Below are positions 1 to 64,000 of a stretch of 64,000 nucleotides of DNA, piece after piece. A program made the translations under genes and the position numbers. The stretch lies in assembly GCF_021646685.1 (NCBI RefSeq), contig NZ_JAKJHW010000003.1:124001-188000 (forward strand). Direction: 5' to 3'. Source of the DNA: Pseudalkalibacillus salsuginis (GTDB taxonomy: Bacteria; Bacillota; Bacilli; Bacillales; Fictibacillaceae). The notes beneath the pieces were generated by a model. That model was given only the letters and a program-made list of their open reading frames with translations, made no database searches and had not been told where the DNA came from. The first letter of the stretch is position 1. Each line of letters opens with the position of its first letter.

Positions 1-338
1 AGCACGATCCCCATATCACGGAATTTCTGCCGTTATTGCGTAATTGGAATCCAGCCAAACGATTCTCTATGGCACACCATGCGGATGTAAGTCAAGCCCT
101 GATGCTCGCAGCTTCCACACCAGGTATTGATGGCCGAATCTACAATGTTGCCGACGATGCGCCGATCGCCGTTGCGGAAATGTTACAGTTTCATAATAGC
201 GAAGTTTCGTCAGAAGCGCTGCAGCAGGAGTTTCATCCATGGGACATGATCGTCGATACAACGCGTATAAGAGACGAGTTACATTATCGACCGCTTTTCC
301 CGTCGTTCTATTCGGCAAGAGATGCAGGTGCAATTTAA
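1..338 (+). CDS. SDR-family NAD(P)-dependent epimerase/reductase, C-terminal part (cut by window)
   Basis: Only the last ~112 codons are present. The reading frame is open from base 3 and enters from before the window, so the TTG at 36 is not the real start. The visible part (GRIYNVADDAPIAVAEM, then a C-terminal helical region) is the usual end of extended short-chain dehydrogenases that act on nucleotide sugars or similar substrates: the 'YNV.DD.P' segment lies after the catalytic YxxxK, which would be outside the window. The substrate cannot be judged. No good terminator is seen, only a T-rich stretch near 377-397. Confidence 0.7.
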   Translation, partial: HDPHITEFLPLLRNWNPAKRFSMAHHADVSQALMLAASTPGIDGRIYNVADDAPIAVAEMLQFHNSEVSSEALQQEFHPWDMIVDTTRIRDELHYRPLFPSFYSARDAGAI

Positions 339-460
339 TAAAATTGAAGGTACCCAGGCAGTATTAAAGTGGCGCTTTTTTAGAGCGATTTTTTTCATAT
401 AATTCAAATTTTTGTTATTAAGCAAACGGTCGCTTTTCTGAAATAAGGAAAGCGTCTTTC

Positions 461-492
461 TTCATGAAAAGGGCCAGGATTCTGGAATAACG
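461..492. repeat. Short interspersed element, TTCATGAAAAGGG type
   Basis: A ~32-nt AT-rich unit starting TTCATGAAAAGGGC and ending CTGGAATAACG. A relative lies at 4359-4389 (TTCAAGAAAAGGA ... CAGGAATAACT) and a partial one at 5523-5538. Similar units are common between genes in Bacillus genomes. The function is unknown. Confidence 0.4.
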
Positions 493-522
493 CAAGTTTA
501 ATTATTTTTGGGGAGAGGTTTA

Positions 523-654
523 ATGGATTATATAACATTCTTAAGGGATATGGTTGGGAATCCAATACTCTGGATCCATCCACAAGACTTTGTGCAAACT
601 TTTTTCTTCTTAGGCAGACTTTTTTCTCATTCTTCAAACTTTATTTTGGTTTGA
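523..654 (+). pseudogene. NUDIX hydrolase, N-terminal fragment
   Basis: A 43-codon frame has a good ribosome site (GGGGAGAGG, 4 nt before ATG). Its first ~20 residues (MDYITFLRDMVGNPI) resemble the N-terminus of the Bacillus NUDIX family that begins 'MDYI.YLR.MVG'. After about residue 18 the similarity stops and no Nudix box follows, so this is at most a remnant. A C-terminal NUDIX piece of similar family type lies at 6057-6255. The assignment rests on a short match and could be chance. Confidence 0.35.
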
Positions 655-789
655 AATAGATAATATTCATCTTAGTTACTCAGAAGGATTTTAATTTTTC
701 CGTTCCCTATATATAAAGTTCATACATTTCGAATTACATGATCCTTAATTTCCGTAAGGATTGACAATACTTTCGATAGTCTACTCTTA

Positions 790-2190
790 TCAATCAAGAG
801 GAAATGAAACCAGTACCTTTGTCCATTTCCCATACACACTATCAATTTCTATTGTACCTTGATAAATATCTAATAACCTTTTGGCAATCGATAGTCCTAG
901 CCCATTCCCACCATATTTTCTACTTCTTGCCTTATCCACACGATAAAAGCGATTGAGTACAAAAGGTAATTCTTCTTTCGGGATACCCACTCCATAATCT
1001 TTTACCTCAATCGTCAATTGCTTTTCTGTATGTCTTACATTAATCTGTATGACCTTCTCATTTGTTGAATATTTAATGGCGTTGTCTAATAAAATGATCA
1101 TTATTTGTTCAAGGTGACTTTTAAGAATTTTTATAGTAAAATCCATATCAATATCTATAGTGGAGAATATTTCAAAATCATTATTTGTTGTTTGGAAGTT
1201 TTCAACAATATCCACCAAAATCTCCTTTATTTTGACTTCTTCCAATGAGTTCATATTTGTAGAGGATTCTTCTACTCTTGAGAGAGTCAATAATTCCGAA
1301 ACAAGATGAATAAGTCTGTTGGTTTCATTTAAACTTAAATGAATTGAGCGTTCTAATACTTTGGGATTGTCTTTACCCCAACGATTGATAAGCGATAAAT
1401 GCCCAAGTATGATGGACAACGGTGTTTTTAATTCGTGGGACGCATCTTCTACAAATTGTTGTTGCTGTTGAAATGACTTTTCTAAGTTATCCATTAATTC
1501 ATTAAACATAATCCCTAACTCTGTCATTTCATCACGTTGCTTATTAATTTGAACCCTTTCTTTCAGGCCATTTTCTTTTATTCTTTTCATTGTTCTAATC
1601 ATTGAATTAATTGGCTTTAACAGTTGAAATGAAATAAGTCTGCCGCCAAATAAACTAAGGAGAATTCCACCCAGTCCTGTTACGATAACCAACATAAATA
1701 TTTGATTAATCAAACTATCAAAGTTCTCTAAATTGCGAACTATTTCTACTGTTCCTTTAAAGCCATTTACTTCAATTGGCCTCCTAAATATCAACAAACG
1801 ATCACCTTTTGGAGAAAATTCCACTAGTTCTTCTTTTGTCACATTTTTCGGGGATACCCAACCTTGTGGTACCTCGTCCGATATCGTAAATAACGGAGAA
1901 TTGTTTTCCTTCACGATCCTTATCAGTTGATACTTTTCATTCAAGACGTCTAAATAGTGTTCACTTTCCGAAACATTCCCTTTAAAATTTGAATCTTGAA
2001 TGTATGCGGTTACTTCTTCCATCTTTTTTTGAATGGTTTGTTTCTCTTGATTAACTACCCAGTTCTGAATGACAAAATACTGTGAAATATTATAAGAAAA
2101 AAATAAAAATAGCATTAAAAGGGCAGCCCATAAAGTTAATTTCCATCTAATGTTGATGCTTCTTGGAATTAAATCTTTTAAGTTTCTCAT
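790..2190 (-). CDS. Sensor histidine kinase of a two-component system (YkoH/ArlS-like)
   Basis: Membrane-bound sensor kinase that would phosphorylate the regulator encoded just upstream (2187-2867). Of 466 residues: a first membrane segment at about 15-38, an extracellular sensor region to ~160, a second membrane segment at ~163-186, HAMP, then HisKA with the phospho-acceptor H252 in DASHELKTPL. A HATPase_c domain follows with the N box (LLDNAIKYS), G1 (DYGVGIP) and G2 (GGNGLGLSI). The start codon overlaps the regulator's stop by 4 bp, so the two are translationally coupled. The neighbouring PepSY gene parallels the ykoGHI arrangement of B. subtilis. The signal sensed is unknown. Confidence 0.92.
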   Translation of the reverse strand: MRNLKDLIPRSINIRWKLTLWAALLMLFLFFSYNISQYFVIQNWVVNQEKQTIQKKMEEVTAYIQDSNFKGNVSESEHYLDVLNEKYQLIRIVKENNSPLFTISDEVPQGWVSPKNVTKEELVEFSPKGDRLLIFRRPIEVNGFKGTVEIVRNLENFDSLINQIFMLVIVTGLGGILLSLFGGRLISFQLLKPINSMIRTMKRIKENGLKERVQINKQRDEMTELGIMFNELMDNLEKSFQQQQQFVEDASHELKTPLSIILGHLSLINRWGKDNPKVLERSIHLSLNETNRLIHLVSELLTLSRVEESSTNMNSLEEVKIKEILVDIVENFQTTNNDFEIFSTIDIDMDFTIKILKSHLEQIMIILLDNAIKYSTNEKVIQINVRHTEKQLTIEVKDYGVGIPKEELPFVLNRFYRVDKARSRKYGGNGLGLSIAKRLLDIYQGTIEIDSVYGKWTKVLVSFPLD

Positions 2191-2867
2191 TCTCTCATCA
2201 CATACCCCATCCCTCTCATCGTTTGAATATAACTTTCTTTATCTACAGAATCTAGTTTATTTCGAAGATGTCTTACATAAACATCGACGACATTTGTTTC
2301 AATTTCTGCATCATAACCCCAAATATTTTCTAGAAGAACCTCCCTTGTTAAGACACGATTAATATTTTTCATAAACATAAACAATAAGTCATATTCCTTT
2401 TTCGTTAATTCTATCAATTGTTCGCCTTTTTTTAATAATCTTGATTCAATATTTAATTCTAAATCTTTAAATGAAAAAAGCAGGGTAGGCAAATCATTTC
2501 GTTTTTCTTCTCTTCTCATAATGACTCTAATTCTCGCCAGTAATTCCTCAATCGCAAATGGTTTTGGGATATAATCATCAGCGCCACTATCAAGCCCTAA
2601 TACCCGGTCCATTACGCTGTCCCTTGCTGTTATCATAATAATCGGAATATCCTTTACTGCTTTTAATCTTCGGCAAACTTCGATCCCGTTTAACTTTGGC
2701 AGCATTAAATCTAAAAGGACAACATCCCAATTTCTTTCTAATGCAAGTTCAAGCCCCTCTCTTCCATCATAAGCAGCCGTTACATTGTATCCTTCATGCG
2801 TTAACTCAAGTACTATAAATTCCGATAATGCTTCTTCATCTTCAATCACTAAAATATCCAAATTCAT
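2187..2867 (-). CDS. OmpR-family response regulator (YkoG/ArlR-like)
   Basis: DNA-binding response regulator. The receiver domain (ILVIEDEE acidic pocket, phospho-acceptor Asp in VVLLDLMLPK at about residue 53, ITARD Thr/Ala switch, conserved Lys in IPKPF) is followed by a winged-helix Trans_reg_C domain (LTREVLLENIWG, VDVYVRHLRNKLD). The start is uncertain: a GGAGG site lies only 2 nt before ATG 2867, while an in-frame TTG at 2861 has an 8-nt spacing and would give the common N-terminus 'MDILVIEDE'. It is encoded between the PepSY gene and its kinase and probably controls that cluster. Confidence 0.92.
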   Translation of the reverse strand: MNLDILVIEDEEALSEFIVLELTHEGYNVTAAYDGREGLELALERNWDVVLLDLMLPKLNGIEVCRRLKAVKDIPIIMITARDSVMDRVLGLDSGADDYIPKPFAIEELLARIRVIMRREEKRNDLPTLLFSFKDLELNIESRLLKKGEQLIELTKKEYDLLFMFMKNINRVLTREVLLENIWGYDAEIETNVVDVYVRHLRNKLDSVDKESYIQTMRGMGYVMRE

Positions 2868-3003
2868 GACCTCCAAATGTTACTTTTCTATTTTGTATTA
2901 CTTTCAGGATTTGATTGAAATGACACTATTATCTTAAACCAAAAAGAATAGTTATGATACAAAATACAATTAATTGAAATTAGTGAGCTCATGAAATGAA
3001 TAA

Positions 3004-3032
3004 GTCCTACTTGCATAAGCAAGTAGGACCCT
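3004..3032 (-). terminator. Terminator after the PepSY gene
   Basis: Perfect 11-bp stem GTCCTACTTGC / GCAAGTAGGAC (3004-3014 and 3019-3029) with a 4-nt loop. On the minus strand it is followed by a T-containing stretch and sits 26 bp past the stop of the PepSY gene, so most transcripts may end before the regulator gene. Confidence 0.7.
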
Positions 3033-3054
3033 ATTTGAATTTACTTAATTACTC

Positions 3055-3723
3055 TTATTCACTATCACTCTCGGAATCATTTTCATCATCCACATCAACT
3101 TTTAAGACCTTACCTGTTTTGGCATCTACTTTTACATCATGTTTTTTTCCTTGATCGTCTGTTATTTCAACACCATAAACAACGGTTCCATCTTCATCTT
3201 CAAGTTCAGTATCCGTTACTTGGCCTTTTACTTCTTTTAATGCAATAGTTGTACCTTCTTTAGCCGAAATTTTTGCTTCTTTTTCTAATTGTTGCTGCTC
3301 CTGTTGATCAGAAACTTCACGATCTTTATCTTCTTTCTCTTCCTTTTCTCCCTTCTCATTTTCTTCTTCATCATCAGCCTCTACTTTTAAGACCTTACCT
3401 GTTTTGGCATCTACTTTTACATCTTGGTTGTTCCCTTGATCATCAGTAACTTCAACACCATAAACAACTGTTCCATCTTCATCTTCGAGTTCCGTATCCA
3501 CTACTTTTCCTGAAACCTCTTTTAATGCGGCAGAAACAGCCTCTTCCTTAGTGATGGTTGCTTCTTTTGCCAATTGTTTCTGCTCCTGCTTATCTGTTAC
3601 CTCTACCTTATTACTATTACTATCATTATTTGCTGCAAATGCGGATGTGTTTAAAAGAGAGCCTGCCATACCTCCTCCTACAATTGCTGCTGCCAATGCG
3701 GGTACTATAAACTTTTTCTTCAT
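3055..3723 (-). CDS. Secreted protein with two PepSY domains
   Basis: 222 residues. A clear signal peptide (MKKKF..., hydrophobic core, cleavage near SAFA-AN) is followed by two near-identical PepSY units of ~60 residues (about 50-115 and 150-215). Each has the form 'A...ALKEV.G.V.DTELEDEDGTVVYGVEVTDD', ending in VKVDAKTGKVLKV. A Lys/Glu/Asp-rich linker separates them and the C-terminus is acidic. PepSY domains are known as extracytoplasmic inhibitors or modulators of peptidases and as sensor accessories. Lying upstream of a two-component pair (as ykoI does beside ykoGH), it may be the system's target or its signal partner. Ribosome site GAGGAAAA precedes ATG. Confidence 0.88.
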   Translation of the reverse strand: MKKKFIVPALAAAIVGGGMAGSLLNTSAFAANNDSNSNKVEVTDKQEQKQLAKEATITKEEAVSAALKEVSGKVVDTELEDEDGTVVYGVEVTDDQGNNQDVKVDAKTGKVLKVEADDEEENEKGEKEEKEDKDREVSDQQEQQQLEKEAKISAKEGTTIALKEVKGQVTDTELEDEDGTVVYGVEITDDQGKKHDVKVDAKTGKVLKVDVDDENDSESDSE

Positions 3724-3852
3724 TTGTTTTCCTCCTCATATTATTTTGTGGTACATCCTTATCTTAAGCCTCTACCATGAAGTGAGTCTGAATTGAATTT
3801 AAAATTAAAATAACCTTTTCATGAAAAAACTTTCATTTTTAAAATTTATTTT

Positions 3853-4125
3853 GTGTGTGCTTTTTCCTCCATTACGGATGCGATTCATCTTCCTTTTAAT
3901 AATGATAGCTTTGAGGGTATAACCAGTACTTTAGCCATTCACCATTTCAATGATCTTAAAGCAACTTTTGAAGAAGCGTATAGAGTTCTAAACAAAGGGA
4001 GATTTGTCATTTTTACTTCCTCCCCTAAACAAATGAACAATTATTGGCTCAAAGAATACTTCCCGAATGCTATTGATAAATCCGCCGAGCAAATGCCTAA
4101 TATTTCTAAAGTCAATAAAACATAA
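3853..4125 (+). pseudogene. Class I SAM methyltransferase fragment
   Basis: About 85 recognisable codons: DAIHLPFNNDSFEGITS, the AIHHF motif and a YRVLNKG stretch correspond to motifs IV-VI of ubiquinone/menaquinone-type methyltransferases, followed by VIFTSSPKQM. The SAM-binding motif I (GxGxG) and everything N-terminal to it are missing, and no ribosome site fits. The C-terminus is also short for the family. This is a remnant, not a working gene. Confidence 0.6.
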
Positions 4126-4141
4126 GGCAACAGTTTCATAG

Positions 4142-4336
4142 ATGTTAATAGTTGTAGAAGGAGAAGGATTGGTTAAAGGTAAAGACCGTGTTGCTGTACC
4201 TATAAGAAAGGGACAACTTGCTTTATGGGAACCAGGAGAATGGCATGAGACGTCCACGGAAACCGGGATGGTTGCTATTAATATCGAGTCTGATAAATTG
4301 AAACCATTTAAAACCTTATCATTAGTGGCGGAGTGA
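4142..4336 (+). pseudogene. Cupin-domain protein, C-terminal fragment
   Basis: 64 codons that read as the second half of a small cupin (VEGEGLV, then PIRKGQLALWEPGEWHET with the metal-type His, then a final strand). An in-frame stop (TAG 4139) directly precedes the ATG, there is no ribosome site, and the first cupin motif is missing. It adjoins the methyltransferase fragment, so this stretch appears to be a patch of gene debris. Confidence 0.5.
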
Positions 4337-4358
4337 AATTGTTTACAGAGTATTTCTA

Positions 4359-4389
4359 TTCAAGAAAAGGAGGCTTTTCAGGAATAACT
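4359..4389. repeat. Short interspersed element, second copy
   Basis: TTCAAGAAAAGGA ... CAGGAATAACT, the same layout as the unit at 461-492. It sits just before the terminator of the neighbouring genes. Confidence 0.4.
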
Positions 4390-4393
4390 ATAA

Positions 4394-4444
4394 AATAAAG
4401 AGATGGCAATAATGTATCTTATATTGCCATCTCTTTATTTTTTG
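4394..4444. terminator. Bidirectional terminator overlapping the end of the EamA gene
   Basis: A 17-bp perfect stem (4394-4410 with 4423-4439), 12-nt loop, and a T-run at 4438-4443 for the + direction. The EamA stop codon lies inside the loop, so the coding end doubles as the hairpin arm. Confidence 0.8.
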
Positions 4445-5378
4445 CTATGGATTTATTTCGAGAGTTATTTACATATACACTAAATAATGCAAAAACTAAT
4501 ATGATTGATATGCCTGATAGAGAATGATAGGAAGTAGCTATTCGAGGATCAAAAAATTGAAAAGCAAAAGTAAATATCGGAATAAAGGATAGTGACATCA
4601 TAACAAAGAAGGTTTCAGAATGTTGTATACCGATTTGCAGAAAATATAAAGGTATAGCAACGCCTATCATGGATACTATCAAAATCCATATCCAATTTGA
4701 TGTTAATTGTCCTGGCAGGTTCCCTTGGACAAGAGAAAAAATTAATGATAATACAATAATGGCATAAAATCTATGAGCTAGTATTTTGGTAGAGTTCCAT
4801 TGCGCTACACTAAGTTTTTTTGAATATATAGCTGCAAGAGCTGCAAAAAAACCACATAACGTAGCCGAGACAAGTCCTATTGCGGCGAGTGGTATAGATT
4901 CAAAAACTAATCCTGAGTTCCCTTGCAGCGTAGCTAAAATTAAAAATAAACTTCCAATTAACGCTCCAACTCCAGTAAATAGATCTATTCTATTTACTCC
5001 TTTACGATAAAGCACTTTATTGATGATTAAGAATGATATAGGTCCAACACCAATTTCTATGGCACCAACAATGGCGGGTTCAATATACTTTAGAGCGAAA
5101 TAAAAACTCATAAACACACCAGCAGTGCTAAGGTTAATACCTATAATATCTTTGAAATTCTTTTTACCGATCCTAATGTTCTTTGGATAATTTCTGAGCT
5201 GAATACCATGGAAAAACAATCCAGTTATAAAAAAACTAATAAAGGTAAAAGTGAACGGACTTATTTCCTGTACTTTATTTGAATAATAGACATTGCTTCC
5301 AGCAGTCAATAATGCTGAGACAATCAAAAATATTGTTCCATATGTTGCATAGGTTTTAGTTCTTCTCAATTTATTCAT
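4419..5378 (-). CDS. EamA/DMT-family transporter (10 TM)
   Basis: 319 residues, strongly hydrophobic, with two EamA repeats of about five membrane segments each (roughly 12-150 and 165-305). Family members export amino acids or metabolites or import nucleotide-like compounds; nothing here fixes the substrate. The ATG at 5378 directly abuts an AAAGGA site. An in-frame TTG at 5369 has a more normal 9-nt spacing, so the protein may be three residues shorter. It is monocistronic, ending in the terminator that overlaps its stop. Confidence 0.88.
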   Translation of the reverse strand: MNKLRRTKTYATYGTIFLIVSALLTAGSNVYYSNKVQEISPFTFTFISFFITGLFFHGIQLRNYPKNIRIGKKNFKDIIGINLSTAGVFMSFYFALKYIEPAIVGAIEIGVGPISFLIINKVLYRKGVNRIDLFTGVGALIGSLFLILATLQGNSGLVFESIPLAAIGLVSATLCGFFAALAAIYSKKLSVAQWNSTKILAHRFYAIIVLSLIFSLVQGNLPGQLTSNWIWILIVSMIGVAIPLYFLQIGIQHSETFFVMMSLSFIPIFTFAFQFFDPRIATSYHSLSGISIILVFALFSVYVNNSRNKSIAKNKEMAI

Positions 5379-5703
5379 TCCTTTACAAGACTACACTTTC
5401 CTTTTCGTGTAATATTTCTACAATTCTAAATTTGGAAAGTATAGATGTCAATATATAGAATAGTAAAGGTTACAGAAACTGAATATTTTTAAGAATGTCT
5501 TTCAGATTATCTTGATTTTATGTCTTCATGAAAAGGGCGCAATTGAGAAGTATTAGAATTGGTTCGTATTCCAGAAAAGGGGGCTTATCCACAATAAGGG
5601 TAAGTCCATTTTCTGTGAAATATTAATTGAGTTAGAACTTAATATTTGAAATAATTGGCACTAGGTAAGATCAGATAATACCACTTTTATGAGGAGGGAC
5701 ATT
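5379..5703. other. 325-bp gene-free stretch before the NIPSNAP remnant
   Basis: AT-rich. It contains TCTTCATGAAAAGGGC at 5523-5538, identical over 16 nt to 459-474, and a nearby CCAGAAAAGGGGGCTTATCC that looks like another degenerate unit. No ORF with a ribosome site or convincing RNA was seen. Confidence 0.4.
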
Positions 5704-6040
5704 TTGTTTTATCGAAGAAAATTTTATATTGTAAAAAATGAATTTGTAGAAGTATAATGCACACTTTAATAATACAAACTTACCTAATCAGCTAAAACAT
5801 GGTGCGAGATTTATTGGTCGTTGGATGAAAGAGAACGATGATTATACTACCGAAGTTTTTGCTATTTGGGAGTATGATAGTTATGAGGACTATAAAGAAA
5901 TAGAATCAAATGTCAGAAGCGATGAAGCTCATGTTAAACGTGTCCAAGACTGGTATCAACAACATGGTGGGAAAGAGAACGTATTCAAAGAATACATACT
6001 AGAAGTCAGAAATGAAGAGATAACATCAACCGTAAAGTGA
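5704..6040 (+). pseudogene. NIPSNAP-family protein gene, broken by one frameshift
   Basis: GAGGAGG (5691-5697) precedes a TTG at 5704 that opens 'FYRRKFYIVKNEFVE'. At about 5751 the frame runs into a stop (GTA TAA). Shifting by one base continues without interruption as YNAHFNNTNLPNQLKHGAR and on to the stop at 6040. The combined product (~111 aa) matches a full-length bacterial NIPSNAP-like ferredoxin-fold protein, so one base has been gained or lost. The in-frame ATG at 5825 would give only the C-terminal 71 residues and has no ribosome site. A sequencing error cannot be ruled out. Confidence 0.7.
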
Positions 6041-6056
6041 AAGTTGGAGGAAAAGT

Positions 6057-6255
6057 ATGAATGGTGATGAATTATATTTTGTAACCGTAGTATACGTAAC
6101 AAATGATGTTAAAGGTCAATTAACTGTTGATAAATCTGAGTCCTACGAAGTTAAATACTAATTTGGATAGATTACCAGAAGGTTTAACCGAAGAATATCG
6201 TAGCTACATCACACCATATATTACAAATTTGGTTGAAAAAACCCCTTATTTTTGA
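6057..6255 (+). pseudogene. NUDIX hydrolase, C-terminal fragment with frameshift
   Basis: It starts after AAGTTGGAGGAAAAGT and reads GDELYFVTVVYVTNDVKGQ, then ESYEVKY. A stop follows (TAC TAA), and a one-base shift restores FNLDRLPEGLTEEYRSYI to the stop at 6253-6255. This is the C-terminal half of a NUDIX hydrolase: the Nudix box (GX5EX7REUXEEXGU) is absent. It may originally pair with the N-terminal fragment at 523-654. Confidence 0.6.
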
Positions 6256-6260
6256 TTTTG

Positions 6261-6303
6261 CACCTCTAAACGGAACCCTTTGCGTTGATACGAGGTGTTT
6301 TTA
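6261..6303 (+). terminator. Terminator-like hairpin after the NUDIX fragment
   Basis: CACCTC (6261-6266) pairs with GAGGTG (6292-6297), an inner AACG/CGTT pairing shortens the loop, and TTTTTAT follows. Confidence 0.55.
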
Positions 6304-6308
6304 TATCG

Positions 6309-6403
6309 ATTTATAAGCCGAATTTTGATTTTATAGCGGATCCACTAATTTATAAGCTAAAGCTGGAATATATGAGCCAATTTGGAGGATATATGAGCCG
6401 ATA
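6309..6403. repeat. Degenerate tandem ~20-bp units (TTATAAGCCGA type)
   Basis: Five loosely spaced copies of a TTATAAGCCRA / ATATGAGCCRA core in about 95 bp. Spacing and sequence vary, so this is not a CRISPR array. No function known. Confidence 0.5.
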
Positions 6404-6507
6404 CCATCCGAATTGATAAAATATTTTAAAAATTAGAAATAGTGAGTTATGAAGAATAAACAAGAGGAAATGCCTCCTTAACTATTAAAGAAGCCCTAAT
6501 ACAATGT

Positions 6508-6537
6508 TTTACAATCTACCATTTATTTCTTTACACT
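6508..6537 (+). promoter_or_regulatory. Candidate promoter of the ROK-ABC-lyase operon
   Basis: TTTACA (6508-6513), 18-nt spacer, TACACT (6532-6537). The operator-like palindrome begins 4 bp downstream, where bound repressor would block initiation. Confidence 0.45.
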
Positions 6538-6540
6538 AGG

Positions 6541-6565
6541 TTAATAAGTTAACTTAACAAACTAA
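6541..6565. promoter_or_regulatory. ROK/XylR-type operator
   Basis: TTAATAAGTT, 5 nt, AACAAACTAA. The right half equals the half-site of the B. subtilis xyl operator (TTAGTTTGTT-N5-AACAAACTAA) and the left half matches at 7 of 10 positions with the same spacing. It lies 25 bp before the ROK gene, fitting autoregulation and control of the whole operon. Confidence 0.6.
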
Positions 6566-6590
6566 ACGGTTACAGTAAGGAGTTAAAGGA

Positions 6591-7754
6591 ATGCAAAAGG
6601 GGAATGCGGCTTACATCAAAAATATGAATACAAAAATCGTATTGGATTGCATCATCGAGCATGAGCCGATCTCAAGAGCCGAGATTTCGAAAAGAGTTAA
6701 AATCAGCAAACCGACTGTGTCGCAGCTTGTGAATCAATTGCTTCTAGACGGCTATGTATACGAGGTCGGAATGGGAAGTTCTACAACTACAGGAGGGAGG
6801 AAACCCGTTCAGCTCTGTTTCAACGCACGCAATGCTTATATTATAGGGGTCGATATCGGAGGGTCGAAAGTAGCTTCTGGATTAACCGACCTAAAGGGAA
6901 ACGTACATACCTATCGGGAATTTCCTACCCAGGATTTTTTAAATAAAGACTTATTCAAACGCCTGAAAAAGGACGTCCAATCCATGCTGGATGAACTTGA
7001 ATTGACTAACAGAGACCTTCTGGGACTCGGAGTCGGCATAGCTGGTGTGACAAACGTGGAAAAGGGGATTGTCGTTGAAGCACCTGCTTTGGAATGGGAG
7101 AACTTCCCGATCAAAGAGAAGCTGGAGGCGCATTTTGATTTACCGATATTCGTAGACAACGATGTCAATATTACGGTACTAGGCGAACATTGGATTGGAG
7201 CGGGCGAGGATAAATCCAACATCATCTATATATCCATCGGAACTGGCATCGGAAGCGGGATCATCCTTAATGGAAGCCTGTACCGAGGCAGCAACTATAG
7301 CGCCGGTGAAATCGGTTATCAAGTAACTGACAGAATAAGGGCACGAGATTTCAACCCCGTTGTTAAAGGTTTTGGTTTCCTTGAAAGCATGGCAGGAGGG
7401 ATTTCGATTGGAGAACAACTATCAGAAAGAATCAATAAAAAAGTCACAGCTAAAGAGGCTTTTGAATTGTCAGATAAAGGAGATGAAGATGCAAGGGAAG
7501 TCATTGACTTTGCGATCGAAAACCTCGGGATCGGGATCTCAAACTATATCTCCTTGTTAGACCCTGAAATTATCATATTGGGAGGTGGTATCAGCGGATC
7601 GTATGAACGGTTCAAAGGAAAGATTCAAGATATCATTGGAAAATTCACCCCTGGAAAATGCAAGGTGATTCCTACCAGCTTAGGAAAAGAGGCTGGGGTG
7701 ATTGGAGCAAGTGCACTGTTCCTGAAGGAATATGATTCAATTTTCAAAATTTGA
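6591..7754 (+). CDS. ROK-family transcriptional repressor (XylR/NagC type)
   Basis: 387 residues. An N-terminal winged helix (about 8-55, ISRAEISKRVKISKPTVSQLV) is followed by a ROK sugar-kinase fold: IIGVDIGGSKVASGLTDLKG (phosphate loop), VDNDVN, and SIGTGIGSGIILNG. The Cys-rich zinc motif found in most ROK proteins (CxCGxxGCxE) is not present; the corresponding region reads VVKGFGFLES, so ligand and metal binding may differ from classical XylR/NagC. First gene of the operon, separated by only 16 bp from the binding-protein gene. It probably senses the imported compound or a product of the lyase. Ribosome site AAGGAGTTAAAGG precedes ATG. Confidence 0.9.
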   Translation: MQKGNAAYIKNMNTKIVLDCIIEHEPISRAEISKRVKISKPTVSQLVNQLLLDGYVYEVGMGSSTTTGGRKPVQLCFNARNAYIIGVDIGGSKVASGLTDLKGNVHTYREFPTQDFLNKDLFKRLKKDVQSMLDELELTNRDLLGLGVGIAGVTNVEKGIVVEAPALEWENFPIKEKLEAHFDLPIFVDNDVNITVLGEHWIGAGEDKSNIIYISIGTGIGSGIILNGSLYRGSNYSAGEIGYQVTDRIRARDFNPVVKGFGFLESMAGGISIGEQLSERINKKVTAKEAFELSDKGDEDAREVIDFAIENLGIGISNYISLLDPEIIILGGGISGSYERFKGKIQDIIGKFTPGKCKVIPTSLGKEAGVIGASALFLKEYDSIFKI

Positions 7755-7770
7755 GAGGGAGGTTTTCAGA

Positions 7771-8865
7771 TTGAAAATTACTAAAAAACACACGTATCGG
7801 TCATTTCTTTCTCTATTCGTGTCCAGTATGATCCTGGCTGGCTGCATGGCAGGTGAGGATGGCTCGGACGAAGGGTCTTCAGGAAATAATGACAGCGGCG
7901 ATCTAGAAGATAAAGTTGTTGTGTATTCTCCCCATGGTAAAGATATTTTAAGCGAATTCGAAAAACAATTCGAAGCAGAGTACGACGTAGATATGGAATT
8001 TCTTGATATGGGTTCACAAGAGGTTCTCGATCGTGTCCGCTCTGAGAAGAACAATCCGCAGGCTGATATATGGTGGGGAGCCCCTCAAGTCATGTTTGAT
8101 GAAGCAAAGGCTGAAGATCTTCTGATGGAATATAAACCTACATATGCTGACTCATTAGATGACATGTACCATGATGAAGATTGGGCTTGGACAGGTACTT
8201 CACAGACTCCAGAAGTGATTTTGTACAACAATAAGGAGCTTTCTGAAGAAGAGGCACCGAAAGATTGGGATGACCTTCTCGACCCTGAATGGAAGGATGA
8301 AATCATCATCCGCTACCCACTGGCTTCAGGGACAATGCGTACGATCTATTCAGCTATGATCTACCGTTCCTATAAAGATAGCGAGGATCCTAAAGAAGGG
8401 TATGAGTGGCTTCAAAAACTGGACAAAAACACGAAAGAGTACAGCGCTAATCCTGAAGTCATGTATAACCAGGTGGCAAAGGGAGTCGGTACGATTTCTG
8501 TATGGAACATGCCTGATACAGTCATGCTTGCTGAAGAAAAAGGCTACCCATTCAGTTATGTGATTCCGGAAAGCGGCACCCCGGTCTTGACAGAAGGGAT
8601 AGCTATGGTGAAGGATGCCCCTCACCCAGAGGCAGCGAAAGCCTTTTATGAATTCGTCAATACGAAGGAGGCTGCTAAGCTTTTGGCTGAAAAATACTAC
8701 CGGATTCCGACACGTGATGATATCGGCGATCTTCCGGAATGGATAGAAAACACGGAAATCAAACCGATGGACATCGATTGGAAGGTGTTCCAGGAGAAGG
8801 AAGCAGAATGGATGGAACATTGGGATGAAAATATCAAGAGTACAGATAAGGACAAGAGCGAATAA
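7771..8865 (+). CDS. ABC importer substrate-binding lipoprotein (Fe3+/AfuA-like family)
   Basis: Surface lipoprotein that would capture the substrate. TTG 7771 is chosen as start because GAGGGAGG (7755-7762) lies 8 nt upstream; the longer reading from 7732 overlaps the ROK gene and has no ribosome site. Lipobox LAGC at about residues 21-24. The mature protein (~340 aa) opens with VVVYSPHGKDILSEFEKQF, typical of the SBP_bac_6/8 families that bind iron, thiamine, phosphonates or polyamines. An ADIWWGAP segment and the downstream TEGIAMVKDAPHPEAAKAF support this. The ligand cannot be read from sequence. Confidence 0.88.
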   Translation: MKITKKHTYRSFLSLFVSSMILAGCMAGEDGSDEGSSGNNDSGDLEDKVVVYSPHGKDILSEFEKQFEAEYDVDMEFLDMGSQEVLDRVRSEKNNPQADIWWGAPQVMFDEAKAEDLLMEYKPTYADSLDDMYHDEDWAWTGTSQTPEVILYNNKELSEEEAPKDWDDLLDPEWKDEIIIRYPLASGTMRTIYSAMIYRSYKDSEDPKEGYEWLQKLDKNTKEYSANPEVMYNQVAKGVGTISVWNMPDTVMLAEEKGYPFSYVIPESGTPVLTEGIAMVKDAPHPEAAKAFYEFVNTKEAAKLLAEKYYRIPTRDDIGDLPEWIENTEIKPMDIDWKVFQEKEAEWMEHWDENIKSTDKDKSE

Positions 8866-8912
8866 CCCGTTCTTTGTCATTTTATAAGATGTGAAAAGGA
8901 GAGTTGTTGTCA

Positions 8913-9992
8913 ATGTCAGCAGTAAATTTATCCAACATCACGAAAAAGTTCGGAAATGTCACAGCCGTTAAAGAACTTGATTTGAAAATTGAAGAAGGGG
9001 AGTTCTTTACATTTCTCGGTCCCAGTGGTTGCGGTAAAACAACAACTCTCAGGATGATTGCAGGTTTCTATTATCCTACTGCAGGAAAAGTGAAGTTCAA
9101 TGATCGGGATATGACGACAGTTCCACCTGAGAAGCGGAATACGGGTATGGTTTTTCAAAATTATGCCCTTTTCCCCCATATGACCGTTGCTGAAAATGTT
9201 GCGTTCGGTTTAAAAGTGCGGAAATTGGAGCGCTCGAAAGTCAAAGAAAAAGTAAAAGAAGTTCTGGGAAAAGTACGTTTGGAAAAATTTATCGATCGCC
9301 AAGTCAGTCAATTGAGTGGCGGTCAACAACAACGGGTGGCTTTGGCGAGGGCTTTAGCGATCGAGCCCGATATCCTATTGCTGGATGAGCCTTTGAGTAA
9401 TCTGGATGCTAGATTGAGAGATGAAATGCGGACAGAAATTTTACGGTTGCAAAGGGATTATGGGATTACTACCATCTATGTCACTCATGATCAGGTAGAA
9501 GCATTGTCGATGAGCGACCGAATTGCCGTTTTTAATGAAGGAAGGTGTCAGCAAATCGGTACACCGACCGAGATTTACAATGATCCTGTCAATGACTTTG
9601 TAGCGGAATTCATTGGGGAAACGAATCTTTACAATGTCGCTTATGAGAATAATAGACTCCATTGTGCTGACCTTGGGATGGATATTCAAGTCGAGGAGCC
9701 ATTGGACGAACGACTCAGGAACCAGGAACTGAAAATTTCAATCAGGCCAGAAGCGGTAAAAGTGAGTGATGAAGAGATCACTGGACTGAATGTGTTGAGA
9801 GGGAAAGTAAAAATCGTTCAATTTACGGGTGCTGCAGTCCATACGTTGATTGAATTGTCAAAAGGTGTGCAACTAAAAGTCACTACGTTAAATGAGGGTC
9901 CATTTACATATCTGCAGGAGGGTGTCGAGGTTGTTCTCCAGCTGCCGCCTGAAAAAATCAGAGTAGTCCCATCAATAAGGGAGAGAGCATGA
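8913..9992 (+). CDS. ABC importer ATPase (PotA/FbpC type)
   Basis: 359 residues: Walker A GPSGCGKTT, Q-loop FQNYALFPH, signature LSGGQQQRVALARAL, Walker B ILLLDEPLSNLDA, switch His in VTHDQ, then a C-terminal TOBE_2 domain (about 280-355) typical of PotA/FbpC/MalK-like subunits. ATG 8913 is preferred, 9 nt after AGGAGAG; two TTG codons upstream are less likely. It overlaps the permease gene by 4 bp (ATGA), so stoichiometric coupling is expected. Confidence 0.93.
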   Translation: MSAVNLSNITKKFGNVTAVKELDLKIEEGEFFTFLGPSGCGKTTTLRMIAGFYYPTAGKVKFNDRDMTTVPPEKRNTGMVFQNYALFPHMTVAENVAFGLKVRKLERSKVKEKVKEVLGKVRLEKFIDRQVSQLSGGQQQRVALARALAIEPDILLLDEPLSNLDARLRDEMRTEILRLQRDYGITTIYVTHDQVEALSMSDRIAVFNEGRCQQIGTPTEIYNDPVNDFVAEFIGETNLYNVAYENNRLHCADLGMDIQVEEPLDERLRNQELKISIRPEAVKVSDEEITGLNVLRGKVKIVQFTGAAVHTLIELSKGVQLKVTTLNEGPFTYLQEGVEVVLQLPPEKIRVVPSIRERA

Positions 9993-11677
9993 TGTTAAAC
10001 GCGGAAAACAGGAAGACGGCCTTATTGTTGATCCCGATCATATTGGTTCTGGCTGGATACGTGTTATATCCATCGATCGAAACCACTATTGAGAGTTTTC
10101 AAAGGGACGGTACAGCGACACTTAAAAACTATGGAGACTTTTTCGGTTCCAAGGCGTCTTCAAATCTTGAAGCACTCTGGAATTCTGTCTATATCTCCAT
10201 TCTATCTGTCCTGTTCAGTGCCCTGATTGGTGTCCCACTGGCCTTCATATTCAACCGTTATGATTTTCCGGGACGAAAGTTCTTTTCCGGAGCGGCGATC
10301 ATGCCGATTGTCCTGCCTTCTTTAGTCGGAGTCATGTCATTCATGTTCCTTTATGGAGAAGCAGGTCTTGTGCCGAACGCATTCAAAGACTTGTTCAATC
10401 TCTCGAAGGTGCCATTCAGTATCGGAGGCGTCCCTGGGATTCTATTGGTCCATGCCTATACGATGTATCCCTATTTTTATATGACTTGTTCCTCAGCAAT
10501 CAACAATATCGACCCTTCCCTTGAAGATGCAGCCTATAATCTTGGTTCCAACCGTTGGACTGTTTTCTGGAAAGTTACTTTTCCTTTGCTGACACCAGCT
10601 CTCGTAGCTGCTTCGTTATTGGTATTCATGGTGTCGATGGCATCCTTCAGTGCTCCGTTCCTATTAGCAGGGGGCTTTCGGGTGCTGAGTTTGCAAATCT
10701 ATTTTTCTAAGATAAATGGCAATTTGGAAATGGCGGCAACCCAGTCGGTCATTCTTTCGGTCGTTTCCATCTCGTTCCTATTATTTATGAGATGGTTCCA
10801 GAACCGTCGTGATTACAGGATGGCCAGTAAAGGCATCGGTGCCCACAGAAGTGAGGTAAGCAATCCTTTCTTAAAGTGGACCATGGTTTGTCTCGGAATC
10901 GTGGCAATGATCATTTTGCTTTTGCCGCATGCCACTCTATTGATTTTATCGCTCGTACCAGAAGGGACCTGGACATGGCAGATTTATCCGACGACATTTA
11001 ATCTGGAAAACTACATTCTCTTGTTCAAAGATACGTCGATATGGGACCCTGTCCGGAATAGTCTATTCATGGCGTTTGTTGCGTCCCTTGGGTGTTTTGC
11101 GTTCGGAATCATCACTTCTTATGCGCTCGTTAAAAGGAAGTTTATCGGAAAGAATCTATTGGACATCCTTGTCATGATCCCTTGGGCATTGCCTGCAACG
11201 GTTGTTGGGATGAATCTGATTTTAGCCTTCAACAAACCGACACCTTTTTCTTTTGGACAAACATTGGTAGGCACCTTCTGGATACTGCCTTTAGCGTACT
11301 TTGTCCGGTTCATCCCTTTAGTGGTAAGGTCCACTTCTGCTGTATTGGAGCAATTGGATGATTCGATTGAAGAAGCCGCACAAAATCTCGGCGCAAAATG
11401 GTTTTATACATTCCGTAAGATCGTCCTTCCGATCATCATGCCGGGTGTATTGAGCGGGACATTGCTTGCCTTTGTCCAGGCAGTCGGGGAATTTCCGACC
11501 TCTGTGCTCCTGTACACACTAAGCAATCGCCCGATCTCGATTGAAATCATGAACCAGTTGCGGATGTTCAACCTTGGACAGGCGGCAGCCTACGGTATGA
11601 TCCAGGTTGGCTTGATCGCGGTCGTATTGTTCATCTCCTATAAGTTCCTGGGTGTGAAATCTGAAAAAACAATGTAA
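9989..11677 (+). CDS. ABC importer permease, two fused membrane domains (FbpB type)
   Basis: 562 residues with about 12 membrane segments and two BPD_transp_1 domains in one chain. Each has an EAA loop: EDAAYNLGSNRWTVFWKVTF at about residue 180 and EEAAQNLGAKWFYTFRKIVL at about 460. This double-permease layout is typical of FbpB/ThiP/phosphonate-type importers, which pair with the AfuA-like binding proteins seen here. With the two preceding genes it makes a complete transporter. Confidence 0.92.
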   Translation: MMLNAENRKTALLLIPIILVLAGYVLYPSIETTIESFQRDGTATLKNYGDFFGSKASSNLEALWNSVYISILSVLFSALIGVPLAFIFNRYDFPGRKFFSGAAIMPIVLPSLVGVMSFMFLYGEAGLVPNAFKDLFNLSKVPFSIGGVPGILLVHAYTMYPYFYMTCSSAINNIDPSLEDAAYNLGSNRWTVFWKVTFPLLTPALVAASLLVFMVSMASFSAPFLLAGGFRVLSLQIYFSKINGNLEMAATQSVILSVVSISFLLFMRWFQNRRDYRMASKGIGAHRSEVSNPFLKWTMVCLGIVAMIILLLPHATLLILSLVPEGTWTWQIYPTTFNLENYILLFKDTSIWDPVRNSLFMAFVASLGCFAFGIITSYALVKRKFIGKNLLDILVMIPWALPATVVGMNLILAFNKPTPFSFGQTLVGTFWILPLAYFVRFIPLVVRSTSAVLEQLDDSIEEAAQNLGAKWFYTFRKIVLPIIMPGVLSGTLLAFVQAVGEFPTSVLLYTLSNRPISIEIMNQLRMFNLGQAAAYGMIQVGLIAVVLFISYKFLGVKSEKTM

Positions 11678-11694
11678 AAAAAGGTGGGAACAGC

Positions 11695-13101
11695 GTGAAG
11701 ACACATAAGGAAAAGTTTGAAGAGCTGGATGGCAGTTCTTTTCCCGGAAAGACTTTTGCGAACGATCTGTTGATGCCTATCTTCCAGTATCAGCGCGCTC
11801 ATTTATTTGAGAGTATGATGCGGGTCCATCGAGCCCATACCATCATGCTTCAAGAGCAACAAATCATCTCTAAAGAAGAGGCTGAAAAGATTTTATATGC
11901 GGTTGATCAAATTTCGATCATAGACTCGAAAACCATCGAATATTCAGCGCAATACGAGGATTTGTTCTTTTTGATCGAATCAAAGATCGCCGAAATCATC
12001 GGTGCGAATCTTGCTGGAAAGATGCACATCGCAAAGAGCCGCAATGATATGGGCGAAACGATGTATCGTATGGTGATCCGCGACTATTTGGGCGAGGTCA
12101 TGGATGAAGTGAAGAAGCTTGGCCAAGCATTGCTGATTCAGGCGGAGGATCATATGGACACGATCATGCCTGCCCATACCCATACACAACCTGCCCAACC
12201 GACTACTTTTGGGCATTACCTGGTGGGAATCTATGATAATTTATCGAGGGATTATGACCGGTTAAAAAGAGCCTTCGAGGTGGTGAATCAATCGCCGATG
12301 GGAGCTTGTGCGATTACCACGACCGGCTTCAATATCAATCGTGAACGTATGGCTGAACTCCTTCATTTTGACGGAATAGTGGAGAACTCTTACGATGCAA
12401 TCGCTACAGGGGATTATTTGATCGAAGCCAGTCAGGTGATCATCAGTCTAATGACGAATATGGGACGTTGGATCCAGGAATTCTTGCGACTGGCTTCCAA
12501 AGAGGTCGGCCTGTTGAGGGTTTCAGATGCTTATGTTCAGATAAGCAGTATCATGCCGCAAAAAAGGAATCCAGTATCCATCGAACATTGCCGTGCTTTA
12601 GCCAGCAGTGCTGTAGGGGAAGGGATGACAGCCATCCAAATGATCCACAACACCCCTTATGGAGATATCGTGGACACGGAGGACGATCTACAGCCACATA
12701 TCTATCATGGATTCCAAAAATGCTTACGGGTGCTGAGGTTGATGAGAGCGGTCGTTTCAACGATGAGTTTTGACCATGACCGAGCCTATCAACAAGCAAG
12801 AGAGAACATGATTACGATTACGGAACTAGCCGATGTACTGGCAAGGAAGTATGAGATCCCATTCAGGGAAGCCCATCATACAGCAAGTCAAATTGCAAGG
12901 AAAGCAGATCGCTTAAAGAAAGAGTTGTATGAAATTACGAGAGAAGAAGTCAACCAATGGATGGACGGAATAAAAATCACGCAGGAAGACTGGGAGGAAA
13001 TCGTATGTCCGAAACATTTCGTAGCCCGGCGAAAAGTTGCAGGTGGAACGAATTCCAAGATCGTTAAGGATATGATCGAAAGGAGAAAATCCCGCTGGTG
13101 A
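11695..13101 (+). CDS. Argininosuccinate lyase/fumarase-superfamily lyase
   Basis: 468 residues, GTG start 6 nt after AAGGTGGG. Superfamily signatures: the SSIMPQKRNP loop at about 282-291, HTHTQPAQPTTFGHY at about 160, and KSRNDMGET near 110. Family members eliminate fumarate (or a similar acid) from succinyl-N compounds. Its place as the last gene of an importer operon, away from argG, argues against an arginine biosynthetic role. A catabolic lyase acting on the imported compound (an N-succinyl, iminodisuccinate or EDDS-like molecule) is a reasonable guess but unproven. Confidence 0.85.
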   Translation: MKTHKEKFEELDGSSFPGKTFANDLLMPIFQYQRAHLFESMMRVHRAHTIMLQEQQIISKEEAEKILYAVDQISIIDSKTIEYSAQYEDLFFLIESKIAEIIGANLAGKMHIAKSRNDMGETMYRMVIRDYLGEVMDEVKKLGQALLIQAEDHMDTIMPAHTHTQPAQPTTFGHYLVGIYDNLSRDYDRLKRAFEVVNQSPMGACAITTTGFNINRERMAELLHFDGIVENSYDAIATGDYLIEASQVIISLMTNMGRWIQEFLRLASKEVGLLRVSDAYVQISSIMPQKRNPVSIEHCRALASSAVGEGMTAIQMIHNTPYGDIVDTEDDLQPHIYHGFQKCLRVLRLMRAVVSTMSFDHDRAYQQARENMITITELADVLARKYEIPFREAHHTASQIARKADRLKKELYEITREEVNQWMDGIKITQEDWEEIVCPKHFVARRKVAGGTNSKIVKDMIERRKSRW

Positions 13102-13109
13102 TCGAAATA

Positions 13110-13144
13110 GGGGCGGAGTGCCCGTATGCTGCCCCGTTCTTTTT
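13110..13144 (+). terminator. Terminator of the ROK-ABC-lyase operon
   Basis: GGGGCGG (13110-13116) pairs with CTGCCCC (13129-13135), followed by GTTCTTTTT, 8 bp after the lyase stop. Confidence 0.7.
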
Positions 13145-13400
13145 CACTATTATTTTCTACCTGTATCTATCAAGCATTTGATGACAATAGTTGCGATTAG
13201 TCAACATATGAAGGTCATTGAAAAGGATTGAGGAATCCCTAAATAAAGGATCCCTTAGCGTTTCGTTGATTAGGAAGGGTAACTAACCAATTGTTAGCCT
13301 GGTAAAATCCTTAAGGAGGTGAGCATACAGGCTTGTAATAGGGCACAGTAGTAATGGAAACGTTTGTGCCTTTTTTGAAGGAAGACAGCATAAAAATTTT
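13145..13400. other. Gene-free stretch with one hairpin
   Basis: No ORF or known RNA is recognised. GGCACA (13342-13347) pairs with TGTGCC (13365-13370), followed by TTTTTT (13371-13376). This looks like a terminator, and a leader or attenuator before the PIG-L gene is possible. An AAGGAGGTGA at 13313-13322 has no start codon at a fitting distance. Confidence 0.4.
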
Positions 13401-13416
13401 GGTTGCGGTGAAGTGA

Positions 13417-13618
13417 TGTCTAGCTCCATCGCCCAACCACTCGGATCACTTCAGACCTCCTGCGGCGGCGACACATTGATTCAGGTCGAAGTGTTTACCC
13501 ACCCAGAGCCAAACTTTGTTTGGTCCGAGCCTCCTCGTCAGACTTCCAGTAACCTTCGTGGTTAACCACCTAAGGCTCAGCCTTTTACCAAGGCTTGGCA
13601 AAGCCCGAGTTTTCTTTA
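13417..13618. repeat. Bacillus-type interspersed repeat ('gtctagctccagcgcc' family)
   Basis: Begins GTCTAGCTCCATCGCCC and includes CGGATCACTTC, TCAGGTCGAAGTGTTTACCC and the CAAACTTTGTTTGG palindrome, a sequence I recognise as scattered between genes in many Bacillus genomes. The 3' part (CTCAGCC...CCAAGGCTTGGC ... TTTTCTTTA) recurs at 22190-22233. GC content is above the neighbours. It lies directly before the PIG-L gene. Confidence 0.65.
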
Positions 13619-13647
13619 GAAATCTACTTTCGAAAGGAGAAATATGG

Positions 13648-16173
13648 ATGTTTCAAAGGAAATGGATGATTGCCTTAAGCTTGCTGATGGTATTGACCCT
13701 AATCATCCCTGCTGTTTCAAATGGACAGACACCTCAAGAACAACATGATAAAGAACTTTGGAGTGCTGTAAAGCCTCTTGATACGATAACCAGCTTCTTG
13801 AACACAGGAGCACACCCAGATGACGAACCGAGCCACCTCCTGGCATATTTGTCCCGAGGGCTAGGGGTACATACCGCTAGCATGATCGCCAACCGGGGTG
13901 AGGGGGGGCAAAATGAGATCGGAGAGGAATTAGGAAATGGCCTTGGCATCATCCGGTCACGGGAAATGATCGAAGCCTCGAAGGTCACTGGAGTGGAAGT
14001 CTTCCATCTAAGCGAGACCACTGATGATGAGATCTATGATTTCGGTTTTTCCAAATCCGCTGAGGAAACGCTGCAAAAATGGGGGGAAGAAGAAACCTAT
14101 GAACGTTTTATCCGATTGATCCGTTCCTACCAACCAGACATTGTAATGCCATCCTTCCGCGATGTCGAGTCCCAGCACGGCCACCACAGAGCAATCACCA
14201 TTTTGTCGCTTAAAGCATTTGAAGACGCAGCAGACCCTACCGTTTTTCCTGACCAGATTGAAAAAGAAGGGCTCGATACATGGCAAATCAAAAAGTTATA
14301 CTTGCCCGCCGAATCAGAGGACACAGCAACGGTTGGGATCGAAGTCGGAGGCTATGACCCTGTGTACGACCAAACGTATCCCCAAATTGGAGAAGAATCA
14401 CGTTATCTTCATAAAAGCCAGGGGATGGGTAGAGAGGTTGAGCCTGGGTCGGAAATGGTCTATTTGGATTTGGTCAAGTCTTCCGTTGGGGACATTCCTG
14501 CTCATGAAGAGACACTATTCCAAGGATTGTACTATGATTTTAATGAATATGCTGCAGAATTAAAGAGAAGTGACCGGAAAATCAAACATCATTTGGAAAC
14601 GCTTCAAGAAGAGCTTGAAGAAGTAATAGAAGCTTATCCAAGCTATAGTGCAGTTTTGAAAGAAACCCACGATGCTTTAAAACAATTACACAGAACAAAA
14701 CGGTCAGTCACACACTATAATTTTAAAGATGTAGATAAAAACGATCTATTGCACAGATTGAACGTAAAAGAAGAACAGCTGGCGAATGCCAGTAAAGTAG
14801 CGTCACAACTAGAAGTATCAACAATACTCGACGCTCCAAATTTAACACAAGGCTCGAGCACGTCAGTAAGTATCACTTTGAAGAATAACGGGGACGAATC
14901 CCTGAAGAACGTCACGGCTCAATTAAAGGTGCCTGAGGAGTGGGAAGTAAAGGGGAGCATGGAGGTTAAACATTTAGCTCCTGGGGAAGAAAAGGACCTT
15001 GAAGTTACAGTAGAAGTCCCGGAAGATGCTGCGTATTATCAACCTTATGAAGATAGCGCCCTATCCACTGAAGTAAGCTATGAAGTTGGAAAGGAGCCAG
15101 TACAACTCCACTATGACCCTGAAGAAACGATAGCCGTTCTTCCAGAGGTTGGACTGAAAGCTGAACCTGATAGCTTGATCGTCAATACTGCTAAAGAGAT
15201 GAAGGAAGAAACGATTGAAGTGACGGTTACGAATTATTCAAATGAACCTGTGACGGCTGATGTGTCATTGGCACTACCAGAGGGTTGGGAACCACTGGAC
15301 AGTCAATCAGTTGAATTCGGGGAAGATGAAAAAGTGAAAAAAGTTTCCTTCTCCGTCACCCCTCCTGAAGGAATTAAAAAAGGAAAACTTGAAATTCAGC
15401 CAGTGGCGAGTGTTGAAGGCAAGCAAATCAACACGACAGTACAAGAAATCACTTATGATCATATCGGCACGTTTTATTACTTAAGGGAAGCAGCGGTTGA
15501 TGGCGTTGCCTTTGATTTGAACTATCCAGAGGATTTGAAGATCGGGTATATCGAATCAGGCTTTGATGTAGTCGCCGATCATCTAATCAATGCCGGTATG
15601 GACGTCACGAAAATCTCTGAGGGCGAACTGGCAAACGAAGATTTATCCCAGTATGATACCATTGTTACGGGAATCAGGGCCTATCTATCACGTGAGGATC
15701 TGTCGAATAATAATGAGCGGTTATTGGACTATGTGGAGAGTGGAGGGCACCTGGTCGTCCAATACAATAAACCATGGGATAATTGGAATGCTGAGTCTAC
15801 TGCTCCATATCCTTTGACGATTGGACAGCCTTCGATTGAATGGCGTGTAACCGATGAAAATTCTGAGTATCAAATCTTACAACCGAACCACACATTATTG
15901 AACTATCCGAACAATATCACTGATGAAGATTGGGAAGGCTGGGTACAAGAAAGAGGATTATATTATCCGATGGAGTGGGATGACCGCTACGAACCACTCG
16001 TTAATATGACAGATCTGGACGGGGATACCTTTGATGGAGGAATCTTGTTTACGGATTATGGTGAAGGTAGCTACGTGTATACCAATTTAGTCTGGTACCG
16101 CCAAATCCAGAACCAAGTCCCAGGAGGATACCGAATTTTTACAAACTTGCTAAGCTATCCGAAATCTGAATAA
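13648..16173 (+). CDS. Secreted PIG-L (LmbE-like) deacetylase with NEW3-like and GATase-like domains
   Basis: 841 residues from ATG 13648, which follows AAAGGAGA; the reading from 13516 runs through the repeat and is rejected. Signal peptide 1-26. The PIG-L domain has zinc-site motifs AHPDDE at 55-60 and QHGHH at 176-180, like GlcNAc-conjugate deacetylases. Residues ~340-400 are helical. Two Ig-like NEW3/CARDB-type modules (about 410-620) come next, and a C-terminal Rossmann-like glutamine-amidotransferase/ThuA-like region (about 640-830, DTIVTGIRAYL, GGHLVVQYN). Being exported, it probably acts on an amino-sugar polymer or glycan outside the cell. It is not clearly co-transcribed with the operon upstream. 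Confidence 0.85.
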   Translation: MFQRKWMIALSLLMVLTLIIPAVSNGQTPQEQHDKELWSAVKPLDTITSFLNTGAHPDDEPSHLLAYLSRGLGVHTASMIANRGEGGQNEIGEELGNGLGIIRSREMIEASKVTGVEVFHLSETTDDEIYDFGFSKSAEETLQKWGEEETYERFIRLIRSYQPDIVMPSFRDVESQHGHHRAITILSLKAFEDAADPTVFPDQIEKEGLDTWQIKKLYLPAESEDTATVGIEVGGYDPVYDQTYPQIGEESRYLHKSQGMGREVEPGSEMVYLDLVKSSVGDIPAHEETLFQGLYYDFNEYAAELKRSDRKIKHHLETLQEELEEVIEAYPSYSAVLKETHDALKQLHRTKRSVTHYNFKDVDKNDLLHRLNVKEEQLANASKVASQLEVSTILDAPNLTQGSSTSVSITLKNNGDESLKNVTAQLKVPEEWEVKGSMEVKHLAPGEEKDLEVTVEVPEDAAYYQPYEDSALSTEVSYEVGKEPVQLHYDPEETIAVLPEVGLKAEPDSLIVNTAKEMKEETIEVTVTNYSNEPVTADVSLALPEGWEPLDSQSVEFGEDEKVKKVSFSVTPPEGIKKGKLEIQPVASVEGKQINTTVQEITYDHIGTFYYLREAAVDGVAFDLNYPEDLKIGYIESGFDVVADHLINAGMDVTKISEGELANEDLSQYDTIVTGIRAYLSREDLSNNNERLLDYVESGGHLVVQYNKPWDNWNAESTAPYPLTIGQPSIEWRVTDENSEYQILQPNHTLLNYPNNITDEDWEGWVQERGLYYPMEWDDRYEPLVNMTDLDGDTFDGGILFTDYGEGSYVYTNLVWYRQIQNQVPGGYRIFTNLLSYPKSE

Positions 16174-16180
16174 AATGGAA

Positions 16181-16241
16181 AGGCTGTAATAAGGTGTATG
16201 TACAAATGTATCCGACACATTATTACAGCCTGCTTTATTTT
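16181..16241 (+). terminator. Terminator of the PIG-L gene
   Basis: Perfect 12-bp stem AGGCTGTAATAA / TTATTACAGCCT (16181-16192, 16220-16231) with an inner GGTGT/ACACA pairing, followed by GCTTTATTTT. Confidence 0.75.
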
Positions 16242-16327
16242 CATGAAAACACTGTATGATTCCAAAAAATTATATTATAAAAACAATGATAGGTACATAA
16301 GACCAAATAAGAAACAACTGATTTATT

Positions 16328-16666
16328 TTATCTTGAGAATAAAGACATGATTCCTTTTTTCTTTCTTCCTTTAGCGCGACCTCTTAGTAATCTTTTGATA
16401 TGTTCCGTTTCTTCCATACTCATACCTTCAAATGATCCCTGATATTTTGCAATGAAGTAAGTTCCTTTAGGTAATGTGGAATTATCATAACCATACCCTT
16501 CATCAACACTGCACACTAATCGATACCCACTTATTAAGAATTTTTCAACACTGACTGGTGCCCCGATTAACTCTTCGAAGTATGCTAGATCGTTTGGAAT
16601 TTGGGTTGATTGAGAACGTTGCCCAGGGTTCACAAGTACAACAGATATCTCTCTTATACCCAACAT
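16328..16666 (-). CDS. Small uncharacterised protein (weakly DUF3846-like)
   Basis: 112 residues from ATG 16666, preceded by AGGTGG at 6 nt; a GTG three codons upstream is inside the ribosome site. No signal peptide or membrane segment. The core 'PNDLAYFEELIGAPVSVEKF' plus 'YRLVCSVDEG' and 'TLPKGTYFI' recalls DUF3846-type proteins, which have a short strand-rich domain with a 'vG' and a 'deeg' motif; this is a weak likeness. The basic tail (RGRAKGRKKKG) suggests nucleic-acid or membrane contact. It stands alone, convergent with the PIG-L gene. Confidence 0.6.
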   Translation of the reverse strand: MLGIREISVVLVNPGQRSQSTQIPNDLAYFEELIGAPVSVEKFLISGYRLVCSVDEGYGYDNSTLPKGTYFIAKYQGSFEGMSMEETEHIKRLLRGRAKGRKKKGIMSLFSR

Positions 16667-16858
16667 TAGACCCACCTTTCTGGTAAATGAAACCTATAAA
16701 ATGATTATATAGAAAAGAATTTCGTCTGTAAATTGCTATCTGAAGAAAATATTGTCGGATTTATATGGTAAAAAAATACTATAATCGATCATAGTTAAAT
16801 AAGTTTATGAACCTATGTTACCATCAAACCCATTCATTGCTCAGAAAATAAACTTTTT

Positions 16859-16890
16859 TTGACAAAATATTGCGTTTAACGCACTATTAT
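16859..16890 (+). promoter_or_regulatory. Candidate promoter with inverted repeat before the SGNH gene
   Basis: TTGACA (16859-16864) and TATTAT (16885-16890) are 20 nt apart, too wide for an ideal promoter, with a palindrome TGCGT-TTA-ACGCA (16871-16883) between them. The layout suggests an operator that could govern the gene at 16936. Confidence 0.35.
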
Positions 16891-16935
16891 AAAAAGAATA
16901 GCTTTCGTTTATTTGTCGTTTTATAAGGGGGAAAT

Positions 16936-17733
16936 ATGAATAAATTACTATACATATTTGTTGTTTGCTTTTGTATTGGCATTATTGTCTTTGGTCATTT
17001 CCATTGGAAAACAAAAATCAACTCAAAACCTGAGATGCAAAGTGTTCAGGCAGGAAGCATCTATGAGGGCGAACAAGAAACCATTCATAAAGAAGAACTT
17101 ATTGATCACAATAAGTTGACATCCAATCTATCAGACGAAATACGCGAAAAAGTTATCAACGCAGTAGAGAATGAAGTCCCCGTGCATATGGCAGTCATCG
17201 GTTCAGATGCACAATCAAAAGGGGAAAATCCCTGGCCAATCCTTGTTCAAGAAAAACTGAACGAAGAATACGGGGAAGGTGTCTTCAAATTGACTCCATA
17301 TAGTTTTGGTGAGGAGACTTCCATTCGTGTGCATTCAAGTGATAGGTACGCTGAAATAATAGAGGAACATCCTGATATTGTGTTGCTTGAGCCATTCATT
17401 TTAAATGATAACCGGGGACGGATTGCCGTAAAGGATACGAAGACTGCAATCCTCTTAATGAAATCAAAATTACTAGAAAGGAATGAAGAGGCTGTTCTCA
17501 TTCTCCAACCACCCCACCCAATCTATCAATCGAACAGTTATGATAATCAAGTGGTTGAGATACGAGAGTTTGCTGAAGAAAATGACATCCTATTTTTAAA
17601 TCATTGGGAAAATTGGCCAGGAACAAGTGATGTAACAATCAAAGAATATGTCCTTTCAGATGACAGTGCTCCTAATGATAAAGGGAATAAAGTGTGGGCA
17701 GAGTTTATTAGTGATTATTTCATAGGAAAATGA
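16936..17733 (+). CDS. SGNH/GDSL-hydrolase-like membrane-anchored protein
   Basis: 265 residues. One N-terminal membrane segment (about 4-21), an extracellular linker, then an SGNH-type fold: the nucleophile block reads AVIGSDAQSKGENPWP, the mid block PDIVLLEPFILND, then ILQPPHPIY, and the C-terminal block APNDKGNKVWAEF. In related Bacillus proteins the last block is usually 'PN.KGH..WA', so the catalytic His appears to be Asn here, and the protein may be inactive as an esterase or use another base. Such proteins are thought to act on wall or polysaccharide acyl groups. Ribosome site AAGGGGG precedes ATG. Confidence 0.75.
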   Translation: MNKLLYIFVVCFCIGIIVFGHFHWKTKINSKPEMQSVQAGSIYEGEQETIHKEELIDHNKLTSNLSDEIREKVINAVENEVPVHMAVIGSDAQSKGENPWPILVQEKLNEEYGEGVFKLTPYSFGEETSIRVHSSDRYAEIIEEHPDIVLLEPFILNDNRGRIAVKDTKTAILLMKSKLLERNEEAVLILQPPHPIYQSNSYDNQVVEIREFAEENDILFLNHWENWPGTSDVTIKEYVLSDDSAPNDKGNKVWAEFISDYFIGK

Positions 17734-17859
17734 TGAGTTTGGTGTACCCTACTTAGCTAATGACCTATTTAAACGGTAGGCTAAAAAAGATATGAAATAC
17801 ACACTAAGTTACAAAATAATACAAATAGTTAGTAAATTCTACTTTATTTGTAATAATCC

Positions 17860-17876
17860 TGTAAAGTCACTGTAAT
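17860..17876 (+). promoter_or_regulatory. WalR box upstream of an NlpC/P60-LysM gene
   Basis: TGTAAA-GTCAC-TGTAAT is an exact match to the published WalR consensus TGTWAH-N5-TGTWAH. A -10-like TATTAT/TATAAC lies at 17889-17896, placing the box over the -35 region as in activated WalR targets such as yocH. The start codon is ~195 bp further on, so the mRNA would carry a long leader. Confidence 0.65.
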
Positions 17877-18071
17877 CATTATTGTGCTATTATAACTATG
17901 GGGACAGGGGATAAGTAGCAAAGTAGAAAGAAAATACCAGATATAGAAAATTACATAACTATCATCATAGATTAGACATATTTCGATTTAAAATACATAT
18001 CACTCTACTTTTTAACTTACTCCCAATTGGTTTATGACCAGTACCACTAAAATCCAATTGGAGGAGAAGTA

Positions 18072-18923
18072 ATGAAGAAAAAGTTATTACCTATCGCACT
18101 TGCAACAGGAATTATGTTTTCTGGGGCTGGACAAGTATTCGGGGCAACAGGAAATCAAATTATCGATACGGGGGATAATTATCTAGGGGCAAACTATCGT
18201 TATGGCTCACCAGTAGGAACGACAAGTTCATTTGATTGTTCATCTTTTACAGTGACGGTATTCAAAAAGCACGGTATCACACTGCCAAGATCCAGCAGTG
18301 CTCAAGCTAATGTGGGTACAACTGTTTCAAAGTCAAATCTTCAAGTTGGAGATTTACTTTTCTATGATACTGATTTTGATGGTGTCATTAATCATGTATC
18401 GATCTATGCTGGTAATGGGAAAATGCTTGGTGCACAGTCTTCAACAGGCGTAGCGTTTGCAGATGCATTTTCACCTTACTACTGGGGATCTCGTTTCGTT
18501 AAGGCGCAAAGGGTATTGAACTCTGTTAAACCTGATACCAAGGTTGCTAGTGAAACAACAAAGAGTACTTCATCTAGCTCATCTGACACTTCGGTATATA
18601 CGGTAAAAAGTGGAGATACGCTTTGGGGAATAAGCTCGAAATATAATACATCAGTATCTAAGTTAAAAGAGTTGAACAACATTTCTTCACACATCATCTA
18701 TGTGGGGCAAAAATTGAAGGTTTCAGGTACTGCTGCTACTACTGCTGCAAGTACTACTCCAAAATCATCATCTTCTACCAGTGGAACTTATACAGTTAAA
18801 TCTGGAGATACTCTATGGGGGATCAGCGTTAAGCAGGGTACTACTGTCAAGGCTTTAATGGATGCAAACAATCTATCATCCAGCATGATCTATCCAGGCC
18901 AAACGTTTAAGATTCCTAACTAA
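18072..18923 (+). CDS. Secreted NlpC/P60 peptidase with two LysM domains (YocH/LytE-like)
   Basis: 283 residues. Signal peptide 1-24. The NlpC/P60 domain comes first (about 28-150) with catalytic Cys in SSFDCSSF and His in INHVSIY. A Ser/Thr linker and two LysM repeats (about 178-220 and 238-282, [13 protein letters not shown]) follow. It would cleave wall stem peptides (D-Glu/meso-DAP type) while LysM binds glycan strands. Catalytic domain N-terminal and LysM C-terminal is the reverse of LytE/LytF. Its closest relative in the window is 24425-25282. A WalR box upstream predicts control by the WalRK wall-homeostasis system. Confidence 0.92.
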
Positions 18924-18941
18924 ATAAAAATAAAAATAAAA

Positions 18942-18976
18942 AAATTCCTTTTAGGTAGTAACCCTACTTAAAAGGA
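18942..18976 (+). terminator. Terminator of the NlpC/P60-LysM gene
   Basis: AAATTCCTTTTAGGTAG pairs with CTACTTAAAAGGAATTT (one G-U), then TTTC; 19 bp after the stop. Confidence 0.8.
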
Positions 18977-19028
18977 ATTTTTTCTTTTATATAAGACAAT
19001 TTCCTCTCAATAAAGAAATTATGGTGAT

Positions 19029-19736
19029 CTAAGTCTGGATGATCTGAAGTTGTTTAAGCAGTTCCTGTGTCGGGTTTTGGCTGTGTGGCAAGTCGTTGAT
19101 TGAACTGAAATGTCGTAATACGCCGTCCTCCAACACTAATACATAGTGACAAAGCATCTCAATTTCCTGCAGATCATGGGATGAAAACAGGATCGTCCTG
19201 TCCGGTCCTAGTGCTTTTAAAAAAGCAACGATCTCGGTTTTCGAAGGGATGTCGATGCCGACGGTCGGTTCATCCATAATCAGTAATTCAGGATTATGGA
19301 GGAGAGCAACAATGATGTTGAGTTTACGTTGCATCCCTCCGGATAACTTATCGACCCGTTCATTGACTTTATCCCTCAACCCGACCATATCCACCAGCTG
19401 TAAAATCCAGGCTTCTGATACGTTTCCCGGAGCCATCCCCGCCCAAAATTTCAAGTTTTCTTTTACAGAGATGCTTGTATGGAGCGCGATTTCCTGCGGG
19501 ACGTAGCCGATTCTGCGCCGGAGCTGCTTTTTCTTTCTGGTCACAGACTGCCCGCTAACGGTGATTTCCCCTTTAGATGGCGTGACTAGTGTGGCAATCA
19601 TCTTCATTAAGGTCGATTTACCAGCCCCGTTTGGTCCGACAAGCCCGACACGAGCTCCTCGAGGAATCATGAGCTCCACACCTTTTACGACATCCGTACC
19701 TTTATATCGTTTGTATACATTTCTAAGTTCGATCAT
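19029..19736 (-). CDS. ABC-2 exporter ATPase
   Basis: 235 residues: Walker A GPNGAGKST, signature LSGGMQRKLNI, Walker B LLIMDEPTVGID, switch His in FSSHDLQEIE. Third gene of a three-gene unit and overlapping the permease before it by 14 bp. With two ABC-2 permeases it forms an export pump. ATPases of this type commonly serve drug, antimicrobial-peptide or polyketide efflux; no self-resistance or synthesis genes are close by, so the cargo is unknown. Confidence 0.92.
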   Translation of the reverse strand: MIELRNVYKRYKGTDVVKGVELMIPRGARVGLVGPNGAGKSTLMKMIATLVTPSKGEITVSGQSVTRKKKQLRRRIGYVPQEIALHTSISVKENLKFWAGMAPGNVSEAWILQLVDMVGLRDKVNERVDKLSGGMQRKLNIIVALLHNPELLIMDEPTVGIDIPSKTEIVAFLKALGPDRTILFSSHDLQEIEMLCHYVLVLEDGVLRHFSSINDLPHSQNPTQELLKQLQIIQT

Positions 19737-20871
19737 GTCGCATGACTCCTATCCCTAATCCTAATATGATTAACCCAACTCCAAGGCCAACTAGGATAGT
19801 TAGTTCAGTAGTTGTATTTGCACGTGATAATCCATTCAAAAACCAGTATTGCGGCGTGTATTGTGATGCGTTGGAAAGGCGGTCAGAAAACTCCTCCAAT
19901 TTGAAGAAGCTTCCTCCTAATACACCAGTTACAACCGTTATCGCAACGGCTACTAAATGATACAGCAGCGTGCTTTTAAACAAGTTCGCTAGAAAGAAGC
20001 TGATTCCAGAACAAGCGACTGCATAGGCGATGAACAGAAATCCGTTTTGCACCATATCTCCTTCTCCAATCAAGAGATAGATGGAGACTGGTAACAGTGT
20101 TGCAAGTACAACGGTAATCGAACCAAGCAGGTTTGAGAGATAGCGGGTAAGCTGATTGACCCCGAACATGCCCGTCCTTGAAGCAAGACCGTTCGCTCGC
20201 TCTGTCATCACCCATGTTTGCATATAAAAGCTGATCAACATGAGGTAGATACTGAGTATGCCGAACAACAAAGGTTTAATGTTTTTTTCAGTCTTCTGAG
20301 TATGAGCTGGTTTACTTGCACTTTCATGTTCGACTGTCATCAGAGGTTCAGGTACCCACTGATCATCGCTGTATTGCCAGGCATATTCATATACATCAGC
20401 GCCATCAAATTCGTTTGACAGATATGTGGCGGCTTTACCATTACTCGCCAACCTGATGACCACACTTGCAATATATTCTTCAATCAAACCTGTAGAGATG
20501 GCATTGGGTGCTTCCCACAATTGGATAACGTCTTCGATTTTCCCCTGATTTAATTTTTCTTCCATACCTTCAGTAAAGACAACGGCTGCTTCCGCTTGGT
20601 TTGTCTCTAAAAGTCGTTTTGCTTCAGTTTCGGATTTTTCGAAGATTTGTAGTGTCTCATTTTCTTTTACACGTTCTATAATCGTATTAACTGTATCGTT
20701 TTCTTCCTCTTTTAAGACAATGACAGGGATTTTTAACTGTTCAGATCCTTGAGATAACAATTGCTCAGCAACCCAAAAAACGAAGAGGGGCAAGAGAAGC
20801 ATCAACAGGAACTGCCAGCGATTACTCATGGCGATTCTCCATCTTGTCCGGATAAAATGCCACATTTTCAT
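19723..20871 (-). CDS. ABC-2 type permease
   Basis: 382 residues. An N-terminal membrane segment (about 15-33), a ~180-residue extracytoplasmic region, and about five membrane segments in the C-terminal half: the ABC2_membrane_3 layout (YhgE/NatB/DrrB-like). It overlaps both neighbours (4 bp with the upstream permease, 14 bp with the ATPase), so the three are translated together. It resembles the partner permease in layout, which suggests a heterodimer. Confidence 0.88.
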   Translation of the reverse strand: MKMWHFIRTRWRIAMSNRWQFLLMLLLPLFVFWVAEQLLSQGSEQLKIPVIVLKEEENDTVNTIIERVKENETLQIFEKSETEAKRLLETNQAEAAVVFTEGMEEKLNQGKIEDVIQLWEAPNAISTGLIEEYIASVVIRLASNGKAATYLSNEFDGADVYEYAWQYSDDQWVPEPLMTVEHESASKPAHTQKTEKNIKPLLFGILSIYLMLISFYMQTWVMTERANGLASRTGMFGVNQLTRYLSNLLGSITVVLATLLPVSIYLLIGEGDMVQNGFLFIAYAVACSGISFFLANLFKSTLLYHLVAVAITVVTGVLGGSFFKLEEFSDRLSNASQYTPQYWFLNGLSRANTTTELTILVGLGVGLIILGLGIGVMRHDRT

Positions 20872-22076
20872 GATTGTTTCACCTGCCTTAACACATAGGA
20901 AGAGAAGAGGAGGGGTCCTGTCATACCACCTAACACAACAAGACTTGAGAACAGCACATCTTCATTTTCAATAAAAATGGAATGTACTAGGCTAATATGT
21001 ATCCAGTGTGTCAAAGTGGAAAGATTGAGCCATTCCAAAAATCCAGTGTAGTAGGATTCTGGGAAAATCAAGCTTCCGCCTGCGGCAAAAATAACAATTC
21101 CGATGAACCCGATGAAAACACGAATCCCCTCAGCTATAGGAAGATTGGATAAAAAAGTGTACCAGGCACTGATGACTACAATTGTTACGATAAACACTAC
21201 GAAACTCCAGCCCCAGTGGCCAGTAACCTTTAAATCTGTCAAAATCCATAAAGCGGCTATGATCAGAATTGCATGCATCAATAAAATGACGAATTGAGTA
21301 GCGAAGCCACTAAAAACATGAGCTCCAGAAGACACACCAAAAGTTCGTAAGCGTTCCTCAATCCGGGTATTTGTAGATGAAGTCAAACTCATCGTCAGCA
21401 GTCCGGTCAACAACAAAAGAAAAATAAAGCCAGAGACACTGTAATATTTGAAGGGTGTAACCCCTTGGAATGACTTGATTTTTTCTTTCTCAAACATGTT
21501 ATCTCGCCCAAAAGCGAAGGTCGTAAATTCTAAAATCATTTGATCTGAAACTTCCGTCACATAGGAATGGCTAAGGTTTTGTTCTTTTAAATAATCATAA
21601 ATCGTATTAACGCCACTTTGTGCCGCACTCACTAAGTCCGCAGCACTATTCATCATCTCTTGGAAGAGAGCAGATTGAAAGGGCCTTTGTTCATTACCAA
21701 TAACAGTAACAGGTTTATTGTCACCATAGCGGATTCCATTGGCGAAACCTTCAGGAACGATCAGAATAGCAGCGATTTTATTTTCTTCTAACAGTCCTTG
21801 GGCTTTTTCTTCATTAACTGTCCGGAAGGTAATCAATGCTTGTAGTTCATCATCATCCTGGAATTGCTGGATCAACAAACGTGTTTCAGGGCTGTCATCT
21901 TTGTCCACAACCGCTACTTCAAAAGATGGAAGCAAGGACTCCGACTTGATTACATTTTCAAGACCATAAAGTAAAAAGCCGATGAGAGCGAAGGGCATTA
22001 AAAAAAGGACCACCCACGTGATTGGCTGACGGAAGATCTCTTTCAGTTGTGTCTGTGCAAGTGTGAATGCTCTCAT
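20868..22076 (-). CDS. ABC-2 type permease, first gene of the exporter unit
   Basis: 402 residues with the same layout as its partner: one N-terminal membrane segment (about 18-38), a large external domain, and six membrane segments from about 220. It contains KSESLLPSFEVAVVDKDDS and QALITFRTVNEEKAQGLLEEN, matching ABC2_membrane_3 N-terminal domains. Ribosome site TAGGAG. Only ~25 bp separate the start from a hairpin that ends the gene upstream, so expression may depend on read-through. Confidence 0.88.
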   Translation of the reverse strand: MRAFTLAQTQLKEIFRQPITWVVLFLMPFALIGFLLYGLENVIKSESLLPSFEVAVVDKDDSPETRLLIQQFQDDDELQALITFRTVNEEKAQGLLEENKIAAILIVPEGFANGIRYGDNKPVTVIGNEQRPFQSALFQEMMNSAADLVSAAQSGVNTIYDYLKEQNLSHSYVTEVSDQMILEFTTFAFGRDNMFEKEKIKSFQGVTPFKYYSVSGFIFLLLLTGLLTMSLTSSTNTRIEERLRTFGVSSGAHVFSGFATQFVILLMHAILIIAALWILTDLKVTGHWGWSFVVFIVTIVVISAWYTFLSNLPIAEGIRVFIGFIGIVIFAAGGSLIFPESYYTGFLEWLNLSTLTHWIHISLVHSIFIENEDVLFSSLVVLGGMTGPLLFSSYVLRQVKQS

Positions 22077-22097
22077 CTTGATCTCCTATTTATCAGT

Positions 22098-22140
22098 GTA
22101 AAAAGAAGGCAAGTGTGGAGGTTTCTCAGACACTTGCCTT
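22098..22140 (-). terminator. Terminator or attenuator between the 547-aa gene and the ABC exporter
   Basis: Stem AAGGCAAGTGT (22106-22116) with ACACTTGCCTT (22130-22140). On the minus strand a CTTTTTA tract follows. The exporter starts ~22 bp later, leaving little room for a promoter, so partial read-through is likely. Confidence 0.65.
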
Positions 22141-22189
22141 GCTTCGCATTTAAAGAAAGTATAACTTTCTTCAATATAAGTGTAACTAT

Positions 22190-22233
22190 GACTCAGCCTG
22201 CGCCAAAGGCTTGGCTTTGCCAAGTTTTCTTTA
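22190..22233. repeat. Partial copy of the Bacillus interspersed repeat
   Basis: CTCAGCCTGCGCCAAAGGCTTGGC ... AAGTTTTCTTTA shares its layout with the 3' end of the element at 13417-13618. It forms a short GGCTTGGC/GCCAAG hairpin right after the stop of the 547-aa gene. Confidence 0.5.
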
Positions 22234-22236
22234 TTT

Positions 22237-23880
22237 CTAGTTGAACATTTGTGGACCGTTCATCATCATTCCTTGAATGCGTGTTTGTATGTCTGTCATG
22301 ATTTGTTGGATTTCTTCAGGACTCATTTCGGCTACATTTTCCCCGTCATTAGCAACACTCGGGAATTTAAGATTTTTGGTGAATTCAGTTTTATTCTCAT
22401 AATCAAACGTTACACTGATTGGTGCGCCAAGTCCAGCATCCACTTCTAACCCTAACTCGCCATTTGATGCATAGGCTCCGTTGTCCAGATCGTCTGTCAC
22501 TTTATGTGTGAAATGCCCTTTTAATGGGGGAATGCCAGAGTTGTTCGGATCCTTGATAGATGCTTCGAAATCTGCTTTCATGTCTTCAGGAGCTCCGGAA
22601 ATTGTAGCATTAAGGTTTACACCTGTAACTTCACCTGCTTCAGCAAAAGCGAATGTTCCAATGATATCACGTGTGGCGTTTTCACCTTCACCTTTTTTAC
22701 CTTTGATTTCGAGAAGTGCTTTCGAATAATCTTGCTTCTCACCGTTTTCTGGGAAGATATTGATTTCCCATTTACCATCCGTAATGATATCGTCCGAACG
22801 TAAGGCGTGGCTGGAATAATCCATGACTACAAGCTCTGACTCATCACCGATTTTAAAATCAACATCACGCTTTAAGATTATTTCATTGTTATCAACGAGG
22901 ATGACGCTCTTGAATCCGCCTGGAATTTTCACCTGGTCAATGTCCTCAGAAGCATTTTTCAATTCAGTCTTAACCGTTTCCTTGATATCAGCTGTTTCCA
23001 TTCCAGGAGTATTGAACCCAGTATTTAAATTGGTATCGATCAAGAGATCAAGTAATTCATCATCTTTTTGAAGTTTATCAATCAAAGCTTTCAGGATGTC
23101 TTTCGTTTCTTGTTCAGACAGTTGGAGTGTCAGCTGCTTGTATTTGTTGCCTTTGAATTCTACACCGTCTTTTTGTGTTACGTTCTCATCCTTGATTTTA
23201 TCAAGAAGGAATTTACCGTACTCTTTAGCATGTTCCTCATATTTTCCTTGATTCTTCATTGCTTCTAACTGCATTTCTACAACGTTATCGATTTGCTTCG
23301 GTCCCTGGTACGCCGGATCGAACTTTTTCATTACTTCTCCAAATTGATTATTGTTCAAATAAAGGTAATTGTTATAGAGAAGGGGAACATTCAAACCTGT
23401 CAGATCTTCAGATTGATAGGCTTCCGCTTTGATGAATTCAGTACCGCCCATGCCCGCTTTCAATTCAGCTAGCCCCTCGTTTTTCTCAGGGTTGAGCTGC
23501 GCTGCCATACTCAGTTTAACGTCGTTTAGCATAGAGGCGAACATCGCCATGTTCGGGTCGATCGCGCCAAGTCCTTCAATACTCTTAAGACCTAGTGTCA
23601 AGGTTGATTTTGAAGGGTCTTTCAGCATCTTTTCATTGACATCTTTATTGACCGCAAACGTCTTATTAAATGATTCCTGTGTCTGTTCCATTGAGTTCTT
23701 CTCAGCCAAAAAGTACGTCTCTTTCGGCGATAGGTTAAAAAACATTGCATAGACCGTTGCACTGATCCCAAGTAAAACGACGACTGCCAGCGAAATCAGG
23801 ATCGGTTTCTTGCTCCTGCTTGTCTGCTGTGAAGGCTCGATCGAAGCAGCTGTTTCATTTTTTCCTTGATTGTTTTCCAT
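22237..23880 (-). CDS. Membrane-anchored protein of unknown function, 547 aa
   Basis: I do not recognise the family with confidence. A cytoplasmic, Gln/Ser/Lys-rich N-terminus (1-27), one membrane segment (about 28-48) and a large external part (about 50-547) rich in Asp/Lys and strand-like segments are visible. The region 55-300 is helical and acidic; 320-520 has regular strand motifs such as GTFAFAEAGEVTGVNLNATI. Similar anchored proteins lie beside ABC-2 exporters in other Bacillus genomes (recalled, not checked), so it may be a partner or lipid/peptide-binding subunit of the pump at 19029-22076. Ribosome site AGGAGG before ATG. Confidence 0.7.
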   Translation of the reverse strand: MENNQGKNETAASIEPSQQTSRSKKPILISLAVVVLLGISATVYAMFFNLSPKETYFLAEKNSMEQTQESFNKTFAVNKDVNEKMLKDPSKSTLTLGLKSIEGLGAIDPNMAMFASMLNDVKLSMAAQLNPEKNEGLAELKAGMGGTEFIKAEAYQSEDLTGLNVPLLYNNYLYLNNNQFGEVMKKFDPAYQGPKQIDNVVEMQLEAMKNQGKYEEHAKEYGKFLLDKIKDENVTQKDGVEFKGNKYKQLTLQLSEQETKDILKALIDKLQKDDELLDLLIDTNLNTGFNTPGMETADIKETVKTELKNASEDIDQVKIPGGFKSVILVDNNEIILKRDVDFKIGDESELVVMDYSSHALRSDDIITDGKWEINIFPENGEKQDYSKALLEIKGKKGEGENATRDIIGTFAFAEAGEVTGVNLNATISGAPEDMKADFEASIKDPNNSGIPPLKGHFTHKVTDDLDNGAYASNGELGLEVDAGLGAPISVTFDYENKTEFTKNLKFPSVANDGENVAEMSPEEIQQIMTDIQTRIQGMMMNGPQMFN

Positions 23881-24161
23881 CTTTGTCCTCCTGTTATGTA
23901 TGTATTATAAGGCTATGAATCTCCTATTCATAAAATACGGATAAGCTTCAAAATAGTTTCTGTAACATCCGACATATTCAAGGAAATTATTTGAAGCATT
24001 TACGTACCTTTCTAATCCTACACCGTCCCTAATCCTGTATCAACCATTTTTCGTAATAATAGGGGAAGGTATTTTTTTCTAATTTAAACCCTATTGGACA
24101 TTATTATGTTATCCAATTTTAAAAAGTAGAATACTAGATAAAAAGTCGGAGAATTGGATCA
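23881..24161. other. Gene-free stretch between divergent genes
   Basis: AT-rich; presumably carries the promoters of the 547-aa gene (leftward) and the NlpC gene (rightward). I see no clear -35/-10 pair and no RNA motif. Confidence 0.4.
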
Positions 24162-24270
24162 GTGTACCAGGCACGAAAATTTAACCCTTGGGCCACAAGG
24201 GGTTCCAGATGGTACCAGGCACCGTTTCAAACCCCTTGGTATCACCGGCTTTTTAAACGGTGCCTGGTAC
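24162..24270. repeat. REP-like palindromic repeat (GTACCAGGCACC family)
   Basis: GTACCAGGCACCGTTT (24212-24227) and its exact complement AAACGGTGCCTGGTAC (24255-24270) form a 16-bp stem. A half copy GTACCAGGCACG lies at 24164-24175. The same GTGCCAGGCACC...GGTGCCTGGTAC pattern recurs at 27426-27483. Such elements are scattered in Bacillus genomes and resemble REP sequences mobilised by TnpA-REP enzymes; no such gene is in the window. Confidence 0.65.
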
Positions 24271-24424
24271 AGAGGGTGGAACGGGGAGTTTAGGGCATAT
24301 CGGATTTGTCCATCGCATAAGGTGAGTTAGACCGAGTAATAGAGGGCTTTTCCGACACAGACAGGCATGAAGAAACCGAGTCCAAGTCGAACAATCGTCG
24401 AAAAAACCTAGAGGAGGGATTCGG

Positions 24425-25282
24425 ATGAAAAAGGTATTGCCTGGAGCACTTGCGGCTGGCTTTGTCATGACAGTCGGGACAGAGGCATATGCACATTCCG
24501 GGGAAGAGGTGATCGAGAGCGCGAAAAAACACTTGGAAACACCTTACAGATATGGCTCGCCAGTAGGGGACACGTCCAGTTTTGATTGTTCTTCTTTTAC
24601 GGCAACGGTTTTTAGTTATCACGGCATCAATCTGCCTAGAACGAGTCGAGCTCAAGCAAGAGTTGGGAAGCCGGTACGTAGCGGGGACTTGCAGCCAGGT
24701 GATCTTGTTTTCTTCGATACGAATTTTGACGGAAAAATCAACCACGTTGCCATTTATGCTGGTAATGGGAAGATGATCGGCGCACAAAGTAAAGGTGTCG
24801 GCTATGCAAACCCATTTTCACCCCATTATTGGAGCGATCGATATGTGACAGCGAGAAGAGTCTTATCAGACACAGTAAAGGTTGAAAAAGAACCGAAGTT
24901 AACAGTCGTAAAGGGGAAAGGGGAGGCTGAGAAAGCGTTTGAGGTAAAAGTGACTGTAAAATCGGTCCGTTTCCATACAGTTGTTAAAGGCGATACGCTC
25001 TGGGACATCGGCCAACGCTACGGGACGAACGTCCAGACCTTGAAAAAGTTGAATGACATCAGGTCGCATTGGATCTATCCCGGGCAAACCATCCTTCTAC
25101 CTGGTGAAGAAAAATCGAAGGATATTGTAGTCCATTCCTACAGCATGTACACCATCCAAAAAGGTGATACGTTATGGGACATTGGGCAAAAATACAGCGT
25201 TTCCGTAGAAAAATTAATGAAAACCAATGGGTTGAGTTCATCCCTGATTTATCCAGGACAACAGGTAATGGTTCCCAAATAG
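24425..25282 (+). CDS. Secreted NlpC/P60 peptidase with two LysM domains, paralogue
   Basis: 285 residues, the same architecture as the protein at 18072-18923: signal peptide (about 1-22), NlpC/P60 domain with Cys in SSFDCSSF and His in INHVAIY, then two LysM units (VVKGDTLWDIGQRYG, IQKGDTLWDIGQKYS). Its codon use is more GC-rich than the paralogue's, which hints at a separate history. No WalR box is visible upstream; a REP-like hairpin lies there instead. Ribosome site GAGGAGG before ATG. Confidence 0.92.
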   Translation: MKKVLPGALAAGFVMTVGTEAYAHSGEEVIESAKKHLETPYRYGSPVGDTSSFDCSSFTATVFSYHGINLPRTSRAQARVGKPVRSGDLQPGDLVFFDTNFDGKINHVAIYAGNGKMIGAQSKGVGYANPFSPHYWSDRYVTARRVLSDTVKVEKEPKLTVVKGKGEAEKAFEVKVTVKSVRFHTVVKGDTLWDIGQRYGTNVQTLKKLNDIRSHWIYPGQTILLPGEEKSKDIVVHSYSMYTIQKGDTLWDIGQKYSVSVEKLMKTNGLSSSLIYPGQQVMVPK

Positions 25283-25305
25283 GCATCTTTAGGATTATCT
25301 AAAGG

Positions 25306-25358
25306 AAATTACGGGTAGTCGGATTACTAGGGGTGCAACGATTACTCGTAATTTTCTC
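25306..25358 (+). terminator. Terminator after the second NlpC/P60-LysM gene
   Basis: 15-bp stem AAATTACGGGTAGTC (25306-25320) with GATTACTCGTAATTT (25340-25354), two G-U pairs, then TCTCT. The T-tract is weak. Confidence 0.55.
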
Positions 25359-25376
25359 TATAGGGAGGCCGTGCTC

Positions 25377-26978
25377 ATGACTATCATAGACAATGTATAC
25401 CTTTACCGACCTGGTGTAAAAGAAGACAAGCAGGTTCATCATATTAAAATTGACAAAGGGAAAATTTCAGCGATCAGCAAGGGTAGAGCAGATCAAAGTG
25501 CAGGGACTATCATTAATGGCAATGGCGCAACCGTTACAGCATCCTTCAATGACACCCATATGCACCTGCTTCGCTACGGATTGATGAAAAAAGAGCTTGA
25601 TCTCCGCAAGGTGACATCGTGGAGTGAAATGAAAGACATCGTACACAATAAGTACAATGAAGAATTGATGGAAGAGCACGATTGGGTTATTGGACGAGGA
25701 GTCATTGACGATCAATTTGAAGACCTGGACCATCCTCTGACAGCGAAAGAATTAGAAGAGCTTGAATACGAGAAACCGATGTTCTTTCTACACGATGATG
25801 GGCACGAATGTATCGTAAATGAAGAGGCTTTGAAGATCTTAAGGAAAGAGCCTGAGCTTGAAAAAAATCATGACCGGTTCATTGAAAAAGATAAAGACGG
25901 GAATTGGAATGGTCGGTTCAAGGATACAGCCGTTCATTTCATCAAGTACCATTTCAGGAATAAAACAGAAGCGGAAACATACGAAGCCATAAAAGCCGCT
26001 ATCCCGCATTTGCTTGAATACGGTATCACGTCGGTCCAGACAGATGATGTCAATTTTGCAGGTTCTTTTGATCAGGTGTGGCGGACGTACACTGACCTTG
26101 AAAAAGATGGGGAGCTGCCGATCAAAGCTCAGCTTCATCACTACATTTACCATGTGGAAGATTTGAAAAGCTTTATTAGAAACGATGACAAACGTACTGG
26201 TGATGGGACGGATCGGGTGACAGTCGGGGCTTTCAAGATCTTTTTAGATGGGACACAAAGACTTCATACAGCAGCGTTAAGAGAACCCTATCATGACCAA
26301 CCAGAAACTGACGGCGAGCTGATCTACACACAAGAAGAATTGAATGAAATGGTAAAGACTGCGGATGAAAACAACATGCAGGTCGCCATGCATGCAATTG
26401 GCGACCGAGCCGTTGAACAAGCCCTTAATGCAATCGAGCAAGTAGGCGCTGAGAAAATGCGCCACCGAATCATCCATGCCCAGGTGTTAGCGCCCGACCT
26501 ATTGGAGAGGCTGAAGAAAATTAAACCTTACCTCGAGATTCAACCTGGATTTATGATGGATGAATATGATCAAACAGGAGATTGGGTTGGAAGAGTGCGG
26601 GAAAGGTATTGTAACCCATGGAATACGGTCGATGAAATGCGGATACCGTATACAGGCAGTTCAGATAGTCCGATTGGGGACCTTTCTCCTCTAGTGAACA
26701 TTTTTGCTGGGGTAAACCGGACTGACAAAGATGGAAATCCTGAAGGCGGTTGGATTCCGGATGAAAAACTTCCGCTAGATAAAATGTTCAAAGCTTACAC
26801 CGAAACGGGTGCTTATCTCGATTTCCAAGAAGACAAGAAAGGAAAGCTGGAGGAAGGCTATGCAGCAGATCTTATCCTGTTATCTGACCATCCATCAGAA
26901 GTGGATCCCCAAAATATAAAAGAAATCCAAGTGTTGCAAACATGGATCGATGGGGAAAGAGTATATAAGAAGAAATAA
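25377..26978 (+). CDS. Amidohydrolase (YtcJ-like)
   Basis: 533 residues from ATG 25377, 8 nt after AGGGAGG; the GTG two codons upstream is too close to that site. Metal-dependent amidohydrolase fold: the first metal motif appears as NDTHMHLLRYG, later HAIGDRAV, HRIIHAQVL and the C-terminal TGSSDSPIG with the catalytic Asp, then a composite beta domain (AADLILLSDHP). YtcJ-like members hydrolyse amide or ester bonds in small molecules; the substrate is unknown. Ends with a strong terminator. Confidence 0.88.
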   Translation: MTIIDNVYLYRPGVKEDKQVHHIKIDKGKISAISKGRADQSAGTIINGNGATVTASFNDTHMHLLRYGLMKKELDLRKVTSWSEMKDIVHNKYNEELMEEHDWVIGRGVIDDQFEDLDHPLTAKELEELEYEKPMFFLHDDGHECIVNEEALKILRKEPELEKNHDRFIEKDKDGNWNGRFKDTAVHFIKYHFRNKTEAETYEAIKAAIPHLLEYGITSVQTDDVNFAGSFDQVWRTYTDLEKDGELPIKAQLHHYIYHVEDLKSFIRNDDKRTGDGTDRVTVGAFKIFLDGTQRLHTAALREPYHDQPETDGELIYTQEELNEMVKTADENNMQVAMHAIGDRAVEQALNAIEQVGAEKMRHRIIHAQVLAPDLLERLKKIKPYLEIQPGFMMDEYDQTGDWVGRVRERYCNPWNTVDEMRIPYTGSSDSPIGDLSPLVNIFAGVNRTDKDGNPEGGWIPDEKLPLDKMFKAYTETGAYLDFQEDKKGKLEEGYAADLILLSDHPSEVDPQNIKEIQVLQTWIDGERVYKKK

Positions 26979-26992
26979 GGATGCCAGTATAA

Positions 26993-27026
26993 AAGCATGC
27001 GTTCAAAATGACCGCATGCTTTTTTC
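26993..27026 (+). terminator. Terminator of the amidohydrolase gene
   Basis: AAGCATGCG (26993-27001) and CGCATGCTT (27013-27021), then TTTTTC. It could also stop the convergent DUF4870 gene. Confidence 0.8.
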
Positions 27027-27036
27027 ACGTGCAATT

Positions 27037-27396
27037 TTATTTGATGAAACGAATCGTCAATGGAAAGCGGTAGTATTTTCCTTCACTGGCCCGGATTGTT
27101 CCAATGATCATGAACACTAGATGGAGAATCACAATAATAGGAAGTAACGCAAAGCCAATAAGGATAACCATTAAAGCCCCAGCAATTAGTCCATAAAGGT
27201 AGAAACTAATTTGAAAGTTCAATACTTCTTTTCCATGATAGTCAACATTGGAGTACTCATCTTTTTTAAGTAGCCAGATTAGAAGAGGTGCTATTATGAA
27301 TCCGAGGGTTGCGGTCAAATACCCAGCAAAACCTGCAAGGTGAACATACATCCCCCAATTTCTTTCATCCTTCGAAAGTTCATTATTATGGTCCAA
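27037..27396 (-). CDS. DUF4870 (Tic20-like) membrane protein
   Basis: 119 residues, about four membrane segments, with the family pattern: ERNWGMYVHLAGF at the start, APLLIWLLKKDEYSNVDYHGKEVLNFQISF in the middle and a final FPLTIRFIK. Function unknown; such proteins are common small membrane proteins in Bacillus. A REP-like repeat lies in its 5' region. Confidence 0.88.
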   Translation of the reverse strand: MDHNNELSKDERNWGMYVHLAGFAGYLTATLGFIIAPLLIWLLKKDEYSNVDYHGKEVLNFQISFYLYGLIAGALMVILIGFALLPIIVILHLVFMIIGTIRASEGKYYRFPLTIRFIK

Positions 27397-27425
27397 AAGA
27401 ATCCACTCCTTTATAATAGTCAGTT

Positions 27426-27483
27426 AGTGCCAGGCACCATTTTAGAACCCTTGATATAATAATGTTCTTTTTGGGTGCCTGGT
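27426..27483. repeat. REP-like palindromic repeat, second locus
   Basis: AGTGCCAGGCACC (27426 on) and GGTGCCTGGTAC (to 27483) flank a ~35-nt AT-rich loop; same family as 24162-24270. It sits between two leftward genes. Confidence 0.6.
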
Positions 27484-27499
27484 ACGGCAGGTGGAGTCG

Positions 27500-27820
27500 T
27501 TATCCGATGACTTCTATTTCATCTTTGTCTTTTCTTGCTGCGCTGATCAACAGGATGATGGCTGTGATACTGTGCATGAGCCAGCCGATAATAGGGATCC
27601 AAGCGATGCACGAGGTGATGATCCCGAAGATACTTCCCACACGTTGAAATCCAATTTTCGCTTCTTTGTTCACATATACAAGTGTAACAATATGAAGTCC
27701 CAACATGACAAATAAAGGGATATACCAGTTGGCTAAGACGAATGTCCCTCCAATAACCGGGATTGCAAGGAAAGCTTCACAACCGCCTGTTACCCATTGA
27801 AGTATTTTATATGTTTTCAT
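27500..27820 (-). CDS. Small membrane protein, unknown
   Basis: 106 residues with about three membrane segments (roughly 10-30, 34-50, 60-95) and an acidic-basic tail (ARKDKDEIEVIG). No family recognised. It lies just upstream of the DUF4870 gene on the same strand, separated by a REP-like repeat. The ribosome site is AGGAGCG 5-6 nt before ATG. Confidence 0.7.
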   Translation of the reverse strand: MKTYKILQWVTGGCEAFLAIPVIGGTFVLANWYIPLFVMLGLHIVTLVYVNKEAKIGFQRVGSIFGIITSCIAWIPIIGWLMHSITAIILLISAARKDKDEIEVIG

Positions 27821-28018
27821 TTGCTTAACGCTCCTTTTAAAAACTTTTCTTTATATCACTATATACGGTTAATACACGAAAAGGTTTTGCTTTTTCTTTA
27901 AAATACCAAAAAAAGTGTGGTTTTAAAAATTCTTAATATGAAATGTTATAAAATCGGGTGCTATGATAAGATGAAGAAAGTTATAATAGGCTTTGATAAT
28001 AAATCCAGAGGGATGGAA

Positions 28019-28537
28019 ATGAAGAAACTGTTATTATATTGGGGTCCTGTTCTAATATGGATGGGGTTGATTTTTTATTCTTCGGCCCAGCCCTATAGTG
28101 AACAAGATATCAGACCATTGCTTCATGATGCTGTCTCACTAGAATGGGTTTCGACCTACTTTTCTGACCTCGCTTTTTACTATGCAGGTGAAGAAGTTAG
28201 TATCCATAAGCTAAGTGAAGCAGGATACATAGAGTTTTTCATCAGAAAAGGGACCCACGTTATAGTGTATTTGATTCTAGCCGTTCTACTGTATAGAGCA
28301 TTCAGAAATTTATTTGAAAAACATGCATCAATCATCAGCCTGTCACTCCTAACCACGTGCCTTTATGCGGTTTCAGATGAAATCCATCAAGGCTTTACAG
28401 TTCAAAGATCGCCTCATATGGAGGATGTCGCTTTAGATAGTGTAGGAGCGATTATAGGTGTCTTTTTGGCTCACTACATGTTGTACAAAAAGTCTGGACT
28501 ACCAACTAAACGCCAATTAAGGAATGAAAGAAATTGA
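28019..28537 (+). CDS. VanZ-family membrane protein
   Basis: 172 residues from ATG 28019, 6 nt after AGAGGG; longer readings lack a ribosome site. VanZ-like fold with about four membrane segments: PVLIWMGLIFYSSAQP near the start, FFIRKGTHVIVYLILAVLL (conserved K-x-x-H), ISDEIHQ-type motif as VSDEIHQGFTVQR, and DVALDSVGAIIG. VanZ was named for teicoplanin resistance, but most homologues are of unknown envelope function. The wecB gene follows after 56 bp. Confidence 0.88.
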   Translation: MKKLLLYWGPVLIWMGLIFYSSAQPYSEQDIRPLLHDAVSLEWVSTYFSDLAFYYAGEEVSIHKLSEAGYIEFFIRKGTHVIVYLILAVLLYRAFRNLFEKHASIISLSLLTTCLYAVSDEIHQGFTVQRSPHMEDVALDSVGAIIGVFLAHYMLYKKSGLPTKRQLRNERN

Positions 28538-28593
28538 CCAAAGTATTACTAAAAAGTACCATTTACGATAGACGGAGTATGGGGGGAAACAAA

Positions 28594-29739
28594 ATGGATA
28601 GAAAGATTAAAGTTATGACGATTTTTGGTACAAGACCTGAAGCGATCAAGATGTGTCCGCTAGTCCTTGAATTGGAAAAGCATCCTGATGATATCGAATC
28701 AATTGTGACCGTGACAGCCCAACATCGCGAAATGCTTGATCAAGTATTGGAAATTTTTGAAGTCACTCCAGATTATGATTTAAACATTATGAAACAGCGC
28801 CAAAGCTTGGTGGAAATCACAAACCGTGCTTTAGAAGGTGTTGATAGAGTTCTTAAAGAAGCTGAACCAGATATTGTTTTGGTACATGGGGACACGTCCA
28901 CCTCATTTGTGGCCAGTTTAGCTGCCTTTTACAATCAAATCGTTGTAGGACATGTGGAGGCAGGGCTACGAACAGGTAACAAATATTCTCCCTACCCAGA
29001 AGAAATGAACCGATTGTTGACTGGTGTGCTTGCCGATATGCACTTCGCACCTACAAACAATTCAGCACAGAATCTTTTAAATGAAAATAAAAAACACAAC
29101 GACATCTACATTACGGGTAATACAGCTATAGATGCATTGAAAACAACTGTACAAGAAGATTACCAACATCAGGTGGTTGAAAAACTGAATGATGATCGGC
29201 TTATCTTGATGACTGCCCATCGTAGAGAAAATCTCGGGGAACCTATGCGTCAGATGTTCTCTGCTATACGTCGATTAGTTGATGAACATGAAAATACCCA
29301 GGTCGTCTATCCTGTCCATCTGAATCCGGCAGTTCGTGAGGTCGCGCAAGATATATTGGGGGAACATGATCGGATCCATTTGATTGAACCGTTAGGTGTA
29401 ATCGATTTTCACAATTTAGCCTCTAGAGCTCATATCATCCTAACAGATTCTGGTGGGATACAAGAAGAAGCGCCTTCTTTAGGGGTTCCGGTCCTGGTAC
29501 TCAGGGATACGACTGAAAGACCTGAAGGGATTGAAGCAGGCACACTAAAGCTGGCAGGTATTGAAGAAGATCACATCTATAAGCTTGCTAATGAATTGTT
29601 AACTGATCCGGCAGCTTATGAAAAAATGTCAAAAGCCTCGAATCCTTATGGAGATGGAGAAGCTTCCCGAAGGATTGTAGAAGCAATCCTTTACCACTTC
29701 CAGAAAAGAAATGAACGTCCAAAAGAATTTCAAGTATAA
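28594..29739 (+). CDS. wecB: UDP-N-acetylglucosamine 2-epimerase (non-hydrolysing)
   Basis: 381 residues from ATG 28594, preceded by a G-rich ribosome site; the TTG at 28534 overlaps the VanZ gene and is rejected. Interconverts UDP-GlcNAc and UDP-ManNAc, supplying ManNAc for wall teichoic acid linkage units or secondary cell-wall polymers, which are the ligand of SLH domains. Motifs: GTRPEAIKMCPL, LVHGDTSTSF, HVEAGLRTG, TAHRREN, SGGIQEEAP and DTTERPEG. Also called mnaA/yvyH. The tie to the SLH genes downstream is functional inference. Confidence 0.95.
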   Translation: MDRKIKVMTIFGTRPEAIKMCPLVLELEKHPDDIESIVTVTAQHREMLDQVLEIFEVTPDYDLNIMKQRQSLVEITNRALEGVDRVLKEAEPDIVLVHGDTSTSFVASLAAFYNQIVVGHVEAGLRTGNKYSPYPEEMNRLLTGVLADMHFAPTNNSAQNLLNENKKHNDIYITGNTAIDALKTTVQEDYQHQVVEKLNDDRLILMTAHRRENLGEPMRQMFSAIRRLVDEHENTQVVYPVHLNPAVREVAQDILGEHDRIHLIEPLGVIDFHNLASRAHIILTDSGGIQEEAPSLGVPVLVLRDTTERPEGIEAGTLKLAGIEEDHIYKLANELLTDPAAYEKMSKASNPYGDGEASRRIVEAILYHFQKRNERPKEFQV

Positions 29740-29750
29740 AAATTATAATA

Positions 29751-29788
29751 AAGGGCTGACACAATTTATATGTGTGAGCCCTTCTTTT
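29751..29788. terminator. Bidirectional terminator between wecB and the 1136-aa gene
   Basis: AAGGGCTGACACA (29751-29763) pairs with TGTGTGAGCCCTT (29771-29783) with one mismatch, followed by CTTTT; the minus strand is also T-rich. Genes converge here. Confidence 0.75.
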
Positions 29789-29794
29789 AAGCAT

Positions 29795-32700
29795 TTAATC
29801 CCAACGTGCGATCTTTTTGATGACTTTCTCCTTGAATAACGTTAAAATTGTTAATTTTCCTTTAGACGTTTTTTGCTTGTGCCACTCGTTATAACTTGCT
29901 ACAAAAATGAGTAGTGAACCAGTAATGAGGAGGTAACCCCACCACGGAAGATTTCCCCAAAATGGTCTGGTTTGCAAGATTACGTTAAGCAATAATACAC
30001 CTGCCCCGATAAAGAAATAAGATTTTATCCGTTTAAACATTCCTGTAAGCATTGATAATAAGGAAAGCGATCCGAGAATGAGTGCATCGTAAATTGTCGA
30101 GCTTTCCAGTCCATCTTTAATAAGTAATACTGAAACAATCAAAAGAACTGCCCATTGGATTTGACTTGTGATACTTTTATATTTTCCTTCCATACAACGG
30201 CGAAGAAAAACTACAAGTATAATCCACGGTAAATCATAAATTTCTTGCTTCCATAAAGGTGGAAGTGAAATTGCGTTTACTAAAGCATAATAGGGCTGCA
30301 GCAAGTATGCTCCCGAAAGAAATACAACAAACTTGAACCAGCTTGAGGGAACACGGTTCCTTTGAATCCAAAATCCAATCGAGATTAAGATACCTGGTAA
30401 AGCTTTCATCCCAATCAAATCATGTTGCAAGGTATATAAATACCCAAAGAAAATGAACGCAACAATTGTATAGCTATCAAACTGCTTTAACCGACCGTAC
30501 TCCATTTTATAAATGGATTTGTATATAAATTGTCCACTTAATAATAAGCCAATGGCGATACCGGCTGCTAGAAGAATTTTGAAAGATGATTCCAAATCTG
30601 ACATCTCTAAAAACTGAGCAGTCCCGATAAGAATTAATAAAAGTGGAAGAGAAGCGACCAGATCCCATTTTACTTTATGTAGGAAAATGAGTAATCCAAC
30701 TGAAAAAGTTACAGTCAAAATGAATGTAAGCCATCCATATGGATTGACCATTAGAAAAGAGCCGATTCCGAATATAGAAAAGGGAACAAGATAATAAGAT
30801 GTTCTTTTTTTATAAAATTTGTTGGTGCTTCCCCAGAAAAACACAATCAATAGACTTGTAAACAGAAAAGCATATGGAACCTTGTCTTCGTACTGGAATG
30901 TTTCCAGAAATACGAACACTGTCATGAACAATGTCGTGAAGGTTCCATATAGCAACGTTTTGATCTTCCACTCTGTATGTATCATATAGGTACTCACCGC
31001 GTATATTCCCACAGCGACTATAAAACTCCAGAGTGATCTTTCATTGTAATAGATATAGGTGGACAACAATGCAAAAGGAAAATAACAGTGAGCCACCCAG
31101 ACTAATCCGTTCGATAAGATATTGTCACTTTTTCGGATCAATACGGTGATCATCAGAAGGAAGACTCCTCCTAGAGTCAGCTGTATTGATTCCATGAAAC
31201 TTGTATAATCCAATGTTAGGTGTGAGGCGCATACTAAAGTGAAATACCATACAAGGATTGTCATCCCTATGAGAAAAGACACCCATTTGAAAGTCGTCAC
31301 TTTATATAATGCAAAATAAACTCCAATACCAGCTAACAAGACAATTGGTCGTACCAACGTTTCATTAATTGGTAAGGTTAAAGCTGTGAGAATGCCTAAC
31401 GTGTAAAAACCTTGTGCGAAAAAGAAGGAATTCAGTGCAAGCGAGTTTCGTCCAATTGATTTCCAGGTAAAGTAACTTAGAATCAGGACTAAACTCCCTA
31501 ACACAAAGTCCATTGAAATTCCGAATTCAGTATAGTAAAAAATTGATGCTCTTCGTAACTCTTCTCCAAAGGCTATAAATGCAAATCCAAGCGAGAAGGG
31601 AAGGACCCAGGGAGCTGTTTTTTTGTATATGATATGATTATCTGAAACCATAACAATAAACGATGAGATCGCCAGAAAGAGAAATTGGATACCAAGCTCC
31701 CAGGAATGATCAAAAGTACTGTTTGCAATAATTGCAAACAGCATAATACCGATTCCGACATCTTTTGAACTATTACGAATTACTTGAAGCAGACGAAGGT
31801 TAATTATATATCCAAAGCATATAAGTAAAATAAATCCGATGAAAAATGCAGGTAATAAGAATGTGTCGAATTGTATCCATTGATCCATTTTCAATGCAAC
31901 TTCATACAAAGAAGCCGCTAAAAATACAGGGATTAGATATGTAAACAAACGCACCTTGGTAACATTTGATAGATAAATGAAATTTCCAGCAATAATGAGA
32001 TAAGCAAGCATCAATAGATACGATGGCTCATTCATTTTCAATAAAATGCCTTCATAGCTGATGTAGAGGAAGGCAAAGCCAGAAACGGCAGCACTTGTTA
32101 AGTGAAAAGCCTTTTTCAATGGAAATTGCTCATCCAGGAAACGAGGGACCACTAAAAATATAATCCCTAGTAGTGCATAAAACAGGGCACTGAATGTTTC
32201 TAGAAACGAATTTTCAATCAATTGATAAGCTCCATATACAATCATTGTGCTGAATATGAAATGATACTCTTTTTGCCTGCTCACATAGATCATAGATAAA
32301 TATAATATTGCAGTTAACAATAGATTGAAGCTATAGAACGTATTGCTTTCATAAAAAAAGAGCATGAGAAGAGTCGAGAAGACAAGATTGATTTGTGAGA
32401 AATAGACGAGTTCATTGAAAAAGAGCTTCAACACTTCCCGTTTCTTTAGCCAATGATAGATTACGAGCAAAAGTCCATTATATAACATGATCCCCATATA
32501 AAACCCATCTACTGGAAGGCTGAAGGATGCAAGTAAAAATCCAATACAGATCGATAAAGTTATGTAGGAAAACCAAACAAACAGGCGAGATGAGAGACCT
32601 CGGGCTAATAATCCGTAAATCGGTATAAGCAAGAGGCTTCCAATTAACCCTAGTATGTATCTGCCTTGACCATAAACGGATAGGTAGGGACCAAATAACC

Positions 32701-33205
32701 CGAACCACCCTATTGAAAGAATGAATATCGGTAAAAATAAACTTCCTAATACAATGAATGCAAATGCAGTTTTATCAATTTTCAATATACGCTTCGTAAT
32801 GAAGGCTAACCCATAGAACAGACCGGAGACCAGTATAATTGAACCACTTTTCATCCAATCTGACATTGTCTCCCAATTACTTGTCGCTACAAATAATCCA
32901 CCGATAAGGAGTAAAATAACGCCTAGGTTTAAGGACCATGTGATATTTCTCTCCCTGATCTCTTCGAGTGTCAACTTCTTTTTTACCTTCGTCGTCTTAG
33001 CAGGCTCAACTGGTGGGGGAGTTTTCTCATCTTTTGTGACAATGGTTTCATGATGTTGTTGCTCACTTGCTATTACAGCAGCGTAATAGTCATTATGTGC
33101 ATTTAATAGGCATTCAAATTCTTTCTCCGTAATATACTCTTCCTTCTTAAGAAGAGATATTTCTTTAATAAATATTCTTCTTCTTTCTTCTCTTGAAAAC
33201 TCCAT
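29795..33205 (-). CDS. Very large polytopic membrane protein (DUF2157/SCO7613-like)
   Basis: 1136 residues. A soluble, charged N-terminus (1-90; includes TLEEIRERNITWSLNLGVI) is followed by about 30 hydrophobic segments to residue ~1110, then a short basic tail. The first membrane part (LGVILLLIGGLFVATSNWE) is the DUF2157 pattern. The rest resembles SCO7613-type proteins built of repeated membrane pairs. No catalytic motif is visible. Alone between converging transcription units, with a possible ribosome site GAGGGGG before ATG. Role unknown; transport or scaffold functions are guesses. Confidence 0.82.
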   Translation of the reverse strand: MEFSREERRRIFIKEISLLKKEEYITEKEFECLLNAHNDYYAAVIASEQQHHETIVTKDEKTPPPVEPAKTTKVKKKLTLEEIRERNITWSLNLGVILLLIGGLFVATSNWETMSDWMKSGSIILVSGLFYGLAFITKRILKIDKTAFAFIVLGSLFLPIFILSIGWFGLFGPYLSVYGQGRYILGLIGSLLLIPIYGLLARGLSSRLFVWFSYITLSICIGFLLASFSLPVDGFYMGIMLYNGLLLVIYHWLKKREVLKLFFNELVYFSQINLVFSTLLMLFFYESNTFYSFNLLLTAILYLSMIYVSRQKEYHFIFSTMIVYGAYQLIENSFLETFSALFYALLGIIFLVVPRFLDEQFPLKKAFHLTSAAVSGFAFLYISYEGILLKMNEPSYLLMLAYLIIAGNFIYLSNVTKVRLFTYLIPVFLAASLYEVALKMDQWIQFDTFLLPAFFIGFILLICFGYIINLRLLQVIRNSSKDVGIGIMLFAIIANSTFDHSWELGIQFLFLAISSFIVMVSDNHIIYKKTAPWVLPFSLGFAFIAFGEELRRASIFYYTEFGISMDFVLGSLVLILSYFTWKSIGRNSLALNSFFFAQGFYTLGILTALTLPINETLVRPIVLLAGIGVYFALYKVTTFKWVSFLIGMTILVWYFTLVCASHLTLDYTSFMESIQLTLGGVFLLMITVLIRKSDNILSNGLVWVAHCYFPFALLSTYIYYNERSLWSFIVAVGIYAVSTYMIHTEWKIKTLLYGTFTTLFMTVFVFLETFQYEDKVPYAFLFTSLLIVFFWGSTNKFYKKRTSYYLVPFSIFGIGSFLMVNPYGWLTFILTVTFSVGLLIFLHKVKWDLVASLPLLLILIGTAQFLEMSDLESSFKILLAAGIAIGLLLSGQFIYKSIYKMEYGRLKQFDSYTIVAFIFFGYLYTLQHDLIGMKALPGILISIGFWIQRNRVPSSWFKFVVFLSGAYLLQPYYALVNAISLPPLWKQEIYDLPWIILVVFLRRCMEGKYKSITSQIQWAVLLIVSVLLIKDGLESSTIYDALILGSLSLLSMLTGMFKRIKSYFFIGAGVLLLNVILQTRPFWGNLPWWGYLLITGSLLIFVASYNEWHKQKTSKGKLTILTLFKEKVIKKIARWD

Positions 33206-33480
33206 TTCATCCCCCTCTGCTTTATCGAAAATTGTTTAAAATGAATACCTGTTCATTATATATGATGTGTTTGGTTAATACTATCAAAAAATGGAAAACA
33301 GCTAATGAAGAAGATATTCATGGACCTAATCATGTTTTGGTAGATTTTACATATTTAGACAATTTATTTAATTGTTTACCATAAATTAGTTGTATACCAT
33401 ACGTTAGATGATATAATTTTCTTATATAAAATGTATAAATTGTAATTTATGGGGGATTATAGTGTAAATCGTTTTGTTAA

Positions 33481-34230
33481 GTGGTCTATTTTGACTGGTT
33501 CTTTTTTTGTGTTCTTTTAATGATGGTAAGTTTTTTCAATTCGTCCAGAGAGAATCATAGTTTGGAAGTTTCGGCTAATGCCCGGCTCACTTCTCCAACT
33601 GAAATTCCGATTTTAATGTACCATCATTTCACAGAATCTGAGACGACGACAGTATCTGTAGAACGTTTCAAGGAACAAATGCTTGCTATAAAAAATGCTG
33701 GTTATAACACGATAACGGATGATCAGTTATATCGGTTCCTATATTACAAGAAGCCCCTTCCAGAAAAGCTGATAATGATCACAATGGATGATAGTTATGA
33801 AAGTAATTACATACATGCTTATCCGATATTGAAAGAACTTGGGATGAAAGCTACGATATATATAGTGGTCAGTGACCAAGAGAAAACACCAGGTACGATC
33901 CCACATCTTACTTGGGAACAGACTGAAGAAATGTATAAATCTGGTGTGATGGACATCCAAAGCCATACTTTTGATTCGCATAGATTTAACTCGCTCAAAA
34001 GAAATTATTGAATCAAAGCTCAAAAAAGAGGTTATAACGATAACTTATCCATATGGTCTTATAACGAAGAAGTGATCAGTACTGCAAAGGAGATAGGTTA
34101 TAAAATTGGAATCACATTACATACAGGTATTAACAATATTCATACACCTCCATTTGTACTAAAACGCTTGAATGTAATTGATGGTTATAATGGGGAAACT
34201 TTATTAACCAAAATCGAAGAATTGAAATAG
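33481..34230 (+). pseudogene. Polysaccharide deacetylase gene broken by frameshifts
   Basis: The first frame (33481-34011) holds PILMYHHFTE and MITMDDSYESNY, equivalent to the deacetylase motif 'TFDDGYxxNY', and runs to KRNY then stop. A one-base shift near 33985 continues as LTRSKEIIESKLKKE to TYPYG. A second shift near 34055 continues as YNEEVISTAKEIGYKIGIT to the stop at 34228-34230. The N-terminal membrane segment also seems split (NRFVKWSILTGSFF in another frame, from about 33465). The parts together make one complete NodB-type enzyme. At least two independent lesions point to real decay. Confidence 0.75.
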
Positions 34231-34245
34231 TCTGATCTTGCGAGT

Positions 34246-34289
34246 GCCAATGTTTATTCAGCATAATAAACATTGGCGGATCTTTTTTT
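34246..34289 (+). terminator. Terminator of the deacetylase pseudogene
   Basis: Perfect 13-bp stem GCCAATGTTTATT / AATAAACATTGGC (34246-34258, 34265-34277), then TCTTTTTTT. Confidence 0.8.
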
Positions 34290-34351
34290 GACTGAATCCT
34301 ATGAAAATAAACAGTATTGAACATTTATTTTGATTTCTAGAACATAAGAAA

Positions 34352-34393
34352 ATCCCAAATAAGGGACTTTTTTAAGTGTCCTTTATTTGGGAT
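34352..34393 (-). terminator. Terminator of the SLH gene 34427-35527
   Basis: ATCCCAAATAAGGGAC pairs with GTCCTTTATTTGGGAT (one G-U); TTTCTTATG follows on the minus strand. Confidence 0.7.
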
Positions 34394-34426
34394 ACAATTC
34401 ATATCAGGCCAGGTCCTTTATTCTTA

Positions 34427-35527
34427 TTATCTTGTTCTTTTCATTTCAGGGATACTTGATTTTTCGAAGCTGGTATGTTCAAAAGAGTGTGGAGCTTGAC
34501 TATATATTTTCCATTCCCCATCCACCATTCGTAGAAAATACATACCGCTTGTTGAATCATCGTTTTCTGTTTCTATAGTTGAATCAGGATAAGTGATTGT
34601 TACGTTGTAAGATAAATTAGACAAGTCTACAACAGCTAATCTTGTATTCTTCGAAATAACCTTCATCTGGGGAGTACCTACTTGTTCAAATGAAAACTCA
34701 AAACCCTCGTTTTCAGTCAATGCTAAGTATAAATCGGTCGAATCAGTGACCATTGCATGGAAAAAACCGATTGTATACTGGTCGAATATTGGATATAAGG
34801 CCCTGTAGTCGTTGGTTTGCAATTTTTCATAAACCGCATTTTCATGATTGATGACTAGTTCAGTCAACTCAGATTCAGAAGGTAAATCTACTGACTCCAG
34901 GTGTAAAGCCTCTATAAGCATTTTAGATGTTTCTGCACGGGTAGCTGTTCCTTTAGGAAGGAATTTCCCGTCTCCATAACCATTGATGATTCCGACACTG
35001 CTCGCCTGGTCAATATATTCTTTTGCCCACGTGTTTTTTACATCACTGAAATGCATATGATCACCTGCAAAATCCACAGTTTCCTTGAAGGAGCGAACGA
35101 TCATAGCTGCCAATTGTTCTCGAGTGATGGATTTATTAGGAGCAAACTCCGTATCCGTTATACCATTGACAATCCCCAGGGCGCTTGCAATTTGAATTTC
35201 ATCATATCCCCAAAAACCCTCAGGAACATCTGTAAAATCTTTACCCGGTTTTGTCGAATCAAGATCCAAGGACCTAACTAGTAGAGCTGCTACTTCTGCA
35301 CGTGAAATCTTTTTATCTGGTTTTGCATAAAGGTCTCCATTTACCTCTATATAACCTTTCATGATATCAGCGTCAATAAGTTGCATCATAACTTCAGCAG
35401 CCCAATGATCTGGATTTTCCACTAAATCAATTGGAAGATAGTTACTCATCTTATTTGCTGCTTGCACATTTGACAATGGAGCAAGTACCAATAGCGCTAT
35501 TGCAAAAGATAATAATGTTTTCTTCAT
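34427..35527 (-). CDS. Secreted protein with three SLH domains and an NTF2-like C-terminal domain
   Basis: 366 residues. Signal peptide 1-23 (cleavage near VQA-AN). Three SLH units at about 36-90, 95-150 and 158-210 with the expected 'ITREQ.A' and 'GYGDGKFLPKGTATRAE' cores, which bind the pyruvylated wall polymer. The C-terminal ~140 residues (INHENAVYEKLQTNDYRALYPIFD ... VDGEWKIYSQAP) look like an NTF2/SnoaL-type alpha+beta domain; no catalytic residues are obvious. It stands alone and starts the SLH-rich region. Confidence 0.87.
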   Translation of the reverse strand: MKKTLLSFAIALLVLAPLSNVQAANKMSNYLPIDLVENPDHWAAEVMMQLIDADIMKGYIEVNGDLYAKPDKKISRAEVAALLVRSLDLDSTKPGKDFTDVPEGFWGYDEIQIASALGIVNGITDTEFAPNKSITREQLAAMIVRSFKETVDFAGDHMHFSDVKNTWAKEYIDQASSVGIINGYGDGKFLPKGTATRAETSKMLIEALHLESVDLPSESELTELVINHENAVYEKLQTNDYRALYPIFDQYTIGFFHAMVTDSTDLYLALTENEGFEFSFEQVGTPQMKVISKNTRLAVVDLSNLSYNVTITYPDSTIETENDDSTSGMYFLRMVDGEWKIYSQAPHSFEHTSFEKSSIPEMKRTR

Positions 35528-35804
35528 TCTTTTAACCCCCTAAAATTAGTCACATTACCAATATTAAGGGGTCAGGTGAATTATGTCGTATGCTTTTTTT
35601 ACTATATACAAAAAACAATATACCTATTTATCTTACTTATATTCCCATTTATATTTGTAGTAAAGTATAAAACCTCTGCTTTAGGTCTGGTCAACAACAG
35701 AAAATTATCAGGATAAAATTGACATAACTGATAGATTATTTTACATTACATAGAGCAATAGTAGAGGTTTTTCTAGGATTTTAATAGAAATTAAGGATGG
35801 TAGT

Positions 35805-37790
35805 ATGGATATTTTATTGAAATGGTTAAAAAAATCAAGTCTTACACTACTTGGTTTCAGTGATTATTTCCTTTTTGTGTTGCTGATTATGGTGAAGTTA
35901 TATATTTTTGCAATCATGACAGAAACCATTTTCGTGCCTCAAGGTGCTGTCGGCTATATTAAAGATGTCATCACATTCCTCATAAGTGACACGCCAGAAA
36001 GTAACTTACGTGCTGGACTAGTGATGGTCAGCTTCGGATCGATTTTGATTATATCCTTTTGGACGTTACTATTAAAAGGTAAAAAACGCTGGATCAGTCT
36101 GCTTGCTTTAGATGGATTATTGACATTCATCATTTTGGCTGATACAGTCTATTATCGATATTTTGAAGATATCATTTCATCAACTGTATTGATGCAATTC
36201 AGGCAGGTCAGTTCACTTGGAAGTAGTATTTCAAATCTTTTCAGTTGGTCGGACCTTTTGTTCGTTATTGATTTAATTATTTTGATACCTGTTGTCATTT
36301 TAGGGATCAAATGGTCTGAAGGAAATTTATGTTCATCGATATGGATGCGAATGACCACCGCAATCATGGCCCTTATGATCGGGATTTTTTGTACATACTA
36401 TCCGATCAAAGTGTTCCTTGGATTCGGGGGAAGCTGGCTGTTTGAAAAAACGTTGTCGAACATGCGTGTCTATGATTTGACAGGTCTATTAGGGTTTCAT
36501 GGTTATGATACCTATCGCTTCATTTCGGAATCATTAGAGAGCAAGACTGTATCTACAGAACGGAAAGAGGAAATCCAGGATTGGCTCCTTAAGCATCAAG
36601 AAGTATTAAGTACGGAATCAGATTACTATGGTATATCAGAAGGTAAAAATGTCATCATCATTCAGCTGGAAGCTTTCCAGTCGATGTTGATCGATGAAAA
36701 AGTGAATGGACGAGAAATCACACCGAACCTGAATAAGCTGAAAAAAGAAAGCATGAATTTCACTAATTTTTATGATCAAACAGCAAGCGGGCGTACCTCA
36801 GATGCAGAATTCCTGTTGAATACCTCCCTTTATCCATTGCCTTCCGGTTCAGCTTATATCAAACACTCTGGTAACGAGTTTTCGTCGATGCCAGCCTTAT
36901 TTAAGAAAGAAGGATTTTCTACAGAGGTTTTTCATGCATACAAACCAAGTTTCTGGAACCGGTATATGATGTATCAGACGCTTGGTTTTGATAAGTTTAA
37001 TAGCCTGGAGGACTTTAAAGAAACAGAGATGATCGGATGGTCGATTTCAGATAAAGCATTCTTGAATCAGTCAGCTGAAATGATGGAAAAGCAAAAGAAA
37101 CCATCCTATTCCTTCTTGATCACATTGACTAGCCACTATCCCTATGAATTCCCTGAAAAATACAAAAAATTGGACTTATCAGGCCTTAATGATGAAACCT
37201 TTAAAAATTATCTTCAATCTACTCATTATGTTGATGAAGCGATGGGGGAGTTCGTTCAAAAACTGAAAGACCAAGGCGCCTGGAACGACTCAGTTGTAAT
37301 GCTTTTCGGAGACCATGACTCCGGATTAATGGCTGAAGATGGCGAAATGGCGAAATTCATGAAGGTCGATAAGAATAAGACTGAGTATTTAAAAGAAAAA
37401 GAACGGTTACCTTTGATGATCCGACTCCCGGATGGAGAAAAGGCAGGAACGTATGACAAAACGATCGGACATATTGATTTGGGACCGACATTGATGCATT
37501 TATTAGGAATTGATATGAGTAAAGAATATATGATTGGGACACCAGCTTTTGTCGAACACCAAAACAACGTCGTTTTTCGTTCCGGTTCATTCATAACCGA
37601 TGAAGTACTCTATAAAGCTTCAATCGATGGTGATTTTGAGAGTGGAAGTTGTTATGATTTGAAATTGAAAGAAAAGATCAACTTAGTCAATTGTCAAGAA
37701 CCCTATGAGAAAGCTGTTAATCAACTACAGATGTCTGATCAGATATTAGGAAGTGATTTGATCAGGGAATATCGAAAGAATGAGCTTTAA
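35805..37790 (+). CDS. LTA synthase-family sulfatase-like transferase
   Basis: 661 residues: five membrane segments in 1-205, then an extracellular sulfatase-fold domain. Catalytic features: QLEAFQ (metal-binding Glu), the nucleophile T331 in GRTSDAEF, FGDHDSG. LtaS/YfnI/YqgS-type enzymes transfer glycerol phosphate from phosphatidylglycerol to grow lipoteichoic acid. A close relative begins at 62419. Which of them is the main polymerase cannot be decided. No partner gene is coupled; a weak hairpin (37796-37826) follows the stop. Confidence 0.92.
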   Translation: MDILLKWLKKSSLTLLGFSDYFLFVLLIMVKLYIFAIMTETIFVPQGAVGYIKDVITFLISDTPESNLRAGLVMVSFGSILIISFWTLLLKGKKRWISLLALDGLLTFIILADTVYYRYFEDIISSTVLMQFRQVSSLGSSISNLFSWSDLLFVIDLIILIPVVILGIKWSEGNLCSSIWMRMTTAIMALMIGIFCTYYPIKVFLGFGGSWLFEKTLSNMRVYDLTGLLGFHGYDTYRFISESLESKTVSTERKEEIQDWLLKHQEVLSTESDYYGISEGKNVIIIQLEAFQSMLIDEKVNGREITPNLNKLKKESMNFTNFYDQTASGRTSDAEFLLNTSLYPLPSGSAYIKHSGNEFSSMPALFKKEGFSTEVFHAYKPSFWNRYMMYQTLGFDKFNSLEDFKETEMIGWSISDKAFLNQSAEMMEKQKKPSYSFLITLTSHYPYEFPEKYKKLDLSGLNDETFKNYLQSTHYVDEAMGEFVQKLKDQGAWNDSVVMLFGDHDSGLMAEDGEMAKFMKVDKNKTEYLKEKERLPLMIRLPDGEKAGTYDKTIGHIDLGPTLMHLLGIDMSKEYMIGTPAFVEHQNNVVFRSGSFITDEVLYKASIDGDFESGSCYDLKLKEKINLVNCQEPYEKAVNQLQMSDQILGSDLIREYRKNEL

Positions 37791-37875
37791 AAAGAAACGG
37801 GTTAAAAAACCGGCCCTGTTTCTAACAACTAGGGGTAGTGTCTTATCACTTCGGTCCAATGGGATTCAAACCAAG

Positions 37876-37923
37876 AGAAAAACCTGAGTGGAGGGATGAT
37901 TTTCCTCCACTCAGGTTTTTCTT
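37876..37923. terminator. Bidirectional terminator
   Basis: AAAAACCTGAGTGGAGG with CCTCCACTCAGGTTTTT: 17-bp stem, T-run on both sides. Serves the LTA synthase gene (+) and the acyltransferase gene (-). Confidence 0.85.
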
Positions 37924-37932
37924 AATACTTTC

Positions 37933-39072
37933 TTAAATTCGTTCTGGAGCAGGTTTATATGGATTTGCTTTCGGGATTGCACCAAATACAATCCATGACC
38001 AGCTAATCCTCTTGAAAAATAAGTTGACGATCCAGCTTGATAGGAGTAATTCTGCTAAGAAAGCCCCGCCGACAGTCAATGAATACTGAAGTGGCTCGCC
38101 CTGGTATGGAAAAAGATACGTATATGTCCGTAAAGCGAATATATGAACTAAATAGATTCCGAACGATAATACGCCTAGATGGATCAAAGTATTGACAATT
38201 CTTGAAGATGCAAGCTTGAAAATATAATGGGACATCACGATCAACACGATTGCAGATAGGAATGTATGTGCATTCCAAACCCCTTCGAACATAAAGAGTG
38301 GTAACTGTGTCCCCTTTATACGGGTAACATACCACATCCATATATGGATACCCGCAACCGAAATCCACATACTCATCAACATAACCTGATACATGATGGA
38401 CTTAGCCCTGTTTTGTTTCAACCAATCAATAATCTGATGGTAATAGATTCCCAGGAAAGCCCCAGTAAAGTAAAAGGAGAAATAAGAAAATGCAATACTA
38501 CCTTTTAATGTAATGTGTAAATAATGATGGTTCAAAAGGACAAATGCCCATTGGGAAGCAAACCCGATCAATACCAAGTATTTGCAAGTAGAAGGATATT
38601 TCTTCAGTAACCAAAGGAACAGCGGGAACATCAGGTAAAGCTGTACACTGATGAACACGAAGTAAAGGTGGCCTTCAGCTTTTCCAGTCAACATGCTAAT
38701 GAAAAATGATCTGACAGCTTCCTTGTCGACTCCTTGGAAAAAGGGATAGTTCGAAAATGGACCAAAAAAGTAAGCAATAGAAAACAGTGTATAAGGTAAA
38801 AGGATGTATAGAAGCCTGCGTTTATAAAACCGTATCATCAACTTTCGATCCAATTGACGATGATAGTATGTATAAAATAGAACAAAGCTGCTTAACAGAA
38901 TAAACGTCGTTGTTCCAAACTTGAAGAAAACGTTCATGAAATGGAACCCTTTCGATAAATCTGGATCTATAATCTGTGTGACTGGTGTGGCAGTTGCATG
39001 GACGATAAGTACGCCTATAATAGCAATCGCTCTCGTTATATAGATTTCGTGTATTTGTTTTTTCTGTGCCAT
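37933..39072 (-). CDS. Membrane acyltransferase (acyltransferase 3 family)
   Basis: 379 residues from ATG 39072, preceded by AGAGGAATGAA; the reading 16 codons longer has no ribosome site. About ten membrane segments, with the family His in the first one (IGVLIVHATATPV), RRLLYILLPYTLFS and the SFGIYLVHIF motif. Such proteins O-acylate surface polysaccharides or wall polymers (OatA, EpsH types). Placed beside LTA synthase and SLH genes, O-acetylation of a wall polymer is a fair guess. Confidence 0.85.
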   Translation of the reverse strand: MAQKKQIHEIYITRAIAIIGVLIVHATATPVTQIIDPDLSKGFHFMNVFFKFGTTTFILLSSFVLFYTYYHRQLDRKLMIRFYKRRLLYILLPYTLFSIAYFFGPFSNYPFFQGVDKEAVRSFFISMLTGKAEGHLYFVFISVQLYLMFPLFLWLLKKYPSTCKYLVLIGFASQWAFVLLNHHYLHITLKGSIAFSYFSFYFTGAFLGIYYHQIIDWLKQNRAKSIMYQVMLMSMWISVAGIHIWMWYVTRIKGTQLPLFMFEGVWNAHTFLSAIVLIVMSHYIFKLASSRIVNTLIHLGVLSFGIYLVHIFALRTYTYLFPYQGEPLQYSLTVGGAFLAELLLSSWIVNLFFKRISWSWIVFGAIPKANPYKPAPERI

Positions 39073-39343
39073 TTCATTCCTCTTTTCTTTCTTAACCTGA
39101 GTATATAGACAATTCGTCATTACGGTTTAACTGATGACGGTTCTTAAGAATGATTTACACAACCTTTATATTTTATTTACATCCCCATTCATGTTCTTTT
39201 CTTACAAGTAATCATTTACAAATAGTTATTTTGATAGAAAATTATCCTACTATTGGTCCAACTTTCAAATATTCGAATATTTTTCCAGTCAAATATGGTA
39301 AAATTGTCGTAAATTCATGTTTAATAGGGGGAAATAAGGGGAA

Positions 39344-40732
39344 ATGAAGAAGTTTGTCGGTTTTATGTTGGTGTTTGTCGTCTTTGTAGCAACACTTATG
39401 AGTGGCTCGCCTGGAATGGTATCCGCAAATAGTAGTTTTAAGGATATCAGCTCTAGTTATCCCTACAAAGAACAAATCAATTATCTAGTAAACAAGGAAA
39501 TCATCAATGGATATCCTGACAATACCTTCCGTCCAGATGAAAAAGTGACGAGAAGAGAAGCGGCAGTTATGGTTAGTCGTGCAAAAGGTTTGAGTGGGAC
39601 GAAACGTTCAACATCCTTCAGTGACGTTTCTTCAAAAGATTACGCTTCAGGTTATATCCAATCTGCTTTTGAAGCTGGTTATATCAATGGGTATAGTGAT
39701 GGTACATACAGACCGGATGCAACAATGTCTCGAGTCGAAATGGCATATTTATTGTCGCAAGTATTCGGATTCAATACATATGATAAATACTATTATTCTG
39801 ATGTTAATCCTTTTACCAAGTCATACCATCCCATCAATAAAATAACAGCACATGGAATTTCTGAGGGATATCCTGATAATACCTTCAAACCAACAAAAGA
39901 TATGAATAGAACAGAATTTGCGATTTTCGTGGCACGTTCTTTAGAGCCTACTTACAGAGTTACAAAAAAGGAAAATACAGTGTTAGAACGTGTTGTTACT
40001 GCTGATGTTTTAAATGTCCGAAAGGGACCAGGTACATCATATAGCAAAGTTGGAAGTTTGACTCGTGGGACACAGACGTATGTACAATTTACAGCAAATG
40101 ATTGGGCGTATGTTAAAACATCCAGTACCCAAGGCTATGTTCATCAGGCTTACATAGCTAAACCGGTATCAGCTATCAGCGGGAGTATCATTACCATAGA
40201 TCCAGGTCATGGTGGTAAAGATCCAGGAGCAATCGCCAACGGGCTTGTCGAAAAAGAAATCAACCTTGCAGTCAGCAAAAAGCTTCAAAAACACCTTGAG
40301 GCTGCTGGTGCTAAAGTGGTTATGACTCGAACAGACAATGATACTTATCCATCCTTGAGTGACCGTGTCAAAATTGCTGAAAATAGTAATTCAACTGTAT
40401 TCGTAAGTATCCATGCCAACAAATTTAGTGATAAAGCTGCTCATGGAACTGAGACTTATTATAATTACACTGCACCGCAAGGCGAAGAGGGTAAGAAACT
40501 AGCGACCTTCATTCAAAACCGATTGTATAAAGCAATTGATACTTACAATCGAGGTGTTAAACACGGTAACTTCCATGTCATCCGTGAAAATACGATTCCT
40601 GGTGTATTGGTCGAGCTTGGTTTCATGACAAATCCAGAAGATGCAAAAAAGCTTGCTTCAAATACGTACCGCGAATTGATGGCCAAAGCAATCTACCAAG
40701 GGATAGTAGATTACTATAACAGTAAAAAATAA
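39344..40732 (+). CDS. N-acetylmuramoyl-L-alanine amidase with three SLH and one SH3b domain
   Basis: 462 residues. Signal peptide 1-28. SLH units at about 32-85, 92-145 and 150-205, then an SH3b domain (about 218-280, VTADVLNVRKGPGTSYSKVG), then Amidase_3 (about 284-460). Zinc ligands are visible: His in DPGHGG, Glu in EKEIN, His in SIHAN, plus catalytic Glu in VELGF. It cleaves the MurNAc-L-Ala bond. SLH anchoring at the N-terminus is how several SLH autolysins are held. The start follows GGGGAAATAAGGGGAA. The subtilisin gene follows on the same strand after a terminator. Confidence 0.95.
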   Translation: MKKFVGFMLVFVVFVATLMSGSPGMVSANSSFKDISSSYPYKEQINYLVNKEIINGYPDNTFRPDEKVTRREAAVMVSRAKGLSGTKRSTSFSDVSSKDYASGYIQSAFEAGYINGYSDGTYRPDATMSRVEMAYLLSQVFGFNTYDKYYYSDVNPFTKSYHPINKITAHGISEGYPDNTFKPTKDMNRTEFAIFVARSLEPTYRVTKKENTVLERVVTADVLNVRKGPGTSYSKVGSLTRGTQTYVQFTANDWAYVKTSSTQGYVHQAYIAKPVSAISGSIITIDPGHGGKDPGAIANGLVEKEINLAVSKKLQKHLEAAGAKVVMTRTDNDTYPSLSDRVKIAENSNSTVFVSIHANKFSDKAAHGTETYYNYTAPQGEEGKKLATFIQNRLYKAIDTYNRGVKHGNFHVIRENTIPGVLVELGFMTNPEDAKKLASNTYRELMAKAIYQGIVDYYNSKK

Positions 40733-40734
40733 GT

Positions 40735-40771
40735 ACAACAGCGGGTGCTTGATGCACTCGCTTGTTTTATA
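40735..40771 (+). terminator. Terminator of the amidase gene
   Basis: AGCGGGTGC (40740-40748) pairs with GCACTCGCT (40754-40762), with one loose pair, then TGTTTTAT. Confidence 0.6.
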
Positions 40772-40814
40772 CTATTAATAGAAGAAATTTCTTCATATGA
40801 ATGGAGGGGATCGA

Positions 40815-42725
40815 TTGAAATGGTACATAAAGCTTTTACTAAGTCTACTAGTTTTATTCGTAATGGATGATTCGGAGATCTCAGCTTCAAATAATGGACA
40901 AAGCTATATCGTCACCTTCAAAAATCAGATCGATACTGAAATGATTCATTCAGTAGGTGGAACTGTTGATCAAAAGTACGAATCGATCGATGCAGCGTCA
41001 GTATATCTTTCGGATGAAGCATTATCTGAACTTAGAAAAAAGACTGAGATCCTTTTCATTGAGGAAAACAGTCCTGTGAAAACCGACGGACAGATTATTG
41101 ATTGGGGGTACCATTTTATAATTCCTGAACCTGCAAGATCTTCAAACTTTACTGGGAAAGGAATTAAAATCGCAGTAATGGATACGGGTATTGATCAGTC
41201 CCATCCGGATCTGAAGGTGGCAGGCGGCACCTCTTTCATCAATGAGGAGTCGCACTACAATGACTTGAATGGACATGGCACGCATGTAGCTGGAATCATC
41301 AGTGCTGAACAAAATACAATCGGGACACTCGGTGTTGCCCCGGAAGCTTCTGTTTATGCAGTAAAAGTACTTGATAAAGACGGGAACGGGAGTCAAGCTA
41401 GTGTAATCTCCGGGCTTGAATGGGCTATCAAGAATGACATCGATATTATCAATCTTAGTCTTACAAGTCCACAAGGGTCCTATGCGCTGAAAACGATGAT
41501 GGATCATGTATACGAGAAAGGAATATTGATTGTTGCTGCGTCCGGCAATGGAACACAGCATACATCGGGGCTCGATAACGTCCATTATCCAGCCAGGTAT
41601 GATTCTGTTATTGCGGTAGGATCGATTAATAAGGATAAAAAGCGATCATCTTTTACTAGATACGGACCGACTTTGGAATTATCTGCACCCGGACATGAAA
41701 TCATAAGTTCATTTATTGGAGGAAAATATACAGTCAACAGTGGTACATCAATGGCGGCCCCACATGTGGCAGGTGCCCTGGCTCTATATATGGAAAAATA
41801 TCCATTGAAGCCGAATAAAGAAATCCGAAAGCTCATCCAATTTTATGCGGAAGATTTAGGTGACAAAGGTAAAGATGATTTATACGGTTATGGACTAGTG
41901 CAAGCACCTTATTTGAATAAACCTAAGAGTTTATCGGAATTAAGCGGGAAAACTGAGTCCATCAATCTCTCGGAAGGGAAAGTCGAATTGAACTGGAAGG
42001 CATCACCATATCCCCAGAAATTAATGAAATATAAATTGTATCGAAATGGCACCTTGATAAAGACGCTCCCTGGCCATGTAACCTCCTTTAATGATGAGAT
42101 AGCTTATGGCGAATACACGTATTCAGTGAAAGTGTCAGATCCGATCGGGCAGGCGTCAGATAGTAAGAGTATATCAATCCATTTGAAATCGGATTTCAAA
42201 GGCTTCCTTGATGTCAAAGTTGGAGACTGGTTTGGCGATGCCGTCTTTTATTTGAAAGGACAAAATTTTGTAAGCGGCTATACTGACGGTACTTTCAGGC
42301 CTAAGAATAATATCACTAGAGGTGAAATGGCTACAGTCATTGCGCGGGTATTAGGAATGGATACAAGCGCACAAGAAACGGTTTTTGAGGATGTCAAAGC
42401 TAGTTATTATGCTTCAGGGGCAATCCAATCGTTATATGAGGCACAAATCATATCAGGCTTCCCTGATGGGACTTTTCAGCCTGCAGTGCCAATTAGCAGA
42501 GGTGACGCTGCAATCATGATAACGAAAGCATTTGATCTTCCCCCGCCTGACTCCTATCAATCATTTCCTGACGTATCGGACTCATATTATGGTTTTACTG
42601 CGATCCAAACGTTGAGTGCAGAGGGGATTCTAAATGGATATCCAGATGGAACAATCCGACCAAAGGCTTTGATTACAAGAGCTGAGATGGCAAGTTTAAT
42701 AGAAAGAGCGATCAAGAATAAATAG
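40815..42725 (+). CDS. Subtilisin-family serine protease with three C-terminal SLH domains
   Basis: 636 residues. TTG 40815 is taken because GGAGGGG (40801-40807) lies 7 nt upstream; the ATG at 40797 overlaps that site and lacks one of its own. Short signal sequence, I9-type propeptide (about 32-85), S8 catalytic domain with Asp in VMDTGIDQSHPD (~123), His in NGHGTHVAG (~154) and Ser in GTSMAAPHVAG (~310). An FN3-like module (about 385-460) and three SLH repeats (about 468-635) follow. Wall-anchored processing protease, possibly maturing the S-layer or autolysins. It converges with the NlpC-SLH gene. Confidence 0.95.
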   Translation: MKWYIKLLLSLLVLFVMDDSEISASNNGQSYIVTFKNQIDTEMIHSVGGTVDQKYESIDAASVYLSDEALSELRKKTEILFIEENSPVKTDGQIIDWGYHFIIPEPARSSNFTGKGIKIAVMDTGIDQSHPDLKVAGGTSFINEESHYNDLNGHGTHVAGIISAEQNTIGTLGVAPEASVYAVKVLDKDGNGSQASVISGLEWAIKNDIDIINLSLTSPQGSYALKTMMDHVYEKGILIVAASGNGTQHTSGLDNVHYPARYDSVIAVGSINKDKKRSSFTRYGPTLELSAPGHEIISSFIGGKYTVNSGTSMAAPHVAGALALYMEKYPLKPNKEIRKLIQFYAEDLGDKGKDDLYGYGLVQAPYLNKPKSLSELSGKTESINLSEGKVELNWKASPYPQKLMKYKLYRNGTLIKTLPGHVTSFNDEIAYGEYTYSVKVSDPIGQASDSKSISIHLKSDFKGFLDVKVGDWFGDAVFYLKGQNFVSGYTDGTFRPKNNITRGEMATVIARVLGMDTSAQETVFEDVKASYYASGAIQSLYEAQIISGFPDGTFQPAVPISRGDAAIMITKAFDLPPPDSYQSFPDVSDSYYGFTAIQTLSAEGILNGYPDGTIRPKALITRAEMASLIERAIKNK

Positions 42726-42729
42726 AAAA

Positions 42730-42770
42730 AGAAGGCTGATCTCATACAATAAAGATCAGCCTTCTTTTAG
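42730..42770. terminator. Bidirectional terminator between converging SLH genes
   Basis: AGAAGGCTGATCT (42730-42742) with AGATCAGCCTTCT (42753-42765), then TTTAGTTTT. The minus-strand gene stops 3 bp away. Confidence 0.85.
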
Positions 42771-42772
42771 TT

Positions 42773-43789
42773 TTAATTCACCCATGCTCGATATAAGAAT
42801 GTAGAGAATTCTGCTCTGCTTGCTTTTTCTTCCGCTTTGAACGTTTGATCGGAATATCCATTAGCTATGTTATTACTTGTTACATTTTGAATTTCATCAA
42901 ATGCCCAATAGGATGGGGCAACATCTTTAAAATTGATTGTCGAGCCATTCTTTTCAAGGTCAAAAACTCTAGTGAACAATGCTGCAACTTCACTTCGTTT
43001 TATTGAATCTTCAGGTCTGAATTCCTTGTTTTGATAACCTTCAAAATATCCAGTTTTCATAACTGCATTGATTTCTTCTTTTGCCCAGTGATTATTTGGA
43101 ACATCTGGAGCAATTGGTGACCCGCTTTCGAGAGGCAGATTAAATGCCTTTGCCAGCATTGCTGCCGCTTCTGAACGCTTTATCGAGTTTTCCGGTTTGA
43201 ATAAGCTTTGATCATAACCGGTAATGATGTCCTTTTTAGAAAGATAAGTGATCTGCTCGTATGCCCAGTAAGAACTCTTTACATCATGGTATTGTCCTTT
43301 TGGTAAAGTGGGCAATTCAGCAGCTTTTGGTTGTTCTTCCTTCAAAACTCTTCTTGCACCGGTATATTTTGGCCCCCAATAATATGGTTCATTTATAGAA
43401 GTCTTTTGAACCCCTTTAGAAGCTGCATGGACAAAATACCCGTTTCCTACATAAATTCCTGAATGTGAAATGCCAGTTTTATATGTATTTGAGAAATAAA
43501 CGATATCACCAGGCTGTAAATTCGATTTCGAAACCGCAGTACCTACTGTAGCCTGGTCTGCAGATGTCCTTGGCAGGGTGACTCCGACTTTATCGAATAC
43601 ATAAGTCATGAACCCTGAACAATCAAATCCACTAGGCGTGGTTCCCCCCCATTTGTAAGGAACTCCTATGTACTTTTTTGCGATATTGGCAACCTGATCC
43701 CCTTTAGAGTTAGCAAACGCATCCGGTGTGATCATCCATGATACTGTGAGCACCACTATAAACATTGCTACAAGCACTTTTTTTAACAC
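42773..43789 (-). CDS. NlpC/P60 endopeptidase with three SLH domains
   Basis: 338 residues. Signal peptide 1-26. NlpC/P60 (about 33-150) with Cys in GFDCSGF, His in ISHSGIY and the third His in YFVHAAS, the complete triad. Three SLH units at about 165-215, 224-275 and 283-335. It would cut stem peptides in the wall layer below the S-layer. A WalR box lies 86 bp upstream. Ribosome site GGGGAGGGG before ATG. Confidence 0.94.
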   Translation of the reverse strand: MLKKVLVAMFIVVLTVSWMITPDAFANSKGDQVANIAKKYIGVPYKWGGTTPSGFDCSGFMTYVFDKVGVTLPRTSADQATVGTAVSKSNLQPGDIVYFSNTYKTGISHSGIYVGNGYFVHAASKGVQKTSINEPYYWGPKYTGARRVLKEEQPKAAELPTLPKGQYHDVKSSYWAYEQITYLSKKDIITGYDQSLFKPENSIKRSEAAAMLAKAFNLPLESGSPIAPDVPNNHWAKEEINAVMKTGYFEGYQNKEFRPEDSIKRSEVAALFTRVFDLEKNGSTINFKDVAPSYWAFDEIQNVTSNNIANGYSDQTFKAEEKASRAEFSTFLYRAWVN

Positions 43790-44185
43790 TTAAGCCCCTC
43801 CCCCTGAAGCTATTAACCTACTATTCGTTTTCTTTTTACAAAATTCAGTCTATCATACAAAATTATCTAATAACTTTACATTTACATAACAAAATGTTAC
43901 AAAATATCCAAACATCAGACGCGGATAAAAATGGAATTAATATAGGTACAAAGAATCTTTATAGGGATAAGTCCAAGTTATTATTAAAGATTATTGAAAA
44001 TCGGTCGAAATAAAGTATGTAATCGACAAATTTCAAAAATTTAGGTTAATAGGTTCTGATAAATGTAGAATTATTGGAATAATTCCCAAAATTAACTTGA
44101 AATTCATCGATTTTAATGTAGAATTATGCTTAATAACCAAACAAAACCATAATAAGTCAACCTTTCTATTTTAGGAAAATATATA
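43790..44185. other. Gene-free divergent control region
   Basis: AT-rich; separates the leftward NlpC-SLH gene from the S-layer gene. Apart from the WalR box at 43875-43891 I see no gene. Near-repeats of 'AATGTAGAATTATT' at 44062-44076 and 44116-44130 may be binding sites. Confidence 0.4.
43875..43891 (-). promoter_or_regulatory. WalR box upstream of the NlpC-SLH gene
   Basis: On the minus strand: TGTTAT-GTAAA-TGTAAA, an exact fit to TGTWAH-N5-TGTWAH, 86 bp before the NlpC-SLH start. The second WalR-type box in front of an NlpC/P60 gene in this window. Confidence 0.6.
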
Positions 44186-44214
44186 TTGACATGGAATATG
44201 CTGGTTATTATACT
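44186..44214 (+). promoter_or_regulatory. Strong promoter of the S-layer gene with ~175-nt leader
   Basis: TTGACA (44186-44191), 17-nt spacer, TATACT (44209-44214): near-consensus sigma-A promoter. The start codon is at 44399, so the mRNA has a long untranslated leader, a feature of stable S-layer mRNAs. A second TTGACA at 44246-44251 has no good -10. Ribosome site AAAGGGAGG at 44379-44387, 11 nt before ATG. Confidence 0.6.
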
Positions 44215-44398
44215 GAATGATGTGAAACTAAAGTTTTAGGCTCATTGACATTGTTATTTTACTGGTTTGCTGGGATGGGGATTGTTGCGAATGTTACATA
44301 AAGTGACAGAATAGTAGGTTACAAGACCTGCAACCATGATCTCAGAGACCGGTTTAATAAATAAATTATTTACATATTAAAGGGAGGAAATACAAGTT

Positions 44399-46795
44399 AT
44401 GGCTTACCAACCAAAGTCTTACCGCAAGTTCATGGCCACTTCATTGTCAGCGGCTGTAGTAGCTTCAGTAGCAGCACCAGTTGCTGGATCTGCAGCAACA
44501 AGTTTTTCTGATGTACCAAGTGGTTCTTATTACGCAGATGCAGTAATGTATCTAGCTGCTGAAGGACATCTTAATGGATACGGAGATGGAACATTCAAAC
44601 CATTGAATGACATCTCTCGTGCAGAAGCAGCAAAAGTTCTTATGTCTGCTAAAGGTCTTAAGGCTTCCGGAACTGAGAACTACTCAGATGTAAATTCTGG
44701 ACACTGGTTCTACGATGCAGTACGCGCAACTTCAAGTGCAGGAATTTTTGAGGGTTACGAAGGGAAGTTCAACCCTGAAGGAGAGCTTACTCGTGAAGCG
44801 GCTGCTAAGATCATCACTGAAGCTTACGGTCTTACTGGCGGTGGAGCAACTCCATTCAAAGATGTGAGCGGATGGGCTAAATCTTACATTGAAGTAGCTT
44901 ACAACAACGGTATCATCAAAGGTAAAACGAATACTTCTTTCGATCCAAAAGCTAACGTAACTCGTGCTGATTTCGCAGTAATGATTCACCGTGCGATTGA
45001 AGCGACAGCTGCACCAGCAGTTACAAGTGTAAGTGCGATTAACGCTACACAAATCGAAGTTAATTTCAACACTGAATTAGATAAAACAGACGCTGAAACT
45101 GTTGCAAACTACTCCCTCAGCGGTGGTGCAGTTGTAACTGATGCGTCCCTTTCAACTGATAAAAAGACTGTAACATTAACACTATCTTCTGCTGAAGCTA
45201 GTGATGAAGTTTTAGTAGTAAACCCTATCAAAACGGCAGCTGATGCTACAGTTACTACTGAAAAGTACTCTCAAGTTTACTCTTATGAGGACCTAGTACG
45301 CCCGATGGTTTCTCAAGTAACTTATTCTGATTACCAAAATGCTGTAATTCACTTCAGCGAGCCGATGGCTGATTTAGGATCTGTTACGACTTCTAATGGA
45401 AATGTTACAGTCGGAACATTATCTACTGATGGAATGTCAGCTAAAGTTAGCATGAGTGCTGCTGCAGAAGGTTCTTACACAGTAACGATTGTTGGAGCTA
45501 CAGATAAAGGTGGAAACCTTATTTCTCCAAACCCAGTTACATTAACAGTAACAAAGGCGAAAACGGATACAGTAGCACCTGCAGTTTCGGGTGTAACAAC
45601 AAACGGTACTCAAAACCTTACAGTACAATTCTCTGAAGCATTAGCTGCTGCACCAACAGTGGCAGTAACAAACACGACAGTATCAACTATTACACAAGAT
45701 GCTAATGATCCTACTAAGTACCATATAACATTGGCTACAGCAGTTACAGGTGTTGAAACAGTTACTGTGAACGCTGGTTATACTGATCCAAGTGGTAACG
45801 CAGGAGTAAAATTCTCTAAGCTTGTAGAATTCTCAGCTGATACTACGGATCCTGCATACAAAAGTCACCAAGTTAAGACAATCGGAGGAGTACAATACCT
45901 TGTCGTAACTTTTGACGAAGAACTTACTACTGCTTCTGGTACAATTACTGGAACATATGTAGATGGTAATTCTGTAACTCATTCTGCGTCTCTTAGTGCA
46001 GTAAGCCTACATGATGCTGATGGGGATGCTAAAACTGAATCAATCAAAGTTGACCTTTCTGCAGCAGCAGCTGGTAACTACAATGTTACTCTTCCTGCAG
46101 GACTAACTACTGATCTTTCTGGTAATGCTTCTGCAAGTAAGTCTCTTAGCTTCAACCTAGGTACATTTGCTGATACGACTAAACCGGTAGTTTCAAGCGT
46201 ACTTACCCAAACTACAAAAACTAATGCTGATAAGTTTACTGTTAATTTCAACGTTGATGTAACTGCTGCTTCTGCATTGAACCCAGCTAATTACCTTGTT
46301 GAAGGACAAAGAGTATTTGAAAGTGCAATTTTTGATGGAGATCAACGTACTGTTACTTTGACTCTTAAAGATGGCGCTATCAATGTAGACGGTCTTCGTA
46401 ACTTCACTGTTAGCAATGTTACTGGAGTAAATGGTGTAACAATGGATTCTTACACTGCTCAAGTAAACTTTGATGAGAATGTAAATCCTACACTTACATC
46501 CGCTACATTAGAAGCTGCTAACACAATCGAATTGAACTTCTCAGAGCTTATGGCTTCAACTACAGTTGATGCTCCTGACTTTGAAGTATACATCAACGGT
46601 AAAAAAGCAACAATCTCTTCTGTTTTGCCTGATACTACAAATGATGTCTACGATATTACATTAGACTCTTCAACAGTAGTAAAAAGCTTAGGAGATACAG
46701 TTACTGTCAAAGTACTTTCTACAAATGACATTACTGACGCTAGTACACCTGCTAACGCTCTTAAAACAACAGGCTCTGTTACTGTTACAAGATAA
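44399..46795 (+). CDS. Probable major S-layer protein (three N-terminal SLH domains)
   Basis: 798 residues. Signal peptide (about 1-32, ending near AGSA-A), three SLH units at about 33-85, 92-145 and 150-200, then ~600 residues of repeating beta-sandwich units in the style of bacterial Ig-like/S-layer assembly domains (patterns 'V.FSEAL', 'VTVNAGYTDPSGN', 'VTLTLKDGAINVDGL'). The composition is very rich in Ala, Thr, Val, Ser and Asp, with no Cys. Codon use is strongly biased (aca, gta, ctt, act, gct), and with a near-consensus promoter this indicates very high expression. It would self-assemble into the surface lattice. Confidence 0.92.
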   Translation: MAYQPKSYRKFMATSLSAAVVASVAAPVAGSAATSFSDVPSGSYYADAVMYLAAEGHLNGYGDGTFKPLNDISRAEAAKVLMSAKGLKASGTENYSDVNSGHWFYDAVRATSSAGIFEGYEGKFNPEGELTREAAAKIITEAYGLTGGGATPFKDVSGWAKSYIEVAYNNGIIKGKTNTSFDPKANVTRADFAVMIHRAIEATAAPAVTSVSAINATQIEVNFNTELDKTDAETVANYSLSGGAVVTDASLSTDKKTVTLTLSSAEASDEVLVVNPIKTAADATVTTEKYSQVYSYEDLVRPMVSQVTYSDYQNAVIHFSEPMADLGSVTTSNGNVTVGTLSTDGMSAKVSMSAAAEGSYTVTIVGATDKGGNLISPNPVTLTVTKAKTDTVAPAVSGVTTNGTQNLTVQFSEALAAAPTVAVTNTTVSTITQDANDPTKYHITLATAVTGVETVTVNAGYTDPSGNAGVKFSKLVEFSADTTDPAYKSHQVKTIGGVQYLVVTFDEELTTASGTITGTYVDGNSVTHSASLSAVSLHDADGDAKTESIKVDLSAAAAGNYNVTLPAGLTTDLSGNASASKSLSFNLGTFADTTKPVVSSVLTQTTKTNADKFTVNFNVDVTAASALNPANYLVEGQRVFESAIFDGDQRTVTLTLKDGAINVDGLRNFTVSNVTGVNGVTMDSYTAQVNFDENVNPTLTSATLEAANTIELNFSELMASTTVDAPDFEVYINGKKATISSVLPDTTNDVYDITLDSSTVVKSLGDTVTVKVLSTNDITDASTPANALKTTGSVTVTR

Positions 46796-46805
46796 AGATA
46801 TTATA

Positions 46806-46845
46806 AAATGCTCTGTAGAGAATTTTCTACGGAGCATTTTTGTTT
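46806..46845 (+). terminator. S-layer gene terminator
   Basis: AAATGCTCTGTAGA with TCTACGGAGCATTT (46806-46819, 46826-46839) and one wobble, followed by TTGTTTT. Confidence 0.8.
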
Positions 46846-46874
46846 TAAAGATCCTTTGGGAAAAGGTTTTTTTC

Positions 46875-47160
46875 TGAAGTTCTAGCTAATGACACAGTAA
46901 CTGCTACAATTATTGGCCCTCAAGATCAGGGTGGAAACCTAATTAATCCAAACCCAGCAACAGTATCTCTATATAAAGGTACAGCAGATGGAGTTGCACC
47001 AACAGGTTTCTTCAATCAAACAAACTGGTGCTACTACCTTTGAGGTTAAATTCTCATAGGAATTAAAAACTCCACCATTTTTAACTGCTGCTGTTGATAT
47101 TGAAAATGGTGCTACAAATTATAATTAGTACCGACTGCTGGTATTACAATCACTTAGTAA
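46875..47160 (+). pseudogene. Decayed second S-layer gene fragment
   Basis: After EVLAND the frame reads VTATIIGPQDQGGNLINPNPATVSLYKGTADGVAP, clearly parallel to the intact S-layer protein segment VTIVGATDKGGNLISPNPVTLTV...TVAP. A frameshift then gives GATTFEVKFS, stop, ELKTPPFLTAAVDIENGAT, parallel to NLTVQFSEAL... It has no start, no SLH part, frameshifts and stops. A tandem S-layer duplicate that was lost, adjoining an IS remnant. Confidence 0.85.
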
Positions 47161-47179
47161 TTTTTCAATAACTGTATTG

Positions 47180-47853
47180 TCAAGGGTCTGTCTGATAAGT
47201 CCCTATAATAAAACAAGACCAAGTAGCGTTTTTCGTTCTACTTGGTCTTGTTTTTGTCTTTTCTTGGAAAGCAGATCGTGGTAGTACAGCTACTTTCAGT
47301 AGGTTATGGGCTAATGCGACGATCCCGAACTCGACATGAACCTTTTCAAGGCCCCGCAAGGAAAATCTGCGGAACGACCGATTGCCCTTGATGTGACCAA
47401 AAACGCTTTCGACCTCAACTTTACGTTGAGCGTACTTTACCGCGTTTTCTTCATTTTCAAGGGCTGTCTTCGCTTTCGCTTTCATTTTCTCGAAGATCAG
47501 ATTCCAATGAATGACGGTTACCTTTCGCCTTCGTACACTTCGACTTCAATGGGCATCCCGTACAATCTTCGCATTCATAAATTTTAAAGTTCTGTTCGTA
47601 GCCAGAGGCATTCTTGCGTGTTTGATATTTTTGAAACAGGGTTTCCGTTTGGGCTGATGAACCAATCGTTTTGTTCATCATACTTCCAATTCTTTACGTT
47701 CTTGATATCCATCTTGTATTTTCGTGACTGTTCTTTTATGTAACTTCCATACGGAATGAGGAACTCGAAACGCGGCTCTTTTTCTTCACCAATTGAATAG
47801 ACATAGTTCTCTTCACTTCCATAACCCGCACCCGCAATCACCATTTTTGGCAT
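47180..47853 (-). pseudogene. IS1182-family transposase remnant
   Basis: Three minus-strand pieces in different frames join into one IS1182 transposase C-terminal half: PKMVIAGAGYGSEENYVYS, PYGSYIKEQSRKYK and NVKNWKYDEQNDWF (47584-47853), then KYQTRKNASGYEQNFKIYEC with the Cys cluster (47457-47681), then VESVFGHIKGNRSFRRFSLR with the catalytic Glu region and AHNLLKVAVL (47180-47485). The N-terminal half is gone. An end-like sequence GGGTCTGTCTGATAAGTCCC is present at 47184-47203; no matching right end was found. A hairpin AACAAGACCAAGTAG/CTACTTGGTCTTGTT (about 47211-47251) may protect or terminate. Confidence 0.82.
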
Positions 47854-48290
47854 CGGTAAAGAAGAGGCAGCCCTAGGCTTGGTTGATCTAGAGATTTTGT
47901 TTAGCTGTCAGTGCTTTCAAGATGGAGGCCAGTCTTCCTTTACCGCGACGTTCTTCAAATTCACCAAACTTTCTATAGGTTCGCCACCATCGCTTCAGTT
48001 TTTCACGTGTTCCTCATTCGGGATACTGTTCATAGCAGAAATACGAATTAAATTCCTTGAGGTAACTAAAATACTTAGAATTAACCTGGTGAGTCGTTAT
48101 GGAGTAATGTTATATCTATGAACTAAGAATTATATAATGCGGAGATATAACAGAAACGGGAAGATTAAGCAGGGGTCCCGAGCTTCCTCATGATTTACCC
48201 TCAAATTTCTATCTTAATACTATGTCAGTTAACATTAAGGGTATCCAAGGTGAATGCTGGGTTTCCATCTCATTTTAATAAAACATCCAC
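47854..48290. other. Debris downstream of the IS remnant
   Basis: On the minus strand 47905-48060 reads in part KLKRWWRTYRKFGEFEERR and GRLASILKALTAKQNL with a following stop; I do not recognise it. It may be the tail of a gene cut by the IS. The rest is AT-rich with no ORF. Confidence 0.4.
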
Positions 48291-48322
48291 AAAAAAGAGC
48301 CCTTTAATGGACTCTTTTTTGT
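48291..48322 (-). terminator. Terminator of the SLT-SLH gene
   Basis: AAAAAAGAGCCC and GGACTCTTTTTT form an A/T-flanked stem with one mismatch. T-run on either strand. Confidence 0.65.
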
Positions 48323-48329
48323 TGAAATT

Positions 48330-49796
48330 TTATCGTAGTCTATACTCTTCATTCATCGAGCGAACTAAGAAGACTGCAAATTGTTCTCTTGTTACATTTT
48401 GCAAGGGAGCAAAGGTGGTTGCTGTAACCCCATCTGTTACGCCTGCGTGATACAATCGGTTTATTGCATCAGAGTACCATTTTTCGGAGGGTACATCGGT
48501 AAATGGGTGTTTGGACGATGTATCTGGAAATTCATATAGCCTTTGTAGGACGACAGCCATCTCTCGTCGTGTCAGGGTTGCATTTGGGTTGAATTCTGTT
48601 TCGGAGACTCCGTTGAACAATCCTTCATCCACTGCGGCAGCAATGTCTTTATAATATTGATAATCCATAGGTACATCTGTGAATCCGGGATCCGGTCTGT
48701 TTTCTAGTGAGACATGGTTTGCCCGATTAAGCAGCAAGACGGCTTGCCAACGGGTCAATTCCTGTTCTAAACCGAATTTTCCATTACCAACTCCTAAGAG
48801 GATACTTCGATCGTATAAATAGTAGATTTCTTCTTCTGCATAATGTCCAGCTGGAACATCATTAAAATTGAACTTTAAGTAACTTGAGGCAACATAACCT
48901 GTGGTTCCATCATTTCTTTTTACAGGATACCATACAAAATGATTTTTTCTATTCTTAACTTCTTCGTATACAAAGGGTCCTGTAATGTTTACAACTTCCC
49001 CGTTGCCCAACATTCCTTTAGAAGGACTATCTGTAGTAGGGCGGGTCCTTACGTTAACCGAAGATGTAGCTCTTACTTCATAACCTTTATGGAAATGATG
49101 TCTTGATTTGGTCATAGGTAGATCAAAATCGTAGTTCATTGTTACAAATTGAATGTTATCGTCGCTATTACTATCGTATTCGAAATCGTCCCTTGTAAAT
49201 GGTAAAATGTTTAACTCTACCAAATTGAAGTCTTCGATAATATTAAAAATTTTCTCTTGGTAAGCGTTTGTGTTTCTCTCGCCGGTTGCCTGTATAATTG
49301 GGCTGTTGACTGGTTTTGTACCGTTATACGCCATAACAGCGAAATACCAGTGTTCAATAACATCACGTTCCCCACCATTTATTGTCGGTAAATCAGTACG
49401 TTCAAACATGTAATCTAGCAACTCTACGCCAGCTTGTATGTTATAGAGGATATCATTCTTTAATCGCTCTTCATCATAGTTAGCTTTGTTTGTGATTTGC
49501 ATGATACCTATACCGTTATCATCAGTAATGATGACTTCACCATTTTCATCAAAATGTTTCCAGTCTCCACTTTCTCCTTCAGCAATTGCTTTGACGATCT
49601 CAGGTGGAATATTGTTAGCTTGTGCTGTTTCAGTCAATAAACAATTCATAGTTTGATAATCTGGATTGTCACCCTGCATTTGTTCAAAATTACATTTAAC
49701 AGGTATATTTTCTGCTGCGTTTACATGTCCATTAAAGATAAAAAACAGGGCGAAAACAAAGGTGAAACCAGTTACTGCTCTTCTAAAATGTCCCAA
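48330..49796 (-). CDS. Lytic transglycosylase-like protein with SH3b and three SLH domains
   Basis: 488 residues. Signal peptide 1-27. A soluble-lytic-transglycosylase (SLT/lysozyme-like) domain at about 50-190: the catalytic Glu region IAEGESGDWK and the GIGIMQI signature are visible. An SH3b domain (about 242-310, VNVRTRPTTDSPSKG) and three SLH units (about 312-365, 372-425, 434-485) follow. It would cut glycan strands. The start is a TTG at 49796; GGGGG is ~11 nt upstream, longer than usual, and an out-of-frame ATG is closer, so the N-terminus is not certain. Confidence 0.88.
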   Translation of the reverse strand: MGHFRRAVTGFTFVFALFFIFNGHVNAAENIPVKCNFEQMQGDNPDYQTMNCLLTETAQANNIPPEIVKAIAEGESGDWKHFDENGEVIITDDNGIGIMQITNKANYDEERLKNDILYNIQAGVELLDYMFERTDLPTINGGERDVIEHWYFAVMAYNGTKPVNSPIIQATGERNTNAYQEKIFNIIEDFNLVELNILPFTRDDFEYDSNSDDNIQFVTMNYDFDLPMTKSRHHFHKGYEVRATSSVNVRTRPTTDSPSKGMLGNGEVVNITGPFVYEEVKNRKNHFVWYPVKRNDGTTGYVASSYLKFNFNDVPAGHYAEEEIYYLYDRSILLGVGNGKFGLEQELTRWQAVLLLNRANHVSLENRPDPGFTDVPMDYQYYKDIAAAVDEGLFNGVSETEFNPNATLTRREMAVVLQRLYEFPDTSSKHPFTDVPSEKWYSDAINRLYHAGVTDGVTATTFAPLQNVTREQFAVFLVRSMNEEYRLR

Positions 49797-50037
49797 GTGC
49801 TACTCATCCCCCTAATTTTGAAAAAATAAAACTCATTTTCCATATTATTACTTACAATTAGTATAATATCATACATCATATAGCTTGTAATCTATCAGCC
49901 TATTAATAGGAAATTTAATAGACAAATTACTTTCTGTGTTGGGGTAAAGAAGTTTTATAATATTTAGGGGTTAAATCATTTCAAAGTAATAACAATTTAT
50001 GGGTTATGGTATAAAAGTATGGTTAATAGGACAAATA

Positions 50038-50071
50038 TTGACAAAATAGTATAGTATTGTATCATTATAAT
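50038..50071 (+). promoter_or_regulatory. Promoter before the c-di-GMP riboswitch
   Basis: TTGACA (50038-50043) with TATCAT 16 nt downstream (50060-50065); a TATAAT at 50066-50071 also lies here, but 22 nt from that -35. Transcription would start just before the aptamer. Confidence 0.5.
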
Positions 50072-50088
50072 AGTACTAATAATTGAAA

Positions 50089-50169
50089 AGGGCAAAATCA
50101 GTGAAAGTTGATGACGCAAAGCTACGGGTCTAAGGTACTAGTTTCATGCTATGATCGCCGGGTTGCCAG
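50089..50169 (+). ncRNA. Cyclic di-GMP-I riboswitch (GEMM)
   Basis: Shows the conserved GEMM parts in order: GGGCAAA (50090), a GAAA tetraloop (50103-50106), GACGCAAAGC (50113-50122), ACGGGTCTAA (50124-50133), a variable hairpin, TATGATCGCCGGGTTGCC (50150-50167). It is followed by an intrinsic terminator that sits between aptamer and ribosome site. In known cases ligand binding switches terminator formation; whether this one is an ON or OFF switch cannot be decided by eye. It controls the 1219-aa SLH protein. Confidence 0.92.
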
Positions 50170-50197
50170 TGAAAGTTAATTTTGCTGTTTGCCTTGG

Positions 50198-50228
50198 CTT
50201 TGCATGTCTTTTTCATGCAAAGTTTTTA
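50198..50228 (+). terminator. Riboswitch expression-platform terminator
   Basis: CTTTGCATG (50198-50206) and CATGCAAAG (50214-50222), then TTTTTATTTTT. It lies ~20 bp before the start codon of the SLH gene, so the read-through fraction sets expression. Confidence 0.85.
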
Positions 50229-50244
50229 TTTTTAGGGGGAGAAT

Positions 50245-53200
50245 ATGAAAAAATTATTTAATGGAGTGATGATAGCCATACTTTTGTTAGGTACAGTATT
50301 GGGCTATCCATTTTCAAATGCAAAAGCTGAAGTTGCAGATCAATCATTATTTATTGATTCACAATTAAAAGGGTGGATTTTGGATGATACAAATGGGAAT
50401 ATCTATGCAATCACAGACGCAGGCGAGCTCTTAGTTATATCGAGAACCACATTCGAAATAACAAATACTGTTTCAATAGGAACAGGGTTGAGTGATTTGG
50501 ATTTGAATGGGAACACATTATATGTGGCTATGCAGGATCAGAACAAAGTAGCTAGGGTAAACCTTTCGACTTTTACAGTCGATGACATGATATCTTTGAC
50601 ACAGTCACCTTTCAACATTGAAGTTTTAGATGGCAGCTTATATTATGCCTACGATCAACATAGTGAAGTGCGAATTGTAGATCTAACGACACAAGAAGAA
50701 ACCGCGCTAGATATTGATGAAGATTCGACTTATGACAGGTTTTATAATCCCGATCTAGAATCTAATGAATCAGGAATCTTATATATAGCTGAATCTGGAT
50801 CTTCTGGTTCACATATTTTGAAAGTATCTCTAGATTCAAATTCGATTATATCGGAATCTACTTATGATACAGGTTATGGTTTTCCTTCACCAGAGAGGAA
50901 AGTAATACTAGATGAAAATGAAGCTTTTTATTCAGGGAAAAGTTTAGACAAAGATAATCTAGAAGTAATTAACGGTACATATAAACACGATTATTTTGAA
51001 GAAACAGTATTGGATGTAACTGAACAATTTGTTCTTACTAATAATGCGATTTACGATCGAGATGAATATTACAAGGTTGAATTACTTCCTTTTGAAACAG
51101 AACATATTCTTGCTTCTATGACGGAAGTATATCTCTTTGATACAGACAACATGATCATACATAAAAAGAATTATAATTTACCTACATCTTTAATTGTTCA
51201 ACAATACCCGGTTCAAAATCAGAAGGTAACATTTAATCAAGAGCTTACCGATTGGGTTATAGACCGTACTAATAAGAAAATTTATGCTGTTTCAGAAGAA
51301 AATAACAAAATGCTAACAATCAATGCAGTTACTATGGAAATCGAGAATGAACAATCTGTAGGATCTTTTCCATCGGATATAGATTTAGCAGGAGACAAAC
51401 TTTACATCGCTGACTATGGAAGCACCTACATTACTGTAATTGACTTGAGTACTGGTGCATTATCTAAAATTAAGACAAAGCAAAATCCATATCGCATTGC
51501 CACTGATGGTCAAACCTTATTTTATGTAATGGAAGATCAATGGACAGGTGTCTATAAAATCAATTTAACAGAGGGCACTGAAACAGTGATAGCCGAAGGG
51601 TTGAAAACAAATGATTATAGTTTTTATAAGCCGGATATCGAGTATGATAGTACAAAAAACACACTTTACATTGCTGAATCTGGTTCTTCAGGGTCCCATC
51701 TTTATACTTTGAATCCTGATACCTTGGATATTACAAATGATGGAACAGGGTTTTCATTTCCTGAGAGGAAAATGGTATTAGATGGTGAGCACATCTATTA
51801 CGCACAACGAAAGATATCTGAAGCTGATTTGACAAATGAACTATGGAATTACAACGAAGAAATCCTGAGTGTATCTAATAACTATGTAATTTCTTCAACA
51901 GGGGTTTATTCTAAAACTGATGACTCAAAAGCAGCTTCATTTCCATATGAAGTTTCACATGCTTCCATTAATACTGCTGAGAACGTTTTCTTGTATGTTC
52001 CAGAAAACAAGTCGATTTATAAATTTAATAGTGTACAAGATATCATCAATGGGAAACCTGAGAAATTACAAACAGCTATAAATTCAAACGGTAGTTTCCA
52101 ACTAAGTTGGGATCGTGTGACTGCAGATTATTATCAGGTATCCTATAACACTGGAGACATAGCAGGTGACCAACCTTTAAACTCAAATGAATTGGTAGAT
52201 AATCAACTTATGTTGAGTGAAGAGGAGTACAATCAGTGGGCTGGACAAACAGTGGCGTTCTCGGTTCAATCCATTATTGGAGAATGCACTTCGGAGAAAA
52301 CCATAGCAAGTTATACATTTGCTCCAGAGATGCCACCTAATTTTACAGTAGTACAAAATTCAAACAATGATTTATTGTTCGACTGGGACTTAGTTACAAC
52401 TGATTTTTACAAGTTATTCTATAAAACAAGTACGATGAACGATTTTCTTGCTATTAACGATTCTGAATTGACGGATAATCAATCTACAATTGCAGAAGTT
52501 GATTATCAACAATGGTCTGGCCAGACAGTAACCTTTGGTGTTCAGGCATATGCTGGAGAAAAAAGTTCGGAAATGGCAACATATAATTTAACAATTAAAG
52601 AACCTTCTGTAGAAGAAACACCGGAAGAAGAACCTGTGGCACCAGCTGATGGAGAAACTGGAGATAATTCAGAAACAACGACTGAGGATACTACAACCCC
52701 AGATAAGGGAGAAGGTACGATAGGTAATGGTGGAAACTCCAATGATGATTCAGTTGATGAGCCTTCCAACCTATTTGATTTGGATAATGCTAAAATCGTA
52801 AGGCGAATTACTACGTTCCAAAAACTTTATGAATATAAAGAGGATGTAGAAGACATAGCATTGAACCTTCACGAAAGCCTGATCAATGAAATGAATGAAA
52901 CAGGGGATGAAGGATTTTATATCGAGACACAATTAGGTTCATTCAAGCTCCCGATTAATACGATTGATGCTTATACAGATGATGAAAACTCTTATATCCA
53001 GGTAAGTATCAAAAAAGTAGCTGAAGAGATATCACAGGACCTAGAGGAAATTGCGAAAGATCATTTCTTTGAATTAATCAGCCAACCTATTGATTTTTCA
53101 TTACAGATTGTTGAAAATGGTACATCTACAACCGTAACTTCTTATGGTGATCAATTTGTCGAACGTAGAATTCCGATAAATGACCCATCAGCCCTGGACG

Positions 53201-53904
53201 ATATGATGGTTGTAGTGCTGGATCCTGTAAATAGAACTTACCAATCTGTACCAACAACGATTGAGCAAGATGAGAACGGTCAATATTGGGCGATTTTCCA
53301 TCGTAATGGGAATAGTATCTATGCACTCGTGAAAACACCTGAAAAACCATTTGATGATGTGGTTAACCATTGGGCAAAGGGGGATATTGAAGCCTTAGTT
53401 GCCAAATTGATTATCAAGGGTGTAAATGATAATGAGTTTGAACCAGAAAGGTCAGTAAATCGAGCTGAGTTTGCTGCAATGATTACGCGGGCTTTAGGGC
53501 TTCTTTCCAATAAAGACAGTAATAAAAATGTATTTTCAGATGTAGACAGTTCAAAATGGTATAACGAAGCGGTCTATGCAGCGCGCGATGCAAACTTGAT
53601 CAATGGATATGAAGGGAGAACCTTTAAGCCAGGGGATACGCTTACTCGTGAAGAGATGATTACGATGATAATCCGAGGTCTTGAGTTAGTCAACGGTGAT
53701 CAGGAAGCAGACTTGAAACAATTATCACCGTTCAAAGATGGAAGTAGAGTGGGTGAGTGGGCAAAAGAGAGTGTGGACATTGCAATTGACAAACAGCTCG
53801 TTAACGGAAAAACCACTGAGACCCTTGCACCAAAAGATACGGTAACACGTGCAGAAGCAGCGACAGTGATAAACAGACTGTTATCTAAACTACAATTTAA
53901 TTAA
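50245..53904 (+). CDS. Large SLH-anchored surface protein with two beta-propeller-like halves
   Basis: 1219 residues. Signal peptide 1-29. Two related halves of ~290 residues (about 35-320 and 330-605), each with YncE-like blade repeats ('LDLNGNTLYVAMQDQ', 'IDLAGDKLYIADYGS') and a shared IAESGSSGSH motif, so an internal duplication. Two FN3-like repeats (about 610-790, FQLSWDRVTADYYQVSY and LLFDWDLVTTDFYKLFY), an acidic Thr/Glu linker, a ~170-residue module, then three SLH units (about 1030-1215). No enzyme motif is evident; an adhesin or matrix protein is likely. Under c-di-GMP riboswitch control. Confidence 0.88.
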   Translation: MKKLFNGVMIAILLLGTVLGYPFSNAKAEVADQSLFIDSQLKGWILDDTNGNIYAITDAGELLVISRTTFEITNTVSIGTGLSDLDLNGNTLYVAMQDQNKVARVNLSTFTVDDMISLTQSPFNIEVLDGSLYYAYDQHSEVRIVDLTTQEETALDIDEDSTYDRFYNPDLESNESGILYIAESGSSGSHILKVSLDSNSIISESTYDTGYGFPSPERKVILDENEAFYSGKSLDKDNLEVINGTYKHDYFEETVLDVTEQFVLTNNAIYDRDEYYKVELLPFETEHILASMTEVYLFDTDNMIIHKKNYNLPTSLIVQQYPVQNQKVTFNQELTDWVIDRTNKKIYAVSEENNKMLTINAVTMEIENEQSVGSFPSDIDLAGDKLYIADYGSTYITVIDLSTGALSKIKTKQNPYRIATDGQTLFYVMEDQWTGVYKINLTEGTETVIAEGLKTNDYSFYKPDIEYDSTKNTLYIAESGSSGSHLYTLNPDTLDITNDGTGFSFPERKMVLDGEHIYYAQRKISEADLTNELWNYNEEILSVSNNYVISSTGVYSKTDDSKAASFPYEVSHASINTAENVFLYVPENKSIYKFNSVQDIINGKPEKLQTAINSNGSFQLSWDRVTADYYQVSYNTGDIAGDQPLNSNELVDNQLMLSEEEYNQWAGQTVAFSVQSIIGECTSEKTIASYTFAPEMPPNFTVVQNSNNDLLFDWDLVTTDFYKLFYKTSTMNDFLAINDSELTDNQSTIAEVDYQQWSGQTVTFGVQAYAGEKSSEMATYNLTIKEPSVEETPEEEPVAPADGETGDNSETTTEDTTTPDKGEGTIGNGGNSNDDSVDEPSNLFDLDNAKIVRRITTFQKLYEYKEDVEDIALNLHESLINEMNETGDEGFYIETQLGSFKLPINTIDAYTDDENSYIQVSIKKVAEEISQDLEEIAKDHFFELISQPIDFSLQIVENGTSTTVTSYGDQFVERRIPINDPSALDDMMVVVLDPVNRTYQSVPTTIEQDENGQYWAIFHRNGNSIYALVKTPEKPFDDVVNHWAKGDIEALVAKLIIKGVNDNEFEPERSVNRAEFAAMITRALGLLSNKDSNKNVFSDVDSSKWYNEAVYAARDANLINGYEGRTFKPGDTLTREEMITMIIRGLELVNGDQEADLKQLSPFKDGSRVGEWAKESVDIAIDKQLVNGKTTETLAPKDTVTRAEAATVINRLLSKLQFN

Positions 53905-53909
53905 GTAAA

Positions 53910-53945
53910 AGACCTCCATCAAAAAACTTGATGGAGGTCTTGCTG
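53910..53945. terminator. Terminator of the 1219-aa SLH gene
   Basis: Perfect 13-bp stem AGACCTCCATCAA / TTGATGGAGGTCT (53910-53922, 53928-53940). The T-tract is weak on the + strand and better on the - strand. Confidence 0.7.
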
Positions 53946-54006
53946 TAATTTCCATATTTTAGTTACAAAAATAATGATATTTGTTAAAATAGTGTAGTAT
54001 CTATAT

Positions 54007-54243
54007 TTATTTGTTCCTAAGCTTTTTTAACAGTTCCTCTGCTTTACTACGAGCTTTTTCAGTTTCATCTACTAGAATTCGATAATGTTGTGCTCCGTCT
54101 TTAGGATATTCTTCAACAATATCTCCTTCTGTGATTTCCTCAGGAAAACACTTCATTGGAACTTCTTTTTGAATTGACTCGTTTCCCTTTTTCAAAAGGA
54201 TCGCCAATTCACCTTCAAACCGATCTATTGTATATCGATTCAT
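54007..54243 (-). CDS. DUF3006-domain protein
   Basis: 78 residues: YTIDRFEGELAILL at the start, VPMKCFPEEITEGDIVEE in the middle, a helical tail. DUF3006 proteins are small OB-like proteins often encoded next to ComEC-type metallo-hydrolases, as here: the SLH-MBL gene stops... starts 12 bp upstream on the same strand. Likely co-transcribed partner; function unknown. Confidence 0.85.
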   Translation of the reverse strand: MNRYTIDRFEGELAILLKKGNESIQKEVPMKCFPEEITEGDIVEEYPKDGAQHYRILVDETEKARSKAEELLKKLRNK

Positions 54244-54255
54244 TTCCTCACACCT

Positions 54256-55881
54256 TTATAGTGTAATATACGGTCTCATTTCCTCGATGGTTGCAGGTCC
54301 GATATATTTAACATTATCCAATTCTTCAATTGTTTGGAAAGATCCATGAGTATTTCGATAATCAATGATGTTTTGCGCGATCGTTGGTCCGACACCCTTG
54401 ATCAATTGAAGTGTTTCAAAATCTGCAGTATTCACGTTGATCGGATATTGTGGTTCTGGTTCTGGCTCAGGGTCCGGCTCTGGATCCGTTATTGAACTGC
54501 AGCTATCTTCACCGTTATATGGAGAAGCATCGACACCGTATGAAACCCCATTCGTTTTGACGGTGATCGTTCCAGATTTACAAGTGGAGTACAAGTCCGT
54601 ACCTGCCTCCCATAAACGATGCACAACGTCAGAATACGGATGACCATAGTTGTTTTCTCCGTATGAAAGGATACCTATTTCAGGATTCACCTCAGAAATG
54701 AAAGCGTCGGATGTAGAAGTCGATCCTCCGTGGTGGCCAACTTTTAAGATCTCTGCTTCAATATCATATTTATTTACCATATTGATTTCATTATCCACCG
54801 ATGCGTCACCGGTTAATAGGAAGTCGATATCCCCATGAGATACTTTCAATACAATCGAAGATTCATTATTATCGCTGCTTGTATTCAATCCATTCAATAC
54901 CTGAATATGAAGAACATCATCAAAGGTAAGCGTGCTGCCTTCCACTGCCTCTTCGAATGGGATATTCTTTTGATCTATCAAACTCAGATATTCCAAATAC
55001 GTTTCTGAAGTATGGGCTTTTCCGCTGTCTAAAACTTTCCCAACAGATACTTGTTCCAATACATCGATCAATCCACCAATATGGTCTGCATCCGGATGTG
55101 TAGCAACCATTAAGTCAATTGAGTTTATACCAGCCTGGGCCAAGTAATCAACTACTACTTGCCCAGCCGATTTACGGCCCCCATCAACCAATATCGTCTT
55201 ACCAGATGGAGATATAATTAACATACTATCCCCTTGACCGACATCAATAAAATGGACTGACAAATCATCCATTGGCTTAAATTTGTCATCCAATGAACGA
55301 GCGAAAGCAACAGAGAACTCTGCTCTTGTTATATTATTAAGTGGTTTGAATGTATGATCAGCATAACCATTTACGACATTATTGGCGTCTAAAGCTAATA
55401 TGTACTCTTTAGCCCACTTTGCTTGATCCAAGTCTGTAAAAGTAGAAGCCGTATCACCGTTTAAACCAAAAGCGAGTGCAATGATTTTTGCTGTTGCAGC
55501 GCGATTGATTTTATCTCCTGGCTTGAATGTGTTGTCTGGAAATCCGTTAAATAACCCGTGCTCAGTTGCAATAGCGATCGCTTCATAATAAAAGCTATCC
55601 TTACTGACATCAGAATAACCTGGGTCCACTATTGTCGTATCATCAGGATAGAATTCCCTGACTAACATCAAAGCGGCTTGCTCACGGGTTATTTGGTCAC
55701 TTGGTCCAAATTTACCGTTACCATAACCGTTGATGATTCCCCGGTCACTCAAATAATAAATTTCATCCTCTGCCCAGGACACTCCCCCAAGGTCTGTAAA
55801 TGTTTCCCCGGCACTAACATTGCTATATTGGAATGATAAAATAAATACCAATGCCATGAAGATAGAAAATATTCTCTTCAT
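54256..55881 (-). CDS. SLH-anchored ComEC-like metallo-beta-lactamase with ComEA-like HhH domain
   Basis: 541 residues. Signal peptide 1-24, three SLH units (about 28-80, 88-140, 146-198), then a metallo-hydrolase domain (about 205-450) with SVHFIDVGQGDSMLI, ATHPDADHIGG (the HxHxDH-type metal motif as THPDADH), LLTGDAS and KVGHHGG. A Pro/Glu/Asp linker comes next, then a C-terminal helix-hairpin-helix module (about 478-541, INVNTADFETLQLIKGVG) as in ComEA. ComEC's hydrolase domain is proposed to degrade the non-transforming DNA strand. Here it is exported and wall-anchored with a DNA-binding module, suggesting a surface nuclease. Confidence 0.9.
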   Translation of the reverse strand: MKRIFSIFMALVFILSFQYSNVSAGETFTDLGGVSWAEDEIYYLSDRGIINGYGNGKFGPSDQITREQAALMLVREFYPDDTTIVDPGYSDVSKDSFYYEAIAIATEHGLFNGFPDNTFKPGDKINRAATAKIIALAFGLNGDTASTFTDLDQAKWAKEYILALDANNVVNGYADHTFKPLNNITRAEFSVAFARSLDDKFKPMDDLSVHFIDVGQGDSMLIISPSGKTILVDGGRKSAGQVVVDYLAQAGINSIDLMVATHPDADHIGGLIDVLEQVSVGKVLDSGKAHTSETYLEYLSLIDQKNIPFEEAVEGSTLTFDDVLHIQVLNGLNTSSDNNESSIVLKVSHGDIDFLLTGDASVDNEINMVNKYDIEAEILKVGHHGGSTSTSDAFISEVNPEIGILSYGENNYGHPYSDVVHRLWEAGTDLYSTCKSGTITVKTNGVSYGVDASPYNGEDSCSSITDPEPDPEPEPEPQYPINVNTADFETLQLIKGVGPTIAQNIIDYRNTHGSFQTIEELDNVKYIGPATIEEMRPYITL

Positions 55882-56153
55882 TTTACCCCTCCTAAAAAGT
55901 TATTAATTAATATTATAGTATAATTTACCAAGATTTTGGTTGAATTTAGAAAATTAAGTTTTATTTGGTGGCAAAATTGAGAGGTAAACATGATTTGTTA
56001 TCTATTAGAAAGGAATAAATAAACAAAATAGCCAGGAGACTTCACGTTATTCCAGCCTCCTGAAACGGTTATTACCAAAAAGGTTAGGATGAATTAAATT
56101 AAAGTCTGTTAGAATGCTAGAAAAATAAAGTGAATGAGCGAGAGGAGAAAAGA

Positions 56154-58247
56154 ATGTATAAAAGATTAGGAAGATTTTTGTTAGGGGCAATTGGTTTTTT
56201 CTTTATTTGGAGCGTCCCAGATTATGTTCAATCACAAAACTCCACACAAAGTGAGAGGGGCCATACTATCTCAGATAGCGGTTCTATAGAGAATTATGTC
56301 AGTATTTCCCGAGAAAAGGCGACAGAAATCGCTACACACAAAGTTCATATACCGGCTGACTTTGTAAAACAGAACATAAAGCTCCAACATGGTTGGGGTG
56401 GTACAGAAAAACTCTGGCGGATTTCATGGGTTACACAGGCCCCGAAGCTGCAAACAATAGAAGTTGGTGTCAATGCTATTGATGGTTCGATCATGGAAAT
56501 CAGTATTTACCTAAAGCCTGATAAGGGGGAGGGTTCAAATGGACATGATATTTCTCTTGAAGAAGCAGTAGAGATTGCAGAAAAGTACATTGAACTTCAC
56601 TATCCAGCTATAGAAGGTATGACATTACAGCGAAACCATTTTATGGAGGCTGATCGATTTAATATTCAATTTATCCAGATGGTGAACGGCATCCCATTTC
56701 CGGAAAATGAAATTCGTTTTCAAATAGGTAAGAATGGAGAAATTGAGTATCACCGTTTCCGCATTAGAAATCAAATTCATTTTGAGCCATTAACAGATTT
56801 GATTCCCTATTCGATGGTTATGCAAAAAATTAGTGAAGAAGTTGAGTTAGAACTGAGTTATATCCATCAACCTCCCAATAACCAATATACTCCTAACGAT
56901 ACCTTCCTTGCATATCTCCCTAAGAGTAAAAATAAACAATATCTAAGACCTTTACTTTTGATAGATGCCAATAGTGGTGAATGGATCGACTGTTCTAGGT
57001 CCACTTTACCAGACGATAGGTTTATTGAGACAGCTGTTTCTACAGATCCCAAACCCAGACAGAAACCCACTAATATCCTAACCCAAGGAGAAGCATATCA
57101 AATTTTAAAAAATCTTTTTCCTATACCGGATAATGTAGTTATAAGTCATGTGGATTATAAGGCACCATTATGGGTATTTCAGATAGGCTATGAAGAAGGA
57201 CCATCTAAAGTATGGCATGCAGTTGTTGATACAACGAGTGGGGAAGTAATCCGTTTTTCTAAGGAAAATCCTATCAATGAAGAGGTCATCAATATAAATC
57301 TATCTAAAGAGGAAGCCATTGAAAACACGATTGAATTTGTAAAAAGGGCTCTGCCTGATAAAGCTGCTCATCTATACCCTAGGATTGTGAAAGAACATTT
57401 TTATGACGGGGAAATAAAGGCAAAAGCGTATGACGTCCATCTTATCAGAAAACATGACGGGATCGTGGTCACAAATCAAGGTGTCGATATAAAGATTTCT
57501 GCAATTAATGGTGAAATAATCGAATATAATATGATTTGGAGGGATATTGATTTTCCTCCTGCAATTGATGTATTAAGTACGACAGAAGCAAAAGATATTT
57601 ACAGTAAAGATTTGAGTATTGAATTAATGTATATGGCTCCTGTACCCGATCATCCCATTGAACGTAAAAAGCTAATCGGTAAAGTGAAAGAAGCCAGTCT
57701 CGTCTATAAGGTGAATAAACCAGAGGGGAAATTTTTAGATGCCCGCGTTGGGAAGTGGAGAGATGGTAAGACAGGTGAGATTATACATAAGAGCATATTA
57801 GATATTGAGGGGCATTGGGCGGAACAAGAAATAAAAAATCTAGTCAATAATGGTTTAATGGAGGTTGAACATAATCTGTTCCATCCTGATGCAACCCTTA
57901 CAAGAGTAGAGTTGATCAAGCTATTGTTAAAAGTGGTTAAAGAAGGGGACGGTAATAACAAACTCCTATCAAAAATCCTTTTTCATTCTGAAAAAGAGGT
58001 ATCTAGAGAGTCTTTCGCCGTTATGATGGTTCATGCGTTGGGCTATGAAAGTTTTTCAAAAGAGGGGAAAATGGTTCCACTCAACTTTTTAGATAAGGAT
58101 AAAATTATTCATAAAGAACATGTAGGGCTGGTCCAGAAGTTAGGGATCATGCAGGGCGCATATAATAACTTCAGACCAAAGGATAGATTAACAAAAGCAG
58201 AAGCTGCTGTAGGTCTTTATAGATTTTTAAAAATAAAAACTGAGTAA
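56154..58247 (+). CDS. YcdB/YcdC-domain protein with incomplete C-terminal SLH domains
   Basis: 697 residues from ATG 56154, right after GAGAGGAG; the ATG at 56130 overlaps that site. Signal peptide about 1-24. Two YcdB/YcdC-type repeats (about 45-290 and 315-560) with the recurring 'PDFV...HGWGGTEKLWRISW' and 'LIDANSGEWID' patterns. The SLH region (about 560-695) has a good first and third unit, but the middle one is shortened by ~30 residues compared with its neighbour: SKILFHSEKEVSRESFAV joins directly. Function unknown, probably surface-bound. Confidence 0.82.
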   Translation: MYKRLGRFLLGAIGFFFIWSVPDYVQSQNSTQSERGHTISDSGSIENYVSISREKATEIATHKVHIPADFVKQNIKLQHGWGGTEKLWRISWVTQAPKLQTIEVGVNAIDGSIMEISIYLKPDKGEGSNGHDISLEEAVEIAEKYIELHYPAIEGMTLQRNHFMEADRFNIQFIQMVNGIPFPENEIRFQIGKNGEIEYHRFRIRNQIHFEPLTDLIPYSMVMQKISEEVELELSYIHQPPNNQYTPNDTFLAYLPKSKNKQYLRPLLLIDANSGEWIDCSRSTLPDDRFIETAVSTDPKPRQKPTNILTQGEAYQILKNLFPIPDNVVISHVDYKAPLWVFQIGYEEGPSKVWHAVVDTTSGEVIRFSKENPINEEVININLSKEEAIENTIEFVKRALPDKAAHLYPRIVKEHFYDGEIKAKAYDVHLIRKHDGIVVTNQGVDIKISAINGEIIEYNMIWRDIDFPPAIDVLSTTEAKDIYSKDLSIELMYMAPVPDHPIERKKLIGKVKEASLVYKVNKPEGKFLDARVGKWRDGKTGEIIHKSILDIEGHWAEQEIKNLVNNGLMEVEHNLFHPDATLTRVELIKLLLKVVKEGDGNNKLLSKILFHSEKEVSRESFAVMMVHALGYESFSKEGKMVPLNFLDKDKIIHKEHVGLVQKLGIMQGAYNNFRPKDRLTKAEAAVGLYRFLKIKTE

Positions 58248-58263
58248 TAAGGAGAAACAATTA

Positions 58264-58299
58264 GCGACCTTCCAATATAGGAGGTCGTTTTCTTATTTT
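58264..58299 (+). terminator. Terminator after the first YcdB-SLH gene
   Basis: CGACCT...AGGTCG stem with an inner TCC/GGA pairing, then TTTTCTTATTTTT. Confidence 0.6.
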
Positions 58300-58451
58300 T
58301 AAATGGTGGAGTTAATATTCTATAAAAAAAATAGAGTGTATTTTGTTATATTAAGGCTATTTAAGTAAAAATATAGATTTTTATTACTAAAAATAGAAAT
58401 ATTTGTTAGAATATTAGATATATAGAATTAGTAAAATGAGAGGAGAAACGA

Positions 58452-60773
58452 ATGAAGAGACTGAAAAAAGGATTGATTTTACTTGTTTCAACGATTTTTC
58501 TATTTACTTTAAGCTTACCACCTGGATATGCACAAACGGATGAATCTACAAAAGATCAGTTTACACCGAAGAAAGAGCCTGTAAATTTTAAAGCTCAACA
58601 TACATATACTACTGCAGCGATTAAGTCGGCTGAGGAAGAAGCTGAAATCTCGAAAGAGGAAGCTATTGAAATTTCTAAGAAATCGGTTGATATACCGGAT
58701 GATTTTGTACAAGAACAAGTTCGCTTTCATGCAAATTGGGGTGGTACGGAACAAGTTTGGAGAGTTTCATGGAGAAAGCAAACACAAAAGTATCATGAGA
58801 TTGAAGTTACGATCAATGCACACACAGGATCCGTGGTTGAAATTCACTTTTTCAAGGAACCTGAAAATGATCGTGTTGTGTTTCCACCTAAAACGGATTT
58901 CCAAGAAGCAGTGAAAATTGCTGAAAAATATATTGAGAAGCATTATCCTGAAAAATCAGAGAACTTGAAGTTAGATGAAACAGCGATGGAAGAGTATGAG
59001 AATGATCCATATTATAAAGAACGTGGAGGTTACTATATCCAATTCTTCCAAAGGATCAATGGCGTTCAGTTCCCAGAAAACTCAATAAGCTTTCGGATCA
59101 CAGGGGACGGTGAAATAGAAAACCATCATTACAGAATGCGGGATCACATTCAATTTGAAGAAGTGATTGATTTGATTGACGAAGAAACAGCTCAAAAGAT
59201 GGTTGAAGATGAGCTGGAAATGGAGCTCCGATATATTCATCAACCATACTACGAAGATTCAACATCTGATGAAGCTTATTTAGCATATGTACCTGTCAAT
59301 ACAAGTCAAAGGTATTTTTCCTATCCTCTTCAGATCATAGATGCCAATAGTGGGAAATGGATTGATCATACCGGTGAAAAGCCATCAAATGATGGTATTG
59401 AGCTGCCGGAAGGCCCTGTTTCTGAAGATGCTGTACCTTCGAAGGAGTATAATCAGGAATTGACACAAGATCAGGCTTATCAAATCATTAAAGAGCACTT
59501 TTCGTTACCTGAAAGTATCATACTCGAACATGTCGAATATGAACAGCAATGGAATCGAAATGAAACACCAGTCTGGGCATTTTTTTTACGAGATAAAAAA
59601 GACTCCCCGATGATGATGTGGCATGTCACTGTTAATGCAGAAACCGGAGATATTTTGAGGTTCTATAAAGATATGCACAATTATCCAGGAAGTAATGACA
59701 ACGTAACTGTCAATGTATCAAAGCAGCAAGCATTGATGAAAGCGATTGAATTTGTGAAAAATACCTCTCCAGACAAAGTGGATCAATTGTATCCGACTAT
59801 ACCGACTGAGCACTATTATAATGAAGAAACCCAGCCAAGGACATACGGAATATATTTTATAAGAAAACATAATGGCATTCCTGTCGATCATCAGGGTGTG
59901 AATATTGAAATCTCTGCATCAACTGGTGAAGTGACGCAATATAACATGGAATGGAAGTATTTGGAATTTCCGTCGATAGCGAATGCAATGGATTCTAAGA
60001 AAGCGAAAGATATTTATTTTACAGAAGTAGATGTGGAGCTACAATACATGGTGCCATATCCTGACAAACCTAAACAGCGTAAAGAACTCGCAGGTGAGAA
60101 GAAAAACGCAATGCTGATTTATAGGACGATTCATCCTCCGTATTATAAGTTCTTGGATGCAGTCACTGGAAAATGGCGACATAAGGAAACTGGTAAACAG
60201 ATTGGAGTCAAGAAAGAGATATCTGATATAAAAGGGCATTGGGCAGAACAAGAAATCAACATGTTGGTCGAATATAACCTGATGGAGGTTGAAGATGGGA
60301 AGTTCAATCCATCGAAGAGTTTGACCAGGGGAGAATTAGTCCAATTACTAATAAAAGCACTTGGAGATGATTATTACTATGGTGATCGCATCAAGCTTCC
60401 TTTTGAGGATATTGAGAAGGAATCCAAGTACTATAAAGCTTTATTACAAGCAGTCGAACGCAATATCGTAATCACAAAGGAAAAGAAATTTCATCCTAAC
60501 GATGAAGCTACAAGAGAGTATTTTGCTGTTCTGATGGTGAGAGCACTCGGATATGATAAGCTTGCCAACCAAGGTGTCTTTACTATAGATTATTTAGACG
60601 AAAATCAAATTACTTATAAAGGGCATGTCGGATTAATCCAGGGGTTAGGAATCATGCAGGGATCGTACAATCGATTCATGCCTAAGAGCAGTCTGACGAA
60701 AGCCGAAGCAGCGGTCGCATTATATAAGTTCCTTGAAAAGAAATCAGAGCTCTATGATAAGAGATATAGATAG
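58452..60773 (+). CDS. YcdB/YcdC-domain protein with three C-terminal SLH domains, paralogue
   Basis: 773 residues, a tandem relative of the gene at 56154-58247: signal peptide 1-27, two YcdB/YcdC-type repeats (about 55-325 and 345-610; FHANWGGTEQVWRVSW, LQIIDANSGKWID), and three SLH units (about 615-765) including the middle one that its neighbour has lost. The matched repeats and the order HWAEQEI...NLMEVE...GLGIMQG...RFMPKSSLTKAEA show a duplication. Role unknown. PepSY-like folds in this family suggest an external inhibitor or binding function. Confidence 0.85.
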   Translation: MKRLKKGLILLVSTIFLFTLSLPPGYAQTDESTKDQFTPKKEPVNFKAQHTYTTAAIKSAEEEAEISKEEAIEISKKSVDIPDDFVQEQVRFHANWGGTEQVWRVSWRKQTQKYHEIEVTINAHTGSVVEIHFFKEPENDRVVFPPKTDFQEAVKIAEKYIEKHYPEKSENLKLDETAMEEYENDPYYKERGGYYIQFFQRINGVQFPENSISFRITGDGEIENHHYRMRDHIQFEEVIDLIDEETAQKMVEDELEMELRYIHQPYYEDSTSDEAYLAYVPVNTSQRYFSYPLQIIDANSGKWIDHTGEKPSNDGIELPEGPVSEDAVPSKEYNQELTQDQAYQIIKEHFSLPESIILEHVEYEQQWNRNETPVWAFFLRDKKDSPMMMWHVTVNAETGDILRFYKDMHNYPGSNDNVTVNVSKQQALMKAIEFVKNTSPDKVDQLYPTIPTEHYYNEETQPRTYGIYFIRKHNGIPVDHQGVNIEISASTGEVTQYNMEWKYLEFPSIANAMDSKKAKDIYFTEVDVELQYMVPYPDKPKQRKELAGEKKNAMLIYRTIHPPYYKFLDAVTGKWRHKETGKQIGVKKEISDIKGHWAEQEINMLVEYNLMEVEDGKFNPSKSLTRGELVQLLIKALGDDYYYGDRIKLPFEDIEKESKYYKALLQAVERNIVITKEKKFHPNDEATREYFAVLMVRALGYDKLANQGVFTIDYLDENQITYKGHVGLIQGLGIMQGSYNRFMPKSSLTKAEAAVALYKFLEKKSELYDKRYR

Positions 60774-60787
60774 TAGATTAATTAGAG

Positions 60788-60831
60788 AAAGTAACCTTCC
60801 GTCAAGAGTCTAGGAAGGTTACTTTTGTTAT
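60788..60831 (+). terminator. Terminator of the second YcdB-SLH gene
   Basis: AAAGTAACCTTCC (60788-60800) with GGAAGGTTACTTT (60813-60825), then TGTTA. Confidence 0.8.
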
Positions 60832-61023
60832 GGGAAATTATGTTAAAATTAGATTATACAGAATTTTCTTATTCAGTAATCGGGCAGGATACTGGATACA
60901 TTTGGTAAACGATATGAACTTTTAGAATCCATTAAATCCAAACTAAAAGAAGAATCTGATATTTAGTAGATAAATATTCTTAATAATTGTTAATACCTAT
61001 GATTTCTCGTTTAAAGTTTAGAG

Positions 61024-61539
61024 GTGAGTAATATTCTATTATTTTTGCTGTTCTACATAATCGTTATTCCTGTATGTGTATTGATTCACGAGGTTGGACA
61101 TGCACTAGGTATTATTTTGACAACAAAATACAATGCTAATGTGTATTTAGGTCAAAAAAATAATAAGGAAACATTCCGCTTAGGGAGAGTACATTTTCAT
61201 ATTAATTGGGCTTTTTACGGATTTGTACGCTATGCAAATGAAAGTCCAATAACAACAACAGGTCAAAGGATAGTGATATTTATAGGAGGCCCTTTAGTAT
61301 CACTATGCATTGGGGTATTTGGGTTTATTAGTTCTACCTATATGTTTGATGAAAATAGTATTAAAAATCTTATGACAGGTGTAGGTGTATTCAATATTTA
61401 TCTGTTCCTGTTAACCATTCTACCTATTCGTTATCCTGAATGGTGGAAACCATACAGTAACATGCCTTCTGACGGATACAGAATTCTACAAGAGGTAAAG
61501 AGAAAGAATGAAATGAAAAAACAAGAACATGAGATGTAA
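61024..61539 (+). CDS. M50-like membrane metallopeptidase (HEVGH)
   Basis: 171 residues, several membrane segments. HEVGH at residues 22-26 in the first is the zinc motif of site-2-type peptidases, and SDGYRIL near residue 155 corresponds to the second metal-binding motif (xDG). It is smaller than most M50 enzymes and lacks a PDZ domain. The start is not certain: GTG 61024 lies inside the AGAGGTGA ribosome site, and an ATT or TTG 9-18 nt later would be better spaced. Stands alone. The target is unknown; a fold-only member is possible. Confidence 0.72.
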   Translation: MSNILLFLLFYIIVIPVCVLIHEVGHALGIILTTKYNANVYLGQKNNKETFRLGRVHFHINWAFYGFVRYANESPITTTGQRIVIFIGGPLVSLCIGVFGFISSTYMFDENSIKNLMTGVGVFNIYLFLLTILPIRYPEWWKPYSNMPSDGYRILQEVKRKNEMKKQEHEM

Positions 61540-61880
61540 CTATATCATTTTTAAAATAATACAGGATGAGGTATTTATTATATTTGTAGAGTATATTGTC
61601 AAGGATCATATTAAAGTTAAGCAAAACCTCTGAAGCACAGGAATTACAGTTACTTAGGTGCGAAGTTTGAGTTATATATTTAATAGTTCTCCGATTTTTC
61701 TAAGGTCTAAGGGCTGATAGTATGTCCTTATACTATTAGTTAGCAATCAATGAAATCTCTAAAGGAGGTTCTTTACCTATTTAAGTAGTCCAAAAGAACT
61801 GAAATCAATAAAAGTTAAATCATATTTTATCAAATTTGGTAGAATAATGTTAGAAACACAAATATAGGGGGAGTTTCTTC
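61540..61880. other. 341-bp gene-free stretch
   Basis: AT-rich; nothing with a ribosome site or known RNA motif recognised. It presumably holds the promoter of the lipoprotein gene. Confidence 0.4.
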
Positions 61881-62273
61881 ATGAAAGAAATATGGAAGTG
61901 GACAGCGGCACTGTTTTTGGTAATAGGTTTATTAGCTGGTTGTGGTACGGCCGAAGATGAGCAAAGTAATGAAAATGATACTGAACAATCCGGTACTACA
62001 GATGATTCTTCATCCTCTGACCCGGACTCGACATCAGAATCTGAAGGGACTGGGGATGAGCAAGAAGCAGTTGAACAGACAGGAGAAGGTACATATAACG
62101 GACTTGCAGATAACCATACGGTAGAAATAATGCTAGAAGATGGCCCACAGGCTTTTCAAATCACTGAGGAAGTAAAGGTGCAAGTCGATGAACTTGAGCC
62201 TGACACGGAGGTCCAATTCAATTATATCGATAAAGATGGTACTCTGACGATTACAGATATTAAAACAAAATAA
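61881..62273 (+). CDS. Small acidic lipoprotein
   Basis: 130 residues. Signal peptide with lipobox LLAGC (Cys at 21), then a Ser/Asp/Glu-rich disordered spacer (22-68) and a small folded part (about 70-130, TYNGLADNHTVEIML ... FNYIDKDGTLTITDI), which looks like a short OB/beta-barrel. No family named. Ends at a strong terminator. Ribosome site AGGGGGAG before ATG. Confidence 0.8.
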   Translation: MKEIWKWTAALFLVIGLLAGCGTAEDEQSNENDTEQSGTTDDSSSSDPDSTSESEGTGDEQEAVEQTGEGTYNGLADNHTVEIMLEDGPQAFQITEEVKVQVDELEPDTEVQFNYIDKDGTLTITDIKTK

Positions 62274-62286
62274 GAGATTTGTTTCT

Positions 62287-62326
62287 AATAATCTACTCTT
62301 AATACAGAGTAGGTTATTTTTTTTGT
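62287..62326 (+). terminator. Terminator of the lipoprotein gene
   Basis: AATAATCTACTCT with AGAGTAGGTTATT (62287-62299, 62306-62318), one wobble, then TTTTTTTT. Confidence 0.85.
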
Positions 62327-62418
62327 TAAATTTTGTGGAAAAATCAGGTTTAATTAGTTTATATTTTCAGTTACAATAGTGTTAATTGTTTGTAAAGAAT
62401 TTATGGAGGTAACATTAA

Positions 62419-64000
62419 ATGCGGGATTTCAACTTCGGGGATATAATATATAAATATAGTCGTTTCATAATATATATAATTTTCTTCTTACTAATTTCAT
62501 TTAAAATATTCCTTTTTTGTAAGTTTACAGATACTACTTATCTACCGAATAATTTAGGCTATTTTAGAGAAGCTTTTCTTTTTCTGATCCAGGAAGGTTC
62601 GTTCGAAAAGTTTTATAGTGGGCTATTTCTAGTCAGTACGGGTTCTATCTTATTACTTACATGTTGGACGTTTTTGTTAACAAAAAAAGGACAGCTGCTG
62701 GTCCTATTCATCATCGATTTAATTGTCACATTCATTACAATATCGGATCTTGTATACCACCGTTATTTTCATGATTTGATAGCTGTTCAAGTACTGTTCC
62801 AGGTCAACCAAATAGGGGCGATTTCTGGTAGTATTACAGATTTGTTCGAACGTCGTGATATTTTGCTTGTTGTAGATTTTATCCTGTTGATCCCAGCAAT
62901 TATTTTTATATGGATCAAAACGAATAAGGAAAAGCTGTCTTGGAACTGGATGCGTGCTGCTACGACTGTTATTGTATTTGGCATAGGATTACTGTTCGTC
63001 ATTGCTCCTATTCAAAATTATATCGAGAAGTACAGCGTAGCATTGTTCAACCAAAACTGGTATAACGTATCGATTTATCAGCAAACGGGACTGTTAGGGT
63101 TCCATGCCTTTGATTCTTACCGTTATATCGACGAAAATTTGATCAACAAAAAATCAGTTTCAGCATCTGACCGTGAAAATATTAAGGAATGGTTCAATGA
63201 ACATAACGAGAAGCTTCAGCAACCTACTGAATATGAGGGGATTGCTGAAGGGAAGAATGTCATTGTCGTCCAATTGGAAGCTTATCAGAGTTTTTTCATC
63301 AATAAAAAAATCAATGGTGAAGAGATTACACCAAATATTAATACATTGTTAGAGGAAACGATGTATTTCGATAATTTTTATCATCAAACAGCTCTTGGAA
63401 GAACGTCAGATGCAGAGTTTCTAGAAAATGCCTCTCTTCATCCGACCGCATCTGGTTCTGTCTATGTTCGTTATGCAGGGAATGAATTTGATGCACTTCC
63501 TAACATTCTTAAAGAAGAAGGCTATGAAACTGCTGCTTTCCATGCATATGAAAAAGGTTTCTGGAACCGTAATGTCATGTACAATACGATAGGATTTGAT
63601 CATTTTTATGGAAAAGGTGATTTTGATGAGGGGGAAATCGCTGGCTGGACTCTTGGAGATCGTCCATTCCTTCAGCAGGCTGTAGACAAGATGTTGACCT
63701 TTGAAAAACCTTTCTATGCTTTTGCGGTTGCTCTGACGAGTCACCATCCATACACTCTACAAGGGGAGCATAAGGTGTTGGATGTCGGTAAGTATGAAGG
63801 TACGATCATGGGTGATTACATCCATTCAGTCCATTATGTGGACAAAGCCGTTGGGGAAATGGTGGAAAGGCTTAAAAAGGAAGGACTATGGGATGAGTCA
63901 GTCTTCATGATGTATGGTGATCATGACGCCGGTATTAATGAAAAAGACCAACTTACAGATATCGCTGGTTTAGAATCTTCAGAATTCAATAAAGAAGCAG
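62419..64000 (+). CDS. LTA synthase-family protein, second copy (cut by window end)
   Basis: ATG 62419 after TGGAGGT. 527 codons are visible and the frame is open at the window end. Five membrane segments in the first ~205 residues (IIYIIFFLLISFKIFLF at the start), then the sulfatase-fold domain: QLEAYQ, nucleophile T329 in GRTSDAEF, YGDHDAG near the end. It is closely related in layout to 35805-37790 (the 'LLGFH.YDTYRF/LLGFHAFDSYRY' stretch and the ENLxxxEF segments align). Both keep the catalytic residues, so two active LTA polymerases are likely, perhaps for different conditions. Confidence 0.92.
   Translation, partial: MRDFNFGDIIYKYSRFIIYIIFFLLISFKIFLFCKFTDTTYLPNNLGYFREAFLFLIQEGSFEKFYSGLFLVSTGSILLLTCWTFLLTKKGQLLVLFIIDLIVTFITISDLVYHRYFHDLIAVQVLFQVNQIGAISGSITDLFERRDILLVVDFILLIPAIIFIWIKTNKEKLSWNWMRAATTVIVFGIGLLFVIAPIQNYIEKYSVALFNQNWYNVSIYQQTGLLGFHAFDSYRYIDENLINKKSVSASDRENIKEWFNEHNEKLQQPTEYEGIAEGKNVIVVQLEAYQSFFINKKINGEEITPNINTLLEETMYFDNFYHQTALGRTSDAEFLENASLHPTASGSVYVRYAGNEFDALPNILKEEGYETAAFHAYEKGFWNRNVMYNTIGFDHFYGKGDFDEGEIAGWTLGDRPFLQQAVDKMLTFEKPFYAFAVALTSHHPYTLQGEHKVLDVGKYEGTIMGDYIHSVHYVDKAVGEMVERLKKEGLWDESVFMMYGDHDAGINEKDQLTDIAGLESSEFNKEA

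Follow-up and report, generated by a model that had tools for sequence, protein, structure and literature searches.

Among the described systems closest to the locus considered here is Bc2 of B. thuringiensis, a c-di-GMP-I ON switch which lies upstream of the cap/cbpA collagen adhesin (PMC4933901, PMC7423583); the surface adhesins named in the cited literature as being under c-di-GMP riboswitches, cap/cbpA of B. thuringiensis and two sortase-dependent proteins of C. difficile, are switched ON. The class I riboswitches of C. difficile (Cd1/flgB and zmpI) are OFF switches acting by termination, their targets being the flagellar operon and a protease. A further structured RNA, the 'SLH' riboswitch candidate, precedes SLH-domain genes in Synergistaceae, Clostridia and Negativicutes; it is an orphan motif, for which c-di-GMP has been suggested as a possible ligand (PMC6429828). 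On the protein side, SlhA of Paenibacillus alvei (1335 aa, three C-terminal SLH domains) is tied to swarming and biofilm formation, its abstract making no mention of a riboswitch (PMC3776848).

The locus presented here, in which a c-di-GMP-I aptamer and a terminator precede the gene of a 1219-aa SLH protein, shares with Bc2 the combination of class I aptamer, terminator and wall-bound surface protein in a Bacillus setting, and differs from it in that Bc2 is an ON switch serving a protein described as cell-wall-anchored and collagen-binding, whereas here the switch is predicted to be OFF and the protein to be SLH-anchored. The predicted direction and the motility- or surface-related nature of the target are those of the C. 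difficile class I switches, which differ in their targets and in not belonging to a Bacillus-like genome. The 'SLH' candidate resembles this leader in being a structured RNA before SLH-domain genes, but the aptamer found here is an ordinary c-di-GMP-I one; SlhA is likewise a large surface protein with C-terminal SLH domains. The class of the switch is known, and the new part is its target gene. The initial annotation had regarded such a coupling as an attractive sessile/motile switch in a Bacillaceae-type genome; a surface adhesin has already been described under a Bacillus c-di-GMP-I riboswitch (PMC4933901, PMC7423583). A search of a limited literature collection listed no paper on a c-di-GMP-I riboswitch before an SLH gene. 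If the prediction is correct, the shut-off of an SLH protein would be an addition both in target class and in direction, and would bear on the idea that RNAs preceding SLH genes may sense c-di-GMP (PMC6429828).

In the window, that is, the whole stretch of 64 kb that was analysed, cmscan places a full-length match to RF01051 at 50081-50170 on the forward strand (76.3 bits; gathering score, 35 bits; E 3.2e-13; model positions 1-87 of 87), one lower-scoring clan relative overlapping it having been discarded by the tool. The GEMM aptamer that had been proposed for 50080-50180 is therefore confirmed, at the level of sequence, as a well-preserved c-di-GMP-I aptamer; being the sole gathering-level Rfam match in the window, it also agrees with the earlier remark that no other riboswitch accompanies the SLH genes there. 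The expression platform follows on the same strand: the intrinsic terminator and the SLH gene that had been described after the aptamer are both present, the former as a hairpin of 11 pairs at 50196-50224(+) with a T tract reaching to about 50234, the latter as an open reading frame at 50245-53904(+). The terminator starts 25 nt past the aptamer, with no overlap between the two, and is the one terminator-like hairpin with a T tract in a 701-base region where shuffled sequences give a mean of 0.3. Downstream-only folding yields, between aptamer and terminator, a small linker hairpin at 50167-50187(+) which overlaps the last aptamer bases, and the G007 and G290 leaders have a hairpin in the same position. 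Upstream, a promoter-like site, TTGACA-16-TATCAT at 50038-50065(+), matches the consensus at 11 of 12 positions; its assignment comes from this match only, and, as nine such sites occur where shuffled sequences average 3.9, it is weak evidence by itself; its TTGACA is also found in both close relatives in the alignment.

The 1219-aa product is predicted to be a large surface protein anchored to the cell wall by its SLH domains, PF00395 matching in three stretches (126.4 bits against a cut-off of 20.8, E 3.8e-37) at approximately 53350-53886(+). A signal-like N-terminus, assigned by eye, is followed by two propeller-like repeats, an FN3-like region (resting on below-cut-off matches in two relatives only), an acidic linker, also assigned by eye, a pre-SLH region and the three SLH domains. 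The tandem repeats (50329-52080(+), residues 29-612) are delineated by self-similarity, an internal repeat with a spacing of about 290 residues that appears as second matches in relatives, and by a weak match of a three-row profile of the N-terminal region, over about 80 residues, to the 'Surface layer protein' 1l0q (E 1.2e-5), which we take to be a YVTN-type propeller; TIGR02276 scores 26.0-27.4 bits, just under its cut-off of 27.85. Of the propeller protein that had been announced, the propeller-like character of the N-terminal region, with its two repeats, is thus supported by sequence evidence alone.

The relationship between aptamer and terminator was analysed by folding five intact leaders, free or with the aptamer enforced. 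In all five, enforcing the aptamer gives more terminator pairing at some RNA length; taking for each leader the largest or clearest gap of the five lengths tried, the terminator probability rises from 0.01 to 0.84 in G000, from 0.01 to 0.88 in G290, from 0.43 to 0.73 in G007, from 0.48 to 0.97 in G240 and from 0.65 to 0.87 in G419, whose aptamer pairs were taken from the fold and not from cmscan. In the free RNA, just before the 3' arm of the terminator is complete, the stretch GCAAAGCTA (GCAAAGCUA in the transcript; 50116-50124(+)) within the aptamer pairs with the 5' arm of the terminator region at 50195-50203(+) in a helix of nine pairs, and would act as antiterminator; in G007 the GCAAAGCUA helix shows, by eye, an A-C mismatch. 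The competition between terminator and P1 that the initial annotation had proposed to look for is not what the folds display: terminator and aptamer do not overlap and can coexist, and it is the antiterminator that is built from aptamer bases. That the terminator is compatible with the folded aptamer while its competitor is not speaks for c-di-GMP as an OFF signal for the gene.

We therefore regard a c-di-GMP-I transcriptional OFF switch, by which the SLH propeller-like protein is made at low c-di-GMP, as the probable function of this leader, with a good measure of reserve. Transcription would start near 50072; at low c-di-GMP, 50116-50124 would pair with 50195-50203 while the 3' arm is being synthesised, and the antiterminator so formed would allow read-through into the gene. 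When c-di-GMP, the presumed ligand, is present, the aptamer would fold and block the antiterminator, the terminator would form and the gene would be shut, so that the SLH protein may be part of the surface of the low-c-di-GMP (planktonic or motile) cell. The opposite arrangement, in which binding of c-di-GMP relieves termination and the protein is displayed in the sessile state, matches the usual adhesin logic and is proven for Bc2 upstream of cap (PMC4933901); it is nevertheless unlikely here, since the aptamer contains no terminator base, the aptamer-enforced folds retain the terminator (in four of four leaders in one set of folds, and in five of five at late lengths) and no antiterminator favoured by the ligand is seen among them. 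A Bc2-type ON model, in particular, was rejected on the modelled structures because of this lack of overlap.

The strength of the folding argument is bounded by the behaviour of the free RNA, which at full stem length already forms the terminator (0.95 in G000, 0.98 in G007, 0.96 in G290); in G007 the aptamer-bound value at late lengths is even slightly lower (0.95 against 0.98 free). It follows that the switch must be kinetic or that the leader always terminates. The latter case, a binding-competent or near-dead leader with a fixed termination level and little effect of c-di-GMP in the cell, would resemble Bc1, which is reported to bind c-di-GMP without regulating (PMC11218506), and it draws on these full-length equilibrium folds, where G000, G007 and G290 form the terminator whether the aptamer is present or not, and on the decay of the aptamer in one ortholog; we hold it to be improbable, given that four SLH leaders keep aptamers at 76-86 bits and that, in three of the five leaders, the aptamer bases counteract the terminator more than the null would lead one to expect.

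That null consists of 150 shuffled aptamers per leader, counting those with a terminator probability as low as the real one, and was used because a family-wide ON/OFF score tilts to OFF by construction, removal of the aptamer generally favouring downstream hairpins; the 34 family sites at which a terminator was found (19 OFF-like, 11 neutral, 2 ON-like, 2 overlapping the aptamer) are to be read with this bias in mind. The terminator finder admits only loops of up to 10 and had a hit in 35 of the 137 leaders; where it found none, as in G240, absence should not be concluded. The excess in the three leaders corresponds to about 0.01-0.06, as against 0.11 for G007: shuffles as low number 8/150 for G000 at 5 nt before the stem end, 9/150 for G240 at the stem end, and 2/150 and 1/150 for G290 at 5 and 3 nt before it. 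For G007 the count is 17/150 at the length where the aptamer matters, and 7/150 at 5 bases before the stem end, where, however, the aptamer-bound RNA lacks the terminator too. G419 lies within the null (at least 30/150), and at full stem length no excess is seen in G000 (126/150) or G007 (145/150). The duplex energy between terminator arm and aptamer stands out modestly from dinucleotide shuffles in three leaders (14/1000, 36/1000 and 30/1000) and is no better than shuffles in G240 (967/1000) and G419 (189/1000); helix length, a poor statistic, is unremarkable for G000 (387/1000).

The arrangement recurs among relatives. Orthologs of the protein are found at about 77-78% and 56% identity, and the pairing of an aptamer with the SLH gene is seen again in the 77-78% ortholog, in one broken relative and in SLH relatives from two further families; in all, three families have the aptamer immediately 5' of a gene for this kind of protein. 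This recurrence, together with an ATG 75 nt past the aptamer and a purine-rich, ribosome-binding-like stretch, makes it very hard to credit an accidental pairing in which aptamer and terminator serve mainly as a terminator or small RNA and the SLH gene has another promoter, even if the patchy distribution of the gene and the nine relatives without an aptamer (absence in part of them resting on a search that, in nine of ten genomes, scored at most 150 first-look candidates) would suit it. Wider searches with the propeller region added one aptamer-bearing relative (G419) among 20 loci checked, some of which may stop short of the gene start. A survey of targets covered 134 aptamer sites, one of them under the gathering score, and picked a downstream ORF of at least 75 aa for 107; the SLH site of G007 is among the 27 sites without a pick, though its SLH gene lies downstream.

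One ortholog, that of R. aquimaris, combines a decayed aptamer (34.6 bits) and no evident terminator with a full-length gene. A wider reading may tentatively be drawn, about which we are more doubtful than convinced: c-di-GMP would turn off a giant SLH double-propeller coat protein of the free-living state, contrary to the way in which adhesins usually respond to this signal, in an arrangement that three families of the order would have retained or acquired anew, one lineage having become constitutive after joint loss of aptamer and terminator. Close relatives carry either an intact or a decayed leader, a natural pair by which the direction of the switch can be tested with a reporter.

The suggestion that the gene is a dedicated effector is weakened by the rest of the genome, where a c-di-GMP-II aptamer and four additional c-di-GMP-I aptamers occur, some of them preceding pilus-like or other surface-like genes (gene names judged by eye). 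The same genome encodes five GGDEF domains over the cut-off, four EAL domains and two flagellin-N matches.

The c-di-GMP-I aptamer of the window (50081-50170, + strand) matches the Rfam c-di-GMP-I model over its whole length (76.3 bits against a gathering threshold of 35; E 3.2e-13) and is the sole gathering-level Rfam match within the 64 kb; downstream lies a hairpin with a T tract (the terminator, 50196-50224), followed by a purine-rich stretch and by the ATG, at 50245, of a 1219-aa reading frame whose product carries three SLH domains at its C-terminus. The order of aptamer, terminator and large SLH gene proposed in the initial annotation is thus borne out and, judged from the sequence, a c-di-GMP-I riboswitch ahead of this gene is real; the riboswitch class is known, the SLH target is new. 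The 'propeller' N-terminus of the same annotation stands as far as sequence repeats and weak matches go: residues 29-612 comprise two repeats spaced by about 290 residues (from second matches), the N-terminal region weakly matches 1l0q ('Surface layer protein'; E 1.2e-5, three-row profile), and TIGR02276 gives a weak propeller-type match slightly below its cut-off. Among the window proteins scanned for domains, nine others carry SLH domains, accompanied by SLT/SH3, metallo-beta-lactamase/HHH, Big_5, DUF4901 (two proteins), amidase, subtilase or NlpC/P60 domains; one of the nine has SLH alone.

The arrangement of aptamer and SLH gene recurs in relatives. With the N-terminal region as query, matches at E 1e-10 or better were found in 10 of 397 genomes of the order, its own (G000) included; the named relatives are those of Bacillus sp. 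Marseille-Q3570 (77%) and Rossellomorea aquimaris EaN35-1 (56%). An aptamer lies upstream of the G007 ortholog (78%; 84.2 bits; leader the same as that of stretch L011) and immediately upstream of the relatives in G290 (50%; 86.5 bits) and G240 (38%; 78.7 bits), both with three SLH domains; it is also found (82.5 bits) upstream of the relative in G419, an 82%-complete genome, where the frame is broken in the assembly and no SLH domain occurs in the stretch examined, which may stop short of the gene end. No aptamer was seen upstream of nine relatives (G173, a second G290 copy, G004, G061, G209, G104, G124, G391 and G409), at most 150 candidates being scored in nine of ten genomes and G391 being judged by coordinates alone; the other 18 loci of a wider propeller-region survey, some of which may miss the gene start, yielded no gathering-level aptamer. 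A tree built from 13 propeller regions, with G419 and G391 left out, needs two changes to account for the rows marked as having an aptamer, five in number (G000, G007, G290, G240 and R. aquimaris G005, whose leader is decayed); 14 of 500 shuffles gave a count as low, a result to which near relatives contribute. The full-length protein is present in three of eight genomes of its own genus, itself included, G004 of that genus having an N-terminal match only (31%); matches occur in 3 of 22 genomes of the G290 family, G419 among them, and in one of nine of the G240 family. In G240 (stretch L189) two c-di-GMP-I aptamers stand back to back with some 680 bases between them (9229-9314, +; 8461-8548, -), one serving the SLH propeller-like gene and the other a divergent 730-aa protein. 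In G290 (L187, 14341-14434), about 3.7 kb past the SLH gene, an aptamer of the c-di-GMP-I-GGC variant (RF03167; 66.1 bits) precedes a gene named by eye as chemoreceptor-like.

The window's leader is most likely an OFF switch, in which c-di-GMP is predicted to promote termination. Aptamer and terminator are separated by 25 nt and have no bases in common; in folds of the growing free RNA, the aptamer segment GCAAAGCUA first pairs with the terminator 5' arm UGGCUUUGC, and once the 3' arm is complete the RNA refolds to the terminator, so that a folded aptamer would release the terminator earlier during transcript growth. Enforcing the aptamer pairs, as a stand-in for the bound state, raises mean terminator pairing (clearest gap among five RNA lengths): from 0.01 to 0.84 at 5 nt before the stem end for the window's leader, from 0.01 to 0.88 in G290 and from 0.43 to 0.73 in G007 (both 3 nt before), and from 0.48 to 0.97 in G240 and from 0.65 to 0.87 in G419 (both 3 nt after); at the remaining lengths the free and enforced values are equal, save for a slightly lower enforced value at late lengths in G007 (0.95 vs 0.98). 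Since, in the folding model, free RNA also forms the terminator once the stem is complete (0.95-0.98 in G000, G007 and G290), the predicted OFF direction draws on topology and a kinetic reading.

Because losing upstream sequence generally favours hairpins, 150 shuffled aptamers served as the null. Equally low values were returned by 8 of them for the window's leader (5 nt before the stem end), 2 and 1 for G290 (5 and 3 nt before), 9 for G240 (at the stem end) and 17 for G007 (3 nt before); for G419 at least 30 of 150 were equally low, and from the stem end onward neither G000 nor G007 showed an excess over shuffles. The arm-aptamer duplex energy outdid the shuffles in G000, G007 and G290 (14, 36 and 30 of 1000, respectively), with no gain over shuffles in G240 (967) and G419 (189), and arm-aptamer helix lengths were unremarkable. 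The general effect of losing upstream sequence showed in 34 family sites, of which 19 scored OFF-like, 11 neutral and 2 ON-like, with 2 overlapping cases.

The R. aquimaris leader (G005, stretch L012) is still alignable, but its aptamer reaches no more than 34.6 bits, with 10 positions flagged non-standard. Shortening affects both the aptamer 3' side and the 3' arm of the terminator, and no hairpin resembling a terminator and followed by a T tract is seen in the fold. The energy needed to enforce the aptamer is about 24.5 kcal/mol (-12.8 vs -37.3), compared with about 12.7 for the leader of the window (-32.4 vs -45.1). The gene behind it remains full length (1174 aa). This single case looks like an escape from regulation, the outcome expected if the leader mainly represses. 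The ortholog lies (G005:C1) about 67 kb from most other SLH matches on its contig, an arrangement differing from that of G000.

The predicted direction resembles that of C. difficile, where the seven functional class I switches are OFF and the four of class II ON (PMC6366702), and differs, as does the target, from that of B. thuringiensis Bc2, a class I ON switch upstream of a collagen adhesin (PMC4933901, PMC7423583); Bc1 is described as binding c-di-GMP without regulation (PMC11218506). An orphan 'SLH' motif precedes SLH genes in other groups, c-di-GMP being proposed by its authors (PMC6429828), and P. alvei SlhA shows that swarming and biofilm can depend on a large SLH protein (PMC3776848). 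A literature search, with subscription papers mostly outside its scope, returned no report of a c-di-GMP riboswitch before an SLH gene.

The 4.29-Mb genome around the window encodes five GGDEF matches above cut-off (a sixth below), four EAL and two flagellin-N matches, and holds five c-di-GMP-I aptamers, four besides the window's, and one c-di-GMP-II aptamer; the latter (L010, 8823-8906, minus strand) lies upstream of a 158-aa secreted-looking protein. The other four class I aptamers are followed by what we take to be a DUF192-like gene and then a Tad-like pilus operon, a small membrane ORF, an acidic secreted protein and a PilB-like ATPase. The first of these aptamers is at L006, about 8650-8736 (minus strand), its targets being named by eye, and a DUF192-like first gene is common to 9 of the 34 genomes surveyed in the window's family (L087-L186, L043-L071), its own included. 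In 27 of these 34 a SinR-like gene (named by eye) stands directly downstream of a c-di-GMP-I aptamer, and 11 leaders inspected of the 27 have a SinI-like small ORF (also by eye) in between; the GGAGG-type site of these 11 begins about 13-20 nt past the aptamer, which suggests translational control of a SinR antagonist. The same arrangement has been published for sinI of B. methanolicus (PMC4342826). None of the five class I aptamers of the window's own genome has such a gene behind it. In 20 of the 34 genomes the first ORF picked past an aptamer falls into one protein cluster, mostly of 311-335 aa, with a C-terminus GGDEF-like by eye (e.g. L052, L055, L058, L089-L092, L095 and L096), a possible feedback on c-di-GMP synthesis.
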